DNA of 64,000 bases, taken from Pelomonas aquatica. Its GTDB lineage: Bacteria > Pseudomonadota > Gammaproteobacteria > Burkholderiales > Burkholderiaceae_C. The stretch is taken from contig NZ_JAPPUW010000002.1 of assembly GCF_026712205.1 (NCBI RefSeq), positions 62,001 to 126,000 on the forward strand, given 5' to 3'. Below the pieces are notes generated by a model. That model was not told the DNA's origin and ran no database searches. It worked only from the letters and a program-made list of their open reading frames with translations. Shown here in pieces: positions 1 through 64,000 of this stretch (its first letter is position 1; every line of letters starts with the position of its first letter). The position numbers and the translations under genes are program-made.

Positions 1-865
1 CCTTCTCGCGGTTGGCGATGGACTCTGGTACGCGGTCGGCGTAAAGCCTGGCGCGCAGCAGGTCGGCGGCGATGTTGCTCAGCAGGCGGGGCACCGTGGC
101 CAGCGGCAGTGCGTAGCGCGGCAGCAGCTTGGCGTCGATCAGCGCCTCGATGTCGGCGATGGCGTCTTCCATCCGCACCGCGTTGATCGTGGTGGCCGTC
201 GGGTCGGTGGGGTTGGTGAGCTGGATCAGCTCGCCCTGGCCGATGCGGTCGGCGAGCTGGCGGGTGCTGGTGTAGTGGCCCGATGGCCCGATCCACGGGC
301 CGAACACCATCGTGAAGGTGGCCGAGCCGAACGCCAGGCCGCTGGGCAGGCCTTGCGGGGCGACGCCGAAGGGGATGTCGAAGCTGACGACCGGCAGGCC
401 CACCGCGGCCGTGCTGGCCAGGCCCGTGGTGGCCACGGCAAAGGTGAACCCGAAACTGACCGTCGGCGTGCCCGATGTCGCCGCACCGGGCAGGCCGGCC
501 GGCATGACGTTGAACGCGGCGCCAACCGAACCGACCGTGACGGTCGCCGTCGTGGCGCCCATGTCGGCGCCGTCGACATAGAGCCGGTAGCCGATGCTGT
601 AGGTGCCGTCGGCGGTTCCCGCCGGGATCGTGAAGCTGCCGTCCTCATAGAAGAGCGCGCCGGCCGGCGCGCCCCCGGTGATGAGCGCGCGGAAGGCCTT
701 GCCGTCGTCGGCAGCAGAGTCCCAGTCGTTGTAGAGCAGGCCGGGGCCGGAGCCGCCCGTGGCTGTGGCGGCCCGCATGGCGGCGCCGGTGATGCCGTGC
801 CCTGCATAGGCCGAGCTGACCCAGCCGGCCACAAGAAGCTGCGCGGAGTCGCTACGCCAACTCAT
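1..865 (-). CDS. Phage head protein: N-terminal beta-rich domain fused to a Mu gp36-like (DUF1320) C-terminus, partial
   Basis: The frame opens with ATG at 865 and is still open at base 1, so the C-terminal end lies outside the window. The first ~190 residues are Gly/Ala/Thr-rich and look like a beta-sandwich or decoration domain. From about residue 195 the sequence (STRQLADRIGQGELIQLTN, then an Asp/Glu-rich helix and LLPRYALPL) resembles DUF1320, the gp36 family of Mu-like phages, whose members normally consist of that domain alone. Gp36-type proteins sit next to the major capsid gene and are thought to act in head completion. The ATG overlaps the upstream gene's stop (ATGA), which supports the start and implies translational coupling. 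Confidence 0.7.
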   Translation of the reverse strand, partial: MSWRSDSAQLLVAGWVSSAYAGHGITGAAMRAATATGGSGPGLLYNDWDSAADDGKAFRALITGGAPAGALFYEDGSFTIPAGTADGTYSIGYRLYVDGADMGATTATVTVGSVGAAFNVMPAGLPGAATSGTPTVSFGFTFAVATTGLASTAAVGLPVVSFDIPFGVAPQGLPSGLAFGSATFTMVFGPWIGPSGHYTSTRQLADRIGQGELIQLTNPTDPTATTINAVRMEDAIADIEALIDAKLLPRYALPLATVPRLLSNIAADLLRARLYADRVPESIANREK

Positions 866-2325
866 GTTGCCAGCGCATCAGCGATGCCGTACTGCCCGGT
901 CGACTCAATCCACGCCACCTTGTAGCGTGTGCCGGTCGAGATGCCAGGGTCGCTCACCGTGAACACCCCTGACGCATTGACCGAGACGTTGCTCTTTGTC
1001 ACCACGACCGATGTCAGGCCGGCGTTGAGGACGACGACTGCGGACAGCGTGCCGCCAAGGGCCTGGCTGCCGTTGTTTCGCAGCAGCGGCTGGCTGGTGA
1101 TCGTCCCGGACGCAGAGGCCGTGTAGGTGAGGCTGGCAGGGTTGCCAAGGCCGCCGTTATTGGTGACGCTGACTGTTTTTGCGCCCGCACTGGCCGGCGT
1201 GTACGTGAAGGTGGCAGTCGGCGCGCCATTGCTGATGCTCATCGATGACGGCGTGAACGCGCCACCCGCGCCGCCGTCGCTCGGGGTCACGACCAAGGTG
1301 CCCGTGATTGGACCGTTGGCGCCCACGGTGAAATTTCCAGAAGGGGCGCCAGACAAACCCGAACTAGGTCCAGATAGTGTCACTGCGGTCGCGCTCAAAG
1401 CGCCTGCCGTATAGGTCAAGCTGGCAGGGTTTGTGAGGCCGCCGTTATTCGTGACGCTGATGGTCTTGGCGCCGGTCGAAGCGGCCGTGTAGGTGAACGT
1501 GGCAGTCGGCGTGCCGCTACTGATGCTGACGGTTGTTGGCGAGAAGCTGCCGCCTGCCCCGCCGTCGCTCGGGGTCACGATGACGGTTCCCGTGATGACG
1601 CCGTCAGCGCCCACGCTGAACGCCGTCGAGGGCGATCCAGAGGTTCCCGAGGCCGGGCCGGACAGGGTGACGGAAGTAGCAGGCGTGACGCGGGCAACAG
1701 GGTGCGCGATTGTGGACTGGGCCACCGCGCCCGAGGCGGTCAGTGTGCGGGCGCCACTCAAGGACGTGTAGCTACCCCCTGCCGAGTAGTCCTTGAGCGC
1801 CCAGCCATCAATCCAGCCGGTGATGGTCTCGGGCATCGCGCCACCTAGCAGCGAGGTCACATTCGCTGAAGTGAGTGCGCCTCCGTAGAAGTGAGCTTCG
1901 GCGAAATCGGTGCCATTCAGGAACGCAGTGAGCACAACCTGGTTATGGCTAACCATGTTGGCATTGGGCTGCGTATCAGTGTTAGTGGTGCCTGTCGCGT
2001 TCGTGTGGTAGATCGTCCGACTGCTGGCGCTCGTAAACACAAGCACAAACAATTGGTACGCTGTGGGGCTGATGTCCGGCGTGCCGGCAGCTGCGGCCGA
2101 TACAGAACCCCAACTGGCTGTTGCGTCAATGGCGTACTTGGCGCCATTGGCAGCATATAAGCCACCAACGATATCCCCGGGGTTGGCACTGTTGACTTGC
2201 TGAATGAACAGCGTGTTGGCAGAGGGAGCTTGGCCACCGGCGTACACGACGATTGAGAAGGGGTAGCTGGTTTTGAGAGCGCTGCCGCAAGTGAGCTTGG
2301 CGCTGTTGCTAAGTCTGAGTCCCAT
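862..2325 (-). CDS. Phage tail-fibre/decoration-like protein with LamG-like domain and two Ig-like repeats
   Basis: A 487-residue protein with no enzymatic motif. Residues ~1-195 look like a concanavalin/LamG-type lectin fold (alternating hydrophobic strands, no Cys pairs). Residues ~214-309 and ~310-405 are two tandem Ig-like repeats of 96 residues that are close copies: both contain TPSDGGAGG and end in VTNNGGL-NPASLTYTA. A shorter C-terminal beta domain (~406-487) follows. Such modules on phage particles usually bind glycans or decorate the capsid or fibre. The gene lies within the head gene run, four bases downstream of the propeller gene, and overlaps the gp36-fusion gene by an ATGA. Adhesion is inferred from the domains only. 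Confidence 0.7.
   Translation of the reverse strand: MGLRLSNSAKLTCGSALKTSYPFSIVVYAGGQAPSANTLFIQQVNSANPGDIVGGLYAANGAKYAIDATASWGSVSAAAAGTPDISPTAYQLFVLVFTSASSRTIYHTNATGTTNTDTQPNANMVSHNQVVLTAFLNGTDFAEAHFYGGALTSANVTSLLGGAMPETITGWIDGWALKDYSAGGSYTSLSGARTLTASGAVAQSTIAHPVARVTPATSVTLSGPASGTSGSPSTAFSVGADGVITGTVIVTPSDGGAGGSFSPTTVSISSGTPTATFTYTAASTGAKTISVTNNGGLTNPASLTYTAGALSATAVTLSGPSSGLSGAPSGNFTVGANGPITGTLVVTPSDGGAGGAFTPSSMSISNGAPTATFTYTPASAGAKTVSVTNNGGLGNPASLTYTASASGTITSQPLLRNNGSQALGGTLSAVVVLNAGLTSVVVTKSNVSVNASGVFTVSDPGISTGTRYKVAWIESTGQYGIADALAT
1111..1686 (-). repeat. Tandem 288-bp repeat (two copies) encoding Ig-like domains
   Basis: Two consecutive units of about 288 bp encode the paired Ig-like domains of the LamG/Ig protein. 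Similarity is visible at DNA level as well as in protein, for example in the stretches encoding the GGAGG and TNNGGL motifs. Copies this close can gain or lose a unit by recombination. Confidence 0.75.
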
Positions 2326-2328
2326 TCG

Positions 2329-3396
2329 TCAGGCCCTCTTCAGGAAATTCAGGTCGTTGGCCTGGCTGCCTTGCAGCACAAAGCCGTTGAGCGAAGGCAC
2401 CCACAGGAGCCGCTTGCAAAGCGTGCCGGAGCTGGTCGGCACGGCACCCCCCGGCGTGTAAGTCGCCATATCCCAAACGGCACCAGCGTTGGGCGTGACG
2501 ACATAGAACGTATTCATCCGCCCGGGGTGGAGGAAGTAAAACTTGCCGTCCATCGGGCAGTACGCCATGCCGGCGTACTGCGGCGCGTCGGTCTGGAACT
2601 GTGTCAGGGCGGCGCTGGCGTTGAACGTGATGCTTCTGCTGTTCCCCGTGGTCGGGTCGAAGTCCACCGCACTGATCCCAGAGCCAAAGCCCTCGCCGTC
2701 TGCCCATTGCAGCGCGAAGATGCGATTGCGCACCGAGTCGTAGGCGGCCGGGTAGCGCAGCAGCGAGCCACTACCCGGCTTGCTCCATGTCAGCGATGTG
2801 ACGTTGAAGCAGTACCCGGTCTGGGTCCAGATGTTGCCGGCGCCGTCTTGCGCCACGCCGTAGTCGCCGGCGAGAGTGATGTCCCGCCATGTGTTGCGTG
2901 GCAGGTACTGCCTCGACGAGAGGCTGAACAGGTCCATGCCCGGGCCGGTCGGGGTTCCGCCGCCCCATCCAAACCGACAGCCTGCGAGAAGCACGGCATC
3001 GAGGCTGGCGATGTAGTGGGTGTGGTGGTAGGTGTGACGCGAGGCTGGGGAGCCGTCTGCGTAGTGGGTGACATTCGCCTCCACGCCGTTCCACGATGAC
3101 GCGCGCAACGTCGCCCATGCCGGTGCGTCGTCTGACAGCTTGAGTGACGCGGCGGCGTTGCTCGATCCGTTGCTATGCCCGCCGGCCGCCACAACGACCA
3201 GCGTGGCATCGCTCAGCCTGATCGTCATGTCAGAGTAGGCATTGGTGTTCAGGCCGGCACCTGGGCCGCTGGTGCCCGGAATCTGCCCCCACGATCCGAT
3301 CGATAGGGTCGTCAGCCACGCCGGGCCAGCGAACCTGCCCGCGTAGATGCCGGCGCCGCTGGCGACGGTGTAGCTGTCGGCGCGCGGCGTGGCCAT
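2329..3396 (-). CDS. Phage protein with predicted beta-propeller (kelch/galactose-oxidase-like) fold
   Basis: A 355-residue protein. Repeated blade-like segments are visible: a Gly pair or Gly-rich turn followed by hydrophobic strands and a W or Y, as in the LLAGCRFGWGGG, WTQTGYCFNVTSLTW and YCPMDGKFYFLHPGRMNTFY segments. This suggests a propeller that could bind carbohydrate or another capsid protein; no catalytic Cys-Tyr/His set typical of galactose oxidase is evident. The start at 3396 shares one base with the upstream stop (TGATG), so the pair is probably coupled. A longer upstream extension is in frame but is only the shadow of the neighbouring gene. Confidence 0.65.
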   Translation of the reverse strand: MATPRADSYTVASGAGIYAGRFAGPAWLTTLSIGSWGQIPGTSGPGAGLNTNAYSDMTIRLSDATLVVVAAGGHSNGSSNAAASLKLSDDAPAWATLRASSWNGVEANVTHYADGSPASRHTYHHTHYIASLDAVLLAGCRFGWGGGTPTGPGMDLFSLSSRQYLPRNTWRDITLAGDYGVAQDGAGNIWTQTGYCFNVTSLTWSKPGSGSLLRYPAAYDSVRNRIFALQWADGEGFGSGISAVDFDPTTGNSRSITFNASAALTQFQTDAPQYAGMAYCPMDGKFYFLHPGRMNTFYVVTPNAGAVWDMATYTPGGAVPTSSGTLCKRLLWVPSLNGFVLQGSQANDLNFLKRA

Positions 3397-3794
3397 CAGA
3401 GCGAGAAGATCTTGTTGGGGCCGTTGTCCCAGGTGACCGTGCCACCGGTGGTTCCCGCCGGGATGGGCAGGCCCGTGGCCGTGTCGATGAAGTGCACCAG
3501 CGGTGACGTGGTTTCGTCGCCGGTGTCCACGTAGATCCACAGCGCCTCGATGGTCGGGGCCGAGGTGAGGCCGGAGAAGGCAGCATTGGCGGCGCCGAAC
3601 ACGCCGCCGGTGAAGGTCTTGCCGGTGAGCGTGACGGGCGCGCCGACGCGGGCGCCGGCCGGCACGCTGCTCAGGAACTGGTGGCTGGGCGAGTAGGTGT
3701 AGGCCGCCAGATGGACCAGCTGAGCCTTGACCGTGCCGGCCAGCGCAGCGGCCAGCATGGTCTCTTTGAACTTGGGTTGGAGGGCGTTCGACAT
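3396..3794 (-). CDS. Conserved phage head/tail accessory protein, function unknown
   Basis: A 132-residue protein. It resembles a frequent but uncharacterised phage family: an N-terminal helix (FKETMLAAAL), then KAQLV-LAAYTYS, HQFLSSVPAGARV, TLTGKTFTGGVFGAA and a C-terminal VTWDNGPNKIFSL. Members occur in structural modules near capsid or tail genes, often just before fibre-like proteins, as here. No enzymatic residues or membrane segments are seen. It is followed directly by the propeller gene with a one-base overlap, so it may encode the attachment partner of that protein (inference). Confidence 0.65.
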   Translation of the reverse strand: MSNALQPKFKETMLAAALAGTVKAQLVHLAAYTYSPSHQFLSSVPAGARVGAPVTLTGKTFTGGVFGAANAAFSGLTSAPTIEALWIYVDTGDETTSPLVHFIDTATGLPIPAGTTGGTVTWDNGPNKIFSL

Positions 3795-3815
3795 TCGTTG
3801 TTGACCTCTGAAAGA

Positions 3816-3918
3816 GCCGGGGCTTCAGGCAACACCATCCCCCGCTGCGGAGCCCCGGCACGAGCCTCGCGGGTTGAGCCTGGCTTGCCTCCGGCAGCCG
3901 CCCCAGGCGGCGGCTGCC
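3816..3918 (-). other. Two GC-rich stem-loops in the head-gene intergenic gap
   Basis: The gap between the DUF7210-like gene and the 132-residue gene holds two inverted repeats. One has perfect 10-base arms at 3893-3902 and 3909-3918 with a 6-base loop. The other has 9-base arms at 3816-3824 and 3851-3859 around a 26-base loop. Neither is followed by a T run, so these are not classical intrinsic terminators; processing or mRNA stabilising structures between highly and weakly expressed head genes are possible. Confidence 0.5.
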
Positions 3919-3946
3919 TTCAAAGGCCTCTGGGTTGGGTATCCAG

Positions 3947-4123
3947 TCAGGCCGCGGGCGCGGCCTTCGGCGTGACGACGCTGCCCAGCAGGGGCTCGGC
4001 GGCGGCGTCGGTCATCAGCACCTCGTCGCCGGGCGCGTAGTCGTCGCCGTCGAGGCGCAGCGGGATGAGCACGTCGTAGGGCTTGGTCTCGGCCTTCTCG
4101 GCGGCCGTCTTTTTGGTAGCCAT
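3947..4123 (-). CDS. Small phage protein, DUF7210-like
   Basis: A 58-residue gene starting with ATGGCTACC at 4123. After a Lys/Glu-rich N-terminus the protein reads YDVLIPLRLDGDDYAPGDEV, then an Asp/Ala-rich stretch. This is the pattern of DUF7210-type small phage proteins (a basic segment, L-x-DG-x-x-YxPGDxV), which lie beside major capsid genes. It lies 10 bases downstream of the capsid gene. No function is known. Confidence 0.6.
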   Translation of the reverse strand: MATKKTAAEKAETKPYDVLIPLRLDGDDYAPGDEVLMTDAAAEPLLGSVVTPKAAPAA

Positions 4124-4133
4124 CGCGCCCTCC

Positions 4134-5093
4134 TCAGTTCACAGCGTTCTGGAAGAAGTAGCCCAGGTCGCCCGCCGTGACGAGTTCCTTGACCGACTCG
4201 CCGGAGCGGACGCGCACACCGCCGCGGGCGCCGATGTCGGGGTCTTGGATCGTGCCGCCGATGCGCGGACCGTACTGGGCCGTCACGCCGAAGGTGACGC
4301 CCGCGCGGGTGTCGGCCTGCTTGTTGCGGCACAGGAAGGCCGCATGCTTGCCCCAGGCGCGGGTCATGCTGGCCTGCTGGCCGGGAGCCGCGGTGTTGAT
4401 CCACGCGTCGCCGACGTACAGATCCTCCAGCTCCAGCAGATCGGCCAGCGCCTTCAGCGGCACGACGCCGGCGTCGGTGTTGTAGCCAAAGACCGCCTTA
4501 CAGATCTTCGGGTGCGTGCGCAGCTTGGTGGCGGTGGCGCGACCGAGCACGCCGATGTTGGGGCGCATCAGCATGCCGTCGAAGCTCGTGAGGATCGCGG
4601 TCAGCGGGTCGGAGTTCGCGAAGTCGCTCCACTGGCTGGTGCCGGCAAGTGCCACCTTGTTGTTGGCGCCGTAGCTCGCGTTGTTGAACACCAGGTTGGC
4701 GGCGCGGTACTCGCGGCGGTTCAGGACCGACTGCATGACCAGCGCCGTGGCGCGCTCCAGCGGGTTGGCGGCGCTGACGAAGCCGGGGCCGGCCTCGTGC
4801 GCCCGCTCCCAGGCCACGATGTCGGCGTTGGGCACGGGGGTGTCCAGCGCCTGGTCCTGGACCTGGTCGGTCTTCTCGGCCGCGGCCCAGTCGATCTGGT
4901 TGGGTGCGCTCTTGCGGCCGACGGTGGTGTCGGGCGCCTGGAAGGCGTCAGCCGAGCCGTAGTTGAGGTAGCGGAAGACCTCGGTCGAGACGGGCACGCG
5001 CGGCAGCACCTGGTCGGCGATCAGGCCGCTCTGGCTGTAGGCCACGGCGATGGCCGCGAGCGAGGGAACGATGACGAAGGGATGGGCAGCCAT
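4134..5093 (-). CDS. Phage major capsid protein
   Basis: A 319-residue protein positioned where the capsid gene is expected, after protease/scaffold and cement genes. The N-terminus (IADQVLPRVPVSTEVFRYL) and the QVQDQALDTPVPNAD and ERATALVMQSVLNRREYRAA segments are typical of capsid proteins of siphoviral and transposable phages. The middle has a long helix followed by MLMRPNIGVLGRATATKLRT, like the A-domain region of an HK97-fold subunit. The analogous Mu gene is T. There is no obvious propeptide. The upstream gap to the cement gene is only 17 bases, implying co-transcription. Confidence 0.8.
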   Translation of the reverse strand: MAAHPFVIVPSLAAIAVAYSQSGLIADQVLPRVPVSTEVFRYLNYGSADAFQAPDTTVGRKSAPNQIDWAAAEKTDQVQDQALDTPVPNADIVAWERAHEAGPGFVSAANPLERATALVMQSVLNRREYRAANLVFNNASYGANNKVALAGTSQWSDFANSDPLTAILTSFDGMLMRPNIGVLGRATATKLRTHPKICKAVFGYNTDAGVVPLKALADLLELEDLYVGDAWINTAAPGQQASMTRAWGKHAAFLCRNKQADTRAGVTFGVTAQYGPRIGGTIQDPDIGARGGVRVRSGESVKELVTAGDLGYFFQNAVN

Positions 5094-5110
5094 TGGGTTG
5101 GGCTCCTGGG

Positions 5111-5470
5111 TCAGAGCACGCCGAGGGCGCGCAGGTAGGGAATCTCGTCGCCGGCCACGCCGCCGATCTCGGCGAAGCCGATGATCCGGTTGCCGGTCGT
5201 CGTCGTGGTGATGGCGGCGCCGTTGGCGTCGCTGGTGAGGGCGTCGCCGGCGGCGACGTTGCCGCCCAGCACGACGAAGGGAACGGGGCCGACGGCCAGG
5301 TCGACCTGCTCGCCGGCCACGTGGGCCAGCTCGTCGCTGGTGCCCAGCAGCTTGTCGGTGGGGCCGGCGGCCAGCACGGCGCTCTTCACGCCGGCGCCCG
5401 GCTTGATGATGCGGAAGCGGCCGATGCCGCCCTCGGCCGCGCGGCCACGGAAATCACTGTTGACGGGCAT
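5111..5470 (-). CDS. Phage capsid cement/decoration protein (DUF2190-like)
   Basis: A 119-residue, Gly/Ala/Val-rich all-beta protein lying between the protease and the capsid gene, the usual place for head stabilising proteins. The sequence has repeated short strands and a Thr-run turn near residues 88-93, with a closing RIIGFAEIGGVAGDEIPYL segment typical of capsid cement proteins. Such proteins bind the capsid lattice after expansion. Its ATG at 5470 is directly adjacent to the protease gene's stop. Confidence 0.7.
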   Translation of the reverse strand: MPVNSDFRGRAAEGGIGRFRIIKPGAGVKSAVLAAGPTDKLLGTSDELAHVAGEQVDLAVGPVPFVVLGGNVAAGDALTSDANGAAITTTTTGNRIIGFAEIGGVAGDEIPYLRALGVL

Positions 5471-6670
5471 TCACTGCTCCTTGTTGTTGCGGGTGATGTG
5501 GGCCACGGCCACGTCGATGCCGATGTCGCGGCCGGCCTTGGCCTGCTCGGCCTGGTAGGCCACGGCGGCGTCGGCGATGGACTGGGGGTCCGCGAAGTCG
5601 ACGGTGCTGTCGCCGGTGCGTGCGGCGCCGGCGTGCTCGCCGAAGTGCACGACCTTGGGCGCCTTGCGGGCCTGCTCCTGGAAGACCTCCAGCGCCGAAC
5701 GCTCGGTGCGCTTGGTGGGGTCGCCCTCGGCGAACTCGACGACGGTGGCCTCGGACGGCAGGGCCTCCATGAAGGCCACCATGCGGGCCTTGTCGGCGGG
5801 CAGCCAGCGGCCCTCGCTGATCATGGTTTCGGCGAACTGCGTGATGGCCGCAGTGCGCGCGCTCTTCACGAGCGAGGCCTGCGCGTCCTCGCGCTGCTTG
5901 ATGGACGCCTCGCGGGCGTCCAGCTCGGCGGCGCGCGCGGTCAGCGCGGCGGCCTGGTCGGTGGGGTTGGGCACTGCGGGGGCTCCTTCGGCAAAGCCGG
6001 TGGTGGTGGGGGAACTGGGTTCGTCGTCGTCCGGCTCGGGCGCAAGGGCCTCGCGCTGCAGGGCGTCGAGTTCGTAGCTGGGCAGTACGCGGTCGGCCTC
6101 CTCGACGCCGAAGCGGGCGATGAACCACTCGCGCAGCCGGCGGAAGATGCCGACCTCGATCTGGTCTTCCCACTCGCCGAACTCGACGACGCCGTCGTTG
6201 CTGGCGGCGTGCGCGGCCACGGCGCGCAGGCCCTTCACGGCGGGCGGCTGCGCGCCGAGCCAGCCCACATGCTTGAGGTACCAGACGCCCGGCTTGGGGT
6301 TGGCCTCGTGGTCGGGCGGGTAGAAGCAGGCGCTGCGCTTCGGGTAGCGGCCGGAGGTGACCAACTCGCCGAAGGCGGGCTCGACCTGGCTGCTCTGCGT
6401 GATGACGAGGCTGGCGCCGCCGTCGACGGCCTGCAGGCCCGCGACCCAGCCATAGGCGGGATCATCGGTGCGCGGATGGCCAACGACGTGGGGCGCCTCG
6501 TGCAGGGCCGGGTCATAGGCCTGGGCGCAGGCCACCACGTCGGCGGCGGTGATCTCGTAGACCTGGCCATTCATGGCGCGGCGCTTGCCGGGCCTGAAGA
6601 TCTCGACCTGGTCGAGCGAAGCCGGGGCCTGTTGCTGCGGGGTGTTGGATGCGGTGCTCACGCTTCGCAT
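5471..6670 (-). CDS. Phage I-like capsid maturation protease/scaffold protein
   Basis: A 399-residue protein matching the Mu gpI family, in which an N-terminal protease is fused to a C-terminal scaffold. The protease half has FRPGKRRAMNGQVYEITAAD, then APHVVGHPRTDDPAYGWV with the family's conserved His, and RYPKRSACFYPPD. The C-terminal half (about 245-400) is rich in Ala, Glu, Lys and Gln and predicted helical/coiled coil, as expected for a scaffold removed during maturation. It is the first gene of the leftward head run and starts about 40 bases after a terminator T-run. Terminase, portal and gpF-like genes that normally precede it are missing here. Confidence 0.8.
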   Translation of the reverse strand: MRSVSTASNTPQQQAPASLDQVEIFRPGKRRAMNGQVYEITAADVVACAQAYDPALHEAPHVVGHPRTDDPAYGWVAGLQAVDGGASLVITQSSQVEPAFGELVTSGRYPKRSACFYPPDHEANPKPGVWYLKHVGWLGAQPPAVKGLRAVAAHAASNDGVVEFGEWEDQIEVGIFRRLREWFIARFGVEEADRVLPSYELDALQREALAPEPDDDEPSSPTTTGFAEGAPAVPNPTDQAAALTARAAELDAREASIKQREDAQASLVKSARTAAITQFAETMISEGRWLPADKARMVAFMEALPSEATVVEFAEGDPTKRTERSALEVFQEQARKAPKVVHFGEHAGAARTGDSTVDFADPQSIADAAVAYQAEQAKAGRDIGIDVAVAHITRNNKEQ

Positions 6671-6708
6671 CCTCTGCAGCCGGCCTGCAGGGGTCTTTTA
6701 ACGGGTGT

Positions 6709-6747
6709 AAAAAAGACAAGGCCCCGGTCCTTGGTAGGAGCGGGGCC
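6709..6747 (-). terminator. Intrinsic terminator, leftward
   Basis: Seven perfect G/C pairs (6741-6747 with 6720-6726) around a 14-base loop are followed on the minus strand by TTGTC and six T residues. It ends the OB-fold gene transcript and isolates it from the head genes, as is typical for a phage moron unit. Confidence 0.85.
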
Positions 6748-6800
6748 ATTCGGCTGCGGCCTGCAATGCTAGTGGTTTTCGCGCCTTCCCAGGCGCCGAG

Positions 6801-7277
6801 CTACTTCATCAATGCGGCGCGGCAGTCGTCGCCGCTGGGCCTGCCCACCAAGAACTTCATGCCCTCACAGGTCACCACGACACGCTGGCCACGCTGAAAC
6901 GCGGCGGCGGCATTGGCCTCTGAACGGTTGAGCGTCATGGGCGCGGGCAGGAACTCGTTGTTCGTGCGCAGGGCCAGCACCGGGGCGCCAAACATGTCCT
7001 TCTCGATGGCATGGATGACGCCGTCCAAACGCACGGGCCGGCCGGCGATACGGTGGTCGGTCGCCACCTCGTTGGCCTCGTAGTCTTCGATCAGTTGGCG
7101 CAGCGAGGTGACATACACCGCCTCGGCCGCTGCGGGCACGGGCGCCGCACCGGCTTGGGCCGCGCCCGGCAGCGGCGCCTTTTTGTCGGACGACATGACG
7201 GCCACCACGCCCAGCGCGATGAAGGCCAGCGCCAGCCCGCCCAGCACCATCAGCGCCCGTTTGAAGATATTCATCAT
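6801..7277 (-). CDS. Membrane-anchored OB-fold (tRNA_anti-like) protein, possible phage moron
   Basis: A 158-residue protein. Residues ~5-29 form one membrane segment (ALMVLGGLALAFIALGVVAV). After an Ala/Pro linker, residues ~57-158 have the pattern of the tRNA_anti-like OB-fold family: LIEDYEANEVATDHRIAGRPV, a central GAPVLAL strand, RGQRVVVTCEGM, and a paired Cys (CEG and DDCRAAL). Such proteins are small exported proteins of unknown function. Alone between the repressor and a strong terminator, with no link to particle assembly, it may be a lysogenic-conversion gene (inference). A leftover host gene is the alternative. Confidence 0.65.
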   Translation of the reverse strand: MMNIFKRALMVLGGLALAFIALGVVAVMSSDKKAPLPGAAQAGAAPVPAAAEAVYVTSLRQLIEDYEANEVATDHRIAGRPVRLDGVIHAIEKDMFGAPVLALRTNNEFLPAPMTLNRSEANAAAAFQRGQRVVVTCEGMKFLVGRPSGDDCRAALMK

Positions 7278-7521
7278 CTTTTCCCCCTTCGGTTCGGCCC
7301 TTCAAGATGGCGTCGCGTCGGCCGGGCCATGCAAAGCCGACGAGGCATGTGGTTCGCCATGCCGACCGCCAGCCAGACGGCAACCAATCCCGCATCCACC
7401 ATTCCCAGATGCTGGTGAGCCCATCAAGCGGCCCGCAAAGGCGTTGAAACGGGCCGTAGAGCGTTTCAGAGGCGAGCGACAGGGGCCAGGTAGCCGTCAC
7501 AACCCCGAAAGGCTTGCAGAC

Positions 7522-7539
7522 GGTCAACGAGTGTTGACC
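7522..7539. other. Perfect inverted repeat just after the repressor gene
   Basis: Seven-base arms at 7522-7528 (GGTCAAC) and 7533-7539 with a 4-base loop lie 2 bases beyond the repressor stop codon. No T run follows in either direction. It could be an mRNA 3' end structure or a protein-binding dyad. Confidence 0.5.
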
Positions 7540-7541
7540 AA

Positions 7542-8039
7542 TCAATGCCCCTTCGCCTCGGCTCGCCGACTGGCCGCCTGGGTCTGTAGATACACGTCGA
7601 GCATGGCGCGCACAAGCGCCTGATTGGGCTCAGCACCCACCGGCTGCGTGTTGTAGACGCCGCCAGCCACGACAGCCAAGCCATTGGTGTCCAGCTCGAC
7701 GCCGCGCTCCGAAGCCTCTCGCTGGACGCTCTCGATCACCCGGGAGAGATGGGCGGCGTCCAAGGGTGGCGCGAAGCGGCCCCGCTTCGATTCGACCAGC
7801 TGGGTCACAGGACGGCCCACATCGCTGTCAATGCCAGGGCCATTCAAGACGAAGTCCACATTGACCTCGTCAGGCCGCTGTGCAGCCAGCACCTTGAGCT
7901 TGTCCACCGGAAACGAACCGCGCCGCTTCCTCTCGCTGAGCGCGGCGCGCGATAGCCCCAGGGCTGAGGCCACCTCCTGGTCCTCCTTGACGCCCAAGGC
8001 CTGCTTGAGACGGTCGAGCTGAAAAGAAAAAGAGTCCAT
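7542..8039 (-). CDS. CI-like phage repressor
   Basis: A 165-residue protein. Residues ~4-65 form a helix-turn-helix of the phage CI repressor type: FQLDRLKQALGVKEDQEVAS followed by ALGLSRAALSERKRRGSFP, with the recognition helix around residues 25-34. The C-terminal part carries no recognisable Ser-Lys LexA-type autocleavage pair and probably serves in oligomerisation. It is transcribed away from the early operon, from the shared control region at 8040-8134. A start at 8039 was chosen because the upstream extension runs through the operator region and has no family similarity. Its role would be to keep the transposase operon silent in the lysogen. Confidence 0.75.
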   Translation of the reverse strand: MDSFSFQLDRLKQALGVKEDQEVASALGLSRAALSERKRRGSFPVDKLKVLAAQRPDEVNVDFVLNGPGIDSDVGRPVTQLVESKRGRFAPPLDAAHLSRVIESVQREASERGVELDTNGLAVVAGGVYNTQPVGAEPNQALVRAMLDVYLQTQAASRRAEAKGH

Positions 8040-8134
8040 ACCTATTGAATCAATCAATATTTGTGCTGTACTATGCTCGTCATTCAACAAATGTTGGCAA
8101 TCCTGCGCAGTGATTAGTACCAGGAGCAAGAGAT
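8040..8134. promoter_or_regulatory. Divergent repressor/early-operon control region
   Basis: This 95-base, AT-rich gap separates the leftward repressor from the rightward early genes. A rightward promoter is suggested by TTGAAT at 8045-8050 and TACTAT at 8069-8074, 18 bases apart. Its -35 lies inside an inverted repeat (ATTGA at 8044-8048, TCAAT at 8054-8058). A second near-palindrome, CAACAAATGTTG, lies at 8085-8096 just downstream of the -10. Both dyads are candidate operators for the CI-like repressor and the gp16-like regulator. Binding is inferred. Confidence 0.6.
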
Positions 8135-8392
8135 ATGAATTCTGACGCAAACAGGACCGGAATGGACAAGAACAAGCTCGCAAAAGTTCGGGATGGCTTT
8201 CGCCTGCATGGCGTATCCGTATCCGGCTGGGCCAAGGCCAACAACCTGAGCGCGCCGCTGGTCCATCGCATCCTGTCTGGCCGCGCCAAGTGCGTGCGCG
8301 GCGAATCCCACCGTGCGGCGGTGCTGCTCGGCCTCAAGGCCGGCAAGGCCGCCGACCCCTCCTCCTTCGATCCGAGCGCAGCACTTCGCTGA
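8135..8392 (+). CDS. BcepMu gp16-family phage DNA-binding regulator
   Basis: An 85-residue protein whose core (VRDGFRLHGVSVSGWAKANN, then HRILSGRAKCVRGESHRAAV and LLGLKAG) matches the BcepMu gp16 family: small HTH proteins in the early region of transposable phages, functionally comparable to Mu Ner. The helix-turn-helix spans roughly residues 26-50. First gene of the early operon, directly behind the divergent control region, so it probably tunes early and repressor promoters. The start follows a purine-rich SD (AGGAGCAAGAGAT). Confidence 0.8.
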   Translation: MNSDANRTGMDKNKLAKVRDGFRLHGVSVSGWAKANNLSAPLVHRILSGRAKCVRGESHRAAVLLGLKAGKAADPSSFDPSAALR

Positions 8393-8403
8393 AGGGGTAG
8401 GTC

Positions 8404-8694
8404 ATGGGAAAGACCTTCGACCCGGCCGATTCGCGCCAGGGGACGCCAGCCGCCGCGCTTGCGGCAGCCATTGATAAGTTCGTGGCCGAGCAAGGCCTGA
8501 ACCGGGACTTGATCACTCGCGCTGTCGCCGCAGCCATCAACGGCCTGGCGCGCGATGCGGGTCGCATTGGCGGCGCAGAGATCGCTCGCGTCGCCGTCTG
8601 CCTGTATGACTTGGCGCACGCAGCGCCACAGACGCCCTTTGACGAGGTGGCGCGGATCGGACTCGACCTCTATTCCTCGGGGAGGCGCCTGTGA
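8404..8694 (+). CDS. Small early phage protein, unknown function
   Basis: A 96-residue, mostly helical protein with no motif I recognise. It lies 11 bases after the gp16-like gene with a good SD (GAAGGGGTAGGTC), and its TGA overlaps the GTG start of the transposase gene (GTGA). It is therefore part of the transposition operon, where small proteins of this size often act as regulators or transposition accessories. The C-terminus (FDEVARIGLDLYSSGRR) suggests an amphipathic helix. Confidence 0.6.
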   Translation: MGKTFDPADSRQGTPAAALAAAIDKFVAEQGLNRDLITRAVAAAINGLARDAGRIGGAEIARVAVCLYDLAHAAPQTPFDEVARIGLDLYSSGRRL

Positions 8695-11051
8695 GCGCCG
8701 CCCGCGTCACCGCCGCGCAGCTGGCCGGCCTGCCCGACATGCCCGCCGACAAGAGCGGCGTGATCCGCCGCGCCACGGCTGCCGGCTGGACCTTCGACGA
8801 GGAGCCCGGCCGCGGCGGCAAGCGCCGGCTGTACCACGTGGACCAGCTGCCCGCCGCCACGCGGGCCGCGCTGGCCTGGCACCAGAACAAGGTGGTGGTG
8901 GCCGGCACCGTGCCGGACGCCGCCGCCAAGCGCGAGCAGCACCAGGCGGCGCAGGCCGGCCAGGTGGAGGGCGCGCGCCTGGCGCTGCGCGGCGGGCTGG
9001 AGAAGGCCGCCGCCGGTGCACGGCAACAGACCAGCCTGCGCCAGGCCGCCACGCTGGCCCCGGCCGCGCAGGCGCGCATGGACTCGCGCCTGGCCGTGGT
9101 GCGGGCCTTCGAGGCCTATGCCTCGGCCTGCGGGCTGCCGGTGCACCAGGCGCGCATTGCGTTCGCGCTCAGCTACAACGACGGCGGCATTGAGGTGCCC
9201 GAGCTGGTACGCACGGAAGTGCCCCGCACCAGCGACAGCTCTATCGAGCGCTGGCAGGCCGCGCTGCGCAAGGGCGGCATCACGGCGCTGGCCGGCGCCT
9301 ACGGCAACCGGGCCGGCAGCGGCTGCATCGACACGCAGCCGGCGCTGCAGGAGTTCGTGAAGGCGATGCTGGTGCAACACCCGCACGCCCGCGCCGGCCA
9401 GGTGATGCAGGGCCTGCGCGCACGCTTCACCGGCCCCCATGCCGTGATGGCGCAGGGCCTGGAGCTGCCCAGCCTGCGCACGCTGGAGCGCTGGATCGGT
9501 GCCTGGCGCGAGGCCAATGCCGAGGTGCTGCTGGCGCTGACGAACCCGGACGCGTGGAAGAACCAGCGCATGGCGGCCTTCGGTTCGGCCAGCGACGGCA
9601 TCACCGAGCTGAACCAGCTCTGGGAGCTGGACAGCACGCCGGGCGACCTGCTGCTGGCCGACGGCAAGCGCTACACCATCATCGGCGGCATCGACGTGGG
9701 CACGCGCTGGATGCGCCTGGTGGTGGCGCCCACCAGCAAGGCCACGGCCGTGGCGGCCCTGGTGCGCCGCATGCTGCTGGACATGGGCGTGCCGCGCCAG
9801 GTCAAGACCGACAACGGCGCCGACTACGCCAGCCTGCACATCCGCCGCGTGTTTGCCGCTTTGAGCGAGCCGGGCGAGGACATGCAGCAGTTCTGCCCGC
9901 CCTTCCAGCCCTGGCACAAGCCGCACATCGAGCGCGGGCTGGGCACGTTCAGCCACGACCTGGTGGAGCTGTGCGGCGGCTACATCGGACACAACGTGGC
10001 CGACCGCAGCGCCATCGAGGCGCGCAAGAGCTTTGCCGACCGCCTGATGACGCGCGGCGAGACGGTGGAGCTGCGCATGACGCCGGCCGACCTGCAGGCC
10101 TTTTGCGACCGCTGGAGCGACGACGTGTACATGCACAACCCGCACGCCGGCCTGGGCGGCAAGACGCCGTTCGAGGTGGCCGCGCGCGGCTGCGCCGAGC
10201 GCCGCGTGATCGACGACGAGCACACGCTGGACATTCTGCTGGCCGAGGCGCCGGGCAACGGCGGCCGGCGCACGGTGGGCAAGAAGGGCATCCGGCTGGA
10301 CGACGCGCACTTCATCGCGCCGGAGCTGGAGGCCTGGGTGGGCCGCGAGGTGTTCGTGCGCTACGACGCCATCCACCACGACCTGGGCACCGTCTATGTG
10401 TTTGGTGGCGACGACATGGCCTTCATCTGCAAGGCCGAGGCGCCGGAGCGCACGGGCATGGACCGGCGCGAGGTGGCCATCAAGGCCAAGGCGATGCAGA
10501 CGGCCCGCGTGCAGGCCGAGCGCAAGGCGCTCAAGGCCGCCGCGAAGAAGGTGGGCACCGACCAGATCGTGGACGAGATCCTGCGCCAGCGCGCGGCCGA
10601 GGCCGGCAAGCTGGCCACGCTGGCCCCGCGCCGGGCCAGCGCCCACGAGAGCGCCGGCGTGCAGGCCGCCGCCGCAGCGGCCCAGGCGGCCACCGCGCCC
10701 ACGCGCAGCACCGCGGACATGGCCGACCTGGCCGCCGTGCAGCAGGCCCGCGCCCGCATCGAGGCCGAGGCCGTGCCCACCGGCAACGCCAACGACCTGG
10801 CCGCGCAGCGCACGGCCCGCGCCGGCGGCGTGACGACGCCCATCTTCGAGAGCCTGGCCCAGCGCGTGGACTGGCTGCTGCGCCAGGCCCGCGTGCGCGA
10901 GCTGGGCGCCGAAGAGGCGGACTGCCTGGCGCAGTTCAAGCGCGCCCAGCCGGCCAGCTACCGGCGCATTGCCGAGCTGATCGCCGAGCAGCTGGGCACA
11001 GAGCAAGAGAAAGCCCCCGACCGCGTGCAAGGCGGATCGGGGGCCGTGTAA
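8691..11051 (+). CDS. Mu-type DDE transposase (MuA homologue)
   Basis: A 786-residue transposase of the Mu/BcepMu class that would catalyse strand transfer for replicative transposition of the phage. Residues 1-65 form a winged-helix end-binding domain (TAAQLAGLPDMP, KSGVIRRATAAGW). The catalytic core shows the DDE triad: Asp314 in WELDSTPGD, Asp374 in VKTDNGADY and Glu414 in KPHIERGLGTF, with spacing like Mu's D269-D336-E392. A beta-barrel domain follows (about 500-590), then an Ala-rich helical tail, where Mu binds MuB and ClpX. It reads intact with a GTG start overlapping the previous stop, so it may still encode an active enzyme even though MuB is broken. Confidence 0.93.
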   Translation: MSAARVTAAQLAGLPDMPADKSGVIRRATAAGWTFDEEPGRGGKRRLYHVDQLPAATRAALAWHQNKVVVAGTVPDAAAKREQHQAAQAGQVEGARLALRGGLEKAAAGARQQTSLRQAATLAPAAQARMDSRLAVVRAFEAYASACGLPVHQARIAFALSYNDGGIEVPELVRTEVPRTSDSSIERWQAALRKGGITALAGAYGNRAGSGCIDTQPALQEFVKAMLVQHPHARAGQVMQGLRARFTGPHAVMAQGLELPSLRTLERWIGAWREANAEVLLALTNPDAWKNQRMAAFGSASDGITELNQLWELDSTPGDLLLADGKRYTIIGGIDVGTRWMRLVVAPTSKATAVAALVRRMLLDMGVPRQVKTDNGADYASLHIRRVFAALSEPGEDMQQFCPPFQPWHKPHIERGLGTFSHDLVELCGGYIGHNVADRSAIEARKSFADRLMTRGETVELRMTPADLQAFCDRWSDDVYMHNPHAGLGGKTPFEVAARGCAERRVIDDEHTLDILLAEAPGNGGRRTVGKKGIRLDDAHFIAPELEAWVGREVFVRYDAIHHDLGTVYVFGGDDMAFICKAEAPERTGMDRREVAIKAKAMQTARVQAERKALKAAAKKVGTDQIVDEILRQRAAEAGKLATLAPRRASAHESAGVQAAAAAAQAATAPTRSTADMADLAAVQQARARIEAEAVPTGNANDLAAQRTARAGGVTTPIFESLAQRVDWLLRQARVRELGAEEADCLAQFKRAQPASYRRIAELIAEQLGTEQEKAPDRVQGGSGAV

Positions 11052-11085
11052 CCCGGCCGTGAAGGCCTTTCAAACGAGGTGAATC

Positions 11086-11298
11086 ATGAAGAACAAGCTC
11101 GCGTTGGTCAAGAACGTGGCGGCCCTGCAGATGGCCTATGAGGCCCTGGAAGGGCGCGACCTGGGCATCCCGGGCATGGCCCTGGTGTATGGCGAGACGG
11201 GCGCCGGCAAGACGACCGGCATCACCTGGCTGGTGACCCGGCCAGGCTGGATTCGTTGTTCTCGGCGGTGCAGGGTTTGGACGACGCGCGTGGGTTGA
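11086..11298 (+). pseudogene. MuB-like AAA+ target-capture ATPase, truncated by a deletion
   Basis: Residues 1-51 match the start of MuB-type ATPases of transposable phages: NVAALQMAYEALEGRDLGIP, then the Walker A motif GETGAGKT (residues 36-43) and TGITWLV. After VTR the similarity stops and the frame continues 19 residues into out-of-frame endolysin DNA before its stop at 11296-11298. MuB proteins are usually 230-310 residues, so Walker B, sensors and the DNA-binding surface are gone. The SD and ATG are intact (ACGAGGTGAATCATG). Confidence 0.85.
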
Positions 11299-11663
11299 TC
11301 GCGCAGGGTGCGGCGGCGATTGCGAACCGGGTCTATGCCGGCCGGCTGGGCAACGGGCCGGCGTCGAGCGGCGATGGCTGGCGCTTTCGTGGGTCGGGCT
11401 ATCTGCAGCTGACGGGCCGGTCGAACTACGACCAGATCGGCAGGCTGCTTGGACTCGACCTGGTCGGGCACCCGGAGTGGGTGCGCGACCCGGCCTCGGC
11501 GGCGCGCGTGGCGCTGCAGTTCTGGGACTCGCGCGGCTGCAACCAGCTGGCGGATGCCGACGACGTGCGCGGGATCACGCGGCTGATCAATGGGCCGGCG
11601 CTGGCAGGGCTGAACGAGCGGTTCGCGGCGACGGCGCGGGCGCGGGAGGTGTGGCGCACCTGA
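11244..11663 (+). pseudogene. GH19 chitinase-like endolysin, 5'-truncated remnant
   Basis: From about 11244 a second frame encodes the C-terminal ~140 residues of a GH19-type phage endolysin: RLDSLFSAVQGLDDARGLIA, VYAGRLGNGP, DGWRFRGSGYLQLTGRSNYD, and the closing RGCNQLADADDVRGITRLIN. The N-terminal helices and the general-acid Glu region typical of the family lie upstream of the joint and are lost, so no active enzyme is expected. An internal ATG at 11256 exists but would yield only this inactive piece. It abuts the MuB remnant in a different frame. Confidence 0.8.
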
Positions 11664-11781
11664 AAAAGACAGGGCGACCAGCCCAGGAGTTGCACCTCCC
11701 AGCCTGGCCGCCACTCCGCAGTGCATGCCTGCGAACTGACCAAGGCCCTGCCACCTCCCGGGAGGCGGGCGCGAGTAGAAC

Positions 11782-12591
11782 ATGGAGTTCGCATTGGCCC
11801 TTCCTTTGATCCCCTGGATGGGTGGCAAACGGCGCCTGGCCCGCCACCTTCTTCCCTTGCTCGCCGAGTGCGAGCACAGCTGCTACGTCGAGCCCTTCTG
11901 CGGCGCGGCTGCCTTGTTCTTTTTGAGAGAGCACCGGACCAAGGTGGAGGTGCTCAACGACATTCATGGGGAGCTGATCAACCTGTACCGGGTCGTGCAG
12001 CACCACCTCGACGAGTTCATGCGGCACTTCCGCTGGGCGCTGTCCAGCCGGCAGCTGTTCGAGTGGGCCAAGATGGCCGAGCCGCAGACGCTGACCGACA
12101 TCCAGCGCGCGGCGCGGTTCTTCTACCTGCAGAAGCTGGCCTTCGGCGGCAAGGTGGTGGGCCAGACGTTTGGCACCGCGACGACGGCGCCGCCCCGCCT
12201 CAACCTTCTGCGGATGGAGGAGGACTTGAGCGAGGTGCATCTGCGGCTGAACGGGGTGTTCATCGAGCGGCGACCCTGGCATGAATGCGTGCGCCAGTAC
12301 GACCGCCCGCACTCGCTGTTCTTCATGGACCCGCCCTACTGGAAGACCGCTGGCTACGGTGGCGACTTCAAGCTGCATGAGTACACGGCGGTGGCGGAGT
12401 TGATGCGGACTATGCAGGGGCGCGGCATCGTCACGGTGAACGACCACCCGGACATGCGCAAGGTCTTCGCCGGCCTGAAGATGAAGCGGGTGGGGATCAC
12501 CTACACGATCGGCGACGCCAAGAAGCGCAAGCCGACCGGCGAGCTGATCATCCAGAGTTGGGGGAAGGGGCGAGCCCTTAAAACGGCCTAG
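11782..12591 (+). CDS. Phage D12-class N6-adenine DNA methyltransferase (Dam-type)
   Basis: A 269-residue protein with the motif order of the D12/Dam class: PWMGGKRRLARHLLPLL at residues ~11-27 (motif X), YVEPFCGAAALFF (motif I, SAM binding) near 35-47, VEVLNDIHGELINLY, and FFMDPPYW (DPPY catalytic motif IV) around 180-187. It would methylate adenine N6 in a short target such as GATC. As the last phage gene before the terminal repeat array it takes the place of the DNA-modification genes that lie near the end of Mu-like genomes. It probably protects phage DNA from host restriction. The gene reads intact. Confidence 0.88.
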   Translation: MEFALALPLIPWMGGKRRLARHLLPLLAECEHSCYVEPFCGAAALFFLREHRTKVEVLNDIHGELINLYRVVQHHLDEFMRHFRWALSSRQLFEWAKMAEPQTLTDIQRAARFFYLQKLAFGGKVVGQTFGTATTAPPRLNLLRMEEDLSEVHLRLNGVFIERRPWHECVRQYDRPHSLFFMDPPYWKTAGYGGDFKLHEYTAVAELMRTMQGRGIVTVNDHPDMRKVFAGLKMKRVGITYTIGDAKKRKPTGELIIQSWGKGRALKTA

Positions 12592-13112
12592 GAGCGCGCC
12601 ACGGCGGCGGCAGTGGCCAGGCCTTGGCGGGGGCGAGATCGCGTCGCCTGGGCCGTTCTGGAGGGCCGATTCGGCCCGCGGAAGTGTTGCGACGCGTCAC
12701 AGTTCGGGGTTTTGGCCGCTCCAGGCCCCTCTATAGAGAGGGCGGCGGGTCTTTCGCAACGCTTGGCGCCACGCTTCGCAACACTTCCCGGCTCCGCCGC
12801 GCATGCCTGTCAGAATGGCGCTCAACCCGTATCCAAAGGGCGTTTACCGTCGTTTCGAGCCGCCGGGCCGGTTTTCCAGGCCCGCCATCTCCACCCCAAA
12901 CCATGCGCCGCCCGAAGTGTTGCGACCCCGCCCCCTCAAACGCCCCCTGGCCCGCGCTAAGTTGTTGTGGTTCAAAGCCTTCCCGCCCTTTCCCACTTCT
13001 TCCCGCCCGTTCCCGGTTCTCCCCTAGACCATGTGGAACATCACAGCTTGGGAGCGGCCCGGCGCTCGGCCCGCTGGAAAGCGGCACCGCCAACGTCCAC
13101 TGGGCCGCTGAC
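12592..13112. other. Prophage/host boundary region without genes
   Basis: A 520-bp stretch lies between the methyltransferase and the desaturase gene. The first ~350 bp hold the repeat array described separately, plus a small hairpin (CCCTCT at 12727-12732 with AGAGGG at 12737-12742). From about 12940 on it is C/T-rich and probably host DNA upstream of the desaturase. No convincing coding frame, tRNA or terminator is seen. The exact phage end is not fixed; the CA at 12937-12938, 11 bases outside the last repeat, is one candidate for the terminal CA of Mu-type ends. Confidence 0.5.
12680..12926. repeat. Array of four GAAGTGTTGCGA-type repeats, probable transposase-binding phage end
   Basis: The 13-mer GGAAGTGTTGCGA occurs at 12680-12692 (plus) and, inverted, at 12776-12788. 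GAAGTGTTGCGAC recurs at 12914-12926 (plus), and an 11-base copy with one mismatch lies inverted at 12754-12764. MuA-family transposases recognise several such sites in mixed orientation and spacing at each phage end. The position just beyond the last phage gene fits an end. I saw no further copies in the prophage part of the window. Confidence 0.7.
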
Positions 13113-14195
13113 ATGGCCGAGACCTTGCTGATTTACGCGCTGCCTGTGTTCCTGCTCTGCATGGCCGCCGAATGGGCCTGGGGGCGCCGGCGCGGCCGCG
13201 ACACCTATCGCCTGGCCGACACGCTGAACAGCCTCAGCCAGGGCCTGCTGAGCCAGGCCGTGGCCGCGCTCACGCCGCTGGCCCAGACCGGCCTCTACGC
13301 GGCCGTGCACGCCCGCCTGGCCCTGGTGTCGCCGACGCTCTGGCATGGCGCGCTGAGCTGGGGGCTGGCCGTGCTGATGTACGACTTCTGCGACTACTGG
13401 CTGCACCGCGTCAGCCACGAGAACTCGCTGTTCTGGGCCGCCCACGCGGTGCACCACCAGAGCGAGCATTTCAACCTCAGCACCGCGCTGCGCCAGGAGA
13501 GCCTCTACTCGGTGATGGGCGCGCCCTTCTTTCTGCCGATGGCGCTGCTGGGCGTGCCCACGGGCCAGTTCGCCGCGGCCGGCATGGCCGTGCTGCTCTA
13601 CCAGTTCTGGATCCACACCGAGCACATCGGCCGGCTGGGCTGGCTGGACCGCATGTTCTCGACCCCGTCCAACCACCGCGTGCACCACGCGGTGAACCCC
13701 GGCTACCTGGATCGCAACTACGGCGCCATCCTGGTGCTGTGGGACCGGCTCTTCGGCAGCTTCACGCCCGAGGCCGAGCCCTGCATCTACGGCACCGTGA
13801 AGCCGCTGGCGAGCTGGAACCCGCTGTGGGCCGTGGGCCAGTCCTATGCCGAGCTGGGGCGGCGCATGCGCGCCACGCCGCGCCTGGCCGACAAGCTGCG
13901 CGTGATCGTCAAGCCGCCCGGCTGGATGCCACCCGGCGCCGCAGGGGCCGAGGTGCCGGCCGAGGCCCGCCTGGCCCAGCCGCGCTTCGACCCGCCCGCG
14001 CCGCGCTGGGCCCGGCGCGCCGCCGTGGGGCTCTTCCTGGCGCTGGCGGCCGGCTGCGGCGCCTGGCTGGCCTGGTCGGACGACCTCGGCCCGCTGGCCC
14101 ACCTCGCCGCCGCCGCCGTGCTCGCCGCGGGGCTCTGGGGCGTCGGCGCGCTGCTGTCGCGTCCGGCTCGCGGGCCGGCAACGGACGGCGCATAA
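13113..14195 (+). CDS. Sterol desaturase/fatty acid hydroxylase family membrane protein
   Basis: A 360-residue integral membrane di-iron enzyme. N-terminal hydrophobic helices (residues 2-20, ~45-65, ~75-95) precede the histidine boxes: HRVSH, AVHHQSEH, a mid HTEH, and NHRVHH, which bind the two irons in the cytoplasmic face. Members hydroxylate or desaturate lipids, sterols or carotenoids; the substrate here is unknown. A C-terminal extension of ~95 residues includes two more hydrophobic stretches and an Ala/Pro-rich tail. The start at 13113 was preferred because the frame upstream enters the prophage end. It is the first host gene after the prophage, whose insertion may have separated it from its native promoter. 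Confidence 0.8.
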   Translation: MAETLLIYALPVFLLCMAAEWAWGRRRGRDTYRLADTLNSLSQGLLSQAVAALTPLAQTGLYAAVHARLALVSPTLWHGALSWGLAVLMYDFCDYWLHRVSHENSLFWAAHAVHHQSEHFNLSTALRQESLYSVMGAPFFLPMALLGVPTGQFAAAGMAVLLYQFWIHTEHIGRLGWLDRMFSTPSNHRVHHAVNPGYLDRNYGAILVLWDRLFGSFTPEAEPCIYGTVKPLASWNPLWAVGQSYAELGRRMRATPRLADKLRVIVKPPGWMPPGAAGAEVPAEARLAQPRFDPPAPRWARRAAVGLFLALAAGCGAWLAWSDDLGPLAHLAAAAVLAAGLWGVGALLSRPARGPATDGA

Positions 14196-14268
14196 GCATC
14201 GCCGCTTTCCTTCGTTCCGCGCGCCAGCGCCCTTCCCTATCGTGCAGGCCAGTCAACACCGGCCTGCC

Positions 14269-14841
14269 ATGCACATCACCAGCCTCTCCGCCAGCCCCAG
14301 CGAACGCTCCCGCTCCACGTGGCTCACGCAGTTCGCGCTGACGCGCCTGGAAGGCCGCGGCGCCCGGCACGACGAGATCCTCGTGCGCCAGCTGCCCGCC
14401 GCCGCGCTGCTCGCGGCCGACGCCCGGCAGCCCGCCATCGCCGCCGCCGTGCGCGCCGTCGAGCTGGCCGACCTCGTCATCGTCGGCACGCCCATCTACA
14501 AGGCCGCCTACAGCGGCCTGCTCAAGGTCTTCCTGGACCTGCTGCCGCCCGACGCGCTACGCGACAAGCTCGTGCTGCCGCTGGCCACCGGCGGCAGCCC
14601 CGCCCATTTCCTGGCGCTGGACTACGCCCTCAAGCCGGTGCTGTCGGCCCTGGGCGCGCGCCACGTGCTGGACGGCGTGTTCGCCACCGACGCTCAATTG
14701 CGGCGCCTTGATCTCGAAGCTGGGGCCGGCGGCTTCGTGCCCGAGGCCGACCTGGTCGCGCGCCTGGACCGCGCGCTCGCGCCGCTGGCTTCGCTGGCGC
14801 CGCGAATGCGGGCCCGGCCCGAGCCCGCGCTCAGCTGTTGA
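14269..14841 (+). CDS. ssuE: NADPH-dependent FMN reductase (SsuE)
   Basis: A 190-residue flavodoxin-fold reductase that supplies FMNH2 to the alkanesulfonate monooxygenase SsuD. The N-terminus HITSLSASPSERSRS is the FMN phosphate loop; the VIVGTPIYKAAYSGLLKVF segment is the signature of the SsuE/MsuE group, and LPLATGGSPAHFLALDYALK follows. The length matches E. coli SsuE. ATG at 14269 was chosen over an upstream GTG because the flavodoxin strand begins immediately. It opens the ssu cluster, but a strong terminator separates it from ssuA, so the two may be differentially expressed. Confidence 0.9.
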   Translation: MHITSLSASPSERSRSTWLTQFALTRLEGRGARHDEILVRQLPAAALLAADARQPAIAAAVRAVELADLVIVGTPIYKAAYSGLLKVFLDLLPPDALRDKLVLPLATGGSPAHFLALDYALKPVLSALGARHVLDGVFATDAQLRRLDLEAGAGGFVPEADLVARLDRALAPLASLAPRMRARPEPALSC

Positions 14842-14885
14842 CGCTGCCGCCCCAGCTTCCTACCGCTTGTCTCCTCGCCTCCCGA

Positions 14886-14954
14886 CCCGGGCACGGCGAT
14901 TTCATCCCGGCGCTCGTGCGCTGATCGGGTGCGCCCGAGTGCCGGGATTTTTTT
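14886..14954 (+). terminator. Intrinsic terminator with possible antiterminator in the ssuA leader
   Basis: Arms 14904-14921 and 14931-14948 pair at 16-17 of 18 positions around a 9-base loop and are followed by seven T residues (14948-14954). The ssuA SD and ATG (14968) begin within 14 bases, leaving no room for a promoter, so ssuA transcripts must pass this site. An upstream segment, CCCGGGCAC (14886-14894), can pair with GTGCCGGG (14939-14946) of the terminator's right arm, giving a mutually exclusive antiterminator. This suggests attenuation in response to sulfur supply; the sensing mechanism is unknown. Confidence 0.65.
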
Positions 14955-14967
14955 GCAAGGACAACCC

Positions 14968-15930
14968 ATGCCCTTCCGCTCCCTGCTCCGCTGGACCGCG
15001 CTGCCGCTGCTGGTGGTCTTCAGCCTCCATGCCGGCGCCCAGACCAACACGCTGCGCATCGGCTTCCAGAAGGCCGCCAGCCTGCTGACGCTGCAGAAAT
15101 CCAGCGGCTCGCTGGAGAAGCACCTCGCGCCCCTGGGCGTCGCCGTCAAATGGGTCGAATTCCCGGCCGGCCCGCAACTGCTCGAAGGCCTCAACGTCGG
15201 CGCCGTCGACGTCGGCTTCGTCGGCGAGGCGCCGCCCATCTTTGCGCAGGCCGCCGGCGCCAAGTTCGTCTACATCGGCTTCGACCCCGCCGCGCCCGAG
15301 GCCGAGGCCCTCGTCGTGCCCCGGGACTCGGCCATCAGGTCCCTCGCCGACCTCAAAGGCAAAAAGATCGCGCTGAACAAGGGCAGCAATGTCCACTACC
15401 TGCTCGTCAAGGCACTGGAGAAGCAGGGCCTGAAGTACGCCGACATCCAGCCCGTCTTCCTGCCGCCGGCCGACGCGCGCGCGGCCTTCGAGCGCGGCGC
15501 GGTGGACGCCTGGGTGATCTGGGACCCCTTCCTCGCCGCCGTCGAGAAGCAGAGCGGCGCACGCGTGCTGCTGGACGGCCGCGGCATCGTCAACAACTAT
15601 GCCTACTACCTGGCCGAGCGCGGCTACGCCCAGCAGAACCCCAAGGTCATCCAGGCGCTGTTCGACGACAGTCAGGCCCAGGCGGCCTACCTGAAGGCCA
15701 ACACCAAGGCTGCTGCGGCCGTCATCGCGCCGCTGCAGGGGCTGGAGCCCGAGGTCGTCGAGAAGAGCCTGACGCGCTACCAGTACGGCGTGAAGCCGCT
15801 CACCGCCGCCGTCGCCGCCGAGCAGCAGAAGATCGCCGACGCCTTCCACGCCCTCGGGCTGATCCCCAGGCCCATCCGCGTGGCCGATGCGCTGCCGGGC
15901 AGCGCCACCGTTGCGGAGGCCGCGCGATGA
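14968..15930 (+). CDS. ssuA: Aliphatic sulfonate ABC transporter periplasmic binding protein (SsuA), first copy
   Basis: A 320-residue secreted protein that captures alkanesulfonates for the SsuBC importer. A Sec signal peptide (residues ~1-23, [11 protein letters not shown] then Gln) precedes [13 protein letters not shown], the typical start of the mature SsuA fold. [36 protein letters not shown] and [15 protein letters not shown] are family signatures of the binding cleft. The ATG follows the terminator in the leader; its TGA overlaps the next ssuA (ATGA). Confidence 0.88.
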
Positions 15931-16871
15931 GCACGACCCGCCGCGCCGCCGTTGCCATCCTGGCAACCACCGCGGCCGCCTGGCGCCACGCCCTCGGGCA
16001 GTCGCCCGCCGTGCTGCGCATCGGCTTCCAGAAAGGCTCGCTCAACCTCGCGCTGCTGAAGAGCTACGGCCTGCTGGAACAGCGCCTGCCCTCGACCCGG
16101 ATCCAGTGGACCGAATTCCCCGCCGGCCCGCAGCTGCTGGAGGCGCTGGCGCTGGGCAGCGTGGACCTCGGCGCCACCGGCGACGCGCCGCCCGTGTTCG
16201 CGCAGGCCGCGGGCAAGGACGTCGTCTACGTCGGCGCCGAGCCGCCCAAGCCCGACAGCTCGGCCCTGCTCGTCAAGCCCGACTCGCCGCTGAAGACGCT
16301 GGCCGACCTGCGGGGCCGGCGCATCGCATTGCAGCGCGGCAGCAGCGCCCATTTCCTGACCGTGCAGGCCGTCAAGCGCGCGGGCCTGGGCTGGGCCGAC
16401 ATCCAGCCCGTCTACCTGCCGCCGGCCGACGCGCGCGCGGCCTTCGAGCGCGGCTCGGTGGATGCCTGGGCCGTCTGGGATCCCTACTACGCCGCCGCCG
16501 AGATCAGCGGCGAACTGCGCACGCTGGCCACCAGCCGCGGCCTGACGAACAACAACACCTTCTACCTCGCCTCGCGCGCGCTGGCCCAGCAGCCGGCGCT
16601 GGTCAAGACCATCTTCCAGGCCCTGACCGACATCGACGCCCGCGCGCGCGCCGACCGCCGCGACGCGGTGCAGCGCTATGCCGAGTTCGCCGGCCTGCCG
16701 CCGGCCACGGTGCTGCGCATGGTCGAGCGCCGCGGCGCCGCGCCGGTCGGCCCGCTGACGCCGGCCCTCGTCAACGACCAGCAGCAGGTGGCCGACGCCT
16801 TCGCCGAACTGGGCCTGATCCCCCGCCCCATCCGCGTCGCCGACGCCGTCGCACAGGTGAAGAAAGCATGA
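15927..16871 (+). CDS. ssuA: Aliphatic sulfonate ABC transporter binding protein (SsuA), second copy
   Basis: A 314-residue paralogue of the preceding gene sharing its landmarks: [68 protein letters not shown] and AVWDPYY. The N-terminus has a twin Arg (TTRRAAVAI) before a short hydrophobic stretch, so export could be Tat or Sec. The copies differ across the ligand-facing part ([14 protein letters not shown] versus [14 protein letters not shown]), suggesting different sulfonate preferences (inference). Overlaps both neighbours by 4 bases, so tightly coupled. Confidence 0.88.
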
Positions 16872-18025
16872 AGATCTTCTGGTTCATCCCCACCCACGGC
16901 GACAGCCGCTACCTCGGCACCTCGCGCGGCGCGCGCGTGGCCGACCATGCCTATTTCAAGCAGATCGCGATCGCCGCCGACAACCTCGGCTACGAGGGCG
17001 TGCTGATCCCCACCGGCCAGTCCTGCGAGGACTCCTGGCTGGTCGCGGCCAGCCTCATCGACGCGACGCGGCGGCTCAAGTTCCTCGTCGCGCTGCGCCC
17101 CGGGCTGGTGGCGCCGACGCAGAGCGCCCGCATGGCCGCGACGCTGGACCGGCTCTCCGGCGGGCGGTTGCTCGTCAACCTCGTCACCGGCGGCGATGCC
17201 GGCGAGCTGGCCGGCGACGGCCAGTTCCTGGACCACGCCGAGCGCTATGCGCAGGCGGCCGAGTTCATCCGCATCTGGCGCGAGGTCATGACGCGCTCGC
17301 ACGAGGGCCGGCCCTTCGACTTCGACGGCGAACACCTCGGCGTCAAGGGCGCCAGGCTGCTGTTCCCGCCGCTGCAGTCGCCCCACCCGCCGGTCTTCTT
17401 CGGCGGCTCCTCCGGCCCGGCCCACGATCTCGCCGCCGAGCAGGCCGACACCTATCTGACCTGGGGCGAGCCGCCCGACGAGGTAGCCAGGAAGATCGCC
17501 GACGTGCGCGCCCGCGCGGCCGCCCACGGCCGCAAGCTGCACTACGGCATCCGGCTGCACGTCATCGTCCGCGAGACCGAGGACGAGGCCTGGCGCGCCG
17601 CGACCGAGCTGGTCTCGCAGCTTGACGAAGCCACGGTCGCCGCCGCGCAGGCGCGCTTCGCGAGCATGGACTCGGTCGGCCAGCGCCGCATGGCCGAGCT
17701 GCACCGCGGCAGGTTCAACCGCGCCAATGTGCGCGAAGGGCTGGAGATCTCGCCCAACCTGTGGGCCGGCGTGGGCCTGGTGCGCGGTGGCGCGGGCACG
17801 GCCCTGGTCGGCAACCCGCAGCAGGTGGCCGAGCGCATCCGGGAGTACGCCGCCCTTGGCCTGGAGCACTTCATCCTCAGCGGCTACCCGCATCTGGACG
17901 AGGCGCACCGCTTTGCCGAGCTGGTCTTCCCGCTGCTGCCGCTGCAGTTGCGCGAGCGCCTGCGCGGCCCGGCCGGCGAGCTGATGGCCCACGGCCTGGT
18001 GCCCAAGCAGCTGGCCGCGAGCTGA
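16868..18025 (+). CDS. ssuD: FMNH2-dependent alkanesulfonate monooxygenase (SsuD)
   Basis: A 385-residue TIM-barrel enzyme of the bacterial luciferase superfamily that cleaves C1-C14 alkanesulfonates to aldehyde and sulfite. The sequence [71 protein letters not shown] and FGGSSGPA follows SsuD throughout, and length matches the E. coli protein (~380). It uses FMNH2 from SsuE. ATG at 16868 overlaps the second ssuA stop. Confidence 0.94.
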
Positions 18026-18027
18026 GC

Positions 18028-18789
18028 ATGCGCCACGCCCTCCCCTGGCTGCTGCCCGCGATCATCCTGCTCGCCTGGGAGGCCGCCTCGCGCAGCGGCC
18101 TGCTGTCCGCGCGCATCCTGCCCGAGCCGGCCGCCGTGCTGGCGGCCTTCTGGCAGCTGCTGCGCTCCGGCGAACTGGCCCACCATGTCGCAGTCAGCAC
18201 GGTGCGCGCCTTCTCGGCGCTGGCGCTGGGCGGCGGCCTGGGCCTGCTGCTGGGCCTCGTCACCGGCACCTGGAAAGCGGCCGAGGCGCTGCTGGACACG
18301 ACGTTGCAGATGCTGCGCAACATCCCGGCGCTGGCGCTGATCCCGCTGGTCATCCTGTGGTTCGGCATCGACGAGGCGGCCAAGCTGGTGCTGGTCGCCG
18401 TGGGCGTGTTCTTCCCGGTCTATCTGAACACCTTCCACGGCATCCGCGGCGTGGACCGCGACCTCATCGAGATGGCGCGCAGCTACGGCCTGTCGGGCTG
18501 GCAGCTGTACCGGCAGGTCATCCTGCCCGGCGCGCTGCCGTCCATCCTCGTCGGGCTGCGCTTCTCGCTGGGCCTGATGTGGGTGCTGCTCATCGTCGCC
18601 GAGACGCTGTCGGCCCAGGCCGGCATCGGCTATCTGACGATGAACGCCCGCGAGTTCCTGCAGACCGACATCGTGCTCGTCGGCATCCTGCTCTATGCGC
18701 TGCTGGGCAAGCTGGCCGACGTCGTGGCGCGCGGCCTGGAACAGGCCTGGCTGCCCTGGCACCGCGGCTATGCCGCCGAGAGGGGCTGA
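18028..18789 (+). CDS. ssuC: Aliphatic sulfonate ABC transporter permease (SsuC)
   Basis: A 253-residue inner membrane permease with about six membrane helices. The cytoplasmic EAA-type loop, [20 protein letters not shown] followed by [14 protein letters not shown], docks the ATPase SsuB. The segment [20 protein letters not shown] is characteristic of the SsuC/TauC/NitB branch. It starts two bases after the ssuD stop and is followed two bases later by ssuB. Confidence 0.92.
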
Positions 18790-18791
18790 CG

Positions 18792-19583
18792 ATGTGGCTG
18801 ACCGAGTTCGACACCCCCGTGCTGCCGCGCGAGTCGGTGCATGAAGACGCACGCCGCGCCGGCGACCCTCGCGGCCTGGCGCTGAAGCTGCGCGGTGTCG
18901 CCAAATCCTTCGGCGCGCGCCATGTGCTGAAGGACCTCGACCTCGCCATCGCGCCCGGCGAATTCGTCGCGCTGGTGGGCCGCAGCGGCTGCGGCAAGAG
19001 CACGCTGTTGCGCCTCATCGCCGGGCTGGACACGCCGACGGCCGGCCTCGTCGAGGCGGGTACGGCCGACGAACGCCGGCTGATGTTCCAGGACGCCCGC
19101 CTGCTGCCCTGGAAGCGCGTCGTCGACAACGTGGCCCTGGGCCTGGCCGGCCCCGAGGCCAGCGCGCGCGCGATGGAAGCCCTCGGCCAGGTCGGTCTGG
19201 CCGGCCGCGGCGGCGACTGGCCGTCGACGCTGTCCGGCGGCCAGCGCCAGCGCGTGGCGCTGGCCCGCGCCCTCGTGCACCGCCCGCGCCTGCTGCTGCT
19301 GGACGAACCCCTCGGCGCGCTGGACGCGCTGACCCGGCTGGAAATGCACCGCCTCATCGAGCAGCTCTGGCGCCGCCACGGCTTCACGGCCCTGCTCGTG
19401 ACCCACGACGTCGCCGAGGCCGTGGCCCTGGCCGACCGCGTGCTGCTCGTCGACCGCGGCGGCATCGCGCTGGACGCGGCAGTGTCGCTGCCGCGCCCGC
19501 GCTCACGCGCCGCGCCGGGCTTCGCCGAACTGGAGGATCGCGTGCTGCGCCACATCGTCGGCCACGCCCCCACGGCGGCTTGA
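18792..19583 (+). CDS. ssuB: Aliphatic sulfonate ABC transporter ATPase (SsuB)
   Basis: A 263-residue ABC ATPase. Walker [10 protein letters not shown] lies near residues 63-71, Q-loop [10 protein letters not shown] near 97-106, signature [15 protein letters not shown] near 150, Walker [13 protein letters not shown] near 170 and the H-loop VTHDVAEA near 203. It powers sulfonate import with SsuC and either SsuA. An N-terminal extension of ~30 residues before [14 protein letters not shown] is typical of SsuB proteins. Last gene of the ssu cluster. Confidence 0.92.
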
Positions 19584-19613
19584 ACCACGGCGGGCATGGC
19601 ACCATGGCGCCCC

Positions 19614-19943
19614 ATGACCGTTCACGTCGCCTGCCTCTGCGCGGCCTGGTGCCGCACCTGTGAGTCCTACCAGGAGGTTTTCGAAGCCGCCTGCGCCGAG
19701 CTGCCGCAGCAGGATCTGCAGGTGCGCTGGATCGACATCGAGGACGAGGCCGAGCTCGTCGGCGACCTCGACATCGAGACCTTCCCGACGCTGCTGATCG
19801 CCGACGACACGCATGTGCGCTTCGCCGGGCCGCTGACGCCGCAGCCGCAGACGCTCAGGCGGGTGCTGCGCGCCCACCTGGACGACACCCGGCCGATGCG
19901 CGTGGGCGCCGGCTATGAACTGCTGGCCGCCAGGCTGCGCTGA
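19614..19943 (+). CDS. Thioredoxin-fold protein with CxxC active site
   Basis: A 109-residue thioredoxin-like protein. The active site is CAAWCRTC at residues ~9-16, replacing the WCGPC of classical thioredoxin, and the cis-Pro strand is present as IETFPTLLIAD. No signal peptide is seen, so it is probably cytoplasmic. The RTC sequence and weak N-terminus suggest a specialised reductase rather than a general TrxA. The 3' end overlaps the convergent tctA by 31 bases. The role beside the ssu operon is not known. Confidence 0.75.
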   Translation: MTVHVACLCAAWCRTCESYQEVFEAACAELPQQDLQVRWIDIEDEAELVGDLDIETFPTLLIADDTHVRFAGPLTPQPQTLRRVLRAHLDDTRPMRVGAGYELLAARLR

Positions 19944-21415
19944 GGCGCGGCGCGCAGGAACGCCACCAGCTGCCACACGACGAACACCGAGATCAGCGCC
20001 AGCAGCCCGCCGCTGATCGGCCGGGTCACGAAGGTCGTGAAGCTGCCGCGGCTCAGCAGCAGCGCGCGGCGGAAGTATTCCTCCTGCATGGGGCCGAGGA
20101 TGAAGCCGAGCATCAGCGGCGCGGCGTCCAGGTCCAGACGCGCGAACAGATAGCCCAGCAGGCCGAAGGCGGCCGTCGTGAAGATGTCGTCGAGGTTGTT
20201 GTTGACGCTGAAGGTGCCGATGCAGCAGAAGAACAGGATGGCCGGGAACAGCACGTTGTAGGGGATCCTGAACACCGACAGCCAGTAGCGCACCAGCGGC
20301 ACGTTCAGCACGACGAGGAAGACATTGCCCACCCACATGCTGGCCACCAGGCCCCAGAACAGGTCGGGGTGGCCGGAGATCATGTTGGGCCCGGGCTGGA
20401 TGCCCTTGATGATGAAGGCCGCCATCATCAGCGCCATGACCGGGTTCTCCGGGATGCCAATGCTCATCAGCGGGATGAAGCTGGTGCGTGCGGCGGCCTC
20501 GTCGGCGGCGGCCTGGCCGGCCACGCCCTCGATGGCGCCGCTGCCGATCTCGTCCTTGTATTTGCTGACCTTCTTGTCCAGCGCATAGGCCGCGAACTGC
20601 GCGATGACCGGCCCGCCGCCGGGCAGGATGCCGAGGAAGGAGCCGACGGCGCTGCCGCGCAGCGCGCTGGGGATGATGCGCTTGAACTCGGCCCAGCTCG
20701 GCATCAGGTGGATCTTGCCGCTGAAGGGCGAGCGCTCCTCGTGCGCGTCGAGGTTCTTCGTGATCTCGGCGATGCCAAAGCAGCCCAGGGCCACGCTGAC
20801 CAGGCCCACGCCGTCCATCAGGAAGGGCAGGTCGAAGGTGTAGCGCTGCTGGCCGGAGATCACGTCGGTGCCGATCGAGCCCAGCAGCACGCCGACGAGG
20901 CACATGGCCAGGCCGTTGAGCAGGCTGCCGGTGGTGACGAAGCTGACGCAGAAGAAGCCGAGCAGGATCAGCGAGCAGTAGTCCGCCGGGCCGAACATCA
21001 GCGCCACCTCGCCGAGCAGAGGCGCCAGGCTGGCCAGCACGACGATGGCCACCGTGCCGCCGATGAAGCTGGAGATGCCGGCCGTGAACAGGGCCAGGCC
21101 CGTGCGGCCCTTGAGCGTCATCTGGTAGCCGTCGATGCAGGCCACGATGGAGCTGGCATGCGGGATCCGCATCGTGATGGCGCTGACGCTGTCGCCGTAC
21201 TGCGCGCCGTAGTAGATGCCGGCCAGCATGATGAGGGCGCCGCCGGTCGGGATGGAATAGGTCAGCGGCAGCAGCAGGCTGATGGTGGCCAGCGGCCCGA
21301 GGCCGGGCAGCAGGCCCACCAGCGTGCCGACGACGCAGCCGATGGCGCAGAACAGCAGGTTCTGCAGCGTCAGCGCATGGCCGAAGCCGAAGGCGAGGTT
21401 CTGAAGGATTTCCAT
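19913..21415 (-). CDS. tctA: Tripartite tricarboxylate transporter large membrane subunit (TctA family)
   Basis: A 500-residue membrane protein with about 11-12 helices. Family hallmarks are GLLPGLGPLATISLLLPLTY near residues 35-54, ILAGIYYGAQYGDSVSAI-type loop, LGILPGGGPVIAQFAAY near 255, and SIGIPENPVMALMMAAF. It forms the cation-symport channel for tricarboxylates or other carboxylates together with TctB and a periplasmic TctC. No tctC gene is next to it here, so an unlinked binding protein must deliver the substrate, as is common in Burkholderiales. Start at 21415 (MEILQNLAFGF) was chosen by homology. Confidence 0.9.
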   Translation of the reverse strand: MEILQNLAFGFGHALTLQNLLFCAIGCVVGTLVGLLPGLGPLATISLLLPLTYSIPTGGALIMLAGIYYGAQYGDSVSAITMRIPHASSIVACIDGYQMTLKGRTGLALFTAGISSFIGGTVAIVVLASLAPLLGEVALMFGPADYCSLILLGFFCVSFVTTGSLLNGLAMCLVGVLLGSIGTDVISGQQRYTFDLPFLMDGVGLVSVALGCFGIAEITKNLDAHEERSPFSGKIHLMPSWAEFKRIIPSALRGSAVGSFLGILPGGGPVIAQFAAYALDKKVSKYKDEIGSGAIEGVAGQAAADEAAARTSFIPLMSIGIPENPVMALMMAAFIIKGIQPGPNMISGHPDLFWGLVASMWVGNVFLVVLNVPLVRYWLSVFRIPYNVLFPAILFFCCIGTFSVNNNLDDIFTTAAFGLLGYLFARLDLDAAPLMLGFILGPMQEEYFRRALLLSRGSFTTFVTRPISGGLLALISVFVVWQLVAFLRAAPQRSLAASSS

Positions 21416-21425
21416 CGGGTGCCCT

Positions 21426-21851
21426 TCAGTACAGCGGCAGGTTGAGCCCCAGCAGCTTCTGGAAGGCGAAGGCGATGGCGACGAGGCAGGCGGCAATCTT
21501 CAGGTCGCGGCGCCAGGAGCGCTCGGTCGCCGCGAAGCCGGCGATGAGGCTCATCAGCACGATGCCCGCCACCATGTTGTGCAGCAGTTTGCTGACCAGC
21601 GCGAAACTGCACAGCGCCGCCATCAGCAGCGCGATATTGCGCGGCTTGAAGGCCAGCGGCACCGGCGCGACGAAGCGCGAGCGCACGATGCTCACGACGG
21701 CCACGAGGCCGAGCAGGCTGCTGACCAGCAGCGGGAACAGCCCCGGCCCGGCATGCGAGAAGTCGTTGATGGGGTAGCGCAGCGCACCCAGGCCGAAGCC
21801 CAGCGCGATGGCCGCGAGCACGAGGCCGCGGACGAGGTTGCGATCGTTCAT
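21426..21851 (-). CDS. tctB: Tripartite tricarboxylate transporter small membrane subunit (TctB family)
   Basis: A 141-residue protein with four predicted membrane helices. The N-terminal motif GALRYPINDFSHAGPGLFPLLVS and the C-terminal AFQKLLGLNLPLY are typical of TctB. It lies 10 bases upstream of tctA and probably forms the membrane complex with it. The 110-base gap to the divergent osmolyte transporter gene must contain both promoters. Confidence 0.85.
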   Translation of the reverse strand: MNDRNLVRGLVLAAIALGFGLGALRYPINDFSHAGPGLFPLLVSSLLGLVAVVSIVRSRFVAPVPLAFKPRNIALLMAALCSFALVSKLLHNMVAGIVLMSLIAGFAATERSWRRDLKIAACLVAIAFAFQKLLGLNLPLY

Positions 21852-21961
21852 GGTGGATTGAGATGGGTAGCCGTTGCGGCCACTCTAGGGAGATCGACCC
21901 CGGCCGCCATGTCACGCTTTCCACGAGTTGACAGATTGGCGCAAGCCGGCCCTGCCCTAGC

Positions 21962-23515
21962 ATGCGCCGCATGCAAGTCGATGCTTCCTCGGGCCGCCAG
22001 GCCCGCCGCGGGTCGTGGCCGGCCCGAGTCGCCGCGCTGCTGCTGGCTTTGCTGGCGGGCCCGCTGGCAGCGGCGCCGCTGGTCGTCGGCTCCAAGCGCT
22101 TCACCGAGAGCTATCTGCTCGGCGAGATCGTCACTCAGACGCTGGCCGCCCAGGGCATCGCCGCCGAGCACCGCCAGGGCCTGGGCAACACGGCCATCCT
22201 GGCCGCGGCGCTGCGCGAGGGCCAGATCGACATCTACCCCGAATACACCGGCACCATCGTGCGCGAGCTGCTCAGGCGCGACGCGCCGGCCGACGCGCAG
22301 GCACCGCTGGCCCAGCTCAACGCCTGGCTCGCGCCACTGGGCCTGAAGGCCGCCGTGCCGCTGGGCTTCAACAACAGCTATGCGCTGGCCATGCGCGAGG
22401 CCGACGCCGCACGACTGGGCATCGCAACGATCTCCGACCTGGCCGCCAAGGCGGCGGCGCTGAAGCCCGGCCTGTCGCACGAGTTCATCGCCCGCGCCGA
22501 CGGCTGGCCGGCGCTGCAGCGCGCCTACGGCCTGAAGCTCGCGCCCGGCGCCGGGCTGGACCACGGCCTGGCCTATGCGGCGCTGGCCGGCGGCCAGGTC
22601 GACCTCATCGACGTCTACACGACCGACGCACAACTGGCGCGCCAGCCGGTGCGCGTGCTGCGCGACGACCGCGGCTTCTTCCCGCGCTACGACGCGGTGC
22701 TGCTGATGCGGACGGCGGTGGACGCGCAGCCGCTGCAGGGCCTGGCGGGCCGGCTGCCCGAGGCGGCCATGATCCGCCTCAACGCGGCGGCCGAGCTGGA
22801 CGGGCGGCCGTTCGCCGACGTGGCGCGCGGCTTCCTCGGCCAGGCCGCGCCGGCCGCGGCGCCACGCGGCGGCCTGCTGGCCCGGCTGCTGGCGCCCGAC
22901 CTGCCCGGGCTGCTCGCCCAGCACCTGGCCCTGGTGCTGGCCTCGCTGCTGCTGGCCGTGGCGGTGGCCGTGCCGCTGGGCATCGCGGCCCACCGGCTGC
23001 CGCGCCTGGCCGCGCCGGTGATGGCGGCGGTGGGCCTGCTGCAGACCCTGCCCTCGCTGGCCCTGCTGGCCTTCCTGATCGCCCTCGTCGGCCGCATCGG
23101 CTTCGTGCCGGCGCTGCTGGCCCTGTTCGTCTACGCGCTGCTGCCCGTCGTGCGAAACACCCATGCCGGCCTGCAGGGCGTGCCGGCCGGCCTCGTGCAG
23201 GCGGCCCAGGCCCTGGGCTTGACGCGCGGGCAGACGCTGCGCGCCATCGAGCTGCCGCTGGCCCTGCCGACGCTGATGGCCGGCGTGAAGACCGCCGCCG
23301 TCACGAATGTGGGCACCGCCACCGTGGCGGCCTTCGTCGGTGCCGGCGGCCTGGGCGAGCGCATCGTCGCCGGACTGGCCGTCAACGACAGCGCGCTGAT
23401 GCTGGCCGGCGCGCTGCCGGCGGCGCTGCTGGCGGTGCTGGTGCAGCTGTTGTTCGACCTGCTGGAACGCGCCGCGGGCCGGCATCACAATAGGCCCCAA
23501 ACAACCCGGGGCTGA
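21962..23515 (+). CDS. Fused osmolyte (glycine betaine/choline-type) ABC binding protein-permease
   Basis: A 517-residue fusion. After a signal-like N-terminus (residues ~18-38), residues ~40-295 form an OpuAC-type binding protein: VVGSKRFTESYLLGEIVTQ, DIYPEYTGTIVRELL and GGQVDLIDVYTTDAQLA. Residues ~305-500 form an OpuBB/ProW-type permease with five or six helices and the EAA loop (QAAQALGLTRGQTLRAIELP). Similar fusions are known, but many carry the permease first; here the binding domain comes first. No ATPase gene is adjacent. Substrates could be glycine betaine, choline or related compounds (family inference). Confidence 0.85.
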   Translation: MRRMQVDASSGRQARRGSWPARVAALLLALLAGPLAAAPLVVGSKRFTESYLLGEIVTQTLAAQGIAAEHRQGLGNTAILAAALREGQIDIYPEYTGTIVRELLRRDAPADAQAPLAQLNAWLAPLGLKAAVPLGFNNSYALAMREADAARLGIATISDLAAKAAALKPGLSHEFIARADGWPALQRAYGLKLAPGAGLDHGLAYAALAGGQVDLIDVYTTDAQLARQPVRVLRDDRGFFPRYDAVLLMRTAVDAQPLQGLAGRLPEAAMIRLNAAAELDGRPFADVARGFLGQAAPAAAPRGGLLARLLAPDLPGLLAQHLALVLASLLLAVAVAVPLGIAAHRLPRLAAPVMAAVGLLQTLPSLALLAFLIALVGRIGFVPALLALFVYALLPVVRNTHAGLQGVPAGLVQAAQALGLTRGQTLRAIELPLALPTLMAGVKTAAVTNVGTATVAAFVGAGGLGERIVAGLAVNDSALMLAGALPAALLAVLVQLLFDLLERAAGRHHNRPQTTRG

Positions 23516-23540
23516 GCCGGCGGACGATGGGGGCAAGGGC

Positions 23541-24359
23541 ATGAACGCGATTTGGCGATCAGGCTTGTGGGGCGCATGGGCGGCCGTCCTGCTGGCGGTG
23601 CCGCCGGCCGGTGCCGGTTGCCAGCGGCCCATCGACGTGCCGATGGCACCCCTGGGCCTGAGCGTCAGCTTCGACGGCGAGCGCGCCGGCGGCATCTACC
23701 CGGCGCTGCTGCGCGAGCTGGCCGCCTCCACGGGCTGCGTATTCCAGGTCCACCGCGTGCCGCGGGCGCGGCTGCTGAAGCTGTTCGAGTCGGCCCAGGC
23801 CGACCTGCTGATCCCTGCGGCGGCCTCGCCGGCGCGTGACCGGGACGGCGAGTTCGTGCCGCTGATCCAGGTGCGCGCCAGCCTGCTGACGCTGTCGCAC
23901 GAGCTGCCCGCGCCACGCTCACTGGCCGAACTGCTCGCCCAGCCCGACTTCAAGCTCGCCGTCGTGCGCGGCTTCACCTTCGGCGCCGCCTACGACGCCG
24001 CAGTGGCCACGCTGCGCGAGCGCAAGCGCCTCGTCGAGGAAGCTGACGTCGCCGGCGCGGCCCGCGCGCTGCGCCAGGGCCTCGCGCAGGCCACCATCAT
24101 GATGACGGCCACCTTCGTCAGCACGCTGGCCGCCGAGGCCGACCTCGCCCCGCTGCTCAAGCAGGTGCGCAGCGAGGCGCTGGAGGAGCTGGGCTGGGCC
24201 GAGAGCGGCGTCTACCTGTCGCGCCAGCGCCTGGGCGAGGCCGACCGCCGCACGCTGCGCCAGGCCTTCGGCCAGGCCGCGAAGGCCGGCCGGGTCTGGC
24301 AGCTGTTCAACGACGGCTACCCGCCGGGCAGCCTGGGCGGCAACGTACGGCCGCTCTGA
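23541..24359 (+). CDS. Periplasmic solute-binding-like protein (SBP family 3 type)
   Basis: A 272-residue exported protein; the signal peptide spans residues ~1-25 (AAVLLAVPPAGA then GCQRP). The rest resembles transporter substrate-binding domains of the polar amino acid class, with GIYPALLRELAASTGC, ARLLKLFESAQADLLIPAAA and FTFGAAYDAAV segments. Such stand-alone proteins in Burkholderiales are often annotated as ABC-type binding proteins of unknown ligand. It begins 25 bases after the osmolyte fusion gene and may be co-transcribed. Its 3' end overlaps the convergent EamA gene by 53 bases. Confidence 0.7.
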   Translation: MNAIWRSGLWGAWAAVLLAVPPAGAGCQRPIDVPMAPLGLSVSFDGERAGGIYPALLRELAASTGCVFQVHRVPRARLLKLFESAQADLLIPAAASPARDRDGEFVPLIQVRASLLTLSHELPAPRSLAELLAQPDFKLAVVRGFTFGAAYDAAVATLRERKRLVEEADVAGAARALRQGLAQATIMMTATFVSTLAAEADLAPLLKQVRSEALEELGWAESGVYLSRQRLGEADRRTLRQAFGQAAKAGRVWQLFNDGYPPGSLGGNVRPL

Positions 24360-25269
24360 CCGGCCCGCGACGGGCAGGCGGCCTGACCAGGCCGATGCCG
24401 GCGAGCACCAGCCCGCTGCCCGCGACGAAGGCCGGCGCGAGCGACTCGCCCAGCAGCCACACGCCCAGCACGACGCCGAACAGCGGCGTCAGGAAGGAGA
24501 ACACGCCGAGCCGGGACGCGAGGTAGCGGCGCAGCAGCCAGCACCAGGTCAGGAAGCTCGCGAAAGACACGACCAGGCTCTGGAAGCCCAGATGCGCCCA
24601 GACCACGGCCGTGGGCTCGAAATGCCATTGCCGCGTCATCGCAGTGGCCGGCAGCAGCAGGCCGAAGGCACCCAGCAGTTGGTAGAGCAGGGTCTCGGTG
24701 GCGGGCGCCGCGGCAAGCGCCGAGCAGCGGATCGTGATCGTCGTCGCGCCCCAGGCCATGCCGGCCAGCAGCGCCAGGCCGTCGCCCAGCGGCGCCCAGG
24801 CGCCTGACTCATCCCGGGCGCCACCCAGGAAGGCCAGCGCGATGCCGCCGAACGCGAGCGCGATGCCCACCCATTGCCGCCCGCCCAGGCGCTCGGCCGG
24901 CAGGCGCAGATGCAGGCCCAGCGCGGCAAAGATCGGCGCCGTGTACAGGAAGATGACGACGTGCGAGGCCTGCGTCAGCCGCAGCGCCTCGGACACGAGC
25001 AGGTATTCCAGCCCGAACAGCAGGCCGGCCACGGCGCCCGGCCGCCAGTGGCGGCGCGCCGGCCTCTCGCCGCGGCGGCGCATCAGCAGCGCCAGCAGCA
25101 CCAGGGCGACCAGCGACCTGAGCGCGACGACCAGCATCGGGCTGGCCTCGGCGGCGATGGCCTTCAGCGACAGCTGCTGCAGGCTCCAGATCAGGCACAG
25201 CAGCGTCATGACCGCGCCGGCGCGCGCATCGAGCGGGCCGGGCGTGACGGTGGAGGAAACAGCTTTCAT
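24307..25269 (-). CDS. EamA/DMT-family inner membrane exporter
   Basis: A 320-residue protein with ten predicted membrane helices in two EamA repeats. The first repeat ends near HVVIFLYTAPIFAALGLHL, the second near RLGVFSFLTPLFGVVLGVWL, the two conserved TAP/TPLF hallmarks of the family. EamA proteins export amino acids or other metabolites. An Arg/Pro-rich C-terminal tail of ~20 residues reads into the neighbour's end. It is divergently transcribed from a LysR gene 75 bases away, a usual exporter-regulator pairing. Confidence 0.85.
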   Translation of the reverse strand: MKAVSSTVTPGPLDARAGAVMTLLCLIWSLQQLSLKAIAAEASPMLVVALRSLVALVLLALLMRRRGERPARRHWRPGAVAGLLFGLEYLLVSEALRLTQASHVVIFLYTAPIFAALGLHLRLPAERLGGRQWVGIALAFGGIALAFLGGARDESGAWAPLGDGLALLAGMAWGATTITIRCSALAAAPATETLLYQLLGAFGLLLPATAMTRQWHFEPTAVVWAHLGFQSLVVSFASFLTWCWLLRRYLASRLGVFSFLTPLFGVVLGVWLLGESLAPAFVAGSGLVLAGIGLVRPPARRGPVRAAVRCRPGCPAGSRR

Positions 25270-25343
25270 GGCGCCAATGTGCAGGCCGGCGCCATCGACG
25301 AAAAGCGGATAATTCGACCACCAATCATCCGGTTTTCGAATCC

Positions 25344-26204
25344 ATGCGCGACCTGCAGATCGACTGGCTGAAATGCTTCGTCGCCACCGTCGACGCAGGC
25401 TCGCTGTCCAGCGCCGCGGCGGAGGTGAACCGCTCGCAGTCGGCGGTCAGCATGCAGCTCAAGAAGCTGGAGTCGGCCGTCTGCCAGCGCCTGCTCGTCC
25501 GCGGCCCGCGCCGGCTGGTGCTGACGCACGCGGGCCAGACCCTGCTCGGCTATGCGCGGCGCATCCTCGACCTGCAGGCCGAAGCCCAGGCGGCGCTGGG
25601 CGAAGACGGCGTCAGCGGCCTGGTGCGCCTGGGCGTGCCGGACGACTACGCCAGCAAATACCTGACGCCGGTGCTCAAGCGCTTCGCGCCGCGGCACGGC
25701 GGCGTGGAGATCCAACTCGACTGCGAGCAGTCCACGTCGCTGATCCCGCGTGTGGCGCGCGGCGAGCTGGACCTCGCGCTGGTGTCGCGCGACCACGCCC
25801 GCCGCGGCACGCTGCTCTTCCACGAGCCCATGGTCTGGGTCGGCTCGCCGCAGTTCGAGGTCTGGCAGCGCAACCCGCTGCCCATCGCCGTCTACGAGGA
25901 GGCCAGCCTCGGCCGGCGCAGCGCGATCAATGCGCTGGCGCTGCAGGGCCGGCCCTACAAGGTCGTCTACAACAGCTCCAGCCTCGCCGGGCAGATCGCC
26001 GCCGTCGAGAGCGGCCTGGCCGTCGCAGTGCTGACCCAGTGCAGCGCGCCGCCGCACCTGCAGGTGCTCGGCCTCGAACACGGCCTCGGGCCGCTGGAGC
26101 CGATGCAGGTCGCCGTCTACCGCAGCCAGGCCTCGCGCGGCTCCAAGGCCGTCGACAGCCTGCAGCGCATGCTGGTGCAGACGCTGCGCCAGGCCGGCGC
26201 CTGA
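25344..26204 (+). CDS. LysR-family transcriptional regulator
   Basis: A 286-residue regulator. The N-terminal winged HTH is clear: WLKCFVATVDAGSLSSAAAE, then VNRSQSAVSMQLKKLES as recognition helix (residues ~15-50), followed by the LysR substrate-binding domain (~90-285). The divergent EamA exporter gene is the likely target, as LysR proteins usually control their neighbour from the shared gap, here 25270-25343. The inducer is unknown. Confidence 0.88.
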   Translation: MRDLQIDWLKCFVATVDAGSLSSAAAEVNRSQSAVSMQLKKLESAVCQRLLVRGPRRLVLTHAGQTLLGYARRILDLQAEAQAALGEDGVSGLVRLGVPDDYASKYLTPVLKRFAPRHGGVEIQLDCEQSTSLIPRVARGELDLALVSRDHARRGTLLFHEPMVWVGSPQFEVWQRNPLPIAVYEEASLGRRSAINALALQGRPYKVVYNSSSLAGQIAAVESGLAVAVLTQCSAPPHLQVLGLEHGLGPLEPMQVAVYRSQASRGSKAVDSLQRMLVQTLRQAGA

Positions 26205-26337
26205 GCCCCGCGGTGCGCATTACGCACGCTCCGGGCCGGCCGAATAAGCTCATGACGCATGCTTCGTTGGCGAATCCGTCATCCGCGCTCAGACTGGCGG
26301 CGTTGCAACCTGCACCGACAGCTTCCGCCCCCGACCG

Positions 26338-27138
26338 ATGTGTGAGCTCTTCGCCCTCAACAGCTGCCAGCCGGCCGCCGCCACCTTCTCGCTGAGCGGC
26401 TTCGCCGCCCGCGGCGGGCGCACCGCGGACCATGTCGACGGCTGGGGCGTTGCCTTCCACGCCGGCGAGCGCTGCGATGTCGTCGTCGAGGACAGCCCTG
26501 CCGCCGAGTCCGAACTGGCCCGGCGCCTCGGCCACGAGCCGGTGCGCGTGCGCAACATCCTGGCCCATATCCGCAAGGCGACCCAGGGCGAGCGCGCCGT
26601 GGAGAACTGCCATCCCTTCCGCCGCGACTGGGCCGGCCGCACCTGGGTCTTCGCGCACAACGGCGACCTGAAGGATTTCCGTCCCGCGCTGGACGGCAGC
26701 TTCCTGCCGGCCGGCCAGACCGACAGCGAGCGCGCCTTCTGCTGGCTGATGCAGCGGCTGCAGCAGCATTTCGACAATCGCCTGCCCGACTGGCCCGAAC
26801 TCGCGGCGACGCTGACGCCCTGGATCCACGAAGTCGCCGAGCACGGCCGCTTCAACCTGCTGCTGACCGACGGCTGCGCGATGCTGGCCCACGCCTCCAC
26901 GCGGCTGCACTGGCTGCAGCGCCGCCCGCCCTTCGGCCATGCCAGCCTGCGCGATGGCGATCTCAGCGTCGACCTCGCGACCGTCAACGGCCCGGCGGAC
27001 CGCATGGCCCTGGTCTCGACCGAGCCCCTGACCCATGGCGAAGCCTGGCAGGCATTCGCGCCCGGCGAGGTGCGCGTGTTCGAGCACGGCGACTGCGTCT
27101 ATGTGAGCGAAGGCGTCGCCGTCCGCGCCGCGGCCTGA
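26338..27138 (+). CDS. Class II glutamine amidotransferase (YafJ-like)
   Basis: A 266-residue Ntn-fold amidotransferase domain without a fused synthetase. The catalytic Cys is residue 2 (MCELFALNS), exposed after Met removal. Further landmarks are DHVDGWGVAFH (residues ~31-41), ILAHIRKATQG, the glutaminase-loop ENCHPF and VFAHNGDL. YafJ-type proteins are thought to hydrolyse glutamine or gamma-glutamyl compounds; the acceptor is unknown. The start is fixed by the Cys2 rule. Confidence 0.88.
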   Translation: MCELFALNSCQPAAATFSLSGFAARGGRTADHVDGWGVAFHAGERCDVVVEDSPAAESELARRLGHEPVRVRNILAHIRKATQGERAVENCHPFRRDWAGRTWVFAHNGDLKDFRPALDGSFLPAGQTDSERAFCWLMQRLQQHFDNRLPDWPELAATLTPWIHEVAEHGRFNLLLTDGCAMLAHASTRLHWLQRRPPFGHASLRDGDLSVDLATVNGPADRMALVSTEPLTHGEAWQAFAPGEVRVFEHGDCVYVSEGVAVRAAA

Positions 27139-27460
27139 TTTCGTTGACATGCGCAATATTGCGGTGCAACAATCCTGACATCCAAACTTCGGAGCCCCGT
27201 GCGTGGACAGTGCCAGTTGTTGCAGTGAATCGAAGCGAGCCGTGATGGCCGCCAGCTGCCCAGCCGTCTGACGCCGACTCCCCGGCGTTCGACCTGAGCG
27301 GTCCGAGCGCCCATTGCCCCGCCCTGTTCCAGGGCCTGCTTCTCCCTCGTTTCACTGAAGCTGCCGACCCGTGGCGTGCATCAGCGCGCCGCTGGTCAGC
27401 GCGTGATCTTCTGCCTTGTGCATGCATGGTGGTGGCCGGCCTTGCCCCGGAGAACCGCCC
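27139..27460. other. 5' leader of the magnesium locus, upstream part
   Basis: This 322-bp gap starts with the promoter at 27144-27173 and continues as untranslated leader up to the first short leader ORF. One micro-ORF (ATG at 27244, eight codons) is present but has only a weak SD and may be chance. I could not fit a known magnesium or manganese riboswitch (M-box, yybP-ykoY) to the sequence by eye. Confidence 0.5.
27144..27173 (+). promoter_or_regulatory. Promoter with perfect 12-bp palindrome in its spacer
   Basis: TTGACA (27144-27149) and AACAAT (27168-27173) are 18 bases apart, and TGC before the -10 gives an extended -10. The spacer contains the perfect palindrome CGCAATATTGCG (27152-27163), ideally placed for a dimeric repressor or a spacer-distorting activator. 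Downstream lie the leader ORFs and transporter genes. Confidence 0.7.
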
Positions 27461-27634
27461 ATGTCGAACCAACAAGCCCGTCGCGAAGGCCAGCACTCGT
27501 CGCCCGCGCGTGCGCCTTCGCCGCCGCCTGCCGCCGCGCCGTGGAGCCGCATCGATGCCGCCAGCATCTGGCCCACGCATCGGCTGCGCGCCTTCTGGCT
27601 GACCCAGCCCGGGCGCCCGGGCACGGCCGCCTGA
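27461..27634 (+). CDS. Leader ORF 1 of the magnesium locus, Pro-rich peptide
   Basis: A 57-codon ORF with an SD (CCCCGGAGAACCGCCC before ATG). The peptide is Ser/Pro/Arg-rich in its first half (ARAPSPPPAAAPW, residues ~16-28) with a three-Pro run and a C-terminal half rich in aromatic and basic residues. It has no domain. Short Pro-rich ORFs ahead of magnesium transporters in enterobacteria (mgtL, mgtP) control transcription through ribosome behaviour, so a regulatory role is likely; a functional peptide is not excluded. Confidence 0.55.
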   Translation: MSNQQARREGQHSSPARAPSPPPAAAPWSRIDAASIWPTHRLRAFWLTQPGRPGTAA

Positions 27635-27669
27635 CGGGCGGCCCCGATTCAACACCGACAGGAGAACGC

Positions 27670-27771
27670 ATGGACCCCGACCCTAGTTGGCGCCGACGCG
27701 CGCCCCTCCCCACCCCGCTTTCCCTTTCCATCCCGAACCCGGCACCGCCGCGGAGGGCTGCGCGCGCCTGA
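27670..27771 (+). CDS. Leader ORF 2: MgtL-like peptide beginning MDPDP
   Basis: A 33-codon ORF with a strong SD (ACAGGAGAACGC). It starts MDPDPSWRRRAPLPTPL; enterobacterial MgtL starts with Met-Glu-Pro-Asp-Pro and also contains PLP and an Arg triplet. In E. coli, acidic/Pro N-termini destabilise the translating ribosome when magnesium is low, which raises mgtA transcription. The same design upstream of an NRAMP/porin/MgtC operon suggests a magnesium-sensing leader. A C-rich, G-poor tract (27701-27740) lies inside the ORF, like a Rho-loading site. The similarity is in the first residues only and could be convergent. Confidence 0.7.
   Translation: MDPDPSWRRRAPLPTPLSLSIPNPAPPRRAARA
27701..27740 (+). 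promoter_or_regulatory. C-rich, G-poor tract, possible Rho utilisation site
   Basis: Twenty-five C and only three G in 40 bases, inside leader ORF 2. It contrasts with the G-rich surroundings. In enterobacterial mgtA and mgtC leaders Rho loads on similar tracts when translation of the leader ORF is altered. Rho dependence here is inferred. Confidence 0.5.
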
Positions 27772-27808
27772 GCGCGACGGTTTCTCCGTGCTGCCGCAGG
27801 AGAAACCG

Positions 27809-27946
27809 ATGACCTTCAAGTTCCACGCGCTGGCCGCCGCCAGCTTCATGGGCCGCCTGCTCCGGCGCGCTCTCCGCCCGACCCTCCAGCAGCCTCAGCG
27901 CCCGGCCTACGGCCTGCTCGTCGACGGCCTCGGTGCGGGCCGCTGA
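27809..27946 (+). CDS. Leader ORF 3 of the magnesium locus, basic amphipathic peptide
   Basis: A 45-codon ORF with an SD (GCAGGAGAAACCG) ending 27 bases before the NRAMP-like gene. The peptide begins MTFKFHALAAASFMGRLLRR, a hydrophobic segment followed by Arg pairs, then PTLQQPQRPAYGLLVDGLG. It could be a small membrane-active peptide or a translational coupler for the transporter gene. No family was recognised. Confidence 0.55.
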   Translation: MTFKFHALAAASFMGRLLRRALRPTLQQPQRPAYGLLVDGLGAGR

Positions 27947-27973
27947 ACCCGCCGCGAGGAGGAGGAGAGTCCC

Positions 27974-29623
27974 ATGGATTCCACGACCCTGCCGCCCCGC
28001 AACGGCGCCGTGCTGGATGCTGCCCATGTCGGCGACATCCGCGGCGCGCTCGGGACCATCAAGCTCGGCGACGCCGGCCATGCGCGTGGCCCGATGCGGC
28101 GCCTCAAGACCCTGCTGGCCATCCTGGGGCCGGGCCTGATCGTGATGGTCGGCGACAACGACGCCGGCGCCTTCTCGACCTATGCCCAGGCCGGGCAGAA
28201 CTACGGCACCACGCTGCTGTGGACGCTCGCGCTGCTGATCCCGGTGCTCTACGTAAACCAGGAGATGGTGCTGCGCCTGGGCGCGGTGACGGGGGTGGGC
28301 CATGCGCGGCTGATCCTCGAACGCTTCGGCAGGTTCTGGGGCGCCTTCAGCGTCGTCGACCTGTTCCTGCTGAACGCGCTGACCCTCGTCACCGAGTTCA
28401 TCGGCATCGCGCTCGGCCTGGACTACCTGGGCATTCCGCGCGCGCCGGGCGTCGGCATCGCGGCCGTGCTCATCATGCTGGCGGCCAGCACCGGCGACTT
28501 CCGCCGCTTCGAGCGCTTCGCCCTGAGCCTGGTGCTGGGCAGCCTGGTGCTGCTGCCGCTGTTCGTCATGGTGCATCCGCCGATGGGCCAGCTGGTGCGC
28601 GACTTCGCCACGGTGCAGATGCCCAGGGACGGCAGGCTCAGCGACGTGATGCTGCTCATCATCGGCATCGTCGGCACGACGATCGCGCCGTGGCAGCTGT
28701 TCTTCCAGCAGAGCTATGTCATCGACAAGCGCATCACGCCGCGCTTCATCCGCTACGAGCGCCTGGACCTCTGGCTGGGCATCGTGCTGGTGGTGCTGGG
28801 CGCGGTCGCGCTGATCGGCCTGGTGGCCCATTGCTTTGCCGGCAAGCCCGAGGCGGGCCGGTTCAGCGATGCGCTGGCCGTGGCCCGGGGCCTGGCCCAG
28901 TACCACGGCCATGGGGCGGGCACGCTGTTCGCGCTGGCGCTGATCGACGCCAGCGTGATCGGCGCGGCGGCCGTGTCGCTGTCCACGGCCTATGCGGTGG
29001 GCGATGTGCTGGCGGTCAACCATTCGCTGCACCGCAAGCCGGGCGAGGCCAAGGGCTTCTACCTCGTCTACTGCGGGCTGATCGTGCTGGCCGCGGCCCT
29101 GGTGCTGCTGCCCGGCGTGCCGCTCGGCCTGCTGACCAATGCCGTGCAGACCCTGGCCGGCGTGCTGCTGCCCAGCGCCTCGGTCTTCCTGCTGCTGCTT
29201 TGCAACGACCGCCAGGTGCTGGGCCCCTGGGTCAACGGCCGCTGGACCAATGCCTTCACGTCGGCCGTCGTCGCGGTGCTGGTGATCCTGTCGACCGTGC
29301 TGACGGCCGCGGTGATCTTCCCCGACATCGGCGAGGACCAGATCGTCGCGATACTGGTCGGCGGCGGCCTGCTGGCCCTGCTGATCGGCCTGGCGACCCT
29401 GGCGACGCGCGCCCATCGCGCGGCCGCCCTGCCCCGGCCGCGCGACGATGCGCGGCCCGCCAGCCCGCGGCAGATGGAGCAATGGCGCATGCCGCCGCTG
29501 CATCTGCTGAGGCCGGCGCAACTCACGCCGACGACGCGGCTGTGGATGGGCGTGCTGCGCCTGTATCTGCTGCTGGCCGTCGCGATGGTCGTGCTGCGCG
29601 TGCTGCAGCTGGCCTTGGCCTGA
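27974..29623 (+). CDS. NRAMP-family transporter, NRMT-like variant, probable magnesium importer
   Basis: A 549-residue, eleven-helix NRAMP protein. In helix 1 the canonical metal-site DPGN is replaced by DAGA (residues 63-66, in GDNDAGAFSTYAQAG), keeping the Asp but losing the Asn. In helix 6 the Met-Pro-His motif reads APW (residues 238-240, in GTTIAPWQLFFQQS), so the soft sulfur ligand that favours manganese and iron is gone. Loss of the Met is the hallmark of NRAMP-related magnesium transporters. The MgtL-like leader and the MgtC and CDF genes downstream support magnesium. The substrate is not proven. A strong SD (GAGGAGGAGGAGAG) precedes ATG at 27974. Confidence 0.8.
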   Translation: MDSTTLPPRNGAVLDAAHVGDIRGALGTIKLGDAGHARGPMRRLKTLLAILGPGLIVMVGDNDAGAFSTYAQAGQNYGTTLLWTLALLIPVLYVNQEMVLRLGAVTGVGHARLILERFGRFWGAFSVVDLFLLNALTLVTEFIGIALGLDYLGIPRAPGVGIAAVLIMLAASTGDFRRFERFALSLVLGSLVLLPLFVMVHPPMGQLVRDFATVQMPRDGRLSDVMLLIIGIVGTTIAPWQLFFQQSYVIDKRITPRFIRYERLDLWLGIVLVVLGAVALIGLVAHCFAGKPEAGRFSDALAVARGLAQYHGHGAGTLFALALIDASVIGAAAVSLSTAYAVGDVLAVNHSLHRKPGEAKGFYLVYCGLIVLAAALVLLPGVPLGLLTNAVQTLAGVLLPSASVFLLLLCNDRQVLGPWVNGRWTNAFTSAVVAVLVILSTVLTAAVIFPDIGEDQIVAILVGGGLLALLIGLATLATRAHRAAALPRPRDDARPASPRQMEQWRMPPLHLLRPAQLTPTTRLWMGVLRLYLLLAVAMVVLRVLQLALA

Positions 29624-29665
29624 GCGACATCGAACACCACACACACACCGTTTCCGATCCGAAAA

Positions 29666-31003
29666 ATGACGATGACGAATCTCTTCAACATGACGGCCTG
29701 GCTGCCGGCCCTGCTCCTCGGCGCCGGCCTGAGCCCCATCGCCCAGGCGCAGGACAGCCAGGGCCAGCAAGACTGGAACTGGCATCTGCAGGCCACCAGC
29801 ACGACGCAAAGGCATGGCGGCTTCAACTCGCCCTATGCCGGCGCCAACAGCCTGCTGCCGCGCGAAAGCGCCAAGGAGACGCTGGACGCCACGCTCTTCC
29901 TCGGCCTGCGGCTGTGGCAGGGCGGCGAGTTCTATATCAACCCCGAGCTCGACCAGGGTTACGGCCTGGCCAACACGATGGGCGTCGCCGGCTTCACCAG
30001 CGGCGCCGCCTACAAGGTCGGCCACGACAGCGTCTACGGCCGCCTGCACCGCGCCTTCCTGCGCCAGACGATTGCGCTGGGCGACGCGACCAGCGGGGTG
30101 GAAACCGGCGCCAACCAGCTGGCGGGCGCCCGCCCGGATGAGCGGCTCACGCTGACGCTGGGCAAGATCTCGGTCGCCGACCTGTTCGACGGCAACAGCT
30201 ACGCCCACGATCCGCGCGCCGACTTCCTGAACTGGTCCATCATCGACGGCGGCGCGTTCGACTACGCCGCCGATTCCTGGGGCTTCAGCTCGGGCGCGAC
30301 GGCCGAATGGGTCCGCGGCGACTGGTCGCTGCGGGCCGGCTTCTATGCGATGTCCAAGCTGCCGAACGGCGAAACCCTGGACGGCCGCTTCGGTCAACAC
30401 CAGTGGCTGCTGGAGGCCGAGCGCCGCTTCCGCTGGATGGGCCGCCAGGGCGCAGCGCGGCTGCTGGGCTTCGTGACCGAGGCGCGCATGGCGAGCTATG
30501 CCGACGCCTTCGGCCAGGCCCAGGGCGGCCAGATGCCGGCGGACCTCACGCCGCTGCGCCGGCTCCAGCGCAAGCACGGTCTGGCCTTCAATGCCGAGCA
30601 GGAACTGGCCGACGGCGTCGGCGCCTTCGTCCGCTACAGCTGGAACGATGGCCGCACCGAGGCCTACGACTTCACCGACATCAACCGCTCGGTCGCGGCC
30701 GGCCTGCAGCTCAAGGGCGGCCTGTGGCGGCAGCCTGAGCACACGCTGGGCGCGGCGCTGGCGGCCAACGACCTGTCGAGCCCGGCACGGCAGTTCTTCG
30801 CGGCCGGCGGACTCGGCATCCTGGTCGGGGACGGCATGCTGCCGCACTACGCGACGGAACAGGTCTTCGAGGTCTTCTACAAGGTTGCGCTGGGCCGCTT
30901 CCTGTCCGTGACCGGCGACTACCAGCATGTGCGCCACCCGGCCTACAACGCCGACCGCGGGCCGGTGTCGATCCTGGCATTGCGCCTGCACGCGGAGTAT
31001 TGA
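29666..31003 (+). CDS. OprB-family carbohydrate-type porin
   Basis: A 445-residue outer membrane protein. The signal peptide spans residues ~1-28 (LLGAGLSPIAQA). OprB family landmarks are TTQRHGGFNSPYAGANSLLP, a GLRLWQGGEFYINPE strand, GQGYGL-type turns, TLGKISVADLFDGNSYAHDP and DFLNWSIIDGGAFDYAAD, with a terminal strand ending in Tyr. Similar porins sit next to NRAMP and MgtC genes in other beta- and gammaproteobacteria and may admit metal ions or small solutes. It starts 42 bases after the transporter and ends 2 bases before mgtC. Confidence 0.82.
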   Translation: MTMTNLFNMTAWLPALLLGAGLSPIAQAQDSQGQQDWNWHLQATSTTQRHGGFNSPYAGANSLLPRESAKETLDATLFLGLRLWQGGEFYINPELDQGYGLANTMGVAGFTSGAAYKVGHDSVYGRLHRAFLRQTIALGDATSGVETGANQLAGARPDERLTLTLGKISVADLFDGNSYAHDPRADFLNWSIIDGGAFDYAADSWGFSSGATAEWVRGDWSLRAGFYAMSKLPNGETLDGRFGQHQWLLEAERRFRWMGRQGAARLLGFVTEARMASYADAFGQAQGGQMPADLTPLRRLQRKHGLAFNAEQELADGVGAFVRYSWNDGRTEAYDFTDINRSVAAGLQLKGGLWRQPEHTLGAALAANDLSSPARQFFAAGGLGILVGDGMLPHYATEQVFEVFYKVALGRFLSVTGDYQHVRHPAYNADRGPVSILALRLHAEY

Positions 31004-31005
31004 CG

Positions 31006-31722
31006 ATGCAAGCCCTGAACAACCTCAACCTCGAGTCGCTGCTGGACACCCTGTTCAGCGTGAGCGCCGCCTTCGCCCTCGGCGGGCTGATCGGGCTGGA
31101 GCGCCAATGGCGCCAGCGCACGGCCGGGCTGCGCACCAATGCACTGGTGGCCGTGGCCTCGGCGGTCTTCGTGGACATGGCCCAGCGGCTCGGCGGCAAC
31201 GCAAGCGCCGTGCACGTGGTGGCCTATGTCGTCTCGGGCGTGGGCTTCCTCGGCGCCGGCGCGATCATGAAGGAAGGGGCCAATGTCATCGGCCTGAACA
31301 CCGCGGCCACGCTGTGGGGATCGGCGGCCGTGGGCGCCTGTGCCGGCGCGGACCTGCTGGGCGAAGCCGTCGTGGCCTCGCTGTTCGTGCTGGCCAGCAA
31401 CACGCTGCTGCGCCCGGTGGCGAACCGCATCAACCGCCGGCCGGTGGAGGAGGAATCCAGCGAGGCCACCTACACGGTCTATGTGATCTGCGGGCGCGAC
31501 CGGCAGGCCGAGGTGCACGAGCGCCTGATCGAGCTGCTGGAGGAGGCGAGCTATCCGGCGCGCGCGGTGGATCAGCACCCCTTCGGCCAGAACGACGCCG
31601 AGATCGGGGCCACGCTCTACGCCACCGCCGTCGTCCCTGAGCAGCTCGACGAGGTGACCGCGCGCCTGGAGGCCACGCCGGGCGTGGTCCAGGCGTTCTG
31701 GAACGCCAGCGCCGAGGAGTGA
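31006..31722 (+). CDS. MgtC/SapB-family membrane protein
   Basis: A 238-residue protein. The N-terminal ~135 residues form four to five membrane helices with MgtC hallmarks: GGLIGLERQWRQRTAGLRTN, VVAYVVSGVGFLGAGAIMKE and NVIGLNTAATLWGSAAVG. The C-terminal ~85 residues (TYTVYVICGRDRQAEVHERL) form an ACT-like cytosolic domain. MgtC proteins act in magnesium limitation, by inhibiting the F1F0 ATPase in Salmonella rather than by transport. Two bases separate it from the porin, so co-expression is expected. Confidence 0.88.
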   Translation: MQALNNLNLESLLDTLFSVSAAFALGGLIGLERQWRQRTAGLRTNALVAVASAVFVDMAQRLGGNASAVHVVAYVVSGVGFLGAGAIMKEGANVIGLNTAATLWGSAAVGACAGADLLGEAVVASLFVLASNTLLRPVANRINRRPVEEESSEATYTVYVICGRDRQAEVHERLIELLEEASYPARAVDQHPFGQNDAEIGATLYATAVVPEQLDEVTARLEATPGVVQAFWNASAEE

Positions 31723-31814
31723 GGGCCCGCCCGCCGGAGCCCTTCATGCCAGTTTCAGCTTGACCACTTACGCCGGCGGGTCGACATCGACGACCTGCCC
31801 AGCCCCCACACCCC

Positions 31815-32768
31815 ATGCAGCCCATACCCGACGATTCCGAGGACACCGAACACAGCGCGGCCGAGCGCGCCGCCGCCGCATCCCGCAGCACCTGGGTCAG
31901 CGTCATCGTCAACCTGGCGCTCACGTCGACCCAGATCACCGCCGGCCTGCTGACCAAGTCCCAGGGCCTGGTGGCCGACGGCGTGCATTCGCTGTCCGAC
32001 CTGATCGCCGACTTCGTCGTGCTGCTGGCCAGCCACCACAGCCGGAAGGACGCCGACGCGGACCACCCCTATGGCCACCACCGCTACGAGACGGCGGCCT
32101 CGCTGGTGCTGGGCCTGCTGCTGCTCGCCGTGGGCCTGGGCATGCTGGGCTCGGCCATCACCAAGCTGCAGCAGCCCGAGGCCATCCCGCAGGTGCACAT
32201 GGCCGCGCTGTGGGTGGCGCTCGGCGCGCTGACGGCCAAGGAGCTGCTGTTCCGCTACATGCTGGCCGTGGCCAAGCGGGTCAAGTCCAGCATGCTGGTG
32301 GCCAATGCCTGGCATGCGCGCTCGGACGCCGCGTCCTCGCTGGTGGTCGGCATCGGCATCATCGGCAACCTCGCGGGCTACCCCATCCTCGACCCCATCG
32401 CCGCGGCCATCGTCGGCTTCATGGTCACCCGGATGGGCTGGGAATTCGGCTGGGATGCCCTGCACGACCTGATGGACAGGGCCGTCGACGAGGAGGAGGT
32501 CGCGGCCATCCGCCTCACGCTGGTGGAGACGCCCGGCATCATGGGCGTGCACGACATCCGCACCCGCAAGATGGGCGACATGGTCGTCGTGGACGCCCAC
32601 ATCGAGGTGGACGCGGCGCTGACCGTGGAGGCCGGCCACGAGATCGCCGTCGAAGCGCGGCGCCGCGTGCTGCAGCGCCACCGCGTGCTGAACCTGATGA
32701 CCCATGTGGACCCGTGGCGCCGACCGGACGGGGACCACGACGGGGTCGCGGCCGCGACGCGCGCTTGA
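31815..32768 (+). CDS. Cation diffusion facilitator (CDF) exporter
   Basis: A 317-residue CDF protein with six membrane helices. The metal-site motifs are ADGVHSLSDLIADF in helix 2 and WHARSDAASSLVVG in helix 5, each giving the D-x-x-x-D or H-x-x-x-D set of zinc/manganese/iron exporters; the loop HPYGHHRYE is also present. The C-terminal cytoplasmic domain (residues ~210-300) shows VHDIRTRKMGDMVVVDAHIEV. It may keep transition metals low while magnesium enters. A short 92-base gap after mgtC could hold an own promoter. Confidence 0.87.
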   Translation: MQPIPDDSEDTEHSAAERAAAASRSTWVSVIVNLALTSTQITAGLLTKSQGLVADGVHSLSDLIADFVVLLASHHSRKDADADHPYGHHRYETAASLVLGLLLLAVGLGMLGSAITKLQQPEAIPQVHMAALWVALGALTAKELLFRYMLAVAKRVKSSMLVANAWHARSDAASSLVVGIGIIGNLAGYPILDPIAAAIVGFMVTRMGWEFGWDALHDLMDRAVDEEEVAAIRLTLVETPGIMGVHDIRTRKMGDMVVVDAHIEVDAALTVEAGHEIAVEARRRVLQRHRVLNLMTHVDPWRRPDGDHDGVAAATRA

Positions 32769-32791
32769 CCGCATTGCGCGGTCGGCCTTTT
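32767..32791 (+). terminator. Weak intrinsic terminator after the CDF gene
   Basis: GACCGC (32767-32772) pairs with GCGGTC (32778-32783), then GGCC and four T. It overlaps the CDF stop codon and could end the magnesium locus transcript. Confidence 0.5.
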
Positions 32792-32814
32792 CACGTCAGG
32801 TCATGCATGCAATA

Positions 32815-32864
32815 GGGTTAACCCTTGAATTTCGCTTGCAAGACTAGGTGATAACCCTTATATT
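32815..32864 (+). promoter_or_regulatory. Promoter with tandem TAACCCTT operator-like repeats
   Basis: TTGCAA (32836-32841) and TATATT (32859-32864), 17 bases apart, form a good sigma-70 promoter for the small gene. TAACCCTT occurs at 32819-32826, as part of the palindrome GGGTTAACCC (32815-32824), and again at 32852-32859 inside the spacer, 33 bases apart or about three helical turns. The arrangement fits a cooperative repressor site. Confidence 0.6.
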
Positions 32865-32901
32865 CACTCACATCAACAACGGAAGAAAGAAAGGGAAAAC
32901 C

Positions 32902-33000
32902 ATGGAATTGCTGATCGTGACCCTCGTGCTGTCGACCCTGGCCGTGATGGGCCTGCTGCGCGACGACCTGGCCGGCAACGCGAACGCTGCCGCAGCCTGA
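32902..33000 (+). CDS. 32-residue small membrane peptide, stand-alone unit
   Basis: The ORF starts with ATG at 32902 after a purine-rich SD (AGAAAGGGAAAAC). Residues 2-19 (ELLIVTLVLSTLAVMGLL) are one membrane segment, followed by RDDLAGNANAAAA outside. It has its own promoter with operator-like repeats and a double terminator, which argues it is a real gene. Small single-helix proteins often adjust a transporter or sensor kinase; the neighbouring magnesium locus is a candidate partner but this is conjecture. Confidence 0.65.
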   Translation: MELLIVTLVLSTLAVMGLLRDDLAGNANAAAA

Positions 33001-33007
33001 CCTGTCC

Positions 33008-33064
33008 GGCGGCCCAGGGGCCGCCACACCGCATCAAGGGCTGCCTCGGCAGCCCTTTTGTTTT
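33008..33064 (+). terminator. Double intrinsic terminator
   Basis: A perfect 8-pair hairpin (33008-33015 with 33018-33025, 2-base loop) is followed by a perfect 10-pair hairpin (33036-33045 with 33048-33057, 2-base loop) and a T-rich tail to 33064. It ends the small-peptide transcript efficiently. Confidence 0.88.
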
Positions 33065-33103
33065 GGCGTGCAAGGCGGGCAGAGGTGAAAGACTCTCAAG
33101 CTC

Positions 33104-34465
33104 TCAGCCCAGCAAGGCCGGCGCGATCTGCGTCAGCAGCAAGCCGGCCACGGCGCAGGCGCCGAGCAGCGGCATGACGCCCAGATCGAAGCCGAACAGC
33201 GCGATGCCCGCCGCGAGGCTGACGAGGGCGGACACCGCGTCGAAGCGCCCCGAGAGCCCCTCGGGCCACAGCACATGGAGGGCGAAGAACAGGGCCAGGT
33301 TCAGGATGCCGCCCACCACGGCGGCCGTGATGGCCGTCAGCGGCGCCATGAACTTCAGCTTGCCATGCGTCGTCTCGATGAGGGGCCCGCCGGCCAGGAT
33401 GAAGACGAAGGACGGCAGGAAGGTGAAGAAGGTCACCAGCACGCTGCCCGCAACGCCGGCCGCGAACAGCGCGTCCGGACCGAACACCTGCTGGGTCCAG
33501 CCGCCGACGAAGCCGACGAAGGCCACCACCATGATCAGCGGCCCCGGCGTCGTCTCGCCGAGCGCCAGGCCGTCGATCATCTGCGTGCCGCTCAGCCACT
33601 GGTGCTGCTCGACGGCGCCCTGGTAGACATAGGGCAGCACCGCATAGGCGCCACCGAAGGTCAGCAGCGCCGCCTTCGTGAAGAACCAGCCCATCTGCGT
33701 CAACGCCCCCTCCCAGCCGAAGCGGGCGGCCAGCAGGGCCATCGCGGTGCCCCAGAGCCCCAGGCCGATGCCCAGCACGCGGGCCAGGCCGGCCCAGGAG
33801 AAGCGGGCATGCGGCGGGGGCGGCGTGTCGTCGTCGATCAGCGCGGGGCCATAGCCGGCCTCGGCCTTGCCGCCATTGCCACCCGTTGCGAAGACGCCGG
33901 GCGCCCAGCTGCCGCCGACAACGCCGATGGCGGCCGCGCCGAGCACGATCAGCGGGAAGGGCAGGTCGAAGGCGAAGATCGCGAAAAAGGCCGCCGCCGC
34001 GATGCCCCACAGCCAGCCGTTCTTCAGCACCCGCGTGCCGAGGCGGTGGGCCGCGTGCACGACCAGAGCCGTCACCGCCGGCTTGAGCCCGTAGAACAGC
34101 CCCGCCACGACGACGAGCTTGCCGTGGGCGACATAGAGCCAGGACAGGCCGATCAGGATGAACAGCGACGGCAGCACGAACAGGCTGCCGGCCACGATGC
34201 CGCCCCAGCTGCGGTGCATCAGCCAGCCGATATAGGTCGCCAGCTGCTGGGCCTCGGGCCCGGGCAGCACCATGCAGTAGTTCAGCGCGTGCAGGAAGCG
34301 CCGCTCGCTGATCCAGCGCCTGCGCTCGACCAGTTCGGCATGCATGATCGCGATCTGCCCGGCCGGGCCGCCGAAGCTGATGAAGCCGAGCCTGAGCCAG
34401 AAGCGCAGGGCCTGCCAGAAGCGCACGGGGGTGGGGCGGGCCGAGGGATCGGGGGCTTCAGTCAT
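33104..34465 (-). CDS. chrA: Chromate transporter, long-chain CHR family (ChrA)
   Basis: A 453-residue membrane protein with two homologous CHR halves. Half 1 has FWLRLGFISFGGPAGQIAIM and YCMVLPGPEAQQLATYIGW; half 2 has FFTKAALLTFGGAYAVLPYV and DGLALGETTPGPLIMVVAFVG. The GGP and PGPE/PGP motifs are those of ChrA, which exports chromate from the cytosol. No chrB or chrF regulator is nearby, so it might instead move another oxyanion. The start at 34465 (MTEAPDPSARPT) was preferred over a longer Gly/Arg-rich extension. Confidence 0.88.
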   Translation of the reverse strand: MTEAPDPSARPTPVRFWQALRFWLRLGFISFGGPAGQIAIMHAELVERRRWISERRFLHALNYCMVLPGPEAQQLATYIGWLMHRSWGGIVAGSLFVLPSLFILIGLSWLYVAHGKLVVVAGLFYGLKPAVTALVVHAAHRLGTRVLKNGWLWGIAAAAFFAIFAFDLPFPLIVLGAAAIGVVGGSWAPGVFATGGNGGKAEAGYGPALIDDDTPPPPHARFSWAGLARVLGIGLGLWGTAMALLAARFGWEGALTQMGWFFTKAALLTFGGAYAVLPYVYQGAVEQHQWLSGTQMIDGLALGETTPGPLIMVVAFVGFVGGWTQQVFGPDALFAAGVAGSVLVTFFTFLPSFVFILAGGPLIETTHGKLKFMAPLTAITAAVVGGILNLALFFALHVLWPEGLSGRFDAVSALVSLAAGIALFGFDLGVMPLLGACAVAGLLLTQIAPALLG

Positions 34466-34748
34466 GCCCGGTATTTTCATGGGCTGCGCAGGCCTGCCCC
34501 CGCCGCCACCTGCACGGCCGGATCCGGCTGCACCAGGCCCTGCGCATCGGCGACGGCGGCCCGGTGCGAGGCGGCGTTGCCCGCAGTGACTTCCGGTACC
34601 CGGCCACCACGCCAACTCCATCACTTCGGCACCGAATTGAAGGGTTGCCGGCGGGTAAATCGGCGAGTGGCGCCAGCCCCCGGGGCTACACTCGACTCAC
34701 CTGTCAAGCTGTTTTCGGCAGGATTTCGTTGATCACAGGACTCGCCTC

Positions 34749-36179
34749 ATGAGCTCCAAATTGAAAGTCGCCGGCTGGGTTGCCCTCGGCGCCGTGGCAG
34801 GTGCCCTCGCCACGATGCAGCTCCAGGCCAATGCGCGCAGCAGCCTGTCCCCCCTCCCGCTCGAAGAGATGCAGCAGCTCGCGGCGGTCTTCGGCATCGT
34901 CAAGAGCGACTACGTCGAGCCCGTCGACGAGAAGAAGCTGATCAACGACGCGATCGGCGGCATGGTGTCCGGGCTCGACCCGCACTCGCAGTTCTTCGAC
35001 AGGAAGAGCTTCAAGGAATTCCGCGAAGGCACGACCGGCAAGTTCGTCGGCGTCGGCATCGAGATCGGCATGGAGGACGGCCTCGTCAAGATCGTCTCCC
35101 CCATCGAAGGCTCGCCCGCCTTCCGCGCCGGCCTGAAGAGCGGCGACCTGATCTCCCGCATCGACGACACCGCCGTGCGCGGCCTGACCATCGACCAGGC
35201 CGTCAAGAAGATGCGCGGCGAGCCGGCCACCAAGGTCAGCCTCACGATCTTCCGCAAGGCCGAGAACCGCAGCTTCCCGGTGACCATCGTCCGCGAGGAG
35301 ATCAAGGTCCAGAGCGTGCGCGCCAAGATCGTCGAGCCCGGCTATGCCTGGATCCGCGTCAGCCAGTTCCAGGAACGCACCGTCGACGATTTCGCCAGGA
35401 AGCTCGAAGAGATCTACAAGCAGGAGCCCAAGCTCAAGGGCCTGGTGCTGGACCTGCGCAACGACCCGGGCGGCCTGCTCGAAGGCGCGGTGGCCGTCTC
35501 GTCGGCCTTCCTGCCGCGCGACGTCGAGGTGGTGTCCACCAACGGCCAGGTGCCCGAGTCCAAGGCCAGCTACAAGGCCAGTCCTGACGACTACCGCCGC
35601 CGCAGCAGCGACGACCCGCTCAAGCACCTGCCCGTCGCGCTGAAGACCGTGCCGCTGGTGGTGCTGGTCAACGAGGGCTCGGCCAGCGCCAGCGAGATCG
35701 TCGCCGGCGCGCTGCAGGACCACCACCGCGCCACGCTGATGGGCGCGCAGACCTTCGGCAAGGGCTCGGTGCAGACCGTGCGCCAGCTCGGCCCCGAAAC
35801 CGCGCTGAAGATCACCACCGCGCGCTACTACACGCCGAGCGGCCGCTCCATCCAGGCCAAGGGCATCGTGCCCGACGTCATGCTGGACGAAACCGCCGAG
35901 GGCAATGTCTTCGCCGCGCTGCGCATGCGCGAGGCCGACCTTGAGAAGCACCTGGCCAACGGCCCCGAGGAAGACGCCGCCCGCCTGAAGGCCCGCGAGG
36001 AAGCCCGCGCCAAGCTGGAGGCCGAATTCGCCAAGCGCGCCGAGCCGCCCAAGCCCCTGCCCGAGTTCGGCTCCACCGAGGACTTCCCGCTGCTGCAGGC
36101 CCTGAACCAGCTCAAGGGCCAGCCGGTCGTCGCGTCCAAGACGGCGGCAGAACGCAAGGCCGAGGCCAAGGCTGAATAA
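34749..36179 (+). CDS. ctpA: S41 carboxy-terminal processing peptidase
   Basis: A 476-residue periplasmic protease that trims or degrades C-termini of envelope proteins. Residues ~5-27 form a signal/anchor helix. A PDZ domain spans ~95-175 (GVGIEIGMEDG, IEGSPAFRAGLKSGD). The S41 catalytic core shows GLVLDLRNDPGGLL (~231-244), the Ser in the NEGSASASEI motif (~308-316) and the Lys in TFGKGSVQT (Lys338), the Ser-Lys dyad. The C-terminal ~80 residues are charged and Lys/Glu/Ala-rich. In proteobacteria it often acts with a lipoprotein adaptor on murein hydrolases. A strong terminator follows. Confidence 0.92.
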   Translation: MSSKLKVAGWVALGAVAGALATMQLQANARSSLSPLPLEEMQQLAAVFGIVKSDYVEPVDEKKLINDAIGGMVSGLDPHSQFFDRKSFKEFREGTTGKFVGVGIEIGMEDGLVKIVSPIEGSPAFRAGLKSGDLISRIDDTAVRGLTIDQAVKKMRGEPATKVSLTIFRKAENRSFPVTIVREEIKVQSVRAKIVEPGYAWIRVSQFQERTVDDFARKLEEIYKQEPKLKGLVLDLRNDPGGLLEGAVAVSSAFLPRDVEVVSTNGQVPESKASYKASPDDYRRRSSDDPLKHLPVALKTVPLVVLVNEGSASASEIVAGALQDHHRATLMGAQTFGKGSVQTVRQLGPETALKITTARYYTPSGRSIQAKGIVPDVMLDETAEGNVFAALRMREADLEKHLANGPEEDAARLKAREEARAKLEAEFAKRAEPPKPLPEFGSTEDFPLLQALNQLKGQPVVASKTAAERKAEAKAE

Positions 36180-36200
36180 ATCGACGCTTGTTTGGAGTTG

Positions 36201-36230
36201 AAACGGGCCTCGTGAGAGGCCCGTTTGCTT
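36201..36230 (+). terminator. Intrinsic terminator after ctpA
   Basis: Eleven perfect pairs (36201-36211 with 36216-36226) around GTGA, ending in TTT GCTTT. The symmetric A- and T-ended arms could work in both directions, though no leftward gene is close. Confidence 0.85.
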
Positions 36231-36275
36231 TCCTGCGGCACGACAGCCGGGGCACCTCGGCGCTACCATCCGGCC

Positions 36276-36506
36276 ATGCGCGCACAACTGGCCGATGAGC
36301 TGATCCAACTGAGTCCCGCCGAGAAGCGCGAGCTGGGCGAAGCGCTGATTGCCAGCGCCGATGCCGACACGGCCGACTCACGGCAGCTCACGGATGCCCA
36401 ACGCACGGAACTGCGCGCGCGCCTGACCCACCACCGGGCCAATCCGGGCGAGCCCGGCATCACCCTGCAGGAACTGAAGACCAAGCTGCTCGGCGCCCGC
36501 GCATGA
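36276..36506 (+). CDS. Type II antitoxin, putative addiction-module component family
   Basis: A 76-residue protein of the family often paired with ParE toxins: MRAQLADELIQLSPAEKREL with LGEALIASADAD, a central linker, and the C-terminal ELRARLTHHRANPGEPGITL segment typical for these antitoxins. It would bind the toxin through the C-terminal helix and repress its own promoter. It overlaps the toxin gene by four bases (ATGA), the usual arrangement. The start at 36276 matches the family; a longer upstream frame is unsupported. Confidence 0.8.
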   Translation: MRAQLADELIQLSPAEKRELGEALIASADADTADSRQLTDAQRTELRARLTHHRANPGEPGITLQELKTKLLGARA

Positions 36507-36805
36507 GCTTCGGCTTGATCTTCAAGCCGCGCGCCGAAGCGGAGATCGCCGAGGCCTTCGCGTGGTACGACCAACCTACCATCCGCCAGGGCGAGGCCTT
36601 CTTTTCCGAGCTGGAGCGCGTCGAACGCTTCATCCGGTTGAATCCCCTGCTCTATCCGGAGGTCGACCCGGCCATCCGCCAAGCCAACCTGCGTCGCTTC
36701 CCCTATTCGCTGTTCTACGTCGTGGACGGCAGCGTCATCAGCGTGCTGTCGTGCTTCCACCAGCACCGAGACCCCGGCACACGGCCTGCCCGCGGCGACG
36801 CGTAA
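36503..36805 (+). CDS. Type II toxin of the RelE/ParE superfamily
   Basis: A 100-residue protein starting with FGLIFKPRAEAEIAEAFAWYDQ, the alpha-helical hairpin of ParE-like toxins, then NPLLYPEVDPAIRQANLRRFPYSLFYVVD and a closing ISVLSCFHQHRDP. ParE toxins block gyrase, RelE toxins cut mRNA; the aromatic-rich helix 1 and the R-R-F-P-Y-x-L-F-Y strand point to the ParE branch. It is coupled to the antitoxin, and both look intact. Confidence 0.82.
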   Translation: MSFGLIFKPRAEAEIAEAFAWYDQPTIRQGEAFFSELERVERFIRLNPLLYPEVDPAIRQANLRRFPYSLFYVVDGSVISVLSCFHQHRDPGTRPARGDA

Positions 36806-36827
36806 CACGGCTCGCTCAGAAGCAGCG

Positions 36828-38009
36828 TTATGGCCTCGGCCGCGCGACCGCCAATGCTCCCAGCGCCGCGATGGCCCCGAGCGCCGGCACCGCCCGCCAG
36901 CCCAGCGAGGCCAGCAACACCGACCCCAGCGCCGCGCCGCTCGCCATGCCCGCGAACATCGAGCTGACCAGCACGGCGTTGAGCCGGCTGCGCGAGGCGG
37001 GGTCGAGGCCGTAGACGACGCTCTGGTGCGAGACCAGCGCGGCCTGCACGCCCAGGTCGAAGACGACGGCCACGACCACCATCAGCCACAGCGAGGCCGG
37101 CGCCAGCGCCTGCACGGCAAAGGCGGCCAGCACCAGCAGCGCCCCGACGCGGATGACGGCCTGCGGGCCGCGCCGGTCCGCGAGGCCGCCTGCCAGCGGC
37201 GCGGCCAGCGCACCCGCGGCGCCGGCCAGGCCGAAGGCGCCGGCCACCGCGCTGCCCTGGCCGAACTCCGGCCCCGCCAGCACCAGGGCCAGCGTCGACC
37301 AGAACGCACTGAAGGCCACGCTCAGCAGCCCCTGCGCGAGAGCCGCACGGCGCAGCGGCGCATGCTTCATCCACAGCCCCGCCATCGACGCCAGCAGCGC
37401 GCCATAGCCGGCCGACGTCGCCGGCACGAAGCGCGGCAGGCTGCGCCACAGCAGCGGGATCAGCAGCGCGACGGCGACCGCCGCACTTGCGTACACCGCG
37501 CGCCAGCCGGCCAGCGCCGCCAGCGAACCGGCCGCCACGCGCGACAACAGGATGCCGAGCAGCAGCCCCATCATGACCTGGCCGACGCGCCGGCCGCGCT
37601 CGGCCTCGGGCGCCAGCGTCGCGGCGGCGGGCACCAGGTCCTGGGCCAGCGTCGCTGTCAGGCCGATGGCGACGCTGGCCAGGCCCAGCGCGCCGAAGCT
37701 GGGGGCCAGCGCGGCAAAGGCCAGGGCCGCGACCAGCGCGGCCGACTTGACCGCGATGATGCGGCGCCGGTCGTAGCGGTCGCCCAGCGGCGACAGCAGC
37801 AGGATGGCCGCGCCGTAGCCGAGCTGGGTCAGCGTGGGCAGCAGGCCGATGGTGGCGCTGCCGACGCCGAACTGCTGGGCCAGCAGGCCGAGCAGCGGTT
37901 GGACATAGTAGATGGAGGCCACGGCCAGGCCGGTGGCCGTGGCCAGCAGGAAGGTCAGGGCCGGGCCGAGAACCGCCGGCGCGGCATGAGGGGCGGGAGT
38001 GGACTTCAT
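36828..38009 (-). CDS. MFS transporter (YnfM/Ara-J-like efflux group)
   Basis: A 393-residue protein with twelve predicted helices. The inter-helix loop GDRYDRRRIIAVKSAAL is the MFS signature between helices 2 and 3, and LADRRGPQAVIRVG is its counterpart in the second half. SIYYVQPLLGLLAQQFGVG at the N-terminus is common in drug/sugar efflux members of this group. No regulator is adjacent. The start at 38009 gives the expected length. The substrate is unknown. Confidence 0.85.
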   Translation of the reverse strand: MKSTPAPHAAPAVLGPALTFLLATATGLAVASIYYVQPLLGLLAQQFGVGSATIGLLPTLTQLGYGAAILLLSPLGDRYDRRRIIAVKSAALVAALAFAALAPSFGALGLASVAIGLTATLAQDLVPAAATLAPEAERGRRVGQVMMGLLLGILLSRVAAGSLAALAGWRAVYASAAVAVALLIPLLWRSLPRFVPATSAGYGALLASMAGLWMKHAPLRRAALAQGLLSVAFSAFWSTLALVLAGPEFGQGSAVAGAFGLAGAAGALAAPLAGGLADRRGPQAVIRVGALLVLAAFAVQALAPASLWLMVVVAVVFDLGVQAALVSHQSVVYGLDPASRSRLNAVLVSSMFAGMASGAALGSVLLASLGWRAVPALGAIAALGALAVARPRP

Positions 38010-38091
38010 GGGGCGGCAAGTGTGACGACCTGCCAATAGCCTTGCAGGACCCACCCCTGTCGCGGCCGCAGGCAGGCACTATCCTGGCGCC

Positions 38092-38850
38092 ATGAACGAC
38101 GCCGACCTGCTGCGCTACTCCCGCCATCTGCTGCTCGACGACATCGGCATCGAGGGCCAGCAGCGCCTGCTCGATGCCGGCGCCCTCGTCGTCGGCGCCG
38201 GCGGCCTGGGCTCGCCGGTGGCCCTCTACCTCGCGTCGGCCGGCGTCGGCCGCATCACGCTGGTCGACCACGACACCGTGTCGCTGACCAATCTGCAGCG
38301 CCAGATCGCCCACGACATGGGCAGCCTGGACCGCCTCAAGGTCGAGTCCGCCGCCGCCCGCATGGCCGCGCTGAACCCGGCCGTGCAGGTGCGCCCGCTG
38401 GCGCGCCGGGCCGACGCCGCGCTGCTCGACGCGGAGCTGCCGCGCGTCGACGTCGTCATCGACTGCAGCGACAACTTCGCGACCCGCCACCTCGTCAACG
38501 CGGCCTGCGTGCGCCACGCCAGGCCGCTGGTCTCCGGCGCGGCCATCGGCTTCGACGGCCAGGTCAGCGTCTACGACAGCCGCTCGCCCGAGCACCCCTG
38601 CTACGCCTGCCTGTTCCCGCCCGAGTCGGGCTTCGAGGACGCCGCCTGCGCGACGATGGGCGTGTTCGCGCCGCTGGTGGGCATCGTCGGCAGCGTGCAG
38701 GCGGCCGAGGCGCTGAAGCTGCTGGCCGGCATCGGCGAGCCGCTGGCCGGCCGGCTGCTGATGCTGGACGGGCGGCGCATGCAGTGGAGCGAGATCGCGC
38801 TGCGGCGCGACCCCGACTGCGCGGTCTGCGCCGGCAGGCGCGGCCGATAA
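38092..38850 (+). CDS. E1-like adenylyltransferase (ThiF/MoeB/HesA family)
   Basis: A 252-residue enzyme that adenylates the C-terminal Gly of a small sulfur-carrier protein. VGAGGLGSPVALYLASAGVG (residues ~35-54) is the nucleotide-binding loop, DHDTVSLTNLQRQIAH binds ATP/magnesium, VIDCSDNFATRHLVN follows, and two CxxC pairs (CYAC and CAVC) bind zinc. The length and zinc pairs match MoeB or ThiF; without a moaD or thiS neighbour I cannot choose between molybdopterin and thiamine pathways. It is followed 22 bases later by the REC-GGDEF gene. Confidence 0.88.
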   Translation: MNDADLLRYSRHLLLDDIGIEGQQRLLDAGALVVGAGGLGSPVALYLASAGVGRITLVDHDTVSLTNLQRQIAHDMGSLDRLKVESAAARMAALNPAVQVRPLARRADAALLDAELPRVDVVIDCSDNFATRHLVNAACVRHARPLVSGAAIGFDGQVSVYDSRSPEHPCYACLFPPESGFEDAACATMGVFAPLVGIVGSVQAAEALKLLAGIGEPLAGRLLMLDGRRMQWSEIALRRDPDCAVCAGRRGR

Positions 38851-38872
38851 TCGCCGCGAGAGACCGCCCCAC

Positions 38873-39847
38873 ATGCCCGCCGCCAGCCCCGCACCCGCAG
38901 AACCCGCCGCCTCGCTGCGCATCCTGGTCGTGGACGATGACGAGGCCGTGCGCGGCAGCATCGCCTACCAGCTGGACCGGCTGGGCCATCAGGTCATCGA
39001 GGCCTGCGATGCGCAATGGGCGCTGGAGCTCTTCGACCGCCACCGGCCCGACCTCGTCCTCAGCGACGTCGACATGCCCGGCTTCGACGGCTGCTGGCTG
39101 GCGCGCCAGGTGCGCGAGCGCGACCAGCGCGGCTGGACGCCCCTGATCTTCCTGTCGGCGCTGGGCGAGGCCACCAGCGTTGCCGCCGGCATCGCCGCGG
39201 GCGCCGACGACTACCTGCTGAAGCCGGTCCACCCCGTCGTGCTGGAGGCCAAGCTGCACGCGATGCGCCGGCTGCGCGACATGCGCTCGCAGCTGGAGGC
39301 GCTGTCGGAGGAACTGCGCTGCGCCAACGTCGAGCTGCTGCGCCAGGCCCGGCACGACGGCCTGACCGGGCTGCTGAACCGGCGCGGCCTGGACGAGCAG
39401 CTCGACGTGGCCATCGAGCTGTCGCGCCGCAACCGCATGCCCTTGACCGTCATGCTCTGCGACGTGGACCACTTCAAGCGCTACAACGACGGCCTCGGCC
39501 ACCACGCGGGCGACGAATGCCTGCGTCACGTCGGCGCGCTGCTGAGGCAGTTGGCGCGGCGCCCGATGGACTCCGTGGCCCGCTACGGCGGCGAGGAATT
39601 CGCCCTCGTGCTACCGGACACGCCGCGCGCCGGTGCGCGCACGCTGGCCCACGCCATCACGCGCATCTTCGAGACGACGGCCCTGCCCCATCCCGATTCC
39701 CCGGTCGCCGCCCACGTCACGCTGTCGGGCGGCATCACCACCTGCGACCCTGGCAGCGCCACGCCCGCCGCCACGCTGCTGCAGCGTGCCGACGAGGGCC
39801 TCTATCTCGCCAAATCGCAGGGGCGCAACCGCTTCGTCAGCCTGTGA
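38873..39847 (+). CDS. REC-GGDEF response regulator, diguanylate cyclase
   Basis: A 324-residue protein. Residues ~15-135 are a receiver domain with acidic pocket DDDE (21-24), phospho-acceptor Asp65 in LSDVDMP and Lys117 in LKPVHP. A short coiled linker (135-160) leads to the GGDEF domain, with GGEEF at 239-243 and an intact inhibitory I-site RxxD (230-233, RPMD) five residues upstream. It should make cyclic di-GMP when phosphorylated, with product inhibition. No cognate kinase lies nearby. The stop overlaps a GTG option for the next gene. Confidence 0.92.
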   Translation: MPAASPAPAEPAASLRILVVDDDEAVRGSIAYQLDRLGHQVIEACDAQWALELFDRHRPDLVLSDVDMPGFDGCWLARQVRERDQRGWTPLIFLSALGEATSVAAGIAAGADDYLLKPVHPVVLEAKLHAMRRLRDMRSQLEALSEELRCANVELLRQARHDGLTGLLNRRGLDEQLDVAIELSRRNRMPLTVMLCDVDHFKRYNDGLGHHAGDECLRHVGALLRQLARRPMDSVARYGGEEFALVLPDTPRAGARTLAHAITRIFETTALPHPDSPVAAHVTLSGGITTCDPGSATPAATLLQRADEGLYLAKSQGRNRFVSL

Positions 39848-39873
39848 GTGCGCCCCCAACGACCGCCCCGCCC

Positions 39874-40752
39874 ATGAACCGCCGCCTCGACCTCACCGCC
39901 CGCAATTTCCCGTCCGCCAAGGACGAATGCGAGACCCTCGTCCCGCACCCCGACTACGACGGCCCCGGCAGCGCCTACGAGCTCGCCTTCAAGGACGAAG
40001 CCTTCCTGCTGCGCGACGACATGCGCCCGGTGCGCATGCAGCTGGAACTGCTCAAGCCCGAGCTGCAGCTGACCGAGCAGGGCGTGCGCAGCACCGTCGT
40101 CATCTTCGGCAGCGCGCGCATCCTGCCGCGCGACGTGGCCGAGCAGCGCCTGGCCCTGGCCGAGGGCGGCGGCGAGTCCGGCGCCATCCGCCGCGCACGC
40201 ATGCAGCTCGACATGAGCCGCTACTACGAGGAGGCGCGGCGCCTCGGCCGGCTCATCACCGAAGCCTCGGCCGCGCGCGGCCAGCCCATCTACGTCGTCA
40301 CCGGCGGTGGCCCCGGCATCATGGAGGCCGGCAACCGCGGCGCCTTCGAGGCCGGCGGCAAGAGCATCGGTCTGAACATCGTGCTGCCCCACGAGCAGCG
40401 CCCCAACCCCTACATCACGCCGGAGCTGTGCTTCCGCTTCCACTATTTCGCGCTGCGAAAGATGCATTTCCTGATGCGCTCGGTCGCGCTGGTCTGCTTC
40501 CCCGGCGGCTTCGGCACGCTGGACGAACTCTTCGAGAGCATGACGCTGATGCAGACCGGCAAGAGCCGCCGCCGCCCCGTGCTGCTGTTCGGCCGCGAGT
40601 TCTGGAGCCGGCTCATCAACTTCGACCTGCTGCTGGACACCGGCATGATCAGCCCGGGCGACGAGCGCCTCTTCCACTACGTCGAGACGGCCGAGGAGGC
40701 CTGGACCCTGCTCGAAACCGAATACGAACTCGCCACCACGCCCACGCTATGA
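39874..40752 (+). CDS. LOG-family protein (cytokinin riboside phosphoribohydrolase-like)
   Basis: A 292-residue Rossmann-fold protein. Key motifs are STVVIFGSARILP, VTGGGPGIMEAGNRGAFEAG and CFPGGFGTLDELFE, the last being the PGGxGTxxE active-site motif of LOG nucleoside 5'-monophosphate phosphoribohydrolases. It carries ~85 extra N-terminal residues, as in the long bacterial LOG group. The product may be a hydrolase of AMP-like or modified nucleotides. A GTG at 39844 overlapping the previous stop (GTGA) is an alternative start; the ATG at 39874 was taken. Its TGA overlaps the arginase ATG. Confidence 0.85.
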   Translation: MNRRLDLTARNFPSAKDECETLVPHPDYDGPGSAYELAFKDEAFLLRDDMRPVRMQLELLKPELQLTEQGVRSTVVIFGSARILPRDVAEQRLALAEGGGESGAIRRARMQLDMSRYYEEARRLGRLITEASAARGQPIYVVTGGGPGIMEAGNRGAFEAGGKSIGLNIVLPHEQRPNPYITPELCFRFHYFALRKMHFLMRSVALVCFPGGFGTLDELFESMTLMQTGKSRRRPVLLFGREFWSRLINFDLLLDTGMISPGDERLFHYVETAEEAWTLLETEYELATTPTL

Positions 40753-41669
40753 CCCAGCTCAGAAACGTCTCCCTGATCGGCGCGCCCACCGACATCGGCG
40801 CCGGCGCCCGCGGCGCCAGCATGGGCCCCGAGGCCATGCGCGTGGCCGGCCTCGCCGAGGCGCTGCGCGCGCGCGGCGTCGACGTCGTCGACCGCGGCAA
40901 CCTCAGCGGCCCGGCCAACCCCTGGCTGCCGCCGGTCGAAGGCTACCGCCACCTCAGCGAGGTCGTCGCCTGGAACCAGGCCGTGCACGAAGCCGTCTAC
41001 GCCGAGCTGAAGACCGGCCGCATGCCCATGCTGCTGGGTGGCGACCACTGCCTGGGCCTGGGCTCGATCAGCGCCGTCGCGCGCCACTGCCGCGACACCG
41101 GCAAAAAGCTGCGCGTGCTCTGGCTGGACGCCCACGCCGACTTCAACACCAGCGTGCTGACCCCCAGCGGCAACATCCACGGCATGCCCGTGGCCTGCCT
41201 GTGCGGCTTCGGGCCGCAGGAGCTGATCGAGATCGGCGGCCAGGTGCCGGCCATTCAAGCGAAGTGGGTGCGCCAGATCGGCATCCGCAGCGTCGACGAA
41301 GGCGAGCGCCGCTTCGTGCACGAGCAGGACCTCGAAGTCTTCGACATGCGCTTCATCGACGAGATGGGCATGCGCCACACGATGGAGCTGGCCCTGGCCA
41401 CGCTGGACGACCACACCCATCTGCACGTCAGCTTCGACGTCGACTTCCTCGACCCGGTGATGGCGCCCGGCGTCGGCACCACGGTGCCCGGCGGCCCGAC
41501 CTACCGCGAGGCCCATCTCTGCATGGAGATGATCGCCGACACCGGCCGCATGGCCTCCATGGACCTGATGGAGCTGAACCCGGCGCTGGACGAGAAGAAC
41601 CGCACGGCCCTGGTCGCGCTGGACCTGATCGAAAGCCTGTTCGGCAAGAGCACGCTGATGCGCAAATAA
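40749..41669 (+). CDS. rocF: Arginase
   Basis: A 306-residue ureohydrolase converting arginine to ornithine and urea. The manganese-site motifs are complete: GGDHCLGLGSIS, WLDAHADFNT and SFDVDFLDP. The DAHADFN version and length favour arginase over agmatinase. VGTTVPGGPTYREA and the SMDLMELNPALDEKNRT end match RocF-type enzymes. It is translationally coupled to the LOG gene (ATGA) and 14 bases before a phosphodiesterase gene, so part of a four-gene run. Confidence 0.92.
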   Translation: MTQLRNVSLIGAPTDIGAGARGASMGPEAMRVAGLAEALRARGVDVVDRGNLSGPANPWLPPVEGYRHLSEVVAWNQAVHEAVYAELKTGRMPMLLGGDHCLGLGSISAVARHCRDTGKKLRVLWLDAHADFNTSVLTPSGNIHGMPVACLCGFGPQELIEIGGQVPAIQAKWVRQIGIRSVDEGERRFVHEQDLEVFDMRFIDEMGMRHTMELALATLDDHTHLHVSFDVDFLDPVMAPGVGTTVPGGPTYREAHLCMEMIADTGRMASMDLMELNPALDEKNRTALVALDLIESLFGKSTLMRK

Positions 41670-41683
41670 GCGCAAACCGAGCC

Positions 41684-42517
41684 ATGGACGCCACGCCCTA
41701 TCTGCTCGTCCAGCTCAGCGACCCGCACATCACGCAGCCGGGCCGGCTGATCTGCGGCCGCGTCGACACCGCCGCCGCGCTGCGCCATGCCGTCGAGCGC
41801 GTGCTGCAGATCCGGCCGCGGCCCGTGGCCGTGCTGATCAGCGGCGACCTCGTCGACGCCGGCCATCCGGCCGAATATGCCCAGCTGCGCGCGCTGCTCG
41901 CGCCGCTGACCGATGCCGGCCTGCCGCTCGCGCTGCTGCCCGGCAATCACGACGCGCGCGGCCCGCTGCAGGCGGCCTTCGCCGACCTGCCCGGCGTGCA
42001 CTGCGGCGAGCCCGGCGCCGCCGCCCTGCAGTACGCGCTGGACCTGCCCGGCCCGCTACGCCTCGTCGTGCTCGACAGCCTCGTGCCCGGCCAGCCCCAG
42101 GGCGGCTTCGACGACGCGCGGCTGGACCAGGCCCGCGCGCTGCTGGCCGAGCGCCCGTCCATGCCCACCCTCGTCGCGCTGCACCACCCGCCCCACGCCA
42201 CCGGCCTGGCCGCGATGGACGCGATGGCGCTGCAGCAGGGCCTGGACGGCTTCGAGGCGCTGATCGCCGCCCACCCGCAGGTGCTGCGCGTCGTCTGCGG
42301 CCATCTGCACCGCATGACGCTGGGCCGCATCGCGCATGCGAGCGTCGTCAGCGCACCGTCCACGGCCCACCAGATCGCGCTGGAGCTCGCGCCGGACGCA
42401 CCGCTCGGCGTGGCGCTGGAGACGCCGGGCTGGCTCATCCACGCCTGGGGGCCGGGGCTGGAACCGGTCACGCATCTGGCGCAGGCGGGCAACCCCGAGG
42501 TCATCCCGGATATCTAG
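41684..42517 (+). CDS. Calcineurin-like phosphodiesterase (CpdA-like)
   Basis: A 277-residue metallophosphoesterase with all five family blocks: QLSDPHI (DxH), ISGDLVDAG (GD), LPGNHDARG (GNHD), ALHHPPH and VCGHLHRM (GHxH). The order and length match E. coli CpdA, the 3',5'-cAMP phosphodiesterase. Located right after arginase and close behind a cyclic-di-GMP enzyme; which nucleotide it acts on is not visible from sequence. No signal peptide, so cytoplasmic. Confidence 0.85.
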   Translation: MDATPYLLVQLSDPHITQPGRLICGRVDTAAALRHAVERVLQIRPRPVAVLISGDLVDAGHPAEYAQLRALLAPLTDAGLPLALLPGNHDARGPLQAAFADLPGVHCGEPGAAALQYALDLPGPLRLVVLDSLVPGQPQGGFDDARLDQARALLAERPSMPTLVALHHPPHATGLAAMDAMALQQGLDGFEALIAAHPQVLRVVCGHLHRMTLGRIAHASVVSAPSTAHQIALELAPDAPLGVALETPGWLIHAWGPGLEPVTHLAQAGNPEVIPDI

Positions 42518-42545
42518 GCGCTGGCCAAGTGCGAGGATGCGGCGC

Positions 42546-43967
42546 ATGAAGAAGCCGCCTGCCCTCCTTGCCCTCATGCTGGCCATCCAGGCCTTCGCGC
42601 AAACGCCGCAACCGCCCGGCGACACCGAGCGCTACACCCTCTTCCAGGCTCCCGTCACGCTGCTGCGCAACGCCCAGCTCTTCGACGGCAGCGGCGGTGC
42701 GCCGCGCGAGCACATGAGCGTGCTGATCCGCGACGGCCGCATCGCCGACGTGAAGCCCGATGCCGAGCTGAGGGCGCCCGCCGGCGCCCTCGTCAAGGAC
42801 CTGGCCGGCGGCGCGCTGATGCCCGGCTTCGTGCTGCTGCATGAACACCTCTTCTACCCGACCGAGCGCGGCAGCTACGGCGCCTTCTTCCAGAGCTTCC
42901 CGCTGCTCTATCTCGCCGGCGGCGTGACGACGCTGCGCACGGCCGGCAGCATGAGCCCCTATGCCGACCTCAACACCTGGAAGGACATCCGCGAAGGCCG
43001 GGCCGTCGGCCCCGACATGGACGTGACGGCGCCCTTCCTGAACGGCATCCAGGCCTTCGTCGCCCAGGTGCCGCGGCTCGCGAGCGCGGAGGACGCCGTG
43101 CGCCAGGTCGGCTACTGGGCCGACGTCGGCGCCACGTCTTACAAGGGCTATATGCACCTGACGCGCGAGCAGCTCGCCGCCATCGTCGAGGCCGCCCACG
43201 AGCGCAAGGCAAGGGTGACGGCCCACCTCTGCGCCGTCACTTATGCCGAGGCCGCCACGATGGGCATCGACAACCTGGAGCACGGCTTCTTCGCGTCCAG
43301 CGATTTCGTCGACAGCAAGCAGCCCGACGCCTGCCCGGCCGGCGACGCCGTGCCACGCTCGCTCGACGCGCTGGCCGTCGACGACCCGCGCATGGCCGCG
43401 CTGCAGCGCCGGCTGATCGACCGCAAGGTGGCGCTGACCTCCACGCTGACCGTCTTCGAGACCTTCTCCCACGGCCGCCCCATGGCCCCGGCCGCGGCGC
43501 TGGACCTGCTGATGCCGCAGCTGCGCGAGCAGTACGTGGCCCGCTACACGGCCATCCAGCGCGGCGGCCCCAATGCCTATGGCCGCGTGCTGGCCAAGGA
43601 CATGGCGTGGGAAAAGCAGTTCGCCGACGCCGGCGGCCTGCTCGTCGCCGGCACCGACCCGACCGGCTATGGCGGCGTCATCCCGGGATACTCCTCGCTG
43701 CGCCAGTTCGAGCTGCTGCGCGAGGCCGGCTTCGATGCCGCCGCCACCGTGAAGATCATGACGGCCAACGGCGCGACCTATCTCGGCCGCAGCGCCGACA
43801 TCGGCCGCATCGCGCCGGGCCTGCGCGCCGACCTGATCGCCTTCGCCGCGCCGCTGGACGCGGCCAGGCCGGCGCTGCCGGACGTGGCCTGGACGATGAA
43901 GGCCGGGCGGGCCTGGGACCGGGCCAGGATCCTGAATGCATGGAAGGGCCAGGTGGGGCTGCGTTGA
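42546..43967 (+). CDS. Secreted amidohydrolase-family metal hydrolase
   Basis: A 473-residue protein with a Sec signal peptide (residues ~1-18, LLALMLAIQAFAQ). The metal-binding HxH is LHEHLF near residue 99; later AHLCAVTY, DNLEHGFF and AGTDPTGYGG carry the remaining His/Asp ligands. ATVKIMTANGATYLG and the following GLRADLIAF are typical of imidazolonepropionase-like and Xaa-Pro dipeptidase-type amidohydrolases, often acting on peptides or lactones in the periplasm. The substrate is unknown. Lies 28 bases after the phosphodiesterase gene. Confidence 0.82.
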   Translation: MKKPPALLALMLAIQAFAQTPQPPGDTERYTLFQAPVTLLRNAQLFDGSGGAPREHMSVLIRDGRIADVKPDAELRAPAGALVKDLAGGALMPGFVLLHEHLFYPTERGSYGAFFQSFPLLYLAGGVTTLRTAGSMSPYADLNTWKDIREGRAVGPDMDVTAPFLNGIQAFVAQVPRLASAEDAVRQVGYWADVGATSYKGYMHLTREQLAAIVEAAHERKARVTAHLCAVTYAEAATMGIDNLEHGFFASSDFVDSKQPDACPAGDAVPRSLDALAVDDPRMAALQRRLIDRKVALTSTLTVFETFSHGRPMAPAAALDLLMPQLREQYVARYTAIQRGGPNAYGRVLAKDMAWEKQFADAGGLLVAGTDPTGYGGVIPGYSSLRQFELLREAGFDAAATVKIMTANGATYLGRSADIGRIAPGLRADLIAFAAPLDAARPALPDVAWTMKAGRAWDRARILNAWKGQVGLR

Positions 43968-44005
43968 CGGCGGAATAAAGCCCGCCCTGCCAGGGTAGTG
44001 CTGGC

Positions 44006-44374
44006 ATGGACAAGACCTTCGCCCTGCTCGCCCTGCTCGCCGCACAGGCGGCCGCGGCCGCGCCCGACCCGGCCCGCGGCCAGGCCATCTACCAGGCCCG
44101 CTGCACCGCCTGCCACTCGCCGGACTTCAACGGCGTCGGCCCCGCCCACCGCGGCGTGTTCGGGCGGCTGGCGGGCACGGCCAAGGGCTATGCCGGCTAC
44201 TCGGCCGCGCTGAAGAAATCGGGCCTCAGGTGGAACGAGGCCAACCTCGACCGCTGGCTGGCCGACCCCGAGACCCTGGTGCCCGGCCAGGCCATGGGCA
44301 TCAGCCTGGCCGACGCGGGTGAGCGCGCCGACGTCATCGCCTTCCTGAAGACGCTGGCCAACGCAAAAGACTAG
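44006..44374 (+). CDS. Class I cytochrome c, periplasmic
   Basis: A 122-residue protein with a signal peptide (residues ~1-18). The haem motif CTACH is near residues 33-37 and the likely axial Met is in PGQAMGISL near 97. GVGPAHRGVFGRLAG, YSAALKKSGLRWNEANLDRWL and VIAFLKTL follow the small soluble cytochrome c2/c550 pattern. It acts as an electron carrier. Its stop overlaps that of the convergent metalloprotease gene by four bases. Confidence 0.9.
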   Translation: MDKTFALLALLAAQAAAAAPDPARGQAIYQARCTACHSPDFNGVGPAHRGVFGRLAGTAKGYAGYSAALKKSGLRWNEANLDRWLADPETLVPGQAMGISLADAGERADVIAFLKTLANAKD

Positions 44375-45366
44375 GCGCGCCGCCCCCGGCGAGCCGCGAA
44401 CAGCGCCGCGAAGGCCCCCAGCACCAGCGCCAGCGAGCCGGGCTCGGGCACCTTGGTCAGGTTGTAGCCCATGGCGTCCAGCGCAACGACTTCCGGTGAA
44501 TACCGGTTCAGCGTCGGATGCGACCCCGGCGTAGCGTAGGCATCCTGCACCTGCGGTACGGCACCGGTCGGCAGCGGGTTGCTGGCCCAGTCGCCGTAGT
44601 CGGCACCGTCACTGCAGTTGTGGAACTGGGCCAGCTTCGTGCTGCCGTCCAGCGAGAAGTAGGCGGCCGGCTCGCCGCCGCAGGCGTGAGGCGCATAGGT
44701 GCGGTTGCCGGCAGCGTCGTAGCGGAACAGATCCTCCGTCGCGGGGTCCGCGAAGAATCCCGTCTGACCCACGTCCGAACCCAGGCCCAGCACCTCGTCG
44801 ATCTCGTGCTCGACAACCGCCAGCAGGCTGTATTGGCCGGTGGTGCCGGGACTGCCCACGTCGGTCAGATGCGTGTTCACGGTGATGGTGCCGTCCAGGC
44901 CACCGGGCGTGGCGACCGAGAAGCCGAGCGCCTTGAGGTTGGCGGCTTTAACAATGACGAAATTGCTGCCCGTCACGGGATTGGTCGCCCCGCCGGGGAG
45001 ATGAGCCAGGGCCGTGGTGTCTGTGGCATCGCCTGAACTGCCGGCGATCAGGCTGTTGATGAAATTCTGGTAGCGGGCCTGGAAGACGTAGGACGAACTC
45101 CCGCCGAGGCCGCCGCCCTCCTGGAACTTGATCGATACATTGATCGGGTTCGTGAAGACGTTGTCGTAGAAACTGGCCGCCGAATTGATGACCGCTTCGA
45201 TGGCGGCCGCATTGGCATCGCCGGTGATGGTCGTATCGAAGATCGGCGTGATCACCAGGTTGGCATGCGCCGGCAGGGCCCAGGTCAACGCGACGGCCGA
45301 CACCGCGGCGGACAGGGCGGCCCGGATGCCGGTCGAGGCGGAAAAAGGCTTGCGGTTGCGGTTCAT
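44371..45366 (-). CDS. PEP-CTERM-anchored metalloprotease-like protein with HEIDE motif
   Basis: A 331-residue exported protein. The signal peptide spans residues ~1-35. The C-terminus is a PEP-CTERM sorting signal: VPEPGSLALVLGAFAALF then RRGRR, recognised by an exosortase. The central VVEHEIDEVLGLGSD has HE but the second His of the zincin HExxH is Glu; this variant is known in a family called metalloproteases from PEP-CTERM organisms. Two Cys (HACGG and HNCSD) could form a disulfide. Proteolytic activity is unproven. It is probably surface-bound or secreted. Confidence 0.8.
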   Translation of the reverse strand: MNRNRKPFSASTGIRAALSAAVSAVALTWALPAHANLVITPIFDTTITGDANAAAIEAVINSAASFYDNVFTNPINVSIKFQEGGGLGGSSSYVFQARYQNFINSLIAGSSGDATDTTALAHLPGGATNPVTGSNFVIVKAANLKALGFSVATPGGLDGTITVNTHLTDVGSPGTTGQYSLLAVVEHEIDEVLGLGSDVGQTGFFADPATEDLFRYDAAGNRTYAPHACGGEPAAYFSLDGSTKLAQFHNCSDGADYGDWASNPLPTGAVPQVQDAYATPGSHPTLNRYSPEVVALDAMGYNLTKVPEPGSLALVLGAFAALFAARRGRRA

Positions 45367-45681
45367 GAAATCCCTCCACGCCGGTGGCTGTGTTGTTCAA
45401 ATGCGGATCGACCCCGGCCCCGGTGCCCGACCGGCAGGCCTGGGCCACCGCCCAACGCTCGCGGCACGTGACAAGCAAGAAGCAATCCCGGCTCATTGCC
45501 ATTTCGCTTTTCCCGTTGGGGGACAGTGACTTGGCGCCCATGCCGGCGGGATCGGGGCGCGCCGGCCGCGCCGCCGTGTAAACCAAACCGACGTTTGCCG
45601 CCACCGCCTGCCAAGGCCGGGAATAAAACCCGGCGCGCGCCGGTAGAGCAGCAGGTCACCACTTCCCTCGCGAGGGCGACC
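45367..45681. other. Intergenic region between divergent genes
   Basis: A 315-bp gap between the PEP-CTERM gene (leftward) and the phosphoesterase operon (rightward). It must hold both promoters, but I could not identify convincing -35/-10 or -24/-12 elements. GC-rich inverted repeats occur near 45556-45572 (GGCGCGCCGGCCGCGCC) and 45631-45650. A frame upstream of the phosphoesterase lacks coding character. Confidence 0.4.
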
Positions 45682-46554
45682 ATGCACAGACGCGACTTCC
45701 TCCACCTCGCCGGCCTCGGCGGCGGCGCCATCTTCTCGGCCGGCCTGGCCGGCTGCGCGGCGACCGGGCGGCGCCAGGACGGGTTCTATTTCGTGCAGCT
45801 GTCCGACACGCACTGGGGCTTCCAGGGCGCGCCCAACCCCGATGCGCGCGGCACGCTGCCCAAGGCGGTCGCGGCCGTCAACGCCCTGCCCCAGGCGCCC
45901 GACTTCATCGTCTTCACCGGCGACCTGACCCACACCACGGACGACCCCGCCGAGCGCCGCCGCCGCATGGCCGAGTTCAAGCAGGTCGTCGGCGAGCTCA
46001 AGGTCAAGACCGTGCGCTTCATGCCCGGCGAGCACGACGCCGCGCTGGACCGCGGCGCCGCCTTCAAGGAAATGTTCGGCGACACCTGGTACCGCTTCGA
46101 CCACAAGGGCGTGCACTTCATCGCGCTGGACAACGTGTCCGACCGCGGCACGACGCTCGGCGCCGAGCAGCTCGGCTGGCTGCAGGCCGAGCTGGCCAGG
46201 CTGGACCGCGACGCGCCCCTCGTCGTGCTGGCCCACCGGCCGCTGTTCCCGCTGGTGCCCAAGTGGGACTGGCACACCCGCGACGGCGACCAGGCCCTGG
46301 CCCTCTTGATGCCGCACAGGAACGTCACCGTCTTCTACGGCCACATCCACCAGGAGCACCACCAGATGACGGGCCACATCGCCCACCATTCGGCACGCTC
46401 GCTGATGTTCCCGCTGCCCGCGCCCGGCACGGCCGAGAAGCCGCTGCCCGTGGCCTGGGACCCGGCCGCGCCCTACCGCGGCCTGGGCTGGCGCGAGGTC
46501 GAGGCCGGCGGCAGGGACGTGGAGCGCATCGAGCATGGAGTCTCTGCAGCATGA
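45682..46554 (+). CDS. Tat-exported calcineurin-like metallophosphoesterase
   Basis: A 290-residue protein with a twin-arginine start (HRRDFLHLAGLGGGAIF) and a lipobox-like LAGC (residues ~21-24), so probably exported folded and possibly lipid-anchored. Metallophosphoesterase blocks: VQLSDTHWG, FTGDLTH, a changed GEHD in place of GNHD (MPGEHDAAL), LAHRPL and YGHIHQEHH. The Asn to Glu change in the third block replaces a metal ligand. First gene of a four-gene operon with cupredoxin, ECF sigma and anti-sigma; overlaps the cupredoxin gene by four bases. Confidence 0.83.
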   Translation: MHRRDFLHLAGLGGGAIFSAGLAGCAATGRRQDGFYFVQLSDTHWGFQGAPNPDARGTLPKAVAAVNALPQAPDFIVFTGDLTHTTDDPAERRRRMAEFKQVVGELKVKTVRFMPGEHDAALDRGAAFKEMFGDTWYRFDHKGVHFIALDNVSDRGTTLGAEQLGWLQAELARLDRDAPLVVLAHRPLFPLVPKWDWHTRDGDQALALLMPHRNVTVFYGHIHQEHHQMTGHIAHHSARSLMFPLPAPGTAEKPLPVAWDPAAPYRGLGWREVEAGGRDVERIEHGVSAA

Positions 46555-46883
46555 GGCGCCGACAGCTCTTGCTGCTCGCAGCCGTGGGCATGGGCGCGCG
46601 AGCCCAGGCGCCGCGCGAGATCGAGATCACGGCCCAGCGCTTCAGGTTCACGCCCAACGTGATCCCGCTGAAGGCCGGCGAGCCGGTCGTGCTGCTGATA
46701 CGCTCGCTCGACTTCGCGCACGGCTTCTTCGTGCCCGACCTCAAGCTGCGTACCGACCTCATGCCCGGCCGCGTCACCCGCCTCGCCCTCACACCCCAGG
46801 TCGCTGGACAGCTCGCCTTCCTGTGCGACAGCTTCTGCGGCGACGGACACGAGGGCATGGATGGTCACTTCATCGTGACATGA
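46551..46883 (+). CDS. Small exported CuA-type cupredoxin
   Basis: A 110-residue protein with a short signal peptide (residues ~1-19). The copper-site pattern matches the CuA domain of cytochrome oxidase subunit II: a His in DFAHGFF, then CDSFCGDGHEGM, giving C-x3-C-x3-H-x2-M. FRFTPNVIPLKAGEPVVL is the cupredoxin strand. It may bind one or two copper ions and carry electrons or handle copper in the periplasm. Overlaps both neighbours by ATGA, so it is obligately co-expressed with the sigma factor. Confidence 0.85.
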   Translation: MRRRQLLLLAAVGMGARAQAPREIEITAQRFRFTPNVIPLKAGEPVVLLIRSLDFAHGFFVPDLKLRTDLMPGRVTRLALTPQVAGQLAFLCDSFCGDGHEGMDGHFIVT

Positions 46884-47410
46884 CCGACGCGCGCCGCTTC
46901 GAGGCCACCGTGCTACCGCTGCTGGACGCGGCACACAACCTCGCGCGCTGGCTGCTGCGCGACGCGGCCGCGGCCGAGGACGCGGTGCAGGAAGCCGCGC
47001 TGCGCGCTTTCCGCTACTTCGCCGCGCTGCGCGCCAACGAGGACGCCCGGCCCTGGTTCCTTGGCATCGTGCGCAATGCCTGCTTCACGGCGCTGGCCCG
47101 CGAGCGCGGCCGGGCCGACGTGGCGCTGCTGGACGAGGACGGCTGGGAGCAGCTCGAAGCCCGCTCGCCCAGCCCCTTGCCCGACCCGCTCGCGGCCCTG
47201 GGCGCGCGGCGCGAGCAGGTGCTCGTGGACGCCGCCCTGCGCCAGCTGACTCCGCCGATGCGCGAGGTCATCGTGCTGCGCGAACTCGAAGGCCTGGACT
47301 ACCGCGACATCGCCTACATCGCCGGCATCCCCATCGGCACCGTGATGTCGCGGCTGTCGCGCGCCCGCGCCCAACTCAAACGCGAGCTGCAACTCGCAGG
47401 TCTGCCCTGA
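46880..47410 (+). CDS. ECF-type RNA polymerase sigma factor
   Basis: A 176-residue sigma-70 factor. Region 2 has AHNLARWLLRDAAAAEDAVQ and EAALRAFRYF (DNA melting helix); region 4 has LRQLTPPMREVIVLRELEGL and YRDIAYIAGIPIGTVMSRLS with the -35 recognition helix. The position in an operon with an anti-sigma and exported copper protein suggests control of an envelope or redox response. Its stop shares a base with the anti-sigma start (TGATG). Confidence 0.9.
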   Translation: MTDARRFEATVLPLLDAAHNLARWLLRDAAAAEDAVQEAALRAFRYFAALRANEDARPWFLGIVRNACFTALARERGRADVALLDEDGWEQLEARSPSPLPDPLAALGARREQVLVDAALRQLTPPMREVIVLRELEGLDYRDIAYIAGIPIGTVMSRLSRARAQLKRELQLAGLP

Positions 47411-48090
47411 TGAACGACGACGACCTCACCCGCCTGCTGCAGCAGCACGCCAGCCGCCACCCGGCCGGCGAGGGCCTGCGCGCCAAGCTGCGCACGCAGC
47501 TGACGCTGCAGGCCGCCGCGCAGGAGCAGCCACGCCCGAGGCCGGGTTGGCGCGAACGACTCGCTGCGTTGACACGCATCCACCCGGCCTTCGCCGGCGC
47601 CGGTGGCCTCGTCGCCGGTGTCGCGCTGACGCTGGCGGCCGTGCTCGTCGCGCCGCGGCTGATGCCCGACGGCCAGTTGCCCGACGAACTCGTCGCCGCC
47701 CATGTGCGCGCGCTGCAGGTGGGGCCGCTCTACGAGGTCGCCTCCAGCGACCGCCACACGGTCAAGCCCTGGTTCCAGGGCCGGCTGGACTACGCGCCCA
47801 CCGTGCTCGACGCGCCGCTGCGCGAGCAGGGCTTCGCGCTGCTCGGCGGGCGCGTGCAGGCCCTGCAGGGCCGGCCCACGGCGGTGCTGGCCTACCAGGT
47901 GCGGCTGCACAAGATAGCCCTCTACCAATGGCCGGCCGAGCGCGGCACGGCGCCCGAGAAGCTGCAGCGCCGCGGCTTCAACCTCGTGCGCTGGAGCGAC
48001 GGCGCGATGCAGTTCTGGGCCGTGTCGGACCTGGACGGCGCCGAGCTGGAGCGTTTTGCCGCCGCCTGGCGCAAGGCTCAGAACCTGTAG
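47410..48090 (+). CDS. Transmembrane anti-sigma factor
   Basis: A 226-residue protein with a short cytoplasmic N-terminus (DDDLTRLLQQHASRHPAGEG), one membrane helix (residues ~62-82, GAGGLVAGVALTLAAVLVA) and a periplasmic domain of ~140 residues (VKPWFQGRLDYAPTV, FALLGGRVQALQGRPTAVLAY). This is the layout of anti-sigma factors that lack the ZAS zinc motif. The GGRVxxLxGRPxAVLxYxxxxHxI pattern is typical of this family. It sequesters the preceding sigma factor. The 3' end overlaps the convergent receptor gene by 13 bases. Confidence 0.85.
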   Translation: MNDDDLTRLLQQHASRHPAGEGLRAKLRTQLTLQAAAQEQPRPRPGWRERLAALTRIHPAFAGAGGLVAGVALTLAAVLVAPRLMPDGQLPDELVAAHVRALQVGPLYEVASSDRHTVKPWFQGRLDYAPTVLDAPLREQGFALLGGRVQALQGRPTAVLAYQVRLHKIALYQWPAERGTAPEKLQRRGFNLVRWSDGAMQFWAVSDLDGAELERFAAAWRKAQNL

Positions 48091-50750
48091 CTCAGGCCCA
48101 GCGTCAGGTAGCGGCCGACGGCGCCCTCCTGGTGCAGCGACGGGTTGTAGTGCGCACCGCCCGACGACACGCCGCCACCCGTGGAGCCCGACGCGAACGC
48201 GTCGATGGGCGCGGCGCGGTCGAACAGATTGGCCACCGACGCACGCAGGCTGAAGCGCTCGCTGACCTGCCAGCTGCCGCTGAGGTTGACCGTCGTGAAC
48301 GAGGGCACGCGGCACAGCGGCGAGCCGCCGGCCGGCAACCCATTGGGGAAGATCGTCGACAGCGCCGAGGCGCAGTCCGGCAGGTTGTAGCTGGCGTCTT
48401 CCACGCGCATGCCGCTGGTGTAGTTCAGCGTGCCGGTCAGCTCCACGGGGCCGCGCGCCCAGGTCAGCGCCAGCGCGCCACGCTCGCGCGGCGTGCCGGT
48501 GTTGGTGGACACGAAGCTCGGCCCATGCGTGCCCGCCAGCTCGTAGACCTGGCCCGGGCCGCGGTCGATGGTGTAGCGGATCATGTGCGTCCACTGCAGC
48601 TGCGGCGTGAACCGGCCCCAGGCGCCGCCGTCGAGCTTGAGGCGCAGGTCCAGGTCCAGGCCGCTGCTGCGGGCGCTGCCCAGGTTGATGAAGGGGTAGG
48701 TGCCGTAGAGGATGGTGTCGTCCGGCCCGGTGGGCGCGGCGTTGGCCGTCGTCGGGCTGTGCACGCGGTAGAGCCTGGTGCCGTAGGCATCGGGCGTGTC
48801 GATCTGGTACTGGCCGAACAGACCCACCGACACGATCTGGTTGCTGATCTTGACGTCGTAGTAGTCCAGCGACAGGTTGAAGGCCGGCCCCGGTTCGAAC
48901 ACCAGGCCCAGCGTGTAGCTCTTGCTCTTTTCGGGGCGCAGATCCTTGCCCGGCAACTGCAGCTGGGTGCCGCCCACGTAGATGTCGCAGGGCTGGCCGG
49001 GCTTGACGACGGCGCACAGCGCCGTGTCCAGCAGCGGCGGCAGATAGCCGGCGCTGGAGCCCGAGATGCCGATCTCGACCGGGTTGGGCGCGCGGAAGCC
49101 GCCGGCATAGGTGCCGCGTAGCGTCAGCTCGCGCAACGGCAGGAACTTGAAGCCGAGCTTGGGCGTCGTCGACGAGCCATAGGTGTCGTAGTGGTCCACG
49201 CGCGCGGCGGCGTCCACCTCCAGCTGCCTGGTCAGCGGCGCGGCCAGCTCGACGTAGGCCGCCGAAATGGTCTGCTTGCCGACGCCGAAGGCGTAGATGT
49301 TGCTGGCCTGCAAGCCGCTGGCGAAGCCATCGGGGAAGCGCTCGTCCAGCGAGCGCTTCGTGAACTCGAGGCCGGTGCCCAGCGCGAGGTTGCCGCCGGC
49401 CAGCTTCATCAGGTCGCGGCTGGCGCGCAGCGACACGAAGTTCAGCGTGTTCGACGACGTGGAGCGCCCCTCGGGCGTCAGGCTGGCCAGCACGTCGGCG
49501 GGGTTGTTGGCGCCGATGACGTATTTGCCGCTGTTCAGCGCCGCCTGCAACGCCGGCAGGCTGATGAAGTTGCGCATCGTCAGCTCGGTGGCCACGCGGG
49601 TCAGGCCGAGCGCCGCCTGCACGTCCCAGCCGGCCCAGCCGCCGGAGAGCTCGGCGACGAAGCGGGTCGAGCGCGTGGCGGTGCGCGAGCGCTGCGCCGG
49701 CAGGTCGGCGAAGGTCTGGTCCACCGGGTTGCCGCTGACGGGGTCGATGACGTTGCTGCCGTTCAGCGCCGTCGGCGTGGGCAGCGGGTGGTCGGGACCG
49801 AAGGCGAAGGTCGTGATGCCCCCCTTGGGCGACACGCCGTTGAGCAGGCCCACCTGCGTGGCCGAGCTGCCCAGCACCGAGCCGGCCAGCGACAGCGTCC
49901 AGTCCTGCGGCAGCAGCGCCGTGAGCTTGCCGAGCAGGCTGTAATTGCGCGTCTGCGGCGACACCTGCAGCTCGGGGTTGGCCGTGAGGCCCAGGTTCTG
50001 GCCGCCGTAGCGCGTCCAGTCCGAGCCGCCCAGGGCCGGCCGGTCGCTGAGCAGGATGGGCTGCTGGCGGCGCGCGCTGGCGGCCACATAGCCGGCCATG
50101 CCGTCGCGGTCCAGGTCGCCGAAGCCGCGTGCGCCCGAGAGCTTGACCGAGCGGCCATCGCCCCGGCTGGCGCTGCCCACCTCGGCATGCAGCGCCCCGC
50201 CCTGCTGGCTGCGCTTGAGGATGACGTTGACGACGCCGGCCATCGCGTCGGAGCCGTAGATGGCCGAGGCGCCGTCCTTCAGCACCTCGACGCGCTCGAC
50301 CGCGTCCACCGGGATGGAGGCGATGTCGACGAAATCGCGCTGGCCGTCGTCGGGCAGCGGGTAAGGGGCCATGCGGTGGCCGTCGATCAGCACCAGCGTC
50401 GCGCCGACCGTCATGCCGCGCAGCGAGATGCCCGAACCGCCGGCCCCGAAGGCGCCCGGCGTGGCCTGGCCCAGCGAGCCCATGTTGTTGGCCGACAGAT
50501 GCTGCAGCACCTCGCCCAGCGTGCTGTAGCCGCTGCGCGCGATGTCATCCGCCGTGAGCTTCTGCACCGGGCTGGGCGTCTCGCCGTCGCTGCGGCGGAT
50601 GTTGGAGCCGGTGACGACCACGCGGGCCAGCGCCGCCTTGTCACCCTCGCCCGCCGCGCCGTCCCCGGTGGCCGACTGGGCCCACAGCGCCGGGGCAAAG
50701 CAGGACAGCAGGGCCGCGGCGAGCGGCAGCAGGGGCGAGCGGACGGGCAT
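48078..50750 (-). CDS. TonB-dependent outer membrane receptor
   Basis: An 890-residue outer membrane receptor. The signal peptide is residues ~1-25 (LAAALLSCFAPALWA). The TonB-box-like stretch precedes ARVVVTGSNIRRSDGETPSP, then the plug domain (VEVLKDGASAIYGSDAMAGV near residues 150-170). The remaining ~700 residues form a 22-strand barrel, ending with the aromatic YLTLGLSYRF. Plug features (VVVTGSNIRR) match receptors for organic substrates such as sugars or peptides rather than classical siderophores; no ligand can be named. The start at 50750 was chosen for the signal peptide; the frame extends further upstream as a shadow. Confidence 0.88.
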   Translation of the reverse strand: MPVRSPLLPLAAALLSCFAPALWAQSATGDGAAGEGDKAALARVVVTGSNIRRSDGETPSPVQKLTADDIARSGYSTLGEVLQHLSANNMGSLGQATPGAFGAGGSGISLRGMTVGATLVLIDGHRMAPYPLPDDGQRDFVDIASIPVDAVERVEVLKDGASAIYGSDAMAGVVNVILKRSQQGGALHAEVGSASRGDGRSVKLSGARGFGDLDRDGMAGYVAASARRQQPILLSDRPALGGSDWTRYGGQNLGLTANPELQVSPQTRNYSLLGKLTALLPQDWTLSLAGSVLGSSATQVGLLNGVSPKGGITTFAFGPDHPLPTPTALNGSNVIDPVSGNPVDQTFADLPAQRSRTATRSTRFVAELSGGWAGWDVQAALGLTRVATELTMRNFISLPALQAALNSGKYVIGANNPADVLASLTPEGRSTSSNTLNFVSLRASRDLMKLAGGNLALGTGLEFTKRSLDERFPDGFASGLQASNIYAFGVGKQTISAAYVELAAPLTRQLEVDAAARVDHYDTYGSSTTPKLGFKFLPLRELTLRGTYAGGFRAPNPVEIGISGSSAGYLPPLLDTALCAVVKPGQPCDIYVGGTQLQLPGKDLRPEKSKSYTLGLVFEPGPAFNLSLDYYDVKISNQIVSVGLFGQYQIDTPDAYGTRLYRVHSPTTANAAPTGPDDTILYGTYPFINLGSARSSGLDLDLRLKLDGGAWGRFTPQLQWTHMIRYTIDRGPGQVYELAGTHGPSFVSTNTGTPRERGALALTWARGPVELTGTLNYTSGMRVEDASYNLPDCASALSTIFPNGLPAGGSPLCRVPSFTTVNLSGSWQVSERFSLRASVANLFDRAAPIDAFASGSTGGGVSSGGAHYNPSLHQEGAVGRYLTLGLSYRF

Positions 50751-50877
50751 GTTCACGGCGGGTTCACCTGTGGGGGAGGGCTGAAAGGGCGCGATTCTCG
50801 GATCAGCAAGAAGCGCGCCGCACGCTGGCCACGACAAATCCGCCGCCAGCGTCGGCTCCTGACAACGCCGGCCGGGC

Positions 50878-51690
50878 TCAGGCGCTGGCGATCCAGCCTT
50901 CCAGCGGGTCCACGCCCTCGGGCCAGCCGTAGCGCGGCCGGCCGGCCGCCCAGGCGGCCTGCAGCATCGCCAGCACCGCGTCCAGGCTGTCGCCGCTGGC
51001 GTCGGCCACCAGCGCGTCGCGCTGCGCATGGCTGAGCTTGAGGCGCAGCCCGAGGCGGCTGCGGCCCTGCTCCAGCGCATCGACGACATCCTTGCGCGCG
51101 ATCAGCCGCTCGGGCGTCTGCGCGGCCCTGGCGTCGCTCTTGTAGGAGCGCCGCGCGATCAGCTCGCGCGCCAGCAGCCCCGGGTAGGTCTCCAGCGCGA
51201 CGCGGCCCGGGTCGCCGTCCAGCAGGCCGGGCAGGTGCACGCCGGCCGCGATGAGGCGCGGCACGCCGGCATGCAGCATCCAGGCCACCGGCGGGTTGAC
51301 CCATTTCATGCTCGGGCTCGCGCCGGCCGGCCCGTCGCAGCCGCGGTGGGCGAACTTGGCGCCGGCCGGCCGCGCGTCGCAGAAGGCCGCGAAGCGGTCG
51401 CGGATCTCGGCCCGGCTCAGCGCCGCGTAATGGGCCATCAGCGCGGCATAGCCGGTCGGCCAGCCCAGGGTCTCGACGAGTTCGCGCGGCAGCCCGAAGG
51501 GCAGGTCGAAACCCGCCACCCAGGGCCCCGGGCGCGTCAGCCAGGCCGAGAAGGCGTCCAGGCTGCCCAGCGCCTCCAGGCCGGCCAGGCGCACGACACC
51601 GCCCTGGCGCTGGCCGGCCGCGACGCGGATGGGCTTGCGCGCACTGGGCGCACTCGTGAAGTCGATCCCGAAAAAGCTGGCGTCACGCAT
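50878..51690 (-). CDS. DUF429 family protein
   Basis: A 270-residue protein with the family features FFGIDFTSAPSARKPI at the start, WVAGFDLPFGLPRELVE near residue 65 and RVALETYPGLLARELI near 175. DUF429 has an RNase H-like fold suggestive of a nuclease, with conserved acidic residues (Asp11, Asp in AGFD, Glu in ALETYP), but no function is established. Start at 51690 (MRDASFFGIDF) preferred. Confidence 0.78.
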   Translation of the reverse strand: MRDASFFGIDFTSAPSARKPIRVAAGQRQGGVVRLAGLEALGSLDAFSAWLTRPGPWVAGFDLPFGLPRELVETLGWPTGYAALMAHYAALSRAEIRDRFAAFCDARPAGAKFAHRGCDGPAGASPSMKWVNPPVAWMLHAGVPRLIAAGVHLPGLLDGDPGRVALETYPGLLARELIARRSYKSDARAAQTPERLIARKDVVDALEQGRSRLGLRLKLSHAQRDALVADASGDSLDAVLAMLQAAWAAGRPRYGWPEGVDPLEGWIASA

Positions 51691-51729
51691 GGCCGGCATT
51701 CTGGGCCTTGGCACAATCAGGAATTCCCC

Positions 51730-53433
51730 ATGTCAGACCTGCTCGACCTCCCAGCCACGCCCGCCGATGCCGTCGGCTTCGAGGCCGCTGCCTTCGATCG
51801 GGCGCTGGCCGAGCAACGCCGCCGCGCCGCGGCCGGCGCCTACCAGGCGTCCACCGAGGCGCTGGAGCAGTTGCTGCAGGCCTGCCCGGCCACCGAGCTG
51901 CGCCGCCGCGCCGACGCGCTGACGCTGCTGGCCCAGCAATACCCGCGCATCGGCCGGCTGACGGCCAGCGCGCGCTGCGCGGCCTCGGCCCTGGGCCTGG
52001 CCGAGCGCCTGGAGGACGACGGCCTCGTCGCCGACGCGCTGACCGCCCAGTCCTTCGTCTACGGCCAGTTGCTGATGGCCCGCGAGGCGCTGGAGGCCGG
52101 CATGCGCGGCCTCGCCGCCGCGCGCCGGGCGGGCGACGCCGTCCGCGAGGCCTGGGCGCTGAACCGCGTCGGCGCGGCCTATTGCAGCCTCGAGAACCCG
52201 GTGCAGGCCTGCGCGTCGACGGAGCAGGCGCTGGAGATCGCCGCGCGCGCCGAGTCGGCCGAGGTGCTGTTCTCCTGCCAGAACAACCTGGCCTATTTCT
52301 GGCTGCGCCGCGTCGACGATGCCGCCGCGCTGCGCCAGGCCGAGCCGCTGGCCGAGGCCATCGCCGAGGCCCGCCGGGCCGCCGAGCACGCCCATGCCAT
52401 CGCCTGCCGTTCGGGCAGCGCCTTCAAGGTCGCCGTGGCGATGTCCAACCTCGTCAACGCGCTGCTCGCGGGCGGCCATGTCGACGCGGCCCTGCCCCTC
52501 ATCAACGAGTTCAGCCACCTCGCGCACAACCACGGCTACCCCATGCTGGCCATCGAGGCCGACGTGCAGCGCGCCATCTTCCTGCGCCTGAGCGGCGAAC
52601 CCCTGCAGGCCACGCGCATGCTCAAGGCCCTGCTGCACGCGGTGGCCGAGCCGCCGCCGCGGCTGCGCCGGCTGCTGGTGCGCTCGCTGTACGAGACGCA
52701 CAAGGCCAGCGGCGAGTTCGGCGAGGCGCTGGGCTGGCTGGAGGAACTGCTGCGGCTGGACCTGCAGATCCGCCGCGACAACCTCGTGCTGCAGACCGAG
52801 GTCATCCTGATCCGCGACCAGGTCGAGCAGGCCCAGGCCCGCGCCGACAGCGCCGTCGCCGATGCCCGCCGCGAGCGCGCCCGCGCCGCCCACCTCGAGA
52901 GCGAGCAGCAGCGCCTGCGCGAGCACGCGATGGCGCTGGACCGCGCCGCCCACGAGGACGTGCTGACCGGCCTGCACAACCGCCGCCATGCCGAGTTCGC
53001 GCTGCCGCTGCTCGTCGAGGGCGCGCGCGTGGCCGGCCAGGTCATCAGCGTCGCGGCGCTGGACGTCGACCATTTCAAGCGCATCAACGACAGCCACGGC
53101 CACGCCGTCGGCGACGCGGTGCTGCAGCAGCTCGCCCAGCTGCTGCGCCACCGGCTGCGCAGCGCCGACCTGATGGCCCGCATCGGCGGCGAGGAATTCC
53201 TGGCCGTGCTCGTCGGCATCGCGCCGCCGCAGGCCGCCGAGATCTGCGAGCGCCTGCGCCTGGCCGTCGCCGAGCATGACTGGGCCGCGATCGCGCCGGG
53301 CCTGGTCGTGCGCATCAGCGTCGGCATCGCGGGCGGCACGCCGCCGCTGCAGGCCGACGCGCTGCTGGACCGCGCCGACCACGCCCTCTATGCGGCCAAG
53401 CGCGGCGGGCGCAACCGGGTGCACGTGGACTGA
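51730..53433 (+). CDS. TPR-containing diguanylate cyclase (GGDEF protein)
   Basis: A 567-residue soluble protein. Residues ~30-370 contain TPR-like helical repeats (AWALNRVGAAYCSLENPVQA, SCQNNLAYFWLRRVDD). A coiled coil (~375-415, rich in Ala/Arg/Glu) leads to the GGDEF domain (~420-565) with DVLTGLHNRRHAE, LDVDHFKRINDSHGHAVGD and GGEEF near 482-486; an I-site RSAD lies five residues before it. The TPR part probably senses a protein partner, as there is no membrane segment or receiver domain. Confidence 0.9.
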   Translation: MSDLLDLPATPADAVGFEAAAFDRALAEQRRRAAAGAYQASTEALEQLLQACPATELRRRADALTLLAQQYPRIGRLTASARCAASALGLAERLEDDGLVADALTAQSFVYGQLLMAREALEAGMRGLAAARRAGDAVREAWALNRVGAAYCSLENPVQACASTEQALEIAARAESAEVLFSCQNNLAYFWLRRVDDAAALRQAEPLAEAIAEARRAAEHAHAIACRSGSAFKVAVAMSNLVNALLAGGHVDAALPLINEFSHLAHNHGYPMLAIEADVQRAIFLRLSGEPLQATRMLKALLHAVAEPPPRLRRLLVRSLYETHKASGEFGEALGWLEELLRLDLQIRRDNLVLQTEVILIRDQVEQAQARADSAVADARRERARAAHLESEQQRLREHAMALDRAAHEDVLTGLHNRRHAEFALPLLVEGARVAGQVISVAALDVDHFKRINDSHGHAVGDAVLQQLAQLLRHRLRSADLMARIGGEEFLAVLVGIAPPQAAEICERLRLAVAEHDWAAIAPGLVVRISVGIAGGTPPLQADALLDRADHALYAAKRGGRNRVHVD

Positions 53434-53558
53434 TCTGCGGATTCCGCGCTCGACGAGCACAGGCAGGCAACTACGGCAGGGGTCACTCGCCCAACGTCAG
53501 CCGCAGGCTGGAAGGAGTCGCTGCCGTGAGAATAGTTGTCTTACTCTCGACAGAGACC

Positions 53559-53783
53559 ATGGATGATCTTTACAGCCTGCTGCGCGAAGAGGCCTTGCAA
53601 CTTTCGAGCGAGTTCCGCAAGGCTTCTATCCAAGGGCGAGGCACCTCCCAAGAGGTAGCAGATTTCCGCGAGAACGCCGTCCAAGCATTTCTAGGGCGGT
53701 ACTTCCCCTTTCCGCATCGGATCGCCAAAGGAAAAGTCCGTGACTCGTTCGGCAACGTCTCGGCGTCGATTACCCGGTTTTGA
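53559..53783 (+). pseudogene. Truncated N-terminus of a DUF6602-like gene
   Basis: The frame encodes 74 residues: LYSLLREEALQLSSEFRKAS, then GTSQEVADFRENAVQAFLGR and FPHRIAKGKVRDSFGNVSAS, which resembles the start of DUF6602 proteins, large families often found with defence or mobile genes. After VSAS the expected Ile-Asp core is lost: the frame stops at 53783, and the other frame (DYPVLTTHKSAKLFEQSL) continues to about 53900 without family similarity. It looks like a decayed remnant. Lower GC and different codon use than its neighbours suggest transfer. Confidence 0.55.
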
Positions 53784-53909
53784 CGACCCACAAGTCCGCC
53801 AAGCTCTTCGAGCAATCACTCACCCGCAGGGATAGCGGTTCGATATTGGTCGTTTCATGTCTGGACGCCGCTCCGACCGTCGGCTTCCGCTGCAAACAAG
53901 CCATCCGAC

Positions 53910-55127
53910 TCACACCACGGCCGCCGGCAGCGTCCGCCGCGGCAGCCGCATGAACGCCAGCGCCGACAGGCAGGCCCCGATGCCCAGTGCGAACGCGCCG
54001 ATGAAGAGCCAGGCATAGCTGGAGAACGCGTCGTAGATCAGCCCGCCCAGCACCGGCCCCAGCGCCATGCCGATGCTGCTGGCCATCGTCGTGCCGCCGA
54101 TCACCGTGCCCATCATGCGCAGCGGGAAGTTCTCGCGCGCGATGACGGCGAACAGCGGCATCACGCCCGCGTAGGTGAAGCCGAACAGGGCCGCCACGGT
54201 GTAGAAGCTGCCCAGCTTGCGCGCATAGAGGTAGCCGAGCACGACGACGGCCTGCCCGAGCAGCGCCAGCACCAGCGTGCGCGCGGCGCCGAAGCGGTCG
54301 CCCAGCAGCCCGAACACGAGGCGGCCGCCCATGCCGGCCAGGCCCTCCAGGCTGTAGATCGACACGGCCGCCATCAGCGGGATGCCGCAGCTGACCGCAT
54401 AGCTCACCGTGTGGAAGATCGGCCCCGAGTGCGTGGCGCAGGTCAGGAAGCTCGTCAGCACCAGGATCAGGAAGGGCGCGGAACGCAGCGCCTGCCCGAC
54501 CGACGGGCCTGGCTCATGCGGCGTGGCCGCGGCCTGGGCCAGCGCGGGCGGGCGGCGCACCAGCAGCGCCACGGGCAGCATCACGCCCGCCACCAGGGCC
54601 GCGACGATCTGCAGCGTGCTGCGCCAGTCCTGCCCCTGCACCAGCCAGGCGACCAGGGGCGACATGGTCAGCGGCGCCATGCCCATGCCGGCCGACACCA
54701 GGGACACGGCCAGGCTGCGCCGCGTGTCGAACCAGCCGGTGACGCAGGCCATCAGCGGCACGAGGACCGCCGCCGCGCTGACGCCGACGAGCGCGCCGAA
54801 GCCGAGTTGGAAGGCCGGCAGCGAGGTCGCGAGGCTGGCCAGCACGAGGCCGGCGGCCAGCAGCAGCGCGCCCGCCAGCACGACGATGCGCGGGCCGACG
54901 CGGTCGGACAGCGCGCCCCAGCCCATGCTGCCGACCGCCAGCGCGACGAAGGCGAGGGTCATCGCGGCGGAGATGCCGGTGGTGGACCAGCCCGTGTCCC
55001 GCGCGATGGGCCGCAGCAGCACGGGCAGGCAGAAGAGCGCGCCGATCGCGACGCAGCCGAGCAGGCCGCCCGCGGCCACGATGACCCAGCGGTAGTGCTC
55101 GCGCAGGGCGTTCGTCCGGGAAGACAT
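53910..55127 (-). CDS. MFS transporter (oxalate/formate or monocarboxylate type)
   Basis: A 405-residue, twelve-helix transporter. The first-half signature is WGALSDRVGPRIVVLAGALL and the second FGLLGDRFGAARTLVLALL. RDTGWSTTGISAAMTLAFVA in the loop after helix 1 is typical for the group of bacterial MFS proteins related to oxalate:formate and monocarboxylate carriers. The substrate is unknown. It may share a transcript with the YCII-like gene 38 bases upstream. Confidence 0.82.
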   Translation of the reverse strand: MSSRTNALREHYRWVIVAAGGLLGCVAIGALFCLPVLLRPIARDTGWSTTGISAAMTLAFVALAVGSMGWGALSDRVGPRIVVLAGALLLAAGLVLASLATSLPAFQLGFGALVGVSAAAVLVPLMACVTGWFDTRRSLAVSLVSAGMGMAPLTMSPLVAWLVQGQDWRSTLQIVAALVAGVMLPVALLVRRPPALAQAAATPHEPGPSVGQALRSAPFLILVLTSFLTCATHSGPIFHTVSYAVSCGIPLMAAVSIYSLEGLAGMGGRLVFGLLGDRFGAARTLVLALLGQAVVVLGYLYARKLGSFYTVAALFGFTYAGVMPLFAVIARENFPLRMMGTVIGGTTMASSIGMALGPVLGGLIYDAFSSYAWLFIGAFALGIGACLSALAFMRLPRRTLPAAVV

Positions 55128-55165
55128 GGCCGTTCCTTTGCGGGTTGGATGCGTCATGGCGAGCA

Positions 55166-55534
55166 TCAGGCCTTGCAGCCGAATTCCGGGCCGTCGAGCT
55201 GGCGCACCTCGCACTCGATGTCCCAGTCGCTGCCATGCACCTGCAGGAAGCGCCGCGTCAACGCGAGCGCCTCGTCGCGCGACCCCACCTCCAGGATGGC
55301 ATAGCCGCCGATGACCTCCTTGGTCTCGGTGAAGGGGCCGTCCAGCACCGACAGCCTGCCGCCCCGCTGCAGCCGCACGCGCACGCCTTCCGACGTGGGC
55401 CGCAGCCCGGCGGTGCTGACCAGTTGCCCGCTGCGGGTCAGCTCCTCGATCAGCCGGCCCATGTCGGCCATCAGCTGCTCGCTGGGCGCCTGGCCGGCGG
55501 TCTCGTCGATGCGGATCATGGAAAGGAATCTCAT
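55166..55534 (-). CDS. YCII-related (DGPF-type) small protein
   Basis: A 122-residue protein with MRFLSMIRIDETAGQAPSEQL, LRPTSEGVRVRLQRGG, DGPFTETKEVIGGYAILEVG and a C-terminal GPEF. The DGPFxExKE motif and the ferredoxin-like fold define the YCII/DGPF family, often adjacent to ECF41 sigma factors and thought to act as small enzymes or sensors. No sigma factor is directly adjacent here. ATG at 55534 was chosen over TTG six bases upstream. Confidence 0.85.
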   Translation of the reverse strand: MRFLSMIRIDETAGQAPSEQLMADMGRLIEELTRSGQLVSTAGLRPTSEGVRVRLQRGGRLSVLDGPFTETKEVIGGYAILEVGSRDEALALTRRFLQVHGSDWDIECEVRQLDGPEFGCKA

Positions 55535-55644
55535 GCTCAAGTCTCCTGGATCACGGCGCGGCGGACCGATTTCCGCCGCTTCACCCGCTACGACGAACGA
55601 GGCCCCGCCGAATCGACAAGCGGCACGCCGCCTAGACTCGCCGC

Positions 55645-56676
55645 ATGAACCCCATCCTCATCGAAGTGCTGCGCGGCGGCACGGTCGAATCACGCCACGC
55701 CGGCGCGCTGGCCATCGTCGACGCGTCGGGCACCGTTCACACGGCGCTGGGCGACATCGACCGGCCCGTCTTCCCGCGCTCGGCCGTCAAGCTGCTGCAG
55801 GCCCTGCCGCTGGTGGCCAGCGGCGCGGCCGAGGCCTTCGGGCTGGGCGACGCCGAACTGGCCCTGGCCTGCGCCTCGCACAGCGGCGAGCCCGAGCATG
55901 TGGCCACGGCCGCCGGCCTGCTGGCCAGGCTGGGGCTGGACGAGACGGCTCTGGAATGCGGCACGCAATGGCCCAGCCGCGAGCCGGTGCTGCGCGGCAT
56001 GGTCGCGCGCGGCGAGCTGGCCACGCCGCTGCACAACAACTGCTCGGGCAAGCACAGTGGTTTTATGTGCGTCGCCTGTTTGATGGCGCGCAACGCGGGC
56101 GCGGAAGCCGCCGAGTTCGCGCGCGGCTATGTCGCGGTCGGCCACCCGGTCATGCGCGAGGTGTCGGCCGCGCTGTCTGCCGCGACGGGCCTGGACGTCG
56201 AGCAGGCGCCGCGCGGCACGGACGGCTGCTCCATCCCGACCTTCGCGCTGCCGCTGCGCGCGCTGGCGCTGGCCTTCGCGCGCTGCGGCACCGGCCAGGG
56301 CCTGTCGGACGGCCACGCCCGCGCCGCGCGCCGGCTGCGCCAGGCCGTCGCGGCCGCGCCCTTCATGGTCGGCGGCACGGACCGCTTCGACACGCGCGTG
56401 ATGCAGGCCTTCGGCGAGCGACTGTTCTGCAAGGTGGGCGCCGAGGGCGTCTATTGCGCGGCCCTGCCGGAGCTGGGCCTGGGCGTCGCGCTGAAGATCG
56501 ACGACGGTGCCGTGCGCGCGGCCGAGGCCGCGATGGCCGCCGTCGCCCAGGCGCTGCTGCGGACCGAGGACGAACTGCTGCGGGGCTACAGCCACCTGGC
56601 GCTGCGCAACTGGCGCGGCCTGGACGTCGGCGCGCTGCGGCCGGCCGCGGCGCTGGCAGCTCTCAGCCGAGCTTGA
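55645..56676 (+). CDS. Asparaginase, Rhizobium etli AnsA type (AsnASE_II)
   Basis: A 343-residue enzyme of the serine beta-lactamase-like asparaginase class. Catalytic S-x-x-K appears as RSAVK (residues ~46-50), the zinc/nucleophile motif as [10 protein letters not shown] (residues ~132-141), and CASHSGE near 76-82; [15 protein letters not shown] is also typical. It hydrolyses asparagine to aspartate and ammonia. Length matches R. etli AnsA. The 3' end overlaps the convergent chemotaxis pseudogene by 14 bases. Confidence 0.9.
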
Positions 56677-58131
56677 ACACCGCCACCGAGCGCGCCAGCT
56701 CGTCGGCCTGCTGCTGCAGGCTCTGGGCGGCGGCCGCGGATTCCTCGACCCGCGCGGCGTTCTGCTGCGTCATCTCGTCCAGCCGCGAGATGGCCTGGCC
56801 GATCTGGCCGATGCCGGTGCTCTGCTCGCCGGTCGCATGGCTGATCTCGGCCACGATGCCGCTGTCGACGTTCTCGCCGCTGCGCGTGATGAGGGCCTTG
56901 ATCTCCTTGGCCGCCTCGGCGCTGCGCTGGGCCAGCGTGCGCACCTCGGCGGCGACGACGGCGAAGCCGCGCCCCTGCTCGCCGGCGCGCGCCGCCTCGA
57001 CAGCCGCGTTCAGCGCCAGGATGTTGGTCTGGAAGGCGATGCCGTCGATGATGTCGCCGATCTTGTGCGAGCTGCTGCTGATGCGGTCCATCGTCGCGAC
57101 CACCTCGCCGACGACATCGCCGCCGCGGCGCGCCACCTGGGCCGCGTCGCCGGCCAGCCGGTTGGCGCGCGCCGCCGCCTCGGCGTTGTGCGTGACGCTG
57201 GCGGTCAGCTCCTCCATCGCCGACGCGGTCCCCTGCAGATTGGACGCCGCCTGCTCGGTGCGCGAGCTGAGATCCTGGCTGCCGACGGCCACCTCGCGGG
57301 ACGCGGTGGCGATGCTGTCCGTCGCGCCGCGCACCTGGCGCGCGATGCCGGCCAGCGCGTCCTGCATGGCCGCCATGCCGTGCATCAGCTGGGCGGTCTC
57401 GTCGCGGCCGCGGGCCTGCACCTCGCCGGTCAGGTCCTGGCGCGCGATGCGCTCCGCCGCAGCCACGGCGCGCCGCAGCGAGCCGAGGATGGACTGCGAG
57501 TTGGCCTGCAGCAGCAGCAGCACGACGACGGCCACCACCAGCAGCGCGATCAGGCCGGTGCGCGACGACGCGAAGCGCGCGTCGATCTGCGCGATCTGCG
57601 TCTCGGCGTTGTCGTCGATCAGCTTGGTCAGCGCGGCCAGCTCCTTGTCCAGCGCGCGCACCGGATCCTTGATCGCGCCCATGCCCTTGTTGGCCTCGGC
57701 GGTGTCGGCGAACTCGCCCCTGCCGACCCGGTCGGCAAAGGGCAGGAAGCCCTCGCGGCAGGCCTTCAGCGCGCGCTGGGCCCCGGCGCCTGGATCTCGG
57801 CGCTGAGCTTCAGCGCCGCCGCCTTGTCGAGGGCGGCGCGGGCCTTGGCCTCGGCCTCGTCCCAGTCCCGGCGGTATTTGGCGACGGTCTGGGCGTCGGC
57901 CATGTTGATCAGCGTGTCCTTCTCGTAGCGCCGCAGGTTGCCGACCGCGGCACGCGCATTGGACAGCTGGGCCAGGGCCTGCACGTCGTTGTCGACGAAG
58001 CGCCTGAGCTGCTCGCGCGCATCGGACTGGGCCAGCAGGCCGGAGCCGCCGATCAGCAACATGCCCAGGCCGGCCAGCACGCCGACGGCGGCCAGCCTGA
58101 CCCCGATCGGGAATTGATTCATGTCGATCAT
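56663..58131 (-). pseudogene. Methyl-accepting chemotaxis protein, disrupted by a frameshift
   Basis: The N-terminal part (from ATG 58131, or ATG 58122) has a membrane helix ([20 protein letters not shown]) and a four-helix sensor region; it stops at 57766 after [14 protein letters not shown]. In the other frame the protein continues from about 57780 with [18 protein letters not shown], a second membrane helix ([17 protein letters not shown]), a HAMP domain and a full signalling domain with the hairpin-tip [18 protein letters not shown]. One missing base in the run of G and C near 57780 would explain it. It may be a real inactivating mutation or a sequencing error, since everything else is intact. 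Role: chemotaxis signalling to CheA. Confidence 0.8.
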
Positions 58132-58195
58132 CGCAACCTCCGCGCCGCCCCAGCGGATGAAGGAAGCGTAGCTATTTCTTTCTGATCGATCCGTG

Positions 58196-59554
58196 TCATT
58201 CCGTCGCCCAAAGCTCGCGCATGGCGGCCCCGAACGCCTCCCCCACTCGGGTGGGTGCCCGCCAGGGGTGGGCCCGGCCGGCGACCCAGACCGACTGCCA
58301 GGGCGAGCCGTTGCTGCCGAAGACGACGGCGTCGAGCAGGGCCTCGTCGGGCAGGCCGCGCAGCGCGTCGGCATCGCGGTTCAGCACCAGTGCGTCGGCG
58401 CGCGCGCCGGGCGTGAGGCCCCAGTGCGCGAAGCCGGCCGCGCGCGCACCGCCGGTGACGGCCGCGTCGAACAGCCGCGCCGCGCTGGAGGGCTGCACGG
58501 CCGGCTCGGCAGCGACATTGCGCTGGCGCAGCACGAGGCGCTGGCCGTATTCCAGCCAGCGCAGTTCCTCGACCCAGCCACGCGTGACCTGGCTGTCCGA
58601 GCCCAGGGTCAGCGGCACGCCGCCGGCCAGCCAGCGCGGCAGGTCGGCCAGGCCGTCGCCGAGGTTGGCCTCGGTGCCGGGGCAGATGACGATGCCGGCG
58701 CCGCCGGCGGCCACCGCGGCGATCTCGGCCGGCAGCGCATGCGTCGCATGCACGAGCTGCCAGCGCGGGTCCAGCCCCGCCTCGTCGGCCAGCCACCGGA
58801 TGGGGCGGCGGCCGGTCGCGGCGACGCAGTCGTCCACCTCGGCCGTCTGCTCGGCGACGTGGATGTGGATGGGCAGATCGGTGTCGCCCACGAGGCCACG
58901 CAGCCGCGCGATGTCCTCGGGCGACGCGCCGCGCAGCGAGTGCAGGGCCAGGCCGGCGTTCAGGCGCGGCAGGCCGGCCGCATTGATGCGCTGGCAGGCA
59001 TTCCAGGCCCAGTCGGCATCGGCCGCGAAGCGGTGCTGGTCCGGCCTGAGCCCGGCGGCGCCGAAGCCGCTGCGCGTGTAGACCACGGGCAGCAGCGTCA
59101 GGCCGATGCCGGCGTCCTCGGCGGCCTCGGCGAGCGCCCAGGCCATGGCCAGCTCGTCGTCGAAGTGCTCGCCCCGCGCCGGATGGTGCAGGTAGTGGAA
59201 CTCGCAGACCTGGGTGTAGCCGCCGCGCAGCAGCTCGCCGTAGAGCTGGGTCGCGACCGCGCGCAGCTGCGCCGGCGAGATGCGCAGGGCCAGCGCATAC
59301 ATGCGGTCGCGCCAGCTCCAGAAGTCGTCCTGGCCGGCCTCGCGCCGCTCGGCCAGGCCGACGAAGGCGCGCTGGAAGGCGTGGCTGTGCGCGTCGACGA
59401 GGCTGGGGATCAGCGGGCCGGCCAGTCGCTCGGCATCGGGCGGCTGTGGCCGGTCGGGCTCCACCTCGGCCCAGCGGCCGTTCACGATGCTGAGCAGCAC
59501 GTCGCGCTGCCAGCGGCCGTCCACCCAGGCCAGGGGGGCATGGAGACGCTTCAT
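58196..59554 (-). CDS. hutF: Formimidoylglutamate deiminase (HutF)
   Basis: A 452-residue amidohydrolase converting N-formimino-glutamate to N-formyl-glutamate and ammonia, the fourth step of the five-step histidine pathway. VDAHSHAFQRAFVGLAE carries the HxH metal site; CEFHYLHH, HIHVAEQTAEVDDCV, LVHATHALP and TLGSDSQVTRGWVEEL carry the other ligands. HutF is used with HutG instead of direct HutE-type cleavage. Start ATG at 59554 overlaps the hutG stop. Confidence 0.93.
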   Translation of the reverse strand: MKRLHAPLAWVDGRWQRDVLLSIVNGRWAEVEPDRPQPPDAERLAGPLIPSLVDAHSHAFQRAFVGLAERREAGQDDFWSWRDRMYALALRISPAQLRAVATQLYGELLRGGYTQVCEFHYLHHPARGEHFDDELAMAWALAEAAEDAGIGLTLLPVVYTRSGFGAAGLRPDQHRFAADADWAWNACQRINAAGLPRLNAGLALHSLRGASPEDIARLRGLVGDTDLPIHIHVAEQTAEVDDCVAATGRRPIRWLADEAGLDPRWQLVHATHALPAEIAAVAAGGAGIVICPGTEANLGDGLADLPRWLAGGVPLTLGSDSQVTRGWVEELRWLEYGQRLVLRQRNVAAEPAVQPSSAARLFDAAVTGGARAAGFAHWGLTPGARADALVLNRDADALRGLPDEALLDAVVFGSNGSPWQSVWVAGRAHPWRAPTRVGEAFGAAMRELWATE

Positions 59555-60351
59555 ACCGGGCATGCGAGCAGCTCCTGCAGCATGCGCTCGATCAGCGGCG
59601 CGACCTGGGCCGCGCGCGCCTCGTCGTAGGCCGAGCGCGGGTCGGCCGCCTCGTCCATATAGCAGCGCTGGCACATCTCCAGCTGCACCGCGTGCACGCC
59701 GCGGCCGGGCTGGCCGTAGTGGCGCGTGATGTAGCCGCCCTTGAAGCGGCCGTTGACGACCTGGCTGAACTGCGTCTGCCCGGCCAGCAGCGCGCCCAGG
59801 CCCTCGGTGATCGCCGGCGCGCAGGCCGCGCCGTCGGCCGTGCCGAGGTTGAGCGCCGGCAGCTCGCCGTCGAACAGCCAGGGCAGCTCGGAGCGGATGC
59901 TGTGGCCGTCGAACAGCAGCGCGCGGCCGTGCGCGGCGCGCAGGCGTTCGAGCTCGGCGGCCAGGGCCTCGTGGTAGGGCCGCCAGCAGGCCTCGCGGCG
60001 CGCGGCGACCTCGGCCGCGTCGGGCGCGGCGCCGTCGCGGTAGAGCGGCTCGCTGCTGAAGAAATGCGTGGGCACCAGGCCGGTGCCGCCGGCCGCGCCG
60101 GGGTAGAGGGGCCGGTCGTCCGGCGGCCGGTTCAGGTCGATGACGTAGCGGCTGTAGCGCGGCACGATGAGGCTGGCGCCGAGCTTCTCGGCGAGCGGCC
60201 GGTACAGGCGCTCCAGATGCCAGTCGGTGTCCTCGCTGGCCAGCGCGCGCGGCACGAGGCGCTCGTGCAGCTCGGGCGGCAGCTCGGTGCCGACATGGGG
60301 CAGGCTGATGAGCAGCGGCGCGCGGCCCTGCTGCAGACGGTAGACGCTCAT
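59551..60351 (-). CDS. hutG: N-formylglutamate deformylase (HutG)
   Basis: A 266-residue enzyme hydrolysing N-formyl-glutamate to glutamate and formate. [16 protein letters not shown] and [11 protein letters not shown] are the typical start; [19 protein letters not shown] and the closing [17 protein letters not shown] match HutG (FGase family). It ends the pathway begun by HutF. Overlaps hutI (ATGA) on one side and hutF on the other. Confidence 0.93.
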
Positions 60352-61547
60352 GACTCTCCCTGATGGCTTCCCTGCCAGACCCGTTCTTTCAGCGGGTTAT
60401 GGCCGAAGCATGCTGCCAGCTCGCGCGGATGCGCGCTATCCCAGATGCAGAAGTCGGCGCGCTGGCCGGCGACGAGGCGGCCACGGTCGTGCAGGCCCAG
60501 CGCGCGTGCGCCGTTGACGGTCAGGCCGCGCAAGGCCTCCTCGGGCGTCAGCCGGAACAGCACGCAGGCCATGTTCAGCATCAGCAGCGGCGACAGCGTC
60601 GGCGAGCTGCCGGGGTTGTGGTCGGTCGCGATCGCGATGGGCACGCCGGCCTCGCGCAGCGCGGCGATCGGCGGCAGCTGGGTCTCGCGCAACGCATAGA
60701 AGGCGCCGGGCAGCAGAACGGCCACGGTGCCGGCCTGGCCAAGAGCCTGCACGCCGGCAGGGCTGAGAAACTCGAGGTGGTCGCAGCTCAGCGCCCGGTA
60801 GCCGGCGGCGAGCTGGGCGCCGCCCTGGTCGCTGAGCTGCTCGGCATGGAGCTTGACGGGCAGGCCCAGGCGCTGGGCCGCGTCGAAGACCCTGGCCGTC
60901 TGCGCGGGGCTGAAGGCGATGTGCTCGCAGAAGGCGTCCACCGCGTCGACCAGGCCCTGCTCGTGCAGCTCGGGCAGCCACCGGCAAACGGCGGCGATGT
61001 ATTCGTCGGCATCGCTGAACTCGGGCGGCAGCGCATGGGCGGCCAGGTAGGTCGTGCGCACGTCGATGCCCAGGCCGCCGAGCTGGCGCGCGACGCGCAG
61101 CATGCGCGCCTCGGTGGCAGCGTCGAGACCATAGCCGGACTTGACCTCCAGCGTCGTCACGCCTTCGCGCATCAGCGCCCGGGCGCGCCGCGTGGCGCCG
61201 GCCAGCAGCTCGGCCTCGCTGGCGGCGCGCGTGGCCGCCACCGTCGAGCGGATGCCGCCGCCGGCCTTGGCGATGTCGGCATAGCTCGCGCCCAGCAGGC
61301 GCTGCTCGAACTCGTTGGCACGGCTGCCGCCGTAGACGAGGTGGGTATGGCAGTCGACGAAGCCCGGCGTGACGAGGGCGCCGCCCAGCTCGACGACCTC
61401 GGCCCCGGTGGCCTCGGGCGGCAGTTCGCCCGCCGGGCCGACCCAGCGCAGCCGGCCCTCGTCGACGAGCAGCGCGCCGTCGTCGACCAGGCCCCAGCCG
61501 CTGTCGCCGGCCAGCGTGGCCAGCAGGCCGCCGCGCCACAGCCTCAT
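60348..61547 (-). CDS. hutI: Imidazolonepropionase (HutI)
   Basis: A 399-residue amidohydrolase opening imidazolone propionate to formimino-glutamate. [21 protein letters not shown] carries the HxH metal site and substrate residues; [42 protein letters not shown] and [12 protein letters not shown] are all classic HutI blocks. ATG at 61547 overlaps the hutD stop. Confidence 0.95.
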
Positions 61548-62080
61548 TCGCCGCTCCAGGTCAGCCACCAGGCCTCGCCCTCGCCGGTGAAGACGCAGCT
61601 CTGCACCACCGGCGCCTCGCACCAGGCCAGCGTCAACGGCGCCATCGGCATCGCGCGGTGGCCATGCTCCAGCAGGCCGCCCTTGACGGTGAACAGGCCC
61701 ACCCAGGGCGTGCGCGGCAGCAGCACATGGCGGGCCGACTCGACCTGCAGATTGCCGCGCCTCTCCATCACGTTGAAGACCTGGGTCTCGCCGTGGATGA
61801 GCTCGGCCGCGGGCGCGAGGCCGCCGTCGAAACGCAGCGGCTCGTCGCCCACGCCCTGCGGCCAGTCGAACAGGCGCAGGCCCGCGCCGCCGATGACGGC
61901 CAGCCAGCGGTGCACGCCGGGATAGGCCGAGAACGACCCGTCGCGCTCGACGCGGGCGACGCTGACGCGCAGCGCCCAGTCGTGGCTGTGCGGCCAGGCG
62001 AGCAGCTCGCGCGTCGTGCCGCCCTGGTTCTTCCAGGCCTGCGGCTGCACATCCGCCGCGCTGACCTTGCTCCAACTCAT
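61544..62080 (-). CDS. hutD: HutD family protein
   Basis: A 178-residue cupin-like protein of the HutD/Ves family. It starts with [20 protein letters not shown], the typical motif, then [20 protein letters not shown] and [11 protein letters not shown]. HutD is not an enzyme of the pathway; in Pseudomonas it is thought to limit hut activity, possibly by binding urocanate or formimino-glutamate. It is the first structural gene downstream of hutC. Confidence 0.9.
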
Positions 62081-62149
62081 GCTCTCAACCTCGCACTTGG
62101 CCCGGCTTGCGGTGACCCGGGCATTTTGCGCAGACCCATGCCGTCCGGA

Positions 62150-62890
62150 TCATGCCGAGAAGCTCCCTTGCAATTGGTAACGCGCCCCGGGGTGGGTCAG
62201 CTTCACGCTCGTGACCGCGACGCCGCGGCTGTAGGTGATGCGCTTGACGACCAGGCAGGGGGCGCGCCGGCTGATGCCCAGCAGCCTGGCCTCGACCTCG
62301 CCGGGCAGGGCCGCCTCGATCATGTAGCGCGCCTCGGACAGCGGCGCCACGTCCAGCAGATAGTGGGTCGGCGTGAGCCGCGTGAAATCCTGGGCCAGGT
62401 AGTCCGGCGCGCAGGCCGGGTTGACGACGCGCTCCTCGCACTGGATGGGATGGCCGTTCTCCAGATGCGTGATCAGGCTCAGGAAGACCGGCGCGCAGCG
62501 CTTCATCCCCAGCTCGGCGGCCTGCTGCGGCGTGGCCTTGCCGCGCGTCAGCGCATGCACGCGCGACTCGTAGGCATGGCCGCGCTCGACGATCTCCTCG
62601 TGCACGTCGCGCACGTTCAGCGTGGACGAGATGCGGTGCAGCTGGGCGACGAAGCTGCCCACGCCCTGCACGCGCTCGATCAGCCCCTCCTGCACCAGCT
62701 CGCGCAGCGCCCGGTTCACCGTCATGCGGCTGACCTCGAACTGCGCCACCAGCGCGCCCTCGCTGGGCAGCAGATCGCCGGCCACCCAGTGGCCGCTCGC
62801 GATGCCTTCGCGCAGATGGTTCTTGACCTTGAGGTATTGCGGCTCGGGGCCGGCGGCGTTGCTTCTGGCAGTTCTTGCAGCTCGGGACAT
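62150..62890 (-). CDS. hutC: Histidine utilisation repressor (HutC, GntR family)
   Basis: A 246-residue GntR/HutC-type regulator. The N-terminal winged HTH covers residues ~18-85 (YLKVKNHLREGIASGHWVAG, LLPSEGALVAQFEVSRMTVN, ALRELVQEGLIERVQGVGSF). The C-terminal UTRA ligand domain has MHEEIVERGHAYESRV-like and CEERVVNPACAPDYLAQDF segments, binding urocanate, which releases DNA. It likely represses both its own leftward hut operon and the divergent hutU by binding the operator at 62900-62932. Confidence 0.93.
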   Translation of the reverse strand: MSRAARTARSNAAGPEPQYLKVKNHLREGIASGHWVAGDLLPSEGALVAQFEVSRMTVNRALRELVQEGLIERVQGVGSFVAQLHRISSTLNVRDVHEEIVERGHAYESRVHALTRGKATPQQAAELGMKRCAPVFLSLITHLENGHPIQCEERVVNPACAPDYLAQDFTRLTPTHYLLDVAPLSEARYMIEAALPGEVEARLLGISRRAPCLVVKRITYSRGVAVTSVKLTHPGARYQLQGSFSA

Positions 62891-62899
62891 GGGGACATC

Positions 62900-62932
62900 C
62901 TAGTTGACTTGACTTGTATATACAACTAGAGT
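62900..62932. promoter_or_regulatory. Divergent hut promoters with HutC operator
   Basis: TTGTATATACAA (62914-62925) is a perfect 12-bp palindrome like known HutC sites. It lies in a wider dyad, CTAGTTG (62900-62906) with CAACTAG (62923-62929). Rightward: TTGACT (62904-62909), 17 bases, TAGAGT (62927-62932). Leftward: TTGTAT (62925-62920), 17 bases, TAGGAT (62902-62897). HutC bound here would block both promoters. Confidence 0.75.
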
Positions 62933-62957
62933 CCACCCCACTTTCAGGAGAACCTGC

Positions 62958-64000
62958 ATGACCTCCCTGCCCCGTCCCCATCCTCGTGAAGTCCGGGCAC
63001 CCACCGGCACCCAGCTGCATTGCAAGAGCTGGCTCACCGAGGCCGCCTACCGCATGATCCAGAACAACCTCGACCCCGCCGTGGCCGAGAACCCGGACGC
63101 CCTGGTCGTCTACGGCGGCATCGGCAAGGCCGCGCGCAGCTGGGAGGCCTTCGACGCCATCCTGAAGTCGCTGCGCGAGCTGAACGACGACGAGACCCTG
63201 CTCGTGCAGTCGGGCAAGCCGGTCGGCGTGTTCCGCACGCACCCGGATGCGCCGCGCGTGCTGCTGGCCAATTCCAATCTCGTCCCCGCCTGGGCGACGT
63301 GGGAACACTTCCACGAGCTGGATCGCAAGGGCCTGATGATGTACGGCCAGATGACGGCCGGCAGCTGGATCTACATCGGCAGCCAGGGCATCGTGCAGGG
63401 CACCTACGAGACCTTCGCCGAGGCGGCGCGCCAGCACTACGGCGGCGTGGCCACCGGCCGCTGGGTGCTGACGGCCGGTCTGGGCGGCATGGGCGGCGCG
63501 CAGCCGCTGGCGGCCACCTTCGCCGGCTTCTGCTCGCTGAACATCGAGTGCCAGCAGAGCCGCATCGACTTCCGCCTCAAGACCCGCTACGTGGACGAGC
63601 AGGCCCGCGACCTGGACGACGCGCTGGCCCGCATCCAGGCCCACACCGCGGCCGGCCGCGCGGTGTCCATCGCGCTGCTGGGCAATGCGGCCGAGATCCT
63701 GCCGGAGATGGCCAGGCGCGGCATCAGGCCCGACCTCGTCACCGACCAGACCAGCGCCCACGACCTCATCCACGGCTATTGCCCGCCGGGCTGGAGCGTC
63801 GAGCAGTGGAAGGCCGCCGCGGCCGACCCGGCCCGCCATGCCGAACTGAAGGCCGCCGCCGCCGCCGGCTGCGCCACGCATGTGAAGGCCATGCTGGCCT
63901 TCAAGGCCCAGGGCATCCCGACGGTGGACTACGGCAACAACATCCGCCAGGTCGCCAAGGACCAGGGCGTGGCCAATGCCTTCGACTTCCCCGGTTTCGT
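62958..64000 (+). CDS. hutU: Urocanate hydratase (HutU), 3' part outside the window
   Basis: The first ~347 residues of urocanase, the NAD-dependent enzyme adding water to urocanate to form imidazolone propionate. Motifs [76 protein letters not shown] and [15 protein letters not shown] (NAD-binding) are typical, as is [14 protein letters not shown]. The start ATG at 62958 has a good SD (CAGGAGAACCTGC). Full length is ~560 residues. hutH and other hut genes are expected further right. Confidence 0.95.

Follow-up and report, generated by a model that had tools for sequence, protein, structure and literature searches.

The window, i.e. the whole stretch of 64 kb that was analyzed, belongs to a genome of 5.1 Mb and contains a gene encoding an NRAMP-related transporter followed by genes for an OprB-type porin, an MgtC family protein, and a CDF cation efflux protein (Table 1). 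The closest named matches of the transporter are encoded at two loci, L024 and L025, of a single Roseateles puraquae genome (90 and 89% identity), and the porin, MgtC, and CDF genes follow the NRAMP gene in the same order in both copies. MgtC relatives were present somewhere in 19 of the 80 NRAMP loci searched. Upstream, a sigma-70-like site, matched in the R. puraquae copies by similar sites at −781 and −783, is the likely start of the leader RNA, which from this predicted promoter would extend for about 800 nt and carry three small ORFs ahead of the NRAMP start codon. Pfam and NCBIfam gave no family for any of these three ORFs. As a counterpart of the first one, a 56-aa ORF ending in ..TAWPTLRLRCALRQPA was found at −503 in L024 and a similar one in L025, the R. 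puraquae ending being WPTxRLR.

The ORF that follows, hereafter ORF1, had been picked out by a sequence-only reading of this DNA as a 33-codon ORF with a strong Shine-Dalgarno (SD) sequence, located about 200 bases before the transporter gene and overlapping a C-rich, G-poor tract. This description was confirmed, the distance from the ORF1 stop to the NRAMP ATG being 202 nt and the C minus G value of the tract being reached by 0.0125% of all 60-nt windows on the plus strand of the 64 kb. The tract is weaker in the relatives, where the best 60 nt inside ORF1 gave 0.33 (L024) and 0.23 (L025), and we do not take it as a firm trait of the family described below.

Table 1. Leader and operon features, numbered by position in the window
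Feature	Position	Strand	Basis
Promoter-like site TTGACA-18-AACAAT, TG before second hexamer	27144..27173	+	10/12 matches; shuffle mean 0.1
First small leader ORF, 57 aa	27461..27634	+	open frame
SD of ORF1, GACAGGAG	27657..27664	+	CAGGAG kept in R. puraquae
ORF1, putative leader peptide MDPDPSWRRR..., 33 aa, MDPDPSWRRRAPLPTPLSLSIPNPAPPRRAARA	27670..27771	+	open frame and conservation in R. puraquae
Ser AGT, codon 6 of ORF1, in frame, family signature	27685..27687	+	codon counts
C-rich, G-poor tract inside ORF1, rut-like	27693..27752	+	C minus G = 0.40
Region 1 (CGCGGAGG), possible pairing with 27783-27790 (UCUCCGUG)	27749..27756	+	complementarity p 0.15, this locus alone
Hairpin 2:3 burying the ORF2 SD (CGGTTTCTCC / GGAGAAACCG)	27778..27808	+	z −3.4 for 27772-27830
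ORF2, second small ORF, 45 aa, MTFKF...YGLLVDGLGAGR	27809..27946	+	open frame; no indel versus R. puraquae
Possible hairpin around ORF2 stop, overlapping start of NRAMP SD	27928..27959	+	fold of 27925-27990, z −0.78, weak
NRAMP-related transporter, closest to Mg2+ type (NRMT)	27974..29623	+	PF01566, 1.1e-77; PDB 7qia, 2.2e-52
OprB-type porin	29666..31003	+	PF04966
MgtC family protein	31000..31722	+	PF02308, PF21770
CDF cation efflux protein	31815..32768	+	PF01545, TIGR01297

Transporter type and conservation of ORF1

The best PDB match of the window transporter was EleNRMT (7qia), the best chain named MntH reaching 1.6e-13. According to an excerpt of PMC8806188, NRMTs carry TxxA/T in place of A/CxxM in helix 6 and DxxG in place of DxxN in helix 1. 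The window protein shares with EleNRMT the NRAMP fold and, in helix 6, a TTIAPW segment aligned with the TTIAPW of 7qia, which contains the TxxA motif and Pro-Trp and lacks the binding-site Met. However, its helix 1 motif is D-A-G-A (DxxA), with neither the Asn of DxxN nor the Gly of the DxxG found in NRMTs. In line with the sequence-only reading, which had assigned magnesium-type NRAMP features to it, the transporter appears to be closest to the NRMT type, and its closest solved structure together with the MgtC neighbor suggests that it transports Mg2+.

The same reading had staked itself on conservation of the N-terminal codons of ORF1 in relatives, and these codons proved identical in both R. 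puraquae copies: ATGGACCCCGACCCTAGTTGGCGCC, which spans codons 2-8, is unchanged at the nucleotide level in the three loci, all of which have the MDPDP start that had been likened to the EPDP type. ORF1 and ORF2 are free of indels with respect to R. puraquae, whereas the spacers do carry them. MgtL of enterobacteria, a peptide of 17 aa, has PLP and an Arg run after its N-terminus; the likeness claimed for this part of ORF1 is confined to the window, the R. puraquae peptides having RHCAPPH and RRCAPPR instead.

Leader ORFs upstream of Mg2+ importer genes

Of the 104 ATG ORFs with an SD that were located upstream of NRAMP genes of the Mg type, 18 had an acidic/Pro N-terminus, versus 1 of 79 on the opposite strand, in a count that covered the plus strand of 72.7 kb upstream of 99 loci (5 duplicates included and 11 minus-strand loci left unturned); the background elsewhere in the same loci was 10/597 and 12/655 (848 kb per strand). 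Comparable SD-preceded ORFs were found before Mg-type NRAMP genes of beta-, alpha-, and gammaproteobacteria and of actinobacteria. Examples of these NRMT leaders are MDPYPSSAV in Aquitalea, MDPWPSIS in Paludibacterium, MDPSSSRPV in Pseudomonas, MDSPSRPY in Ralstonia, MDSCSSRPL in Cupriavidus, MEPGPST in Burkholderiales, MNDSDSCPLC in Burkholderia, MNDGPSRP and MGSSISG in alphaproteobacteria, and MNPGHSCPP and MKPGDSCPLS in actinobacteria. As judged from these comparisons, ORF1 is a member of a putative leader family and not a lone chance ORF. Five Aquitalea or Aquitalea-like loci (L026, L027, L104, L106, and L110) have two ORFs rich in Asp, Pro, and Ser (MPSD... and MDPYPSSAV...) separated by an MHYAMLLS.. 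ORF, which gives the impression of two stacked leader modules.

The constraint on the start of ORF1 is well illustrated by the genus Burkholderia, for which 30 loci were taken from 63 places (matches in 60 of 61 genomes) and compared in the ORF1 and ORF2 columns only. Codons 2-10 read AAC GAC AGT GAC AGT TGT CCC TTA TGC in all 30 loci bar two single changes, so that conservation includes the synonymous sites, and the ORF1 C-terminus drifts. In L210, this C-terminus is unlike that of the other Burkholderia loci, as after a frame change. The first 8 codons of ORF2 were also unchanged across the 30 loci. An alternative is that ORF1 encodes an ordinary small protein acting in trans, or is spurious, and its lack of family matches leaves room for this. 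We consider it scarcely probable, given that the N-terminal codons persist in spite of a drifting C-terminus, which in L210 looks frame-shifted, and that the enrichment of such ORFs is specific to position and strand.

Leaders of this kind were also found before genes for P-type Mg2+ ATPases, e.g. MDSCSSWPS in Cupriavidus, MDPDPSRSC in a genome of the window's own family (L154), and, among others, MDSPSSRSC, MDSSSSRSC, and MGTCSSDSC. The presence of the leaders before mgtA as well makes the tie to Mg2+ import strong. The window genome's own mgtA (L130) has no clear member of the family upstream. The putative family thus appears widespread before two unrelated kinds of Mg2+ importer, NRMT and MgtA, and is apparently undescribed; in a literature search with subscription journals mostly outside its scope, no such leaders were described outside enterobacteria, before NRAMP genes, or in betaproteobacteria among the matches listed.

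The distribution of the leaders was then expressed as a simple rule, i.e. an SD-preceded ORF of 8-60 aa with AGT in codons 2-7 and at least 4 of residues 2-7 from DEPSGNC, applied to loci with at least 400 nt upstream (which omits 3 NRMT, 1 MgtA, and 3 MgtE loci). It was positive in 57 of 91 NRMT loci (reverse strand, 3/91), in 30/30 of the Burkholderia NRMT loci (0/30), and in 11/38 of the MgtA loci (0/38), leaving out 34 of the NRMT and 27 of the MgtA loci. The corresponding values were 0/17 (reverse strand, 0/17) for distant NRAMP homologs, classed as MntH-type from 25-38% identity, 0/4 (1/4) for MgtE loci, and 1/27 (0/27) for CorA loci, and random windows gave 9/426. Because the rule was formulated only after the family was known and the loci are related, these ratios weigh more than any probability. 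The single CorA positive, L233, lies in the Cupriavidus basilensis genome that also contains L082; its SD-preceded MGSSIGCSCCRS ORF (MGSSIGCSCC), with an AGT codon, resembles the alphaproteobacterial NRMT leaders and looks like a further family member.

What the members of this putative family share most generally is not Asp/Pro but a Ser AGU codon that lies in frame close to the start. When all ORFs of 8-70 aa with an SD were taken, without selection, and AGT within their codons 2-9 was counted by frame, the values upstream of 94 NRMT loci were 101/14/21 (53.8 per 1000 codons), compared with 12/4/4 on the reverse strand (8.8 per 1000) and 247/154/146 elsewhere in the loci (9.4 per 1000). Part of the frame-0 excess is therefore background, because the controls also show it. 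Upstream of 39 MgtA loci the values were 29/6/3 (59.5 per 1000), compared with 4/5/4 on the reverse strand (7.4 per 1000) and with 9.9 and 4.6 per 1000 downstream, and the control loci gave 10.9 (the 17 MntH-type NRAMP), 0 (7 MgtE), and 7.2 (27 CorA) per 1000. The curated ORFs gave a frame distribution for AGT of 74/1/1, the first value being the ORF frame, with the codon standing at different distances from the start. Relative to the NRAMP genes at their own loci, codons 2-9 of 66 curated ORF1s were enriched 60-fold in AGT, 47-fold in TGT, 33-fold in TCT, 23-fold in CCT, 20-fold in CGA, and 12-fold in TTA, and just 3.5-fold in GAC and 1.0-fold in GAT. In the 39 genes of the window, AGT occurs 1.3 times per 1000 codons and makes up 2.5% of the Ser codons.

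Asp and Pro had been taken as the defining feature in the sequence-only reading, which these counts do not support: in 67 curated NRAMP leaders, a set whose choice is biased, AGT occurs in codons 2-9 of 53 and an acidic residue at positions 2-8 of 45. Acid-driven destabilization cannot therefore be the full explanation, since 22 of the 67 have no acidic residue at these positions. The tRNAs of the window genome able to read the signature codons are Ser GCT (AGU), Cys GCA (UGU), Ser GGA and TGA (UCU), Pro GGG and TGG (CCU), and Arg ACG (CGA). Given this tRNA set and standard wobble rules, AGU and UGU would be read only via a G-U pair, which may make the start stretch slow or Mg2+-sensitive. Because Ser, Cys, and Pro codons are enriched in the first part of the leaders, these might instead respond, by attenuation, to the supply of the charged tRNAs for these amino acids, with Mg2+ playing no part. 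We regard such tRNA sensing as very improbable, because the downstream genes encode Mg2+-type importers of two unrelated families and not amino-acid functions, and because the residue mix changes with the clade.

RNA structure between ORF1 and the transporter gene

In the window, the SD of ORF2 was 2.4% unpaired (97.6% paired) in the static fold, being held in the hairpin at 27778-27808 (regions 2 and 3), in which one pair is changed on both sides in R. puraquae, from U-A to G-U. The leader fold as a whole (27640-27990) is not unusual (z −0.78). ORF2 was found in 16 of 21 loci, with its start 37-85 nt past the ORF1 stop, and the other 5 gave none; a perfect stem of 7-13 bp covers its SD in 9 of these 16 and is absent from 7, in a set of 21 that was chosen partly for hairpins already seen. 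ORF2 ends in ..YGLL.. in several betaproteobacteria and in MNFGLLLSNLPHVTESR in Burkholderia, and the ORF2 of some alpha- and gammaproteobacteria has an 'LxCxWxxDxxTGRLxCxW'-like motif.

The arrangement could be explained by plain translational coupling, in which finishing ORF1 opens the ORF2 SD hairpin and ORF2 in turn uncovers the NRAMP SD, Mg2+ acting elsewhere, on the promoter or on RNA folding. In agreement with this explanation, the ORF2 SD opened in the folding analysis (0.05-0.29 unpaired) only when a ribosome was placed on the stop codon of ORF1, and placing one near the stop of ORF2 raised the unpaired fraction of the NRAMP SD from 0.24 to 0.52. The hairpin 5' arm also starts within reach of the ORF1 stop, at a distance of 6-9 nt in R. 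puraquae and the window and of 8-13 nt in L033, L063, and L083. Nevertheless, the 5' arm begins 33, 37, and 19 nt past the stop in L039, L120, and L077, beyond the reach of a ribosome at the stop, and in Ralstonia-like NRMT leaders and several mgtA leaders the hairpin holds no SD and its 5' arm is complemented by the segment at the ORF1 stop (region 1). Coupling also leaves unexplained the AGU bias and the conservation of codons 2-10, synonymous sites included, while the rest of ORF1 drifts. We consider it unlikely.

The complementarity of region 1 and region 2, on which an alternative structure would depend, was assessed in the 39 of 80 leaders that have a strong hairpin. The summed pairing energy was −444.9 versus a permuted mean of −392.5, a value reached by 1 of 2000 permutations, in a test that is weakened by the related loci included. 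Taken one by one, 10 of the 39 leaders gave p≤0.05, but neither the window (0.15) nor L024 (0.055) nor L025 (0.205) was significant by itself, and static folding of the window leader did not favor 1:2 over 2:3 pairing. When ten hand-picked hairpins (nine NRMT and one MgtA) were aligned with MAFFT, 96% of the cells were paired (0/500 shuffles) and 6 of 11 pairs were changed on both sides (1/500). The Burkholderia consensus fold contains a conserved pairing over the ORF2 SD, with few double changes, and part of its conserved stretch pairs with the end of ORF1.

A metal-binding RNA element, i.e. a riboswitch that overlaps ORF1 by chance, would account for nucleotide-level conservation at synonymous sites and for this partial pairing of the Burkholderia stretch with the ORF1 end, and M-box RNAs control NrmT in Clostridium (PMC4072509, in excerpt). 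We find it improbable, since the frame bias of AGT in both the curated and the unselected counts is unlike that of an RNA motif and the surroundings of AGT hold little sequence information apart from a preceding pyrimidine. Moreover, at gathering scores Rfam had no family, M-box included, anywhere in the 64-kb window, and in 11 related loci it gave three matches, none inside the leaders. A yybP-ykoY Mn2+ riboswitch (92.6 bits) is located at L024:4097-4267, about 1.7 kb before the R. puraquae NRAMP gene and outside the leader.

Mg2+-dependent translation of ORF1 as a candidate mechanism

Leader-peptide translation serves as a Mg2+ sensor in enterobacterial mgtL, corL, and mgtQ. The explanation that we favor, with a probability of roughly 0.55, is that ORF1 belongs to a widespread family of leader peptides that act in cis on the Mg2+ importers NRMT and MgtA through Mg2+-dependent translation and an RNA switch, with the sign of MgtL and MgtQ. 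The first 5-10 codons would be hard to translate, combining ribosome-destabilizing Asp/Pro with weak-wobble codons, above all Ser AGU, and Mg2+ would set how well ribosomes pass this stretch. Arrival of a ribosome at the end of ORF1 would then select the downstream structure, region 1 near the stop competing with hairpin 2:3, and the structure chosen would decide the expression of ORF2 and the transporter. At low Mg2+, early failure in ORF1 would allow region 1 to pair with region 2 and free region 3 with the ORF2 SD, turning the importer on; at high Mg2+, ORF1 would be read through and the leader would fold into the off state. The window has the parts for such a switch, i.e. the DPDP start, a possible region 1, and hairpin 2:3 with the ORF2 SD, and the MgtC gene in the operon was also counted in its favor.

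The sequence comparisons establish ORF1 and its conservation, the association with two classes of Mg2+ importer, the codon signature, and the hairpins. From these we infer that ORF1 is translated, that it responds to Mg2+, that ribosomes fail early, and that the switch has this sign, and our confidence differs among the parts. It is good for the putative leader family and its link to Mg2+, and little for an MgtL/MgtQ sign in the window. The sign is the weak point because both the static pairing of the SD and the rut-like tract in ORF1 fit a coupling model of opposite sign: as the C-rich tract lies within ORF1, early abortion would expose it to Rho.

More tentatively, the leaders may represent a codon-built translational gauge of Mg2+ that is common to several bacterial classes of two phyla and is linked to NRMT or MgtA through a small RNA switch, a possibility that we rate as less likely than not. 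A start cluster of wobble codons, chiefly AGU and also UGU, UCU, CCU, and CGA, would slow or fail as Mg2+ falls, and acidic/Pro residues would be one route to a fragile stretch, not the sole route. If the Mg2+-sensor reading of the leaders holds, sensing of this kind would be common across proteobacteria and actinobacteria in the service of two unrelated importer families, and would bear a codon signature that was not expected, raising the question of whether the ribosome reads Mg2+ via the nascent peptide, the codon-anticodon strength, or both.

In excerpts of the literature on MgtL, its Pro and acidic residues cause inefficient elongation and high mgtA expression at low Mg2+, efficient elongation at higher Mg2+ leading to repression (PMC11552253), and its EPDP motif is ribosome-destabilizing (PMC11282234). 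ORF1 resembles MgtL of E. coli and Salmonella as a short 5'-leader ORF of a Mg2+ importer with acidic/Pro alternation at residues 2-5 and a possible role of Rho. Mutually exclusive RNA structures like those of MgtL may form as well, the region 1:region 2 signal being present across the family but weak in the window itself. It differs in that NRAMP rather than mgtA follows, in its length (33 versus 17 aa), in lacking a conserved PLP-RRR, in the Ser AGU signature, and in the second small ORF between leader and transporter. What stands of the MgtL-like interpretation is thus a putative regulatory leader ORF with conserved N-terminal codons and mgtA-linked relatives, but not homology to MgtL.

In the Salmonella MgtQ uORF of mgtC-mgtB, as excerpted from PMC8092293, the N-terminal acidic residues Asp2 and Glu5 reduce translation of MgtQ itself and favor that of mgtB via alternative stems that hide or free an SD. 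MgtQ has 8 aa, is intergenic, and controls MgtB, and its sign has been demonstrated, whereas that proposed for the window follows by inference. The M-box/NrmT system of Clostridium (PMC4072509, in excerpt) shares with the window the control of operons for Mg2+ transport or stress through their leaders, but in M-box systems Mg2+ is sensed by an aptamer, and the window has no M-box at the gathering score. In the mycobacterial M-box leader (excerpt of PMC12810186), the likeness extends to a uORF1 rich in rare codons and a platform that can mask the SD of uORF2, which is conserved.
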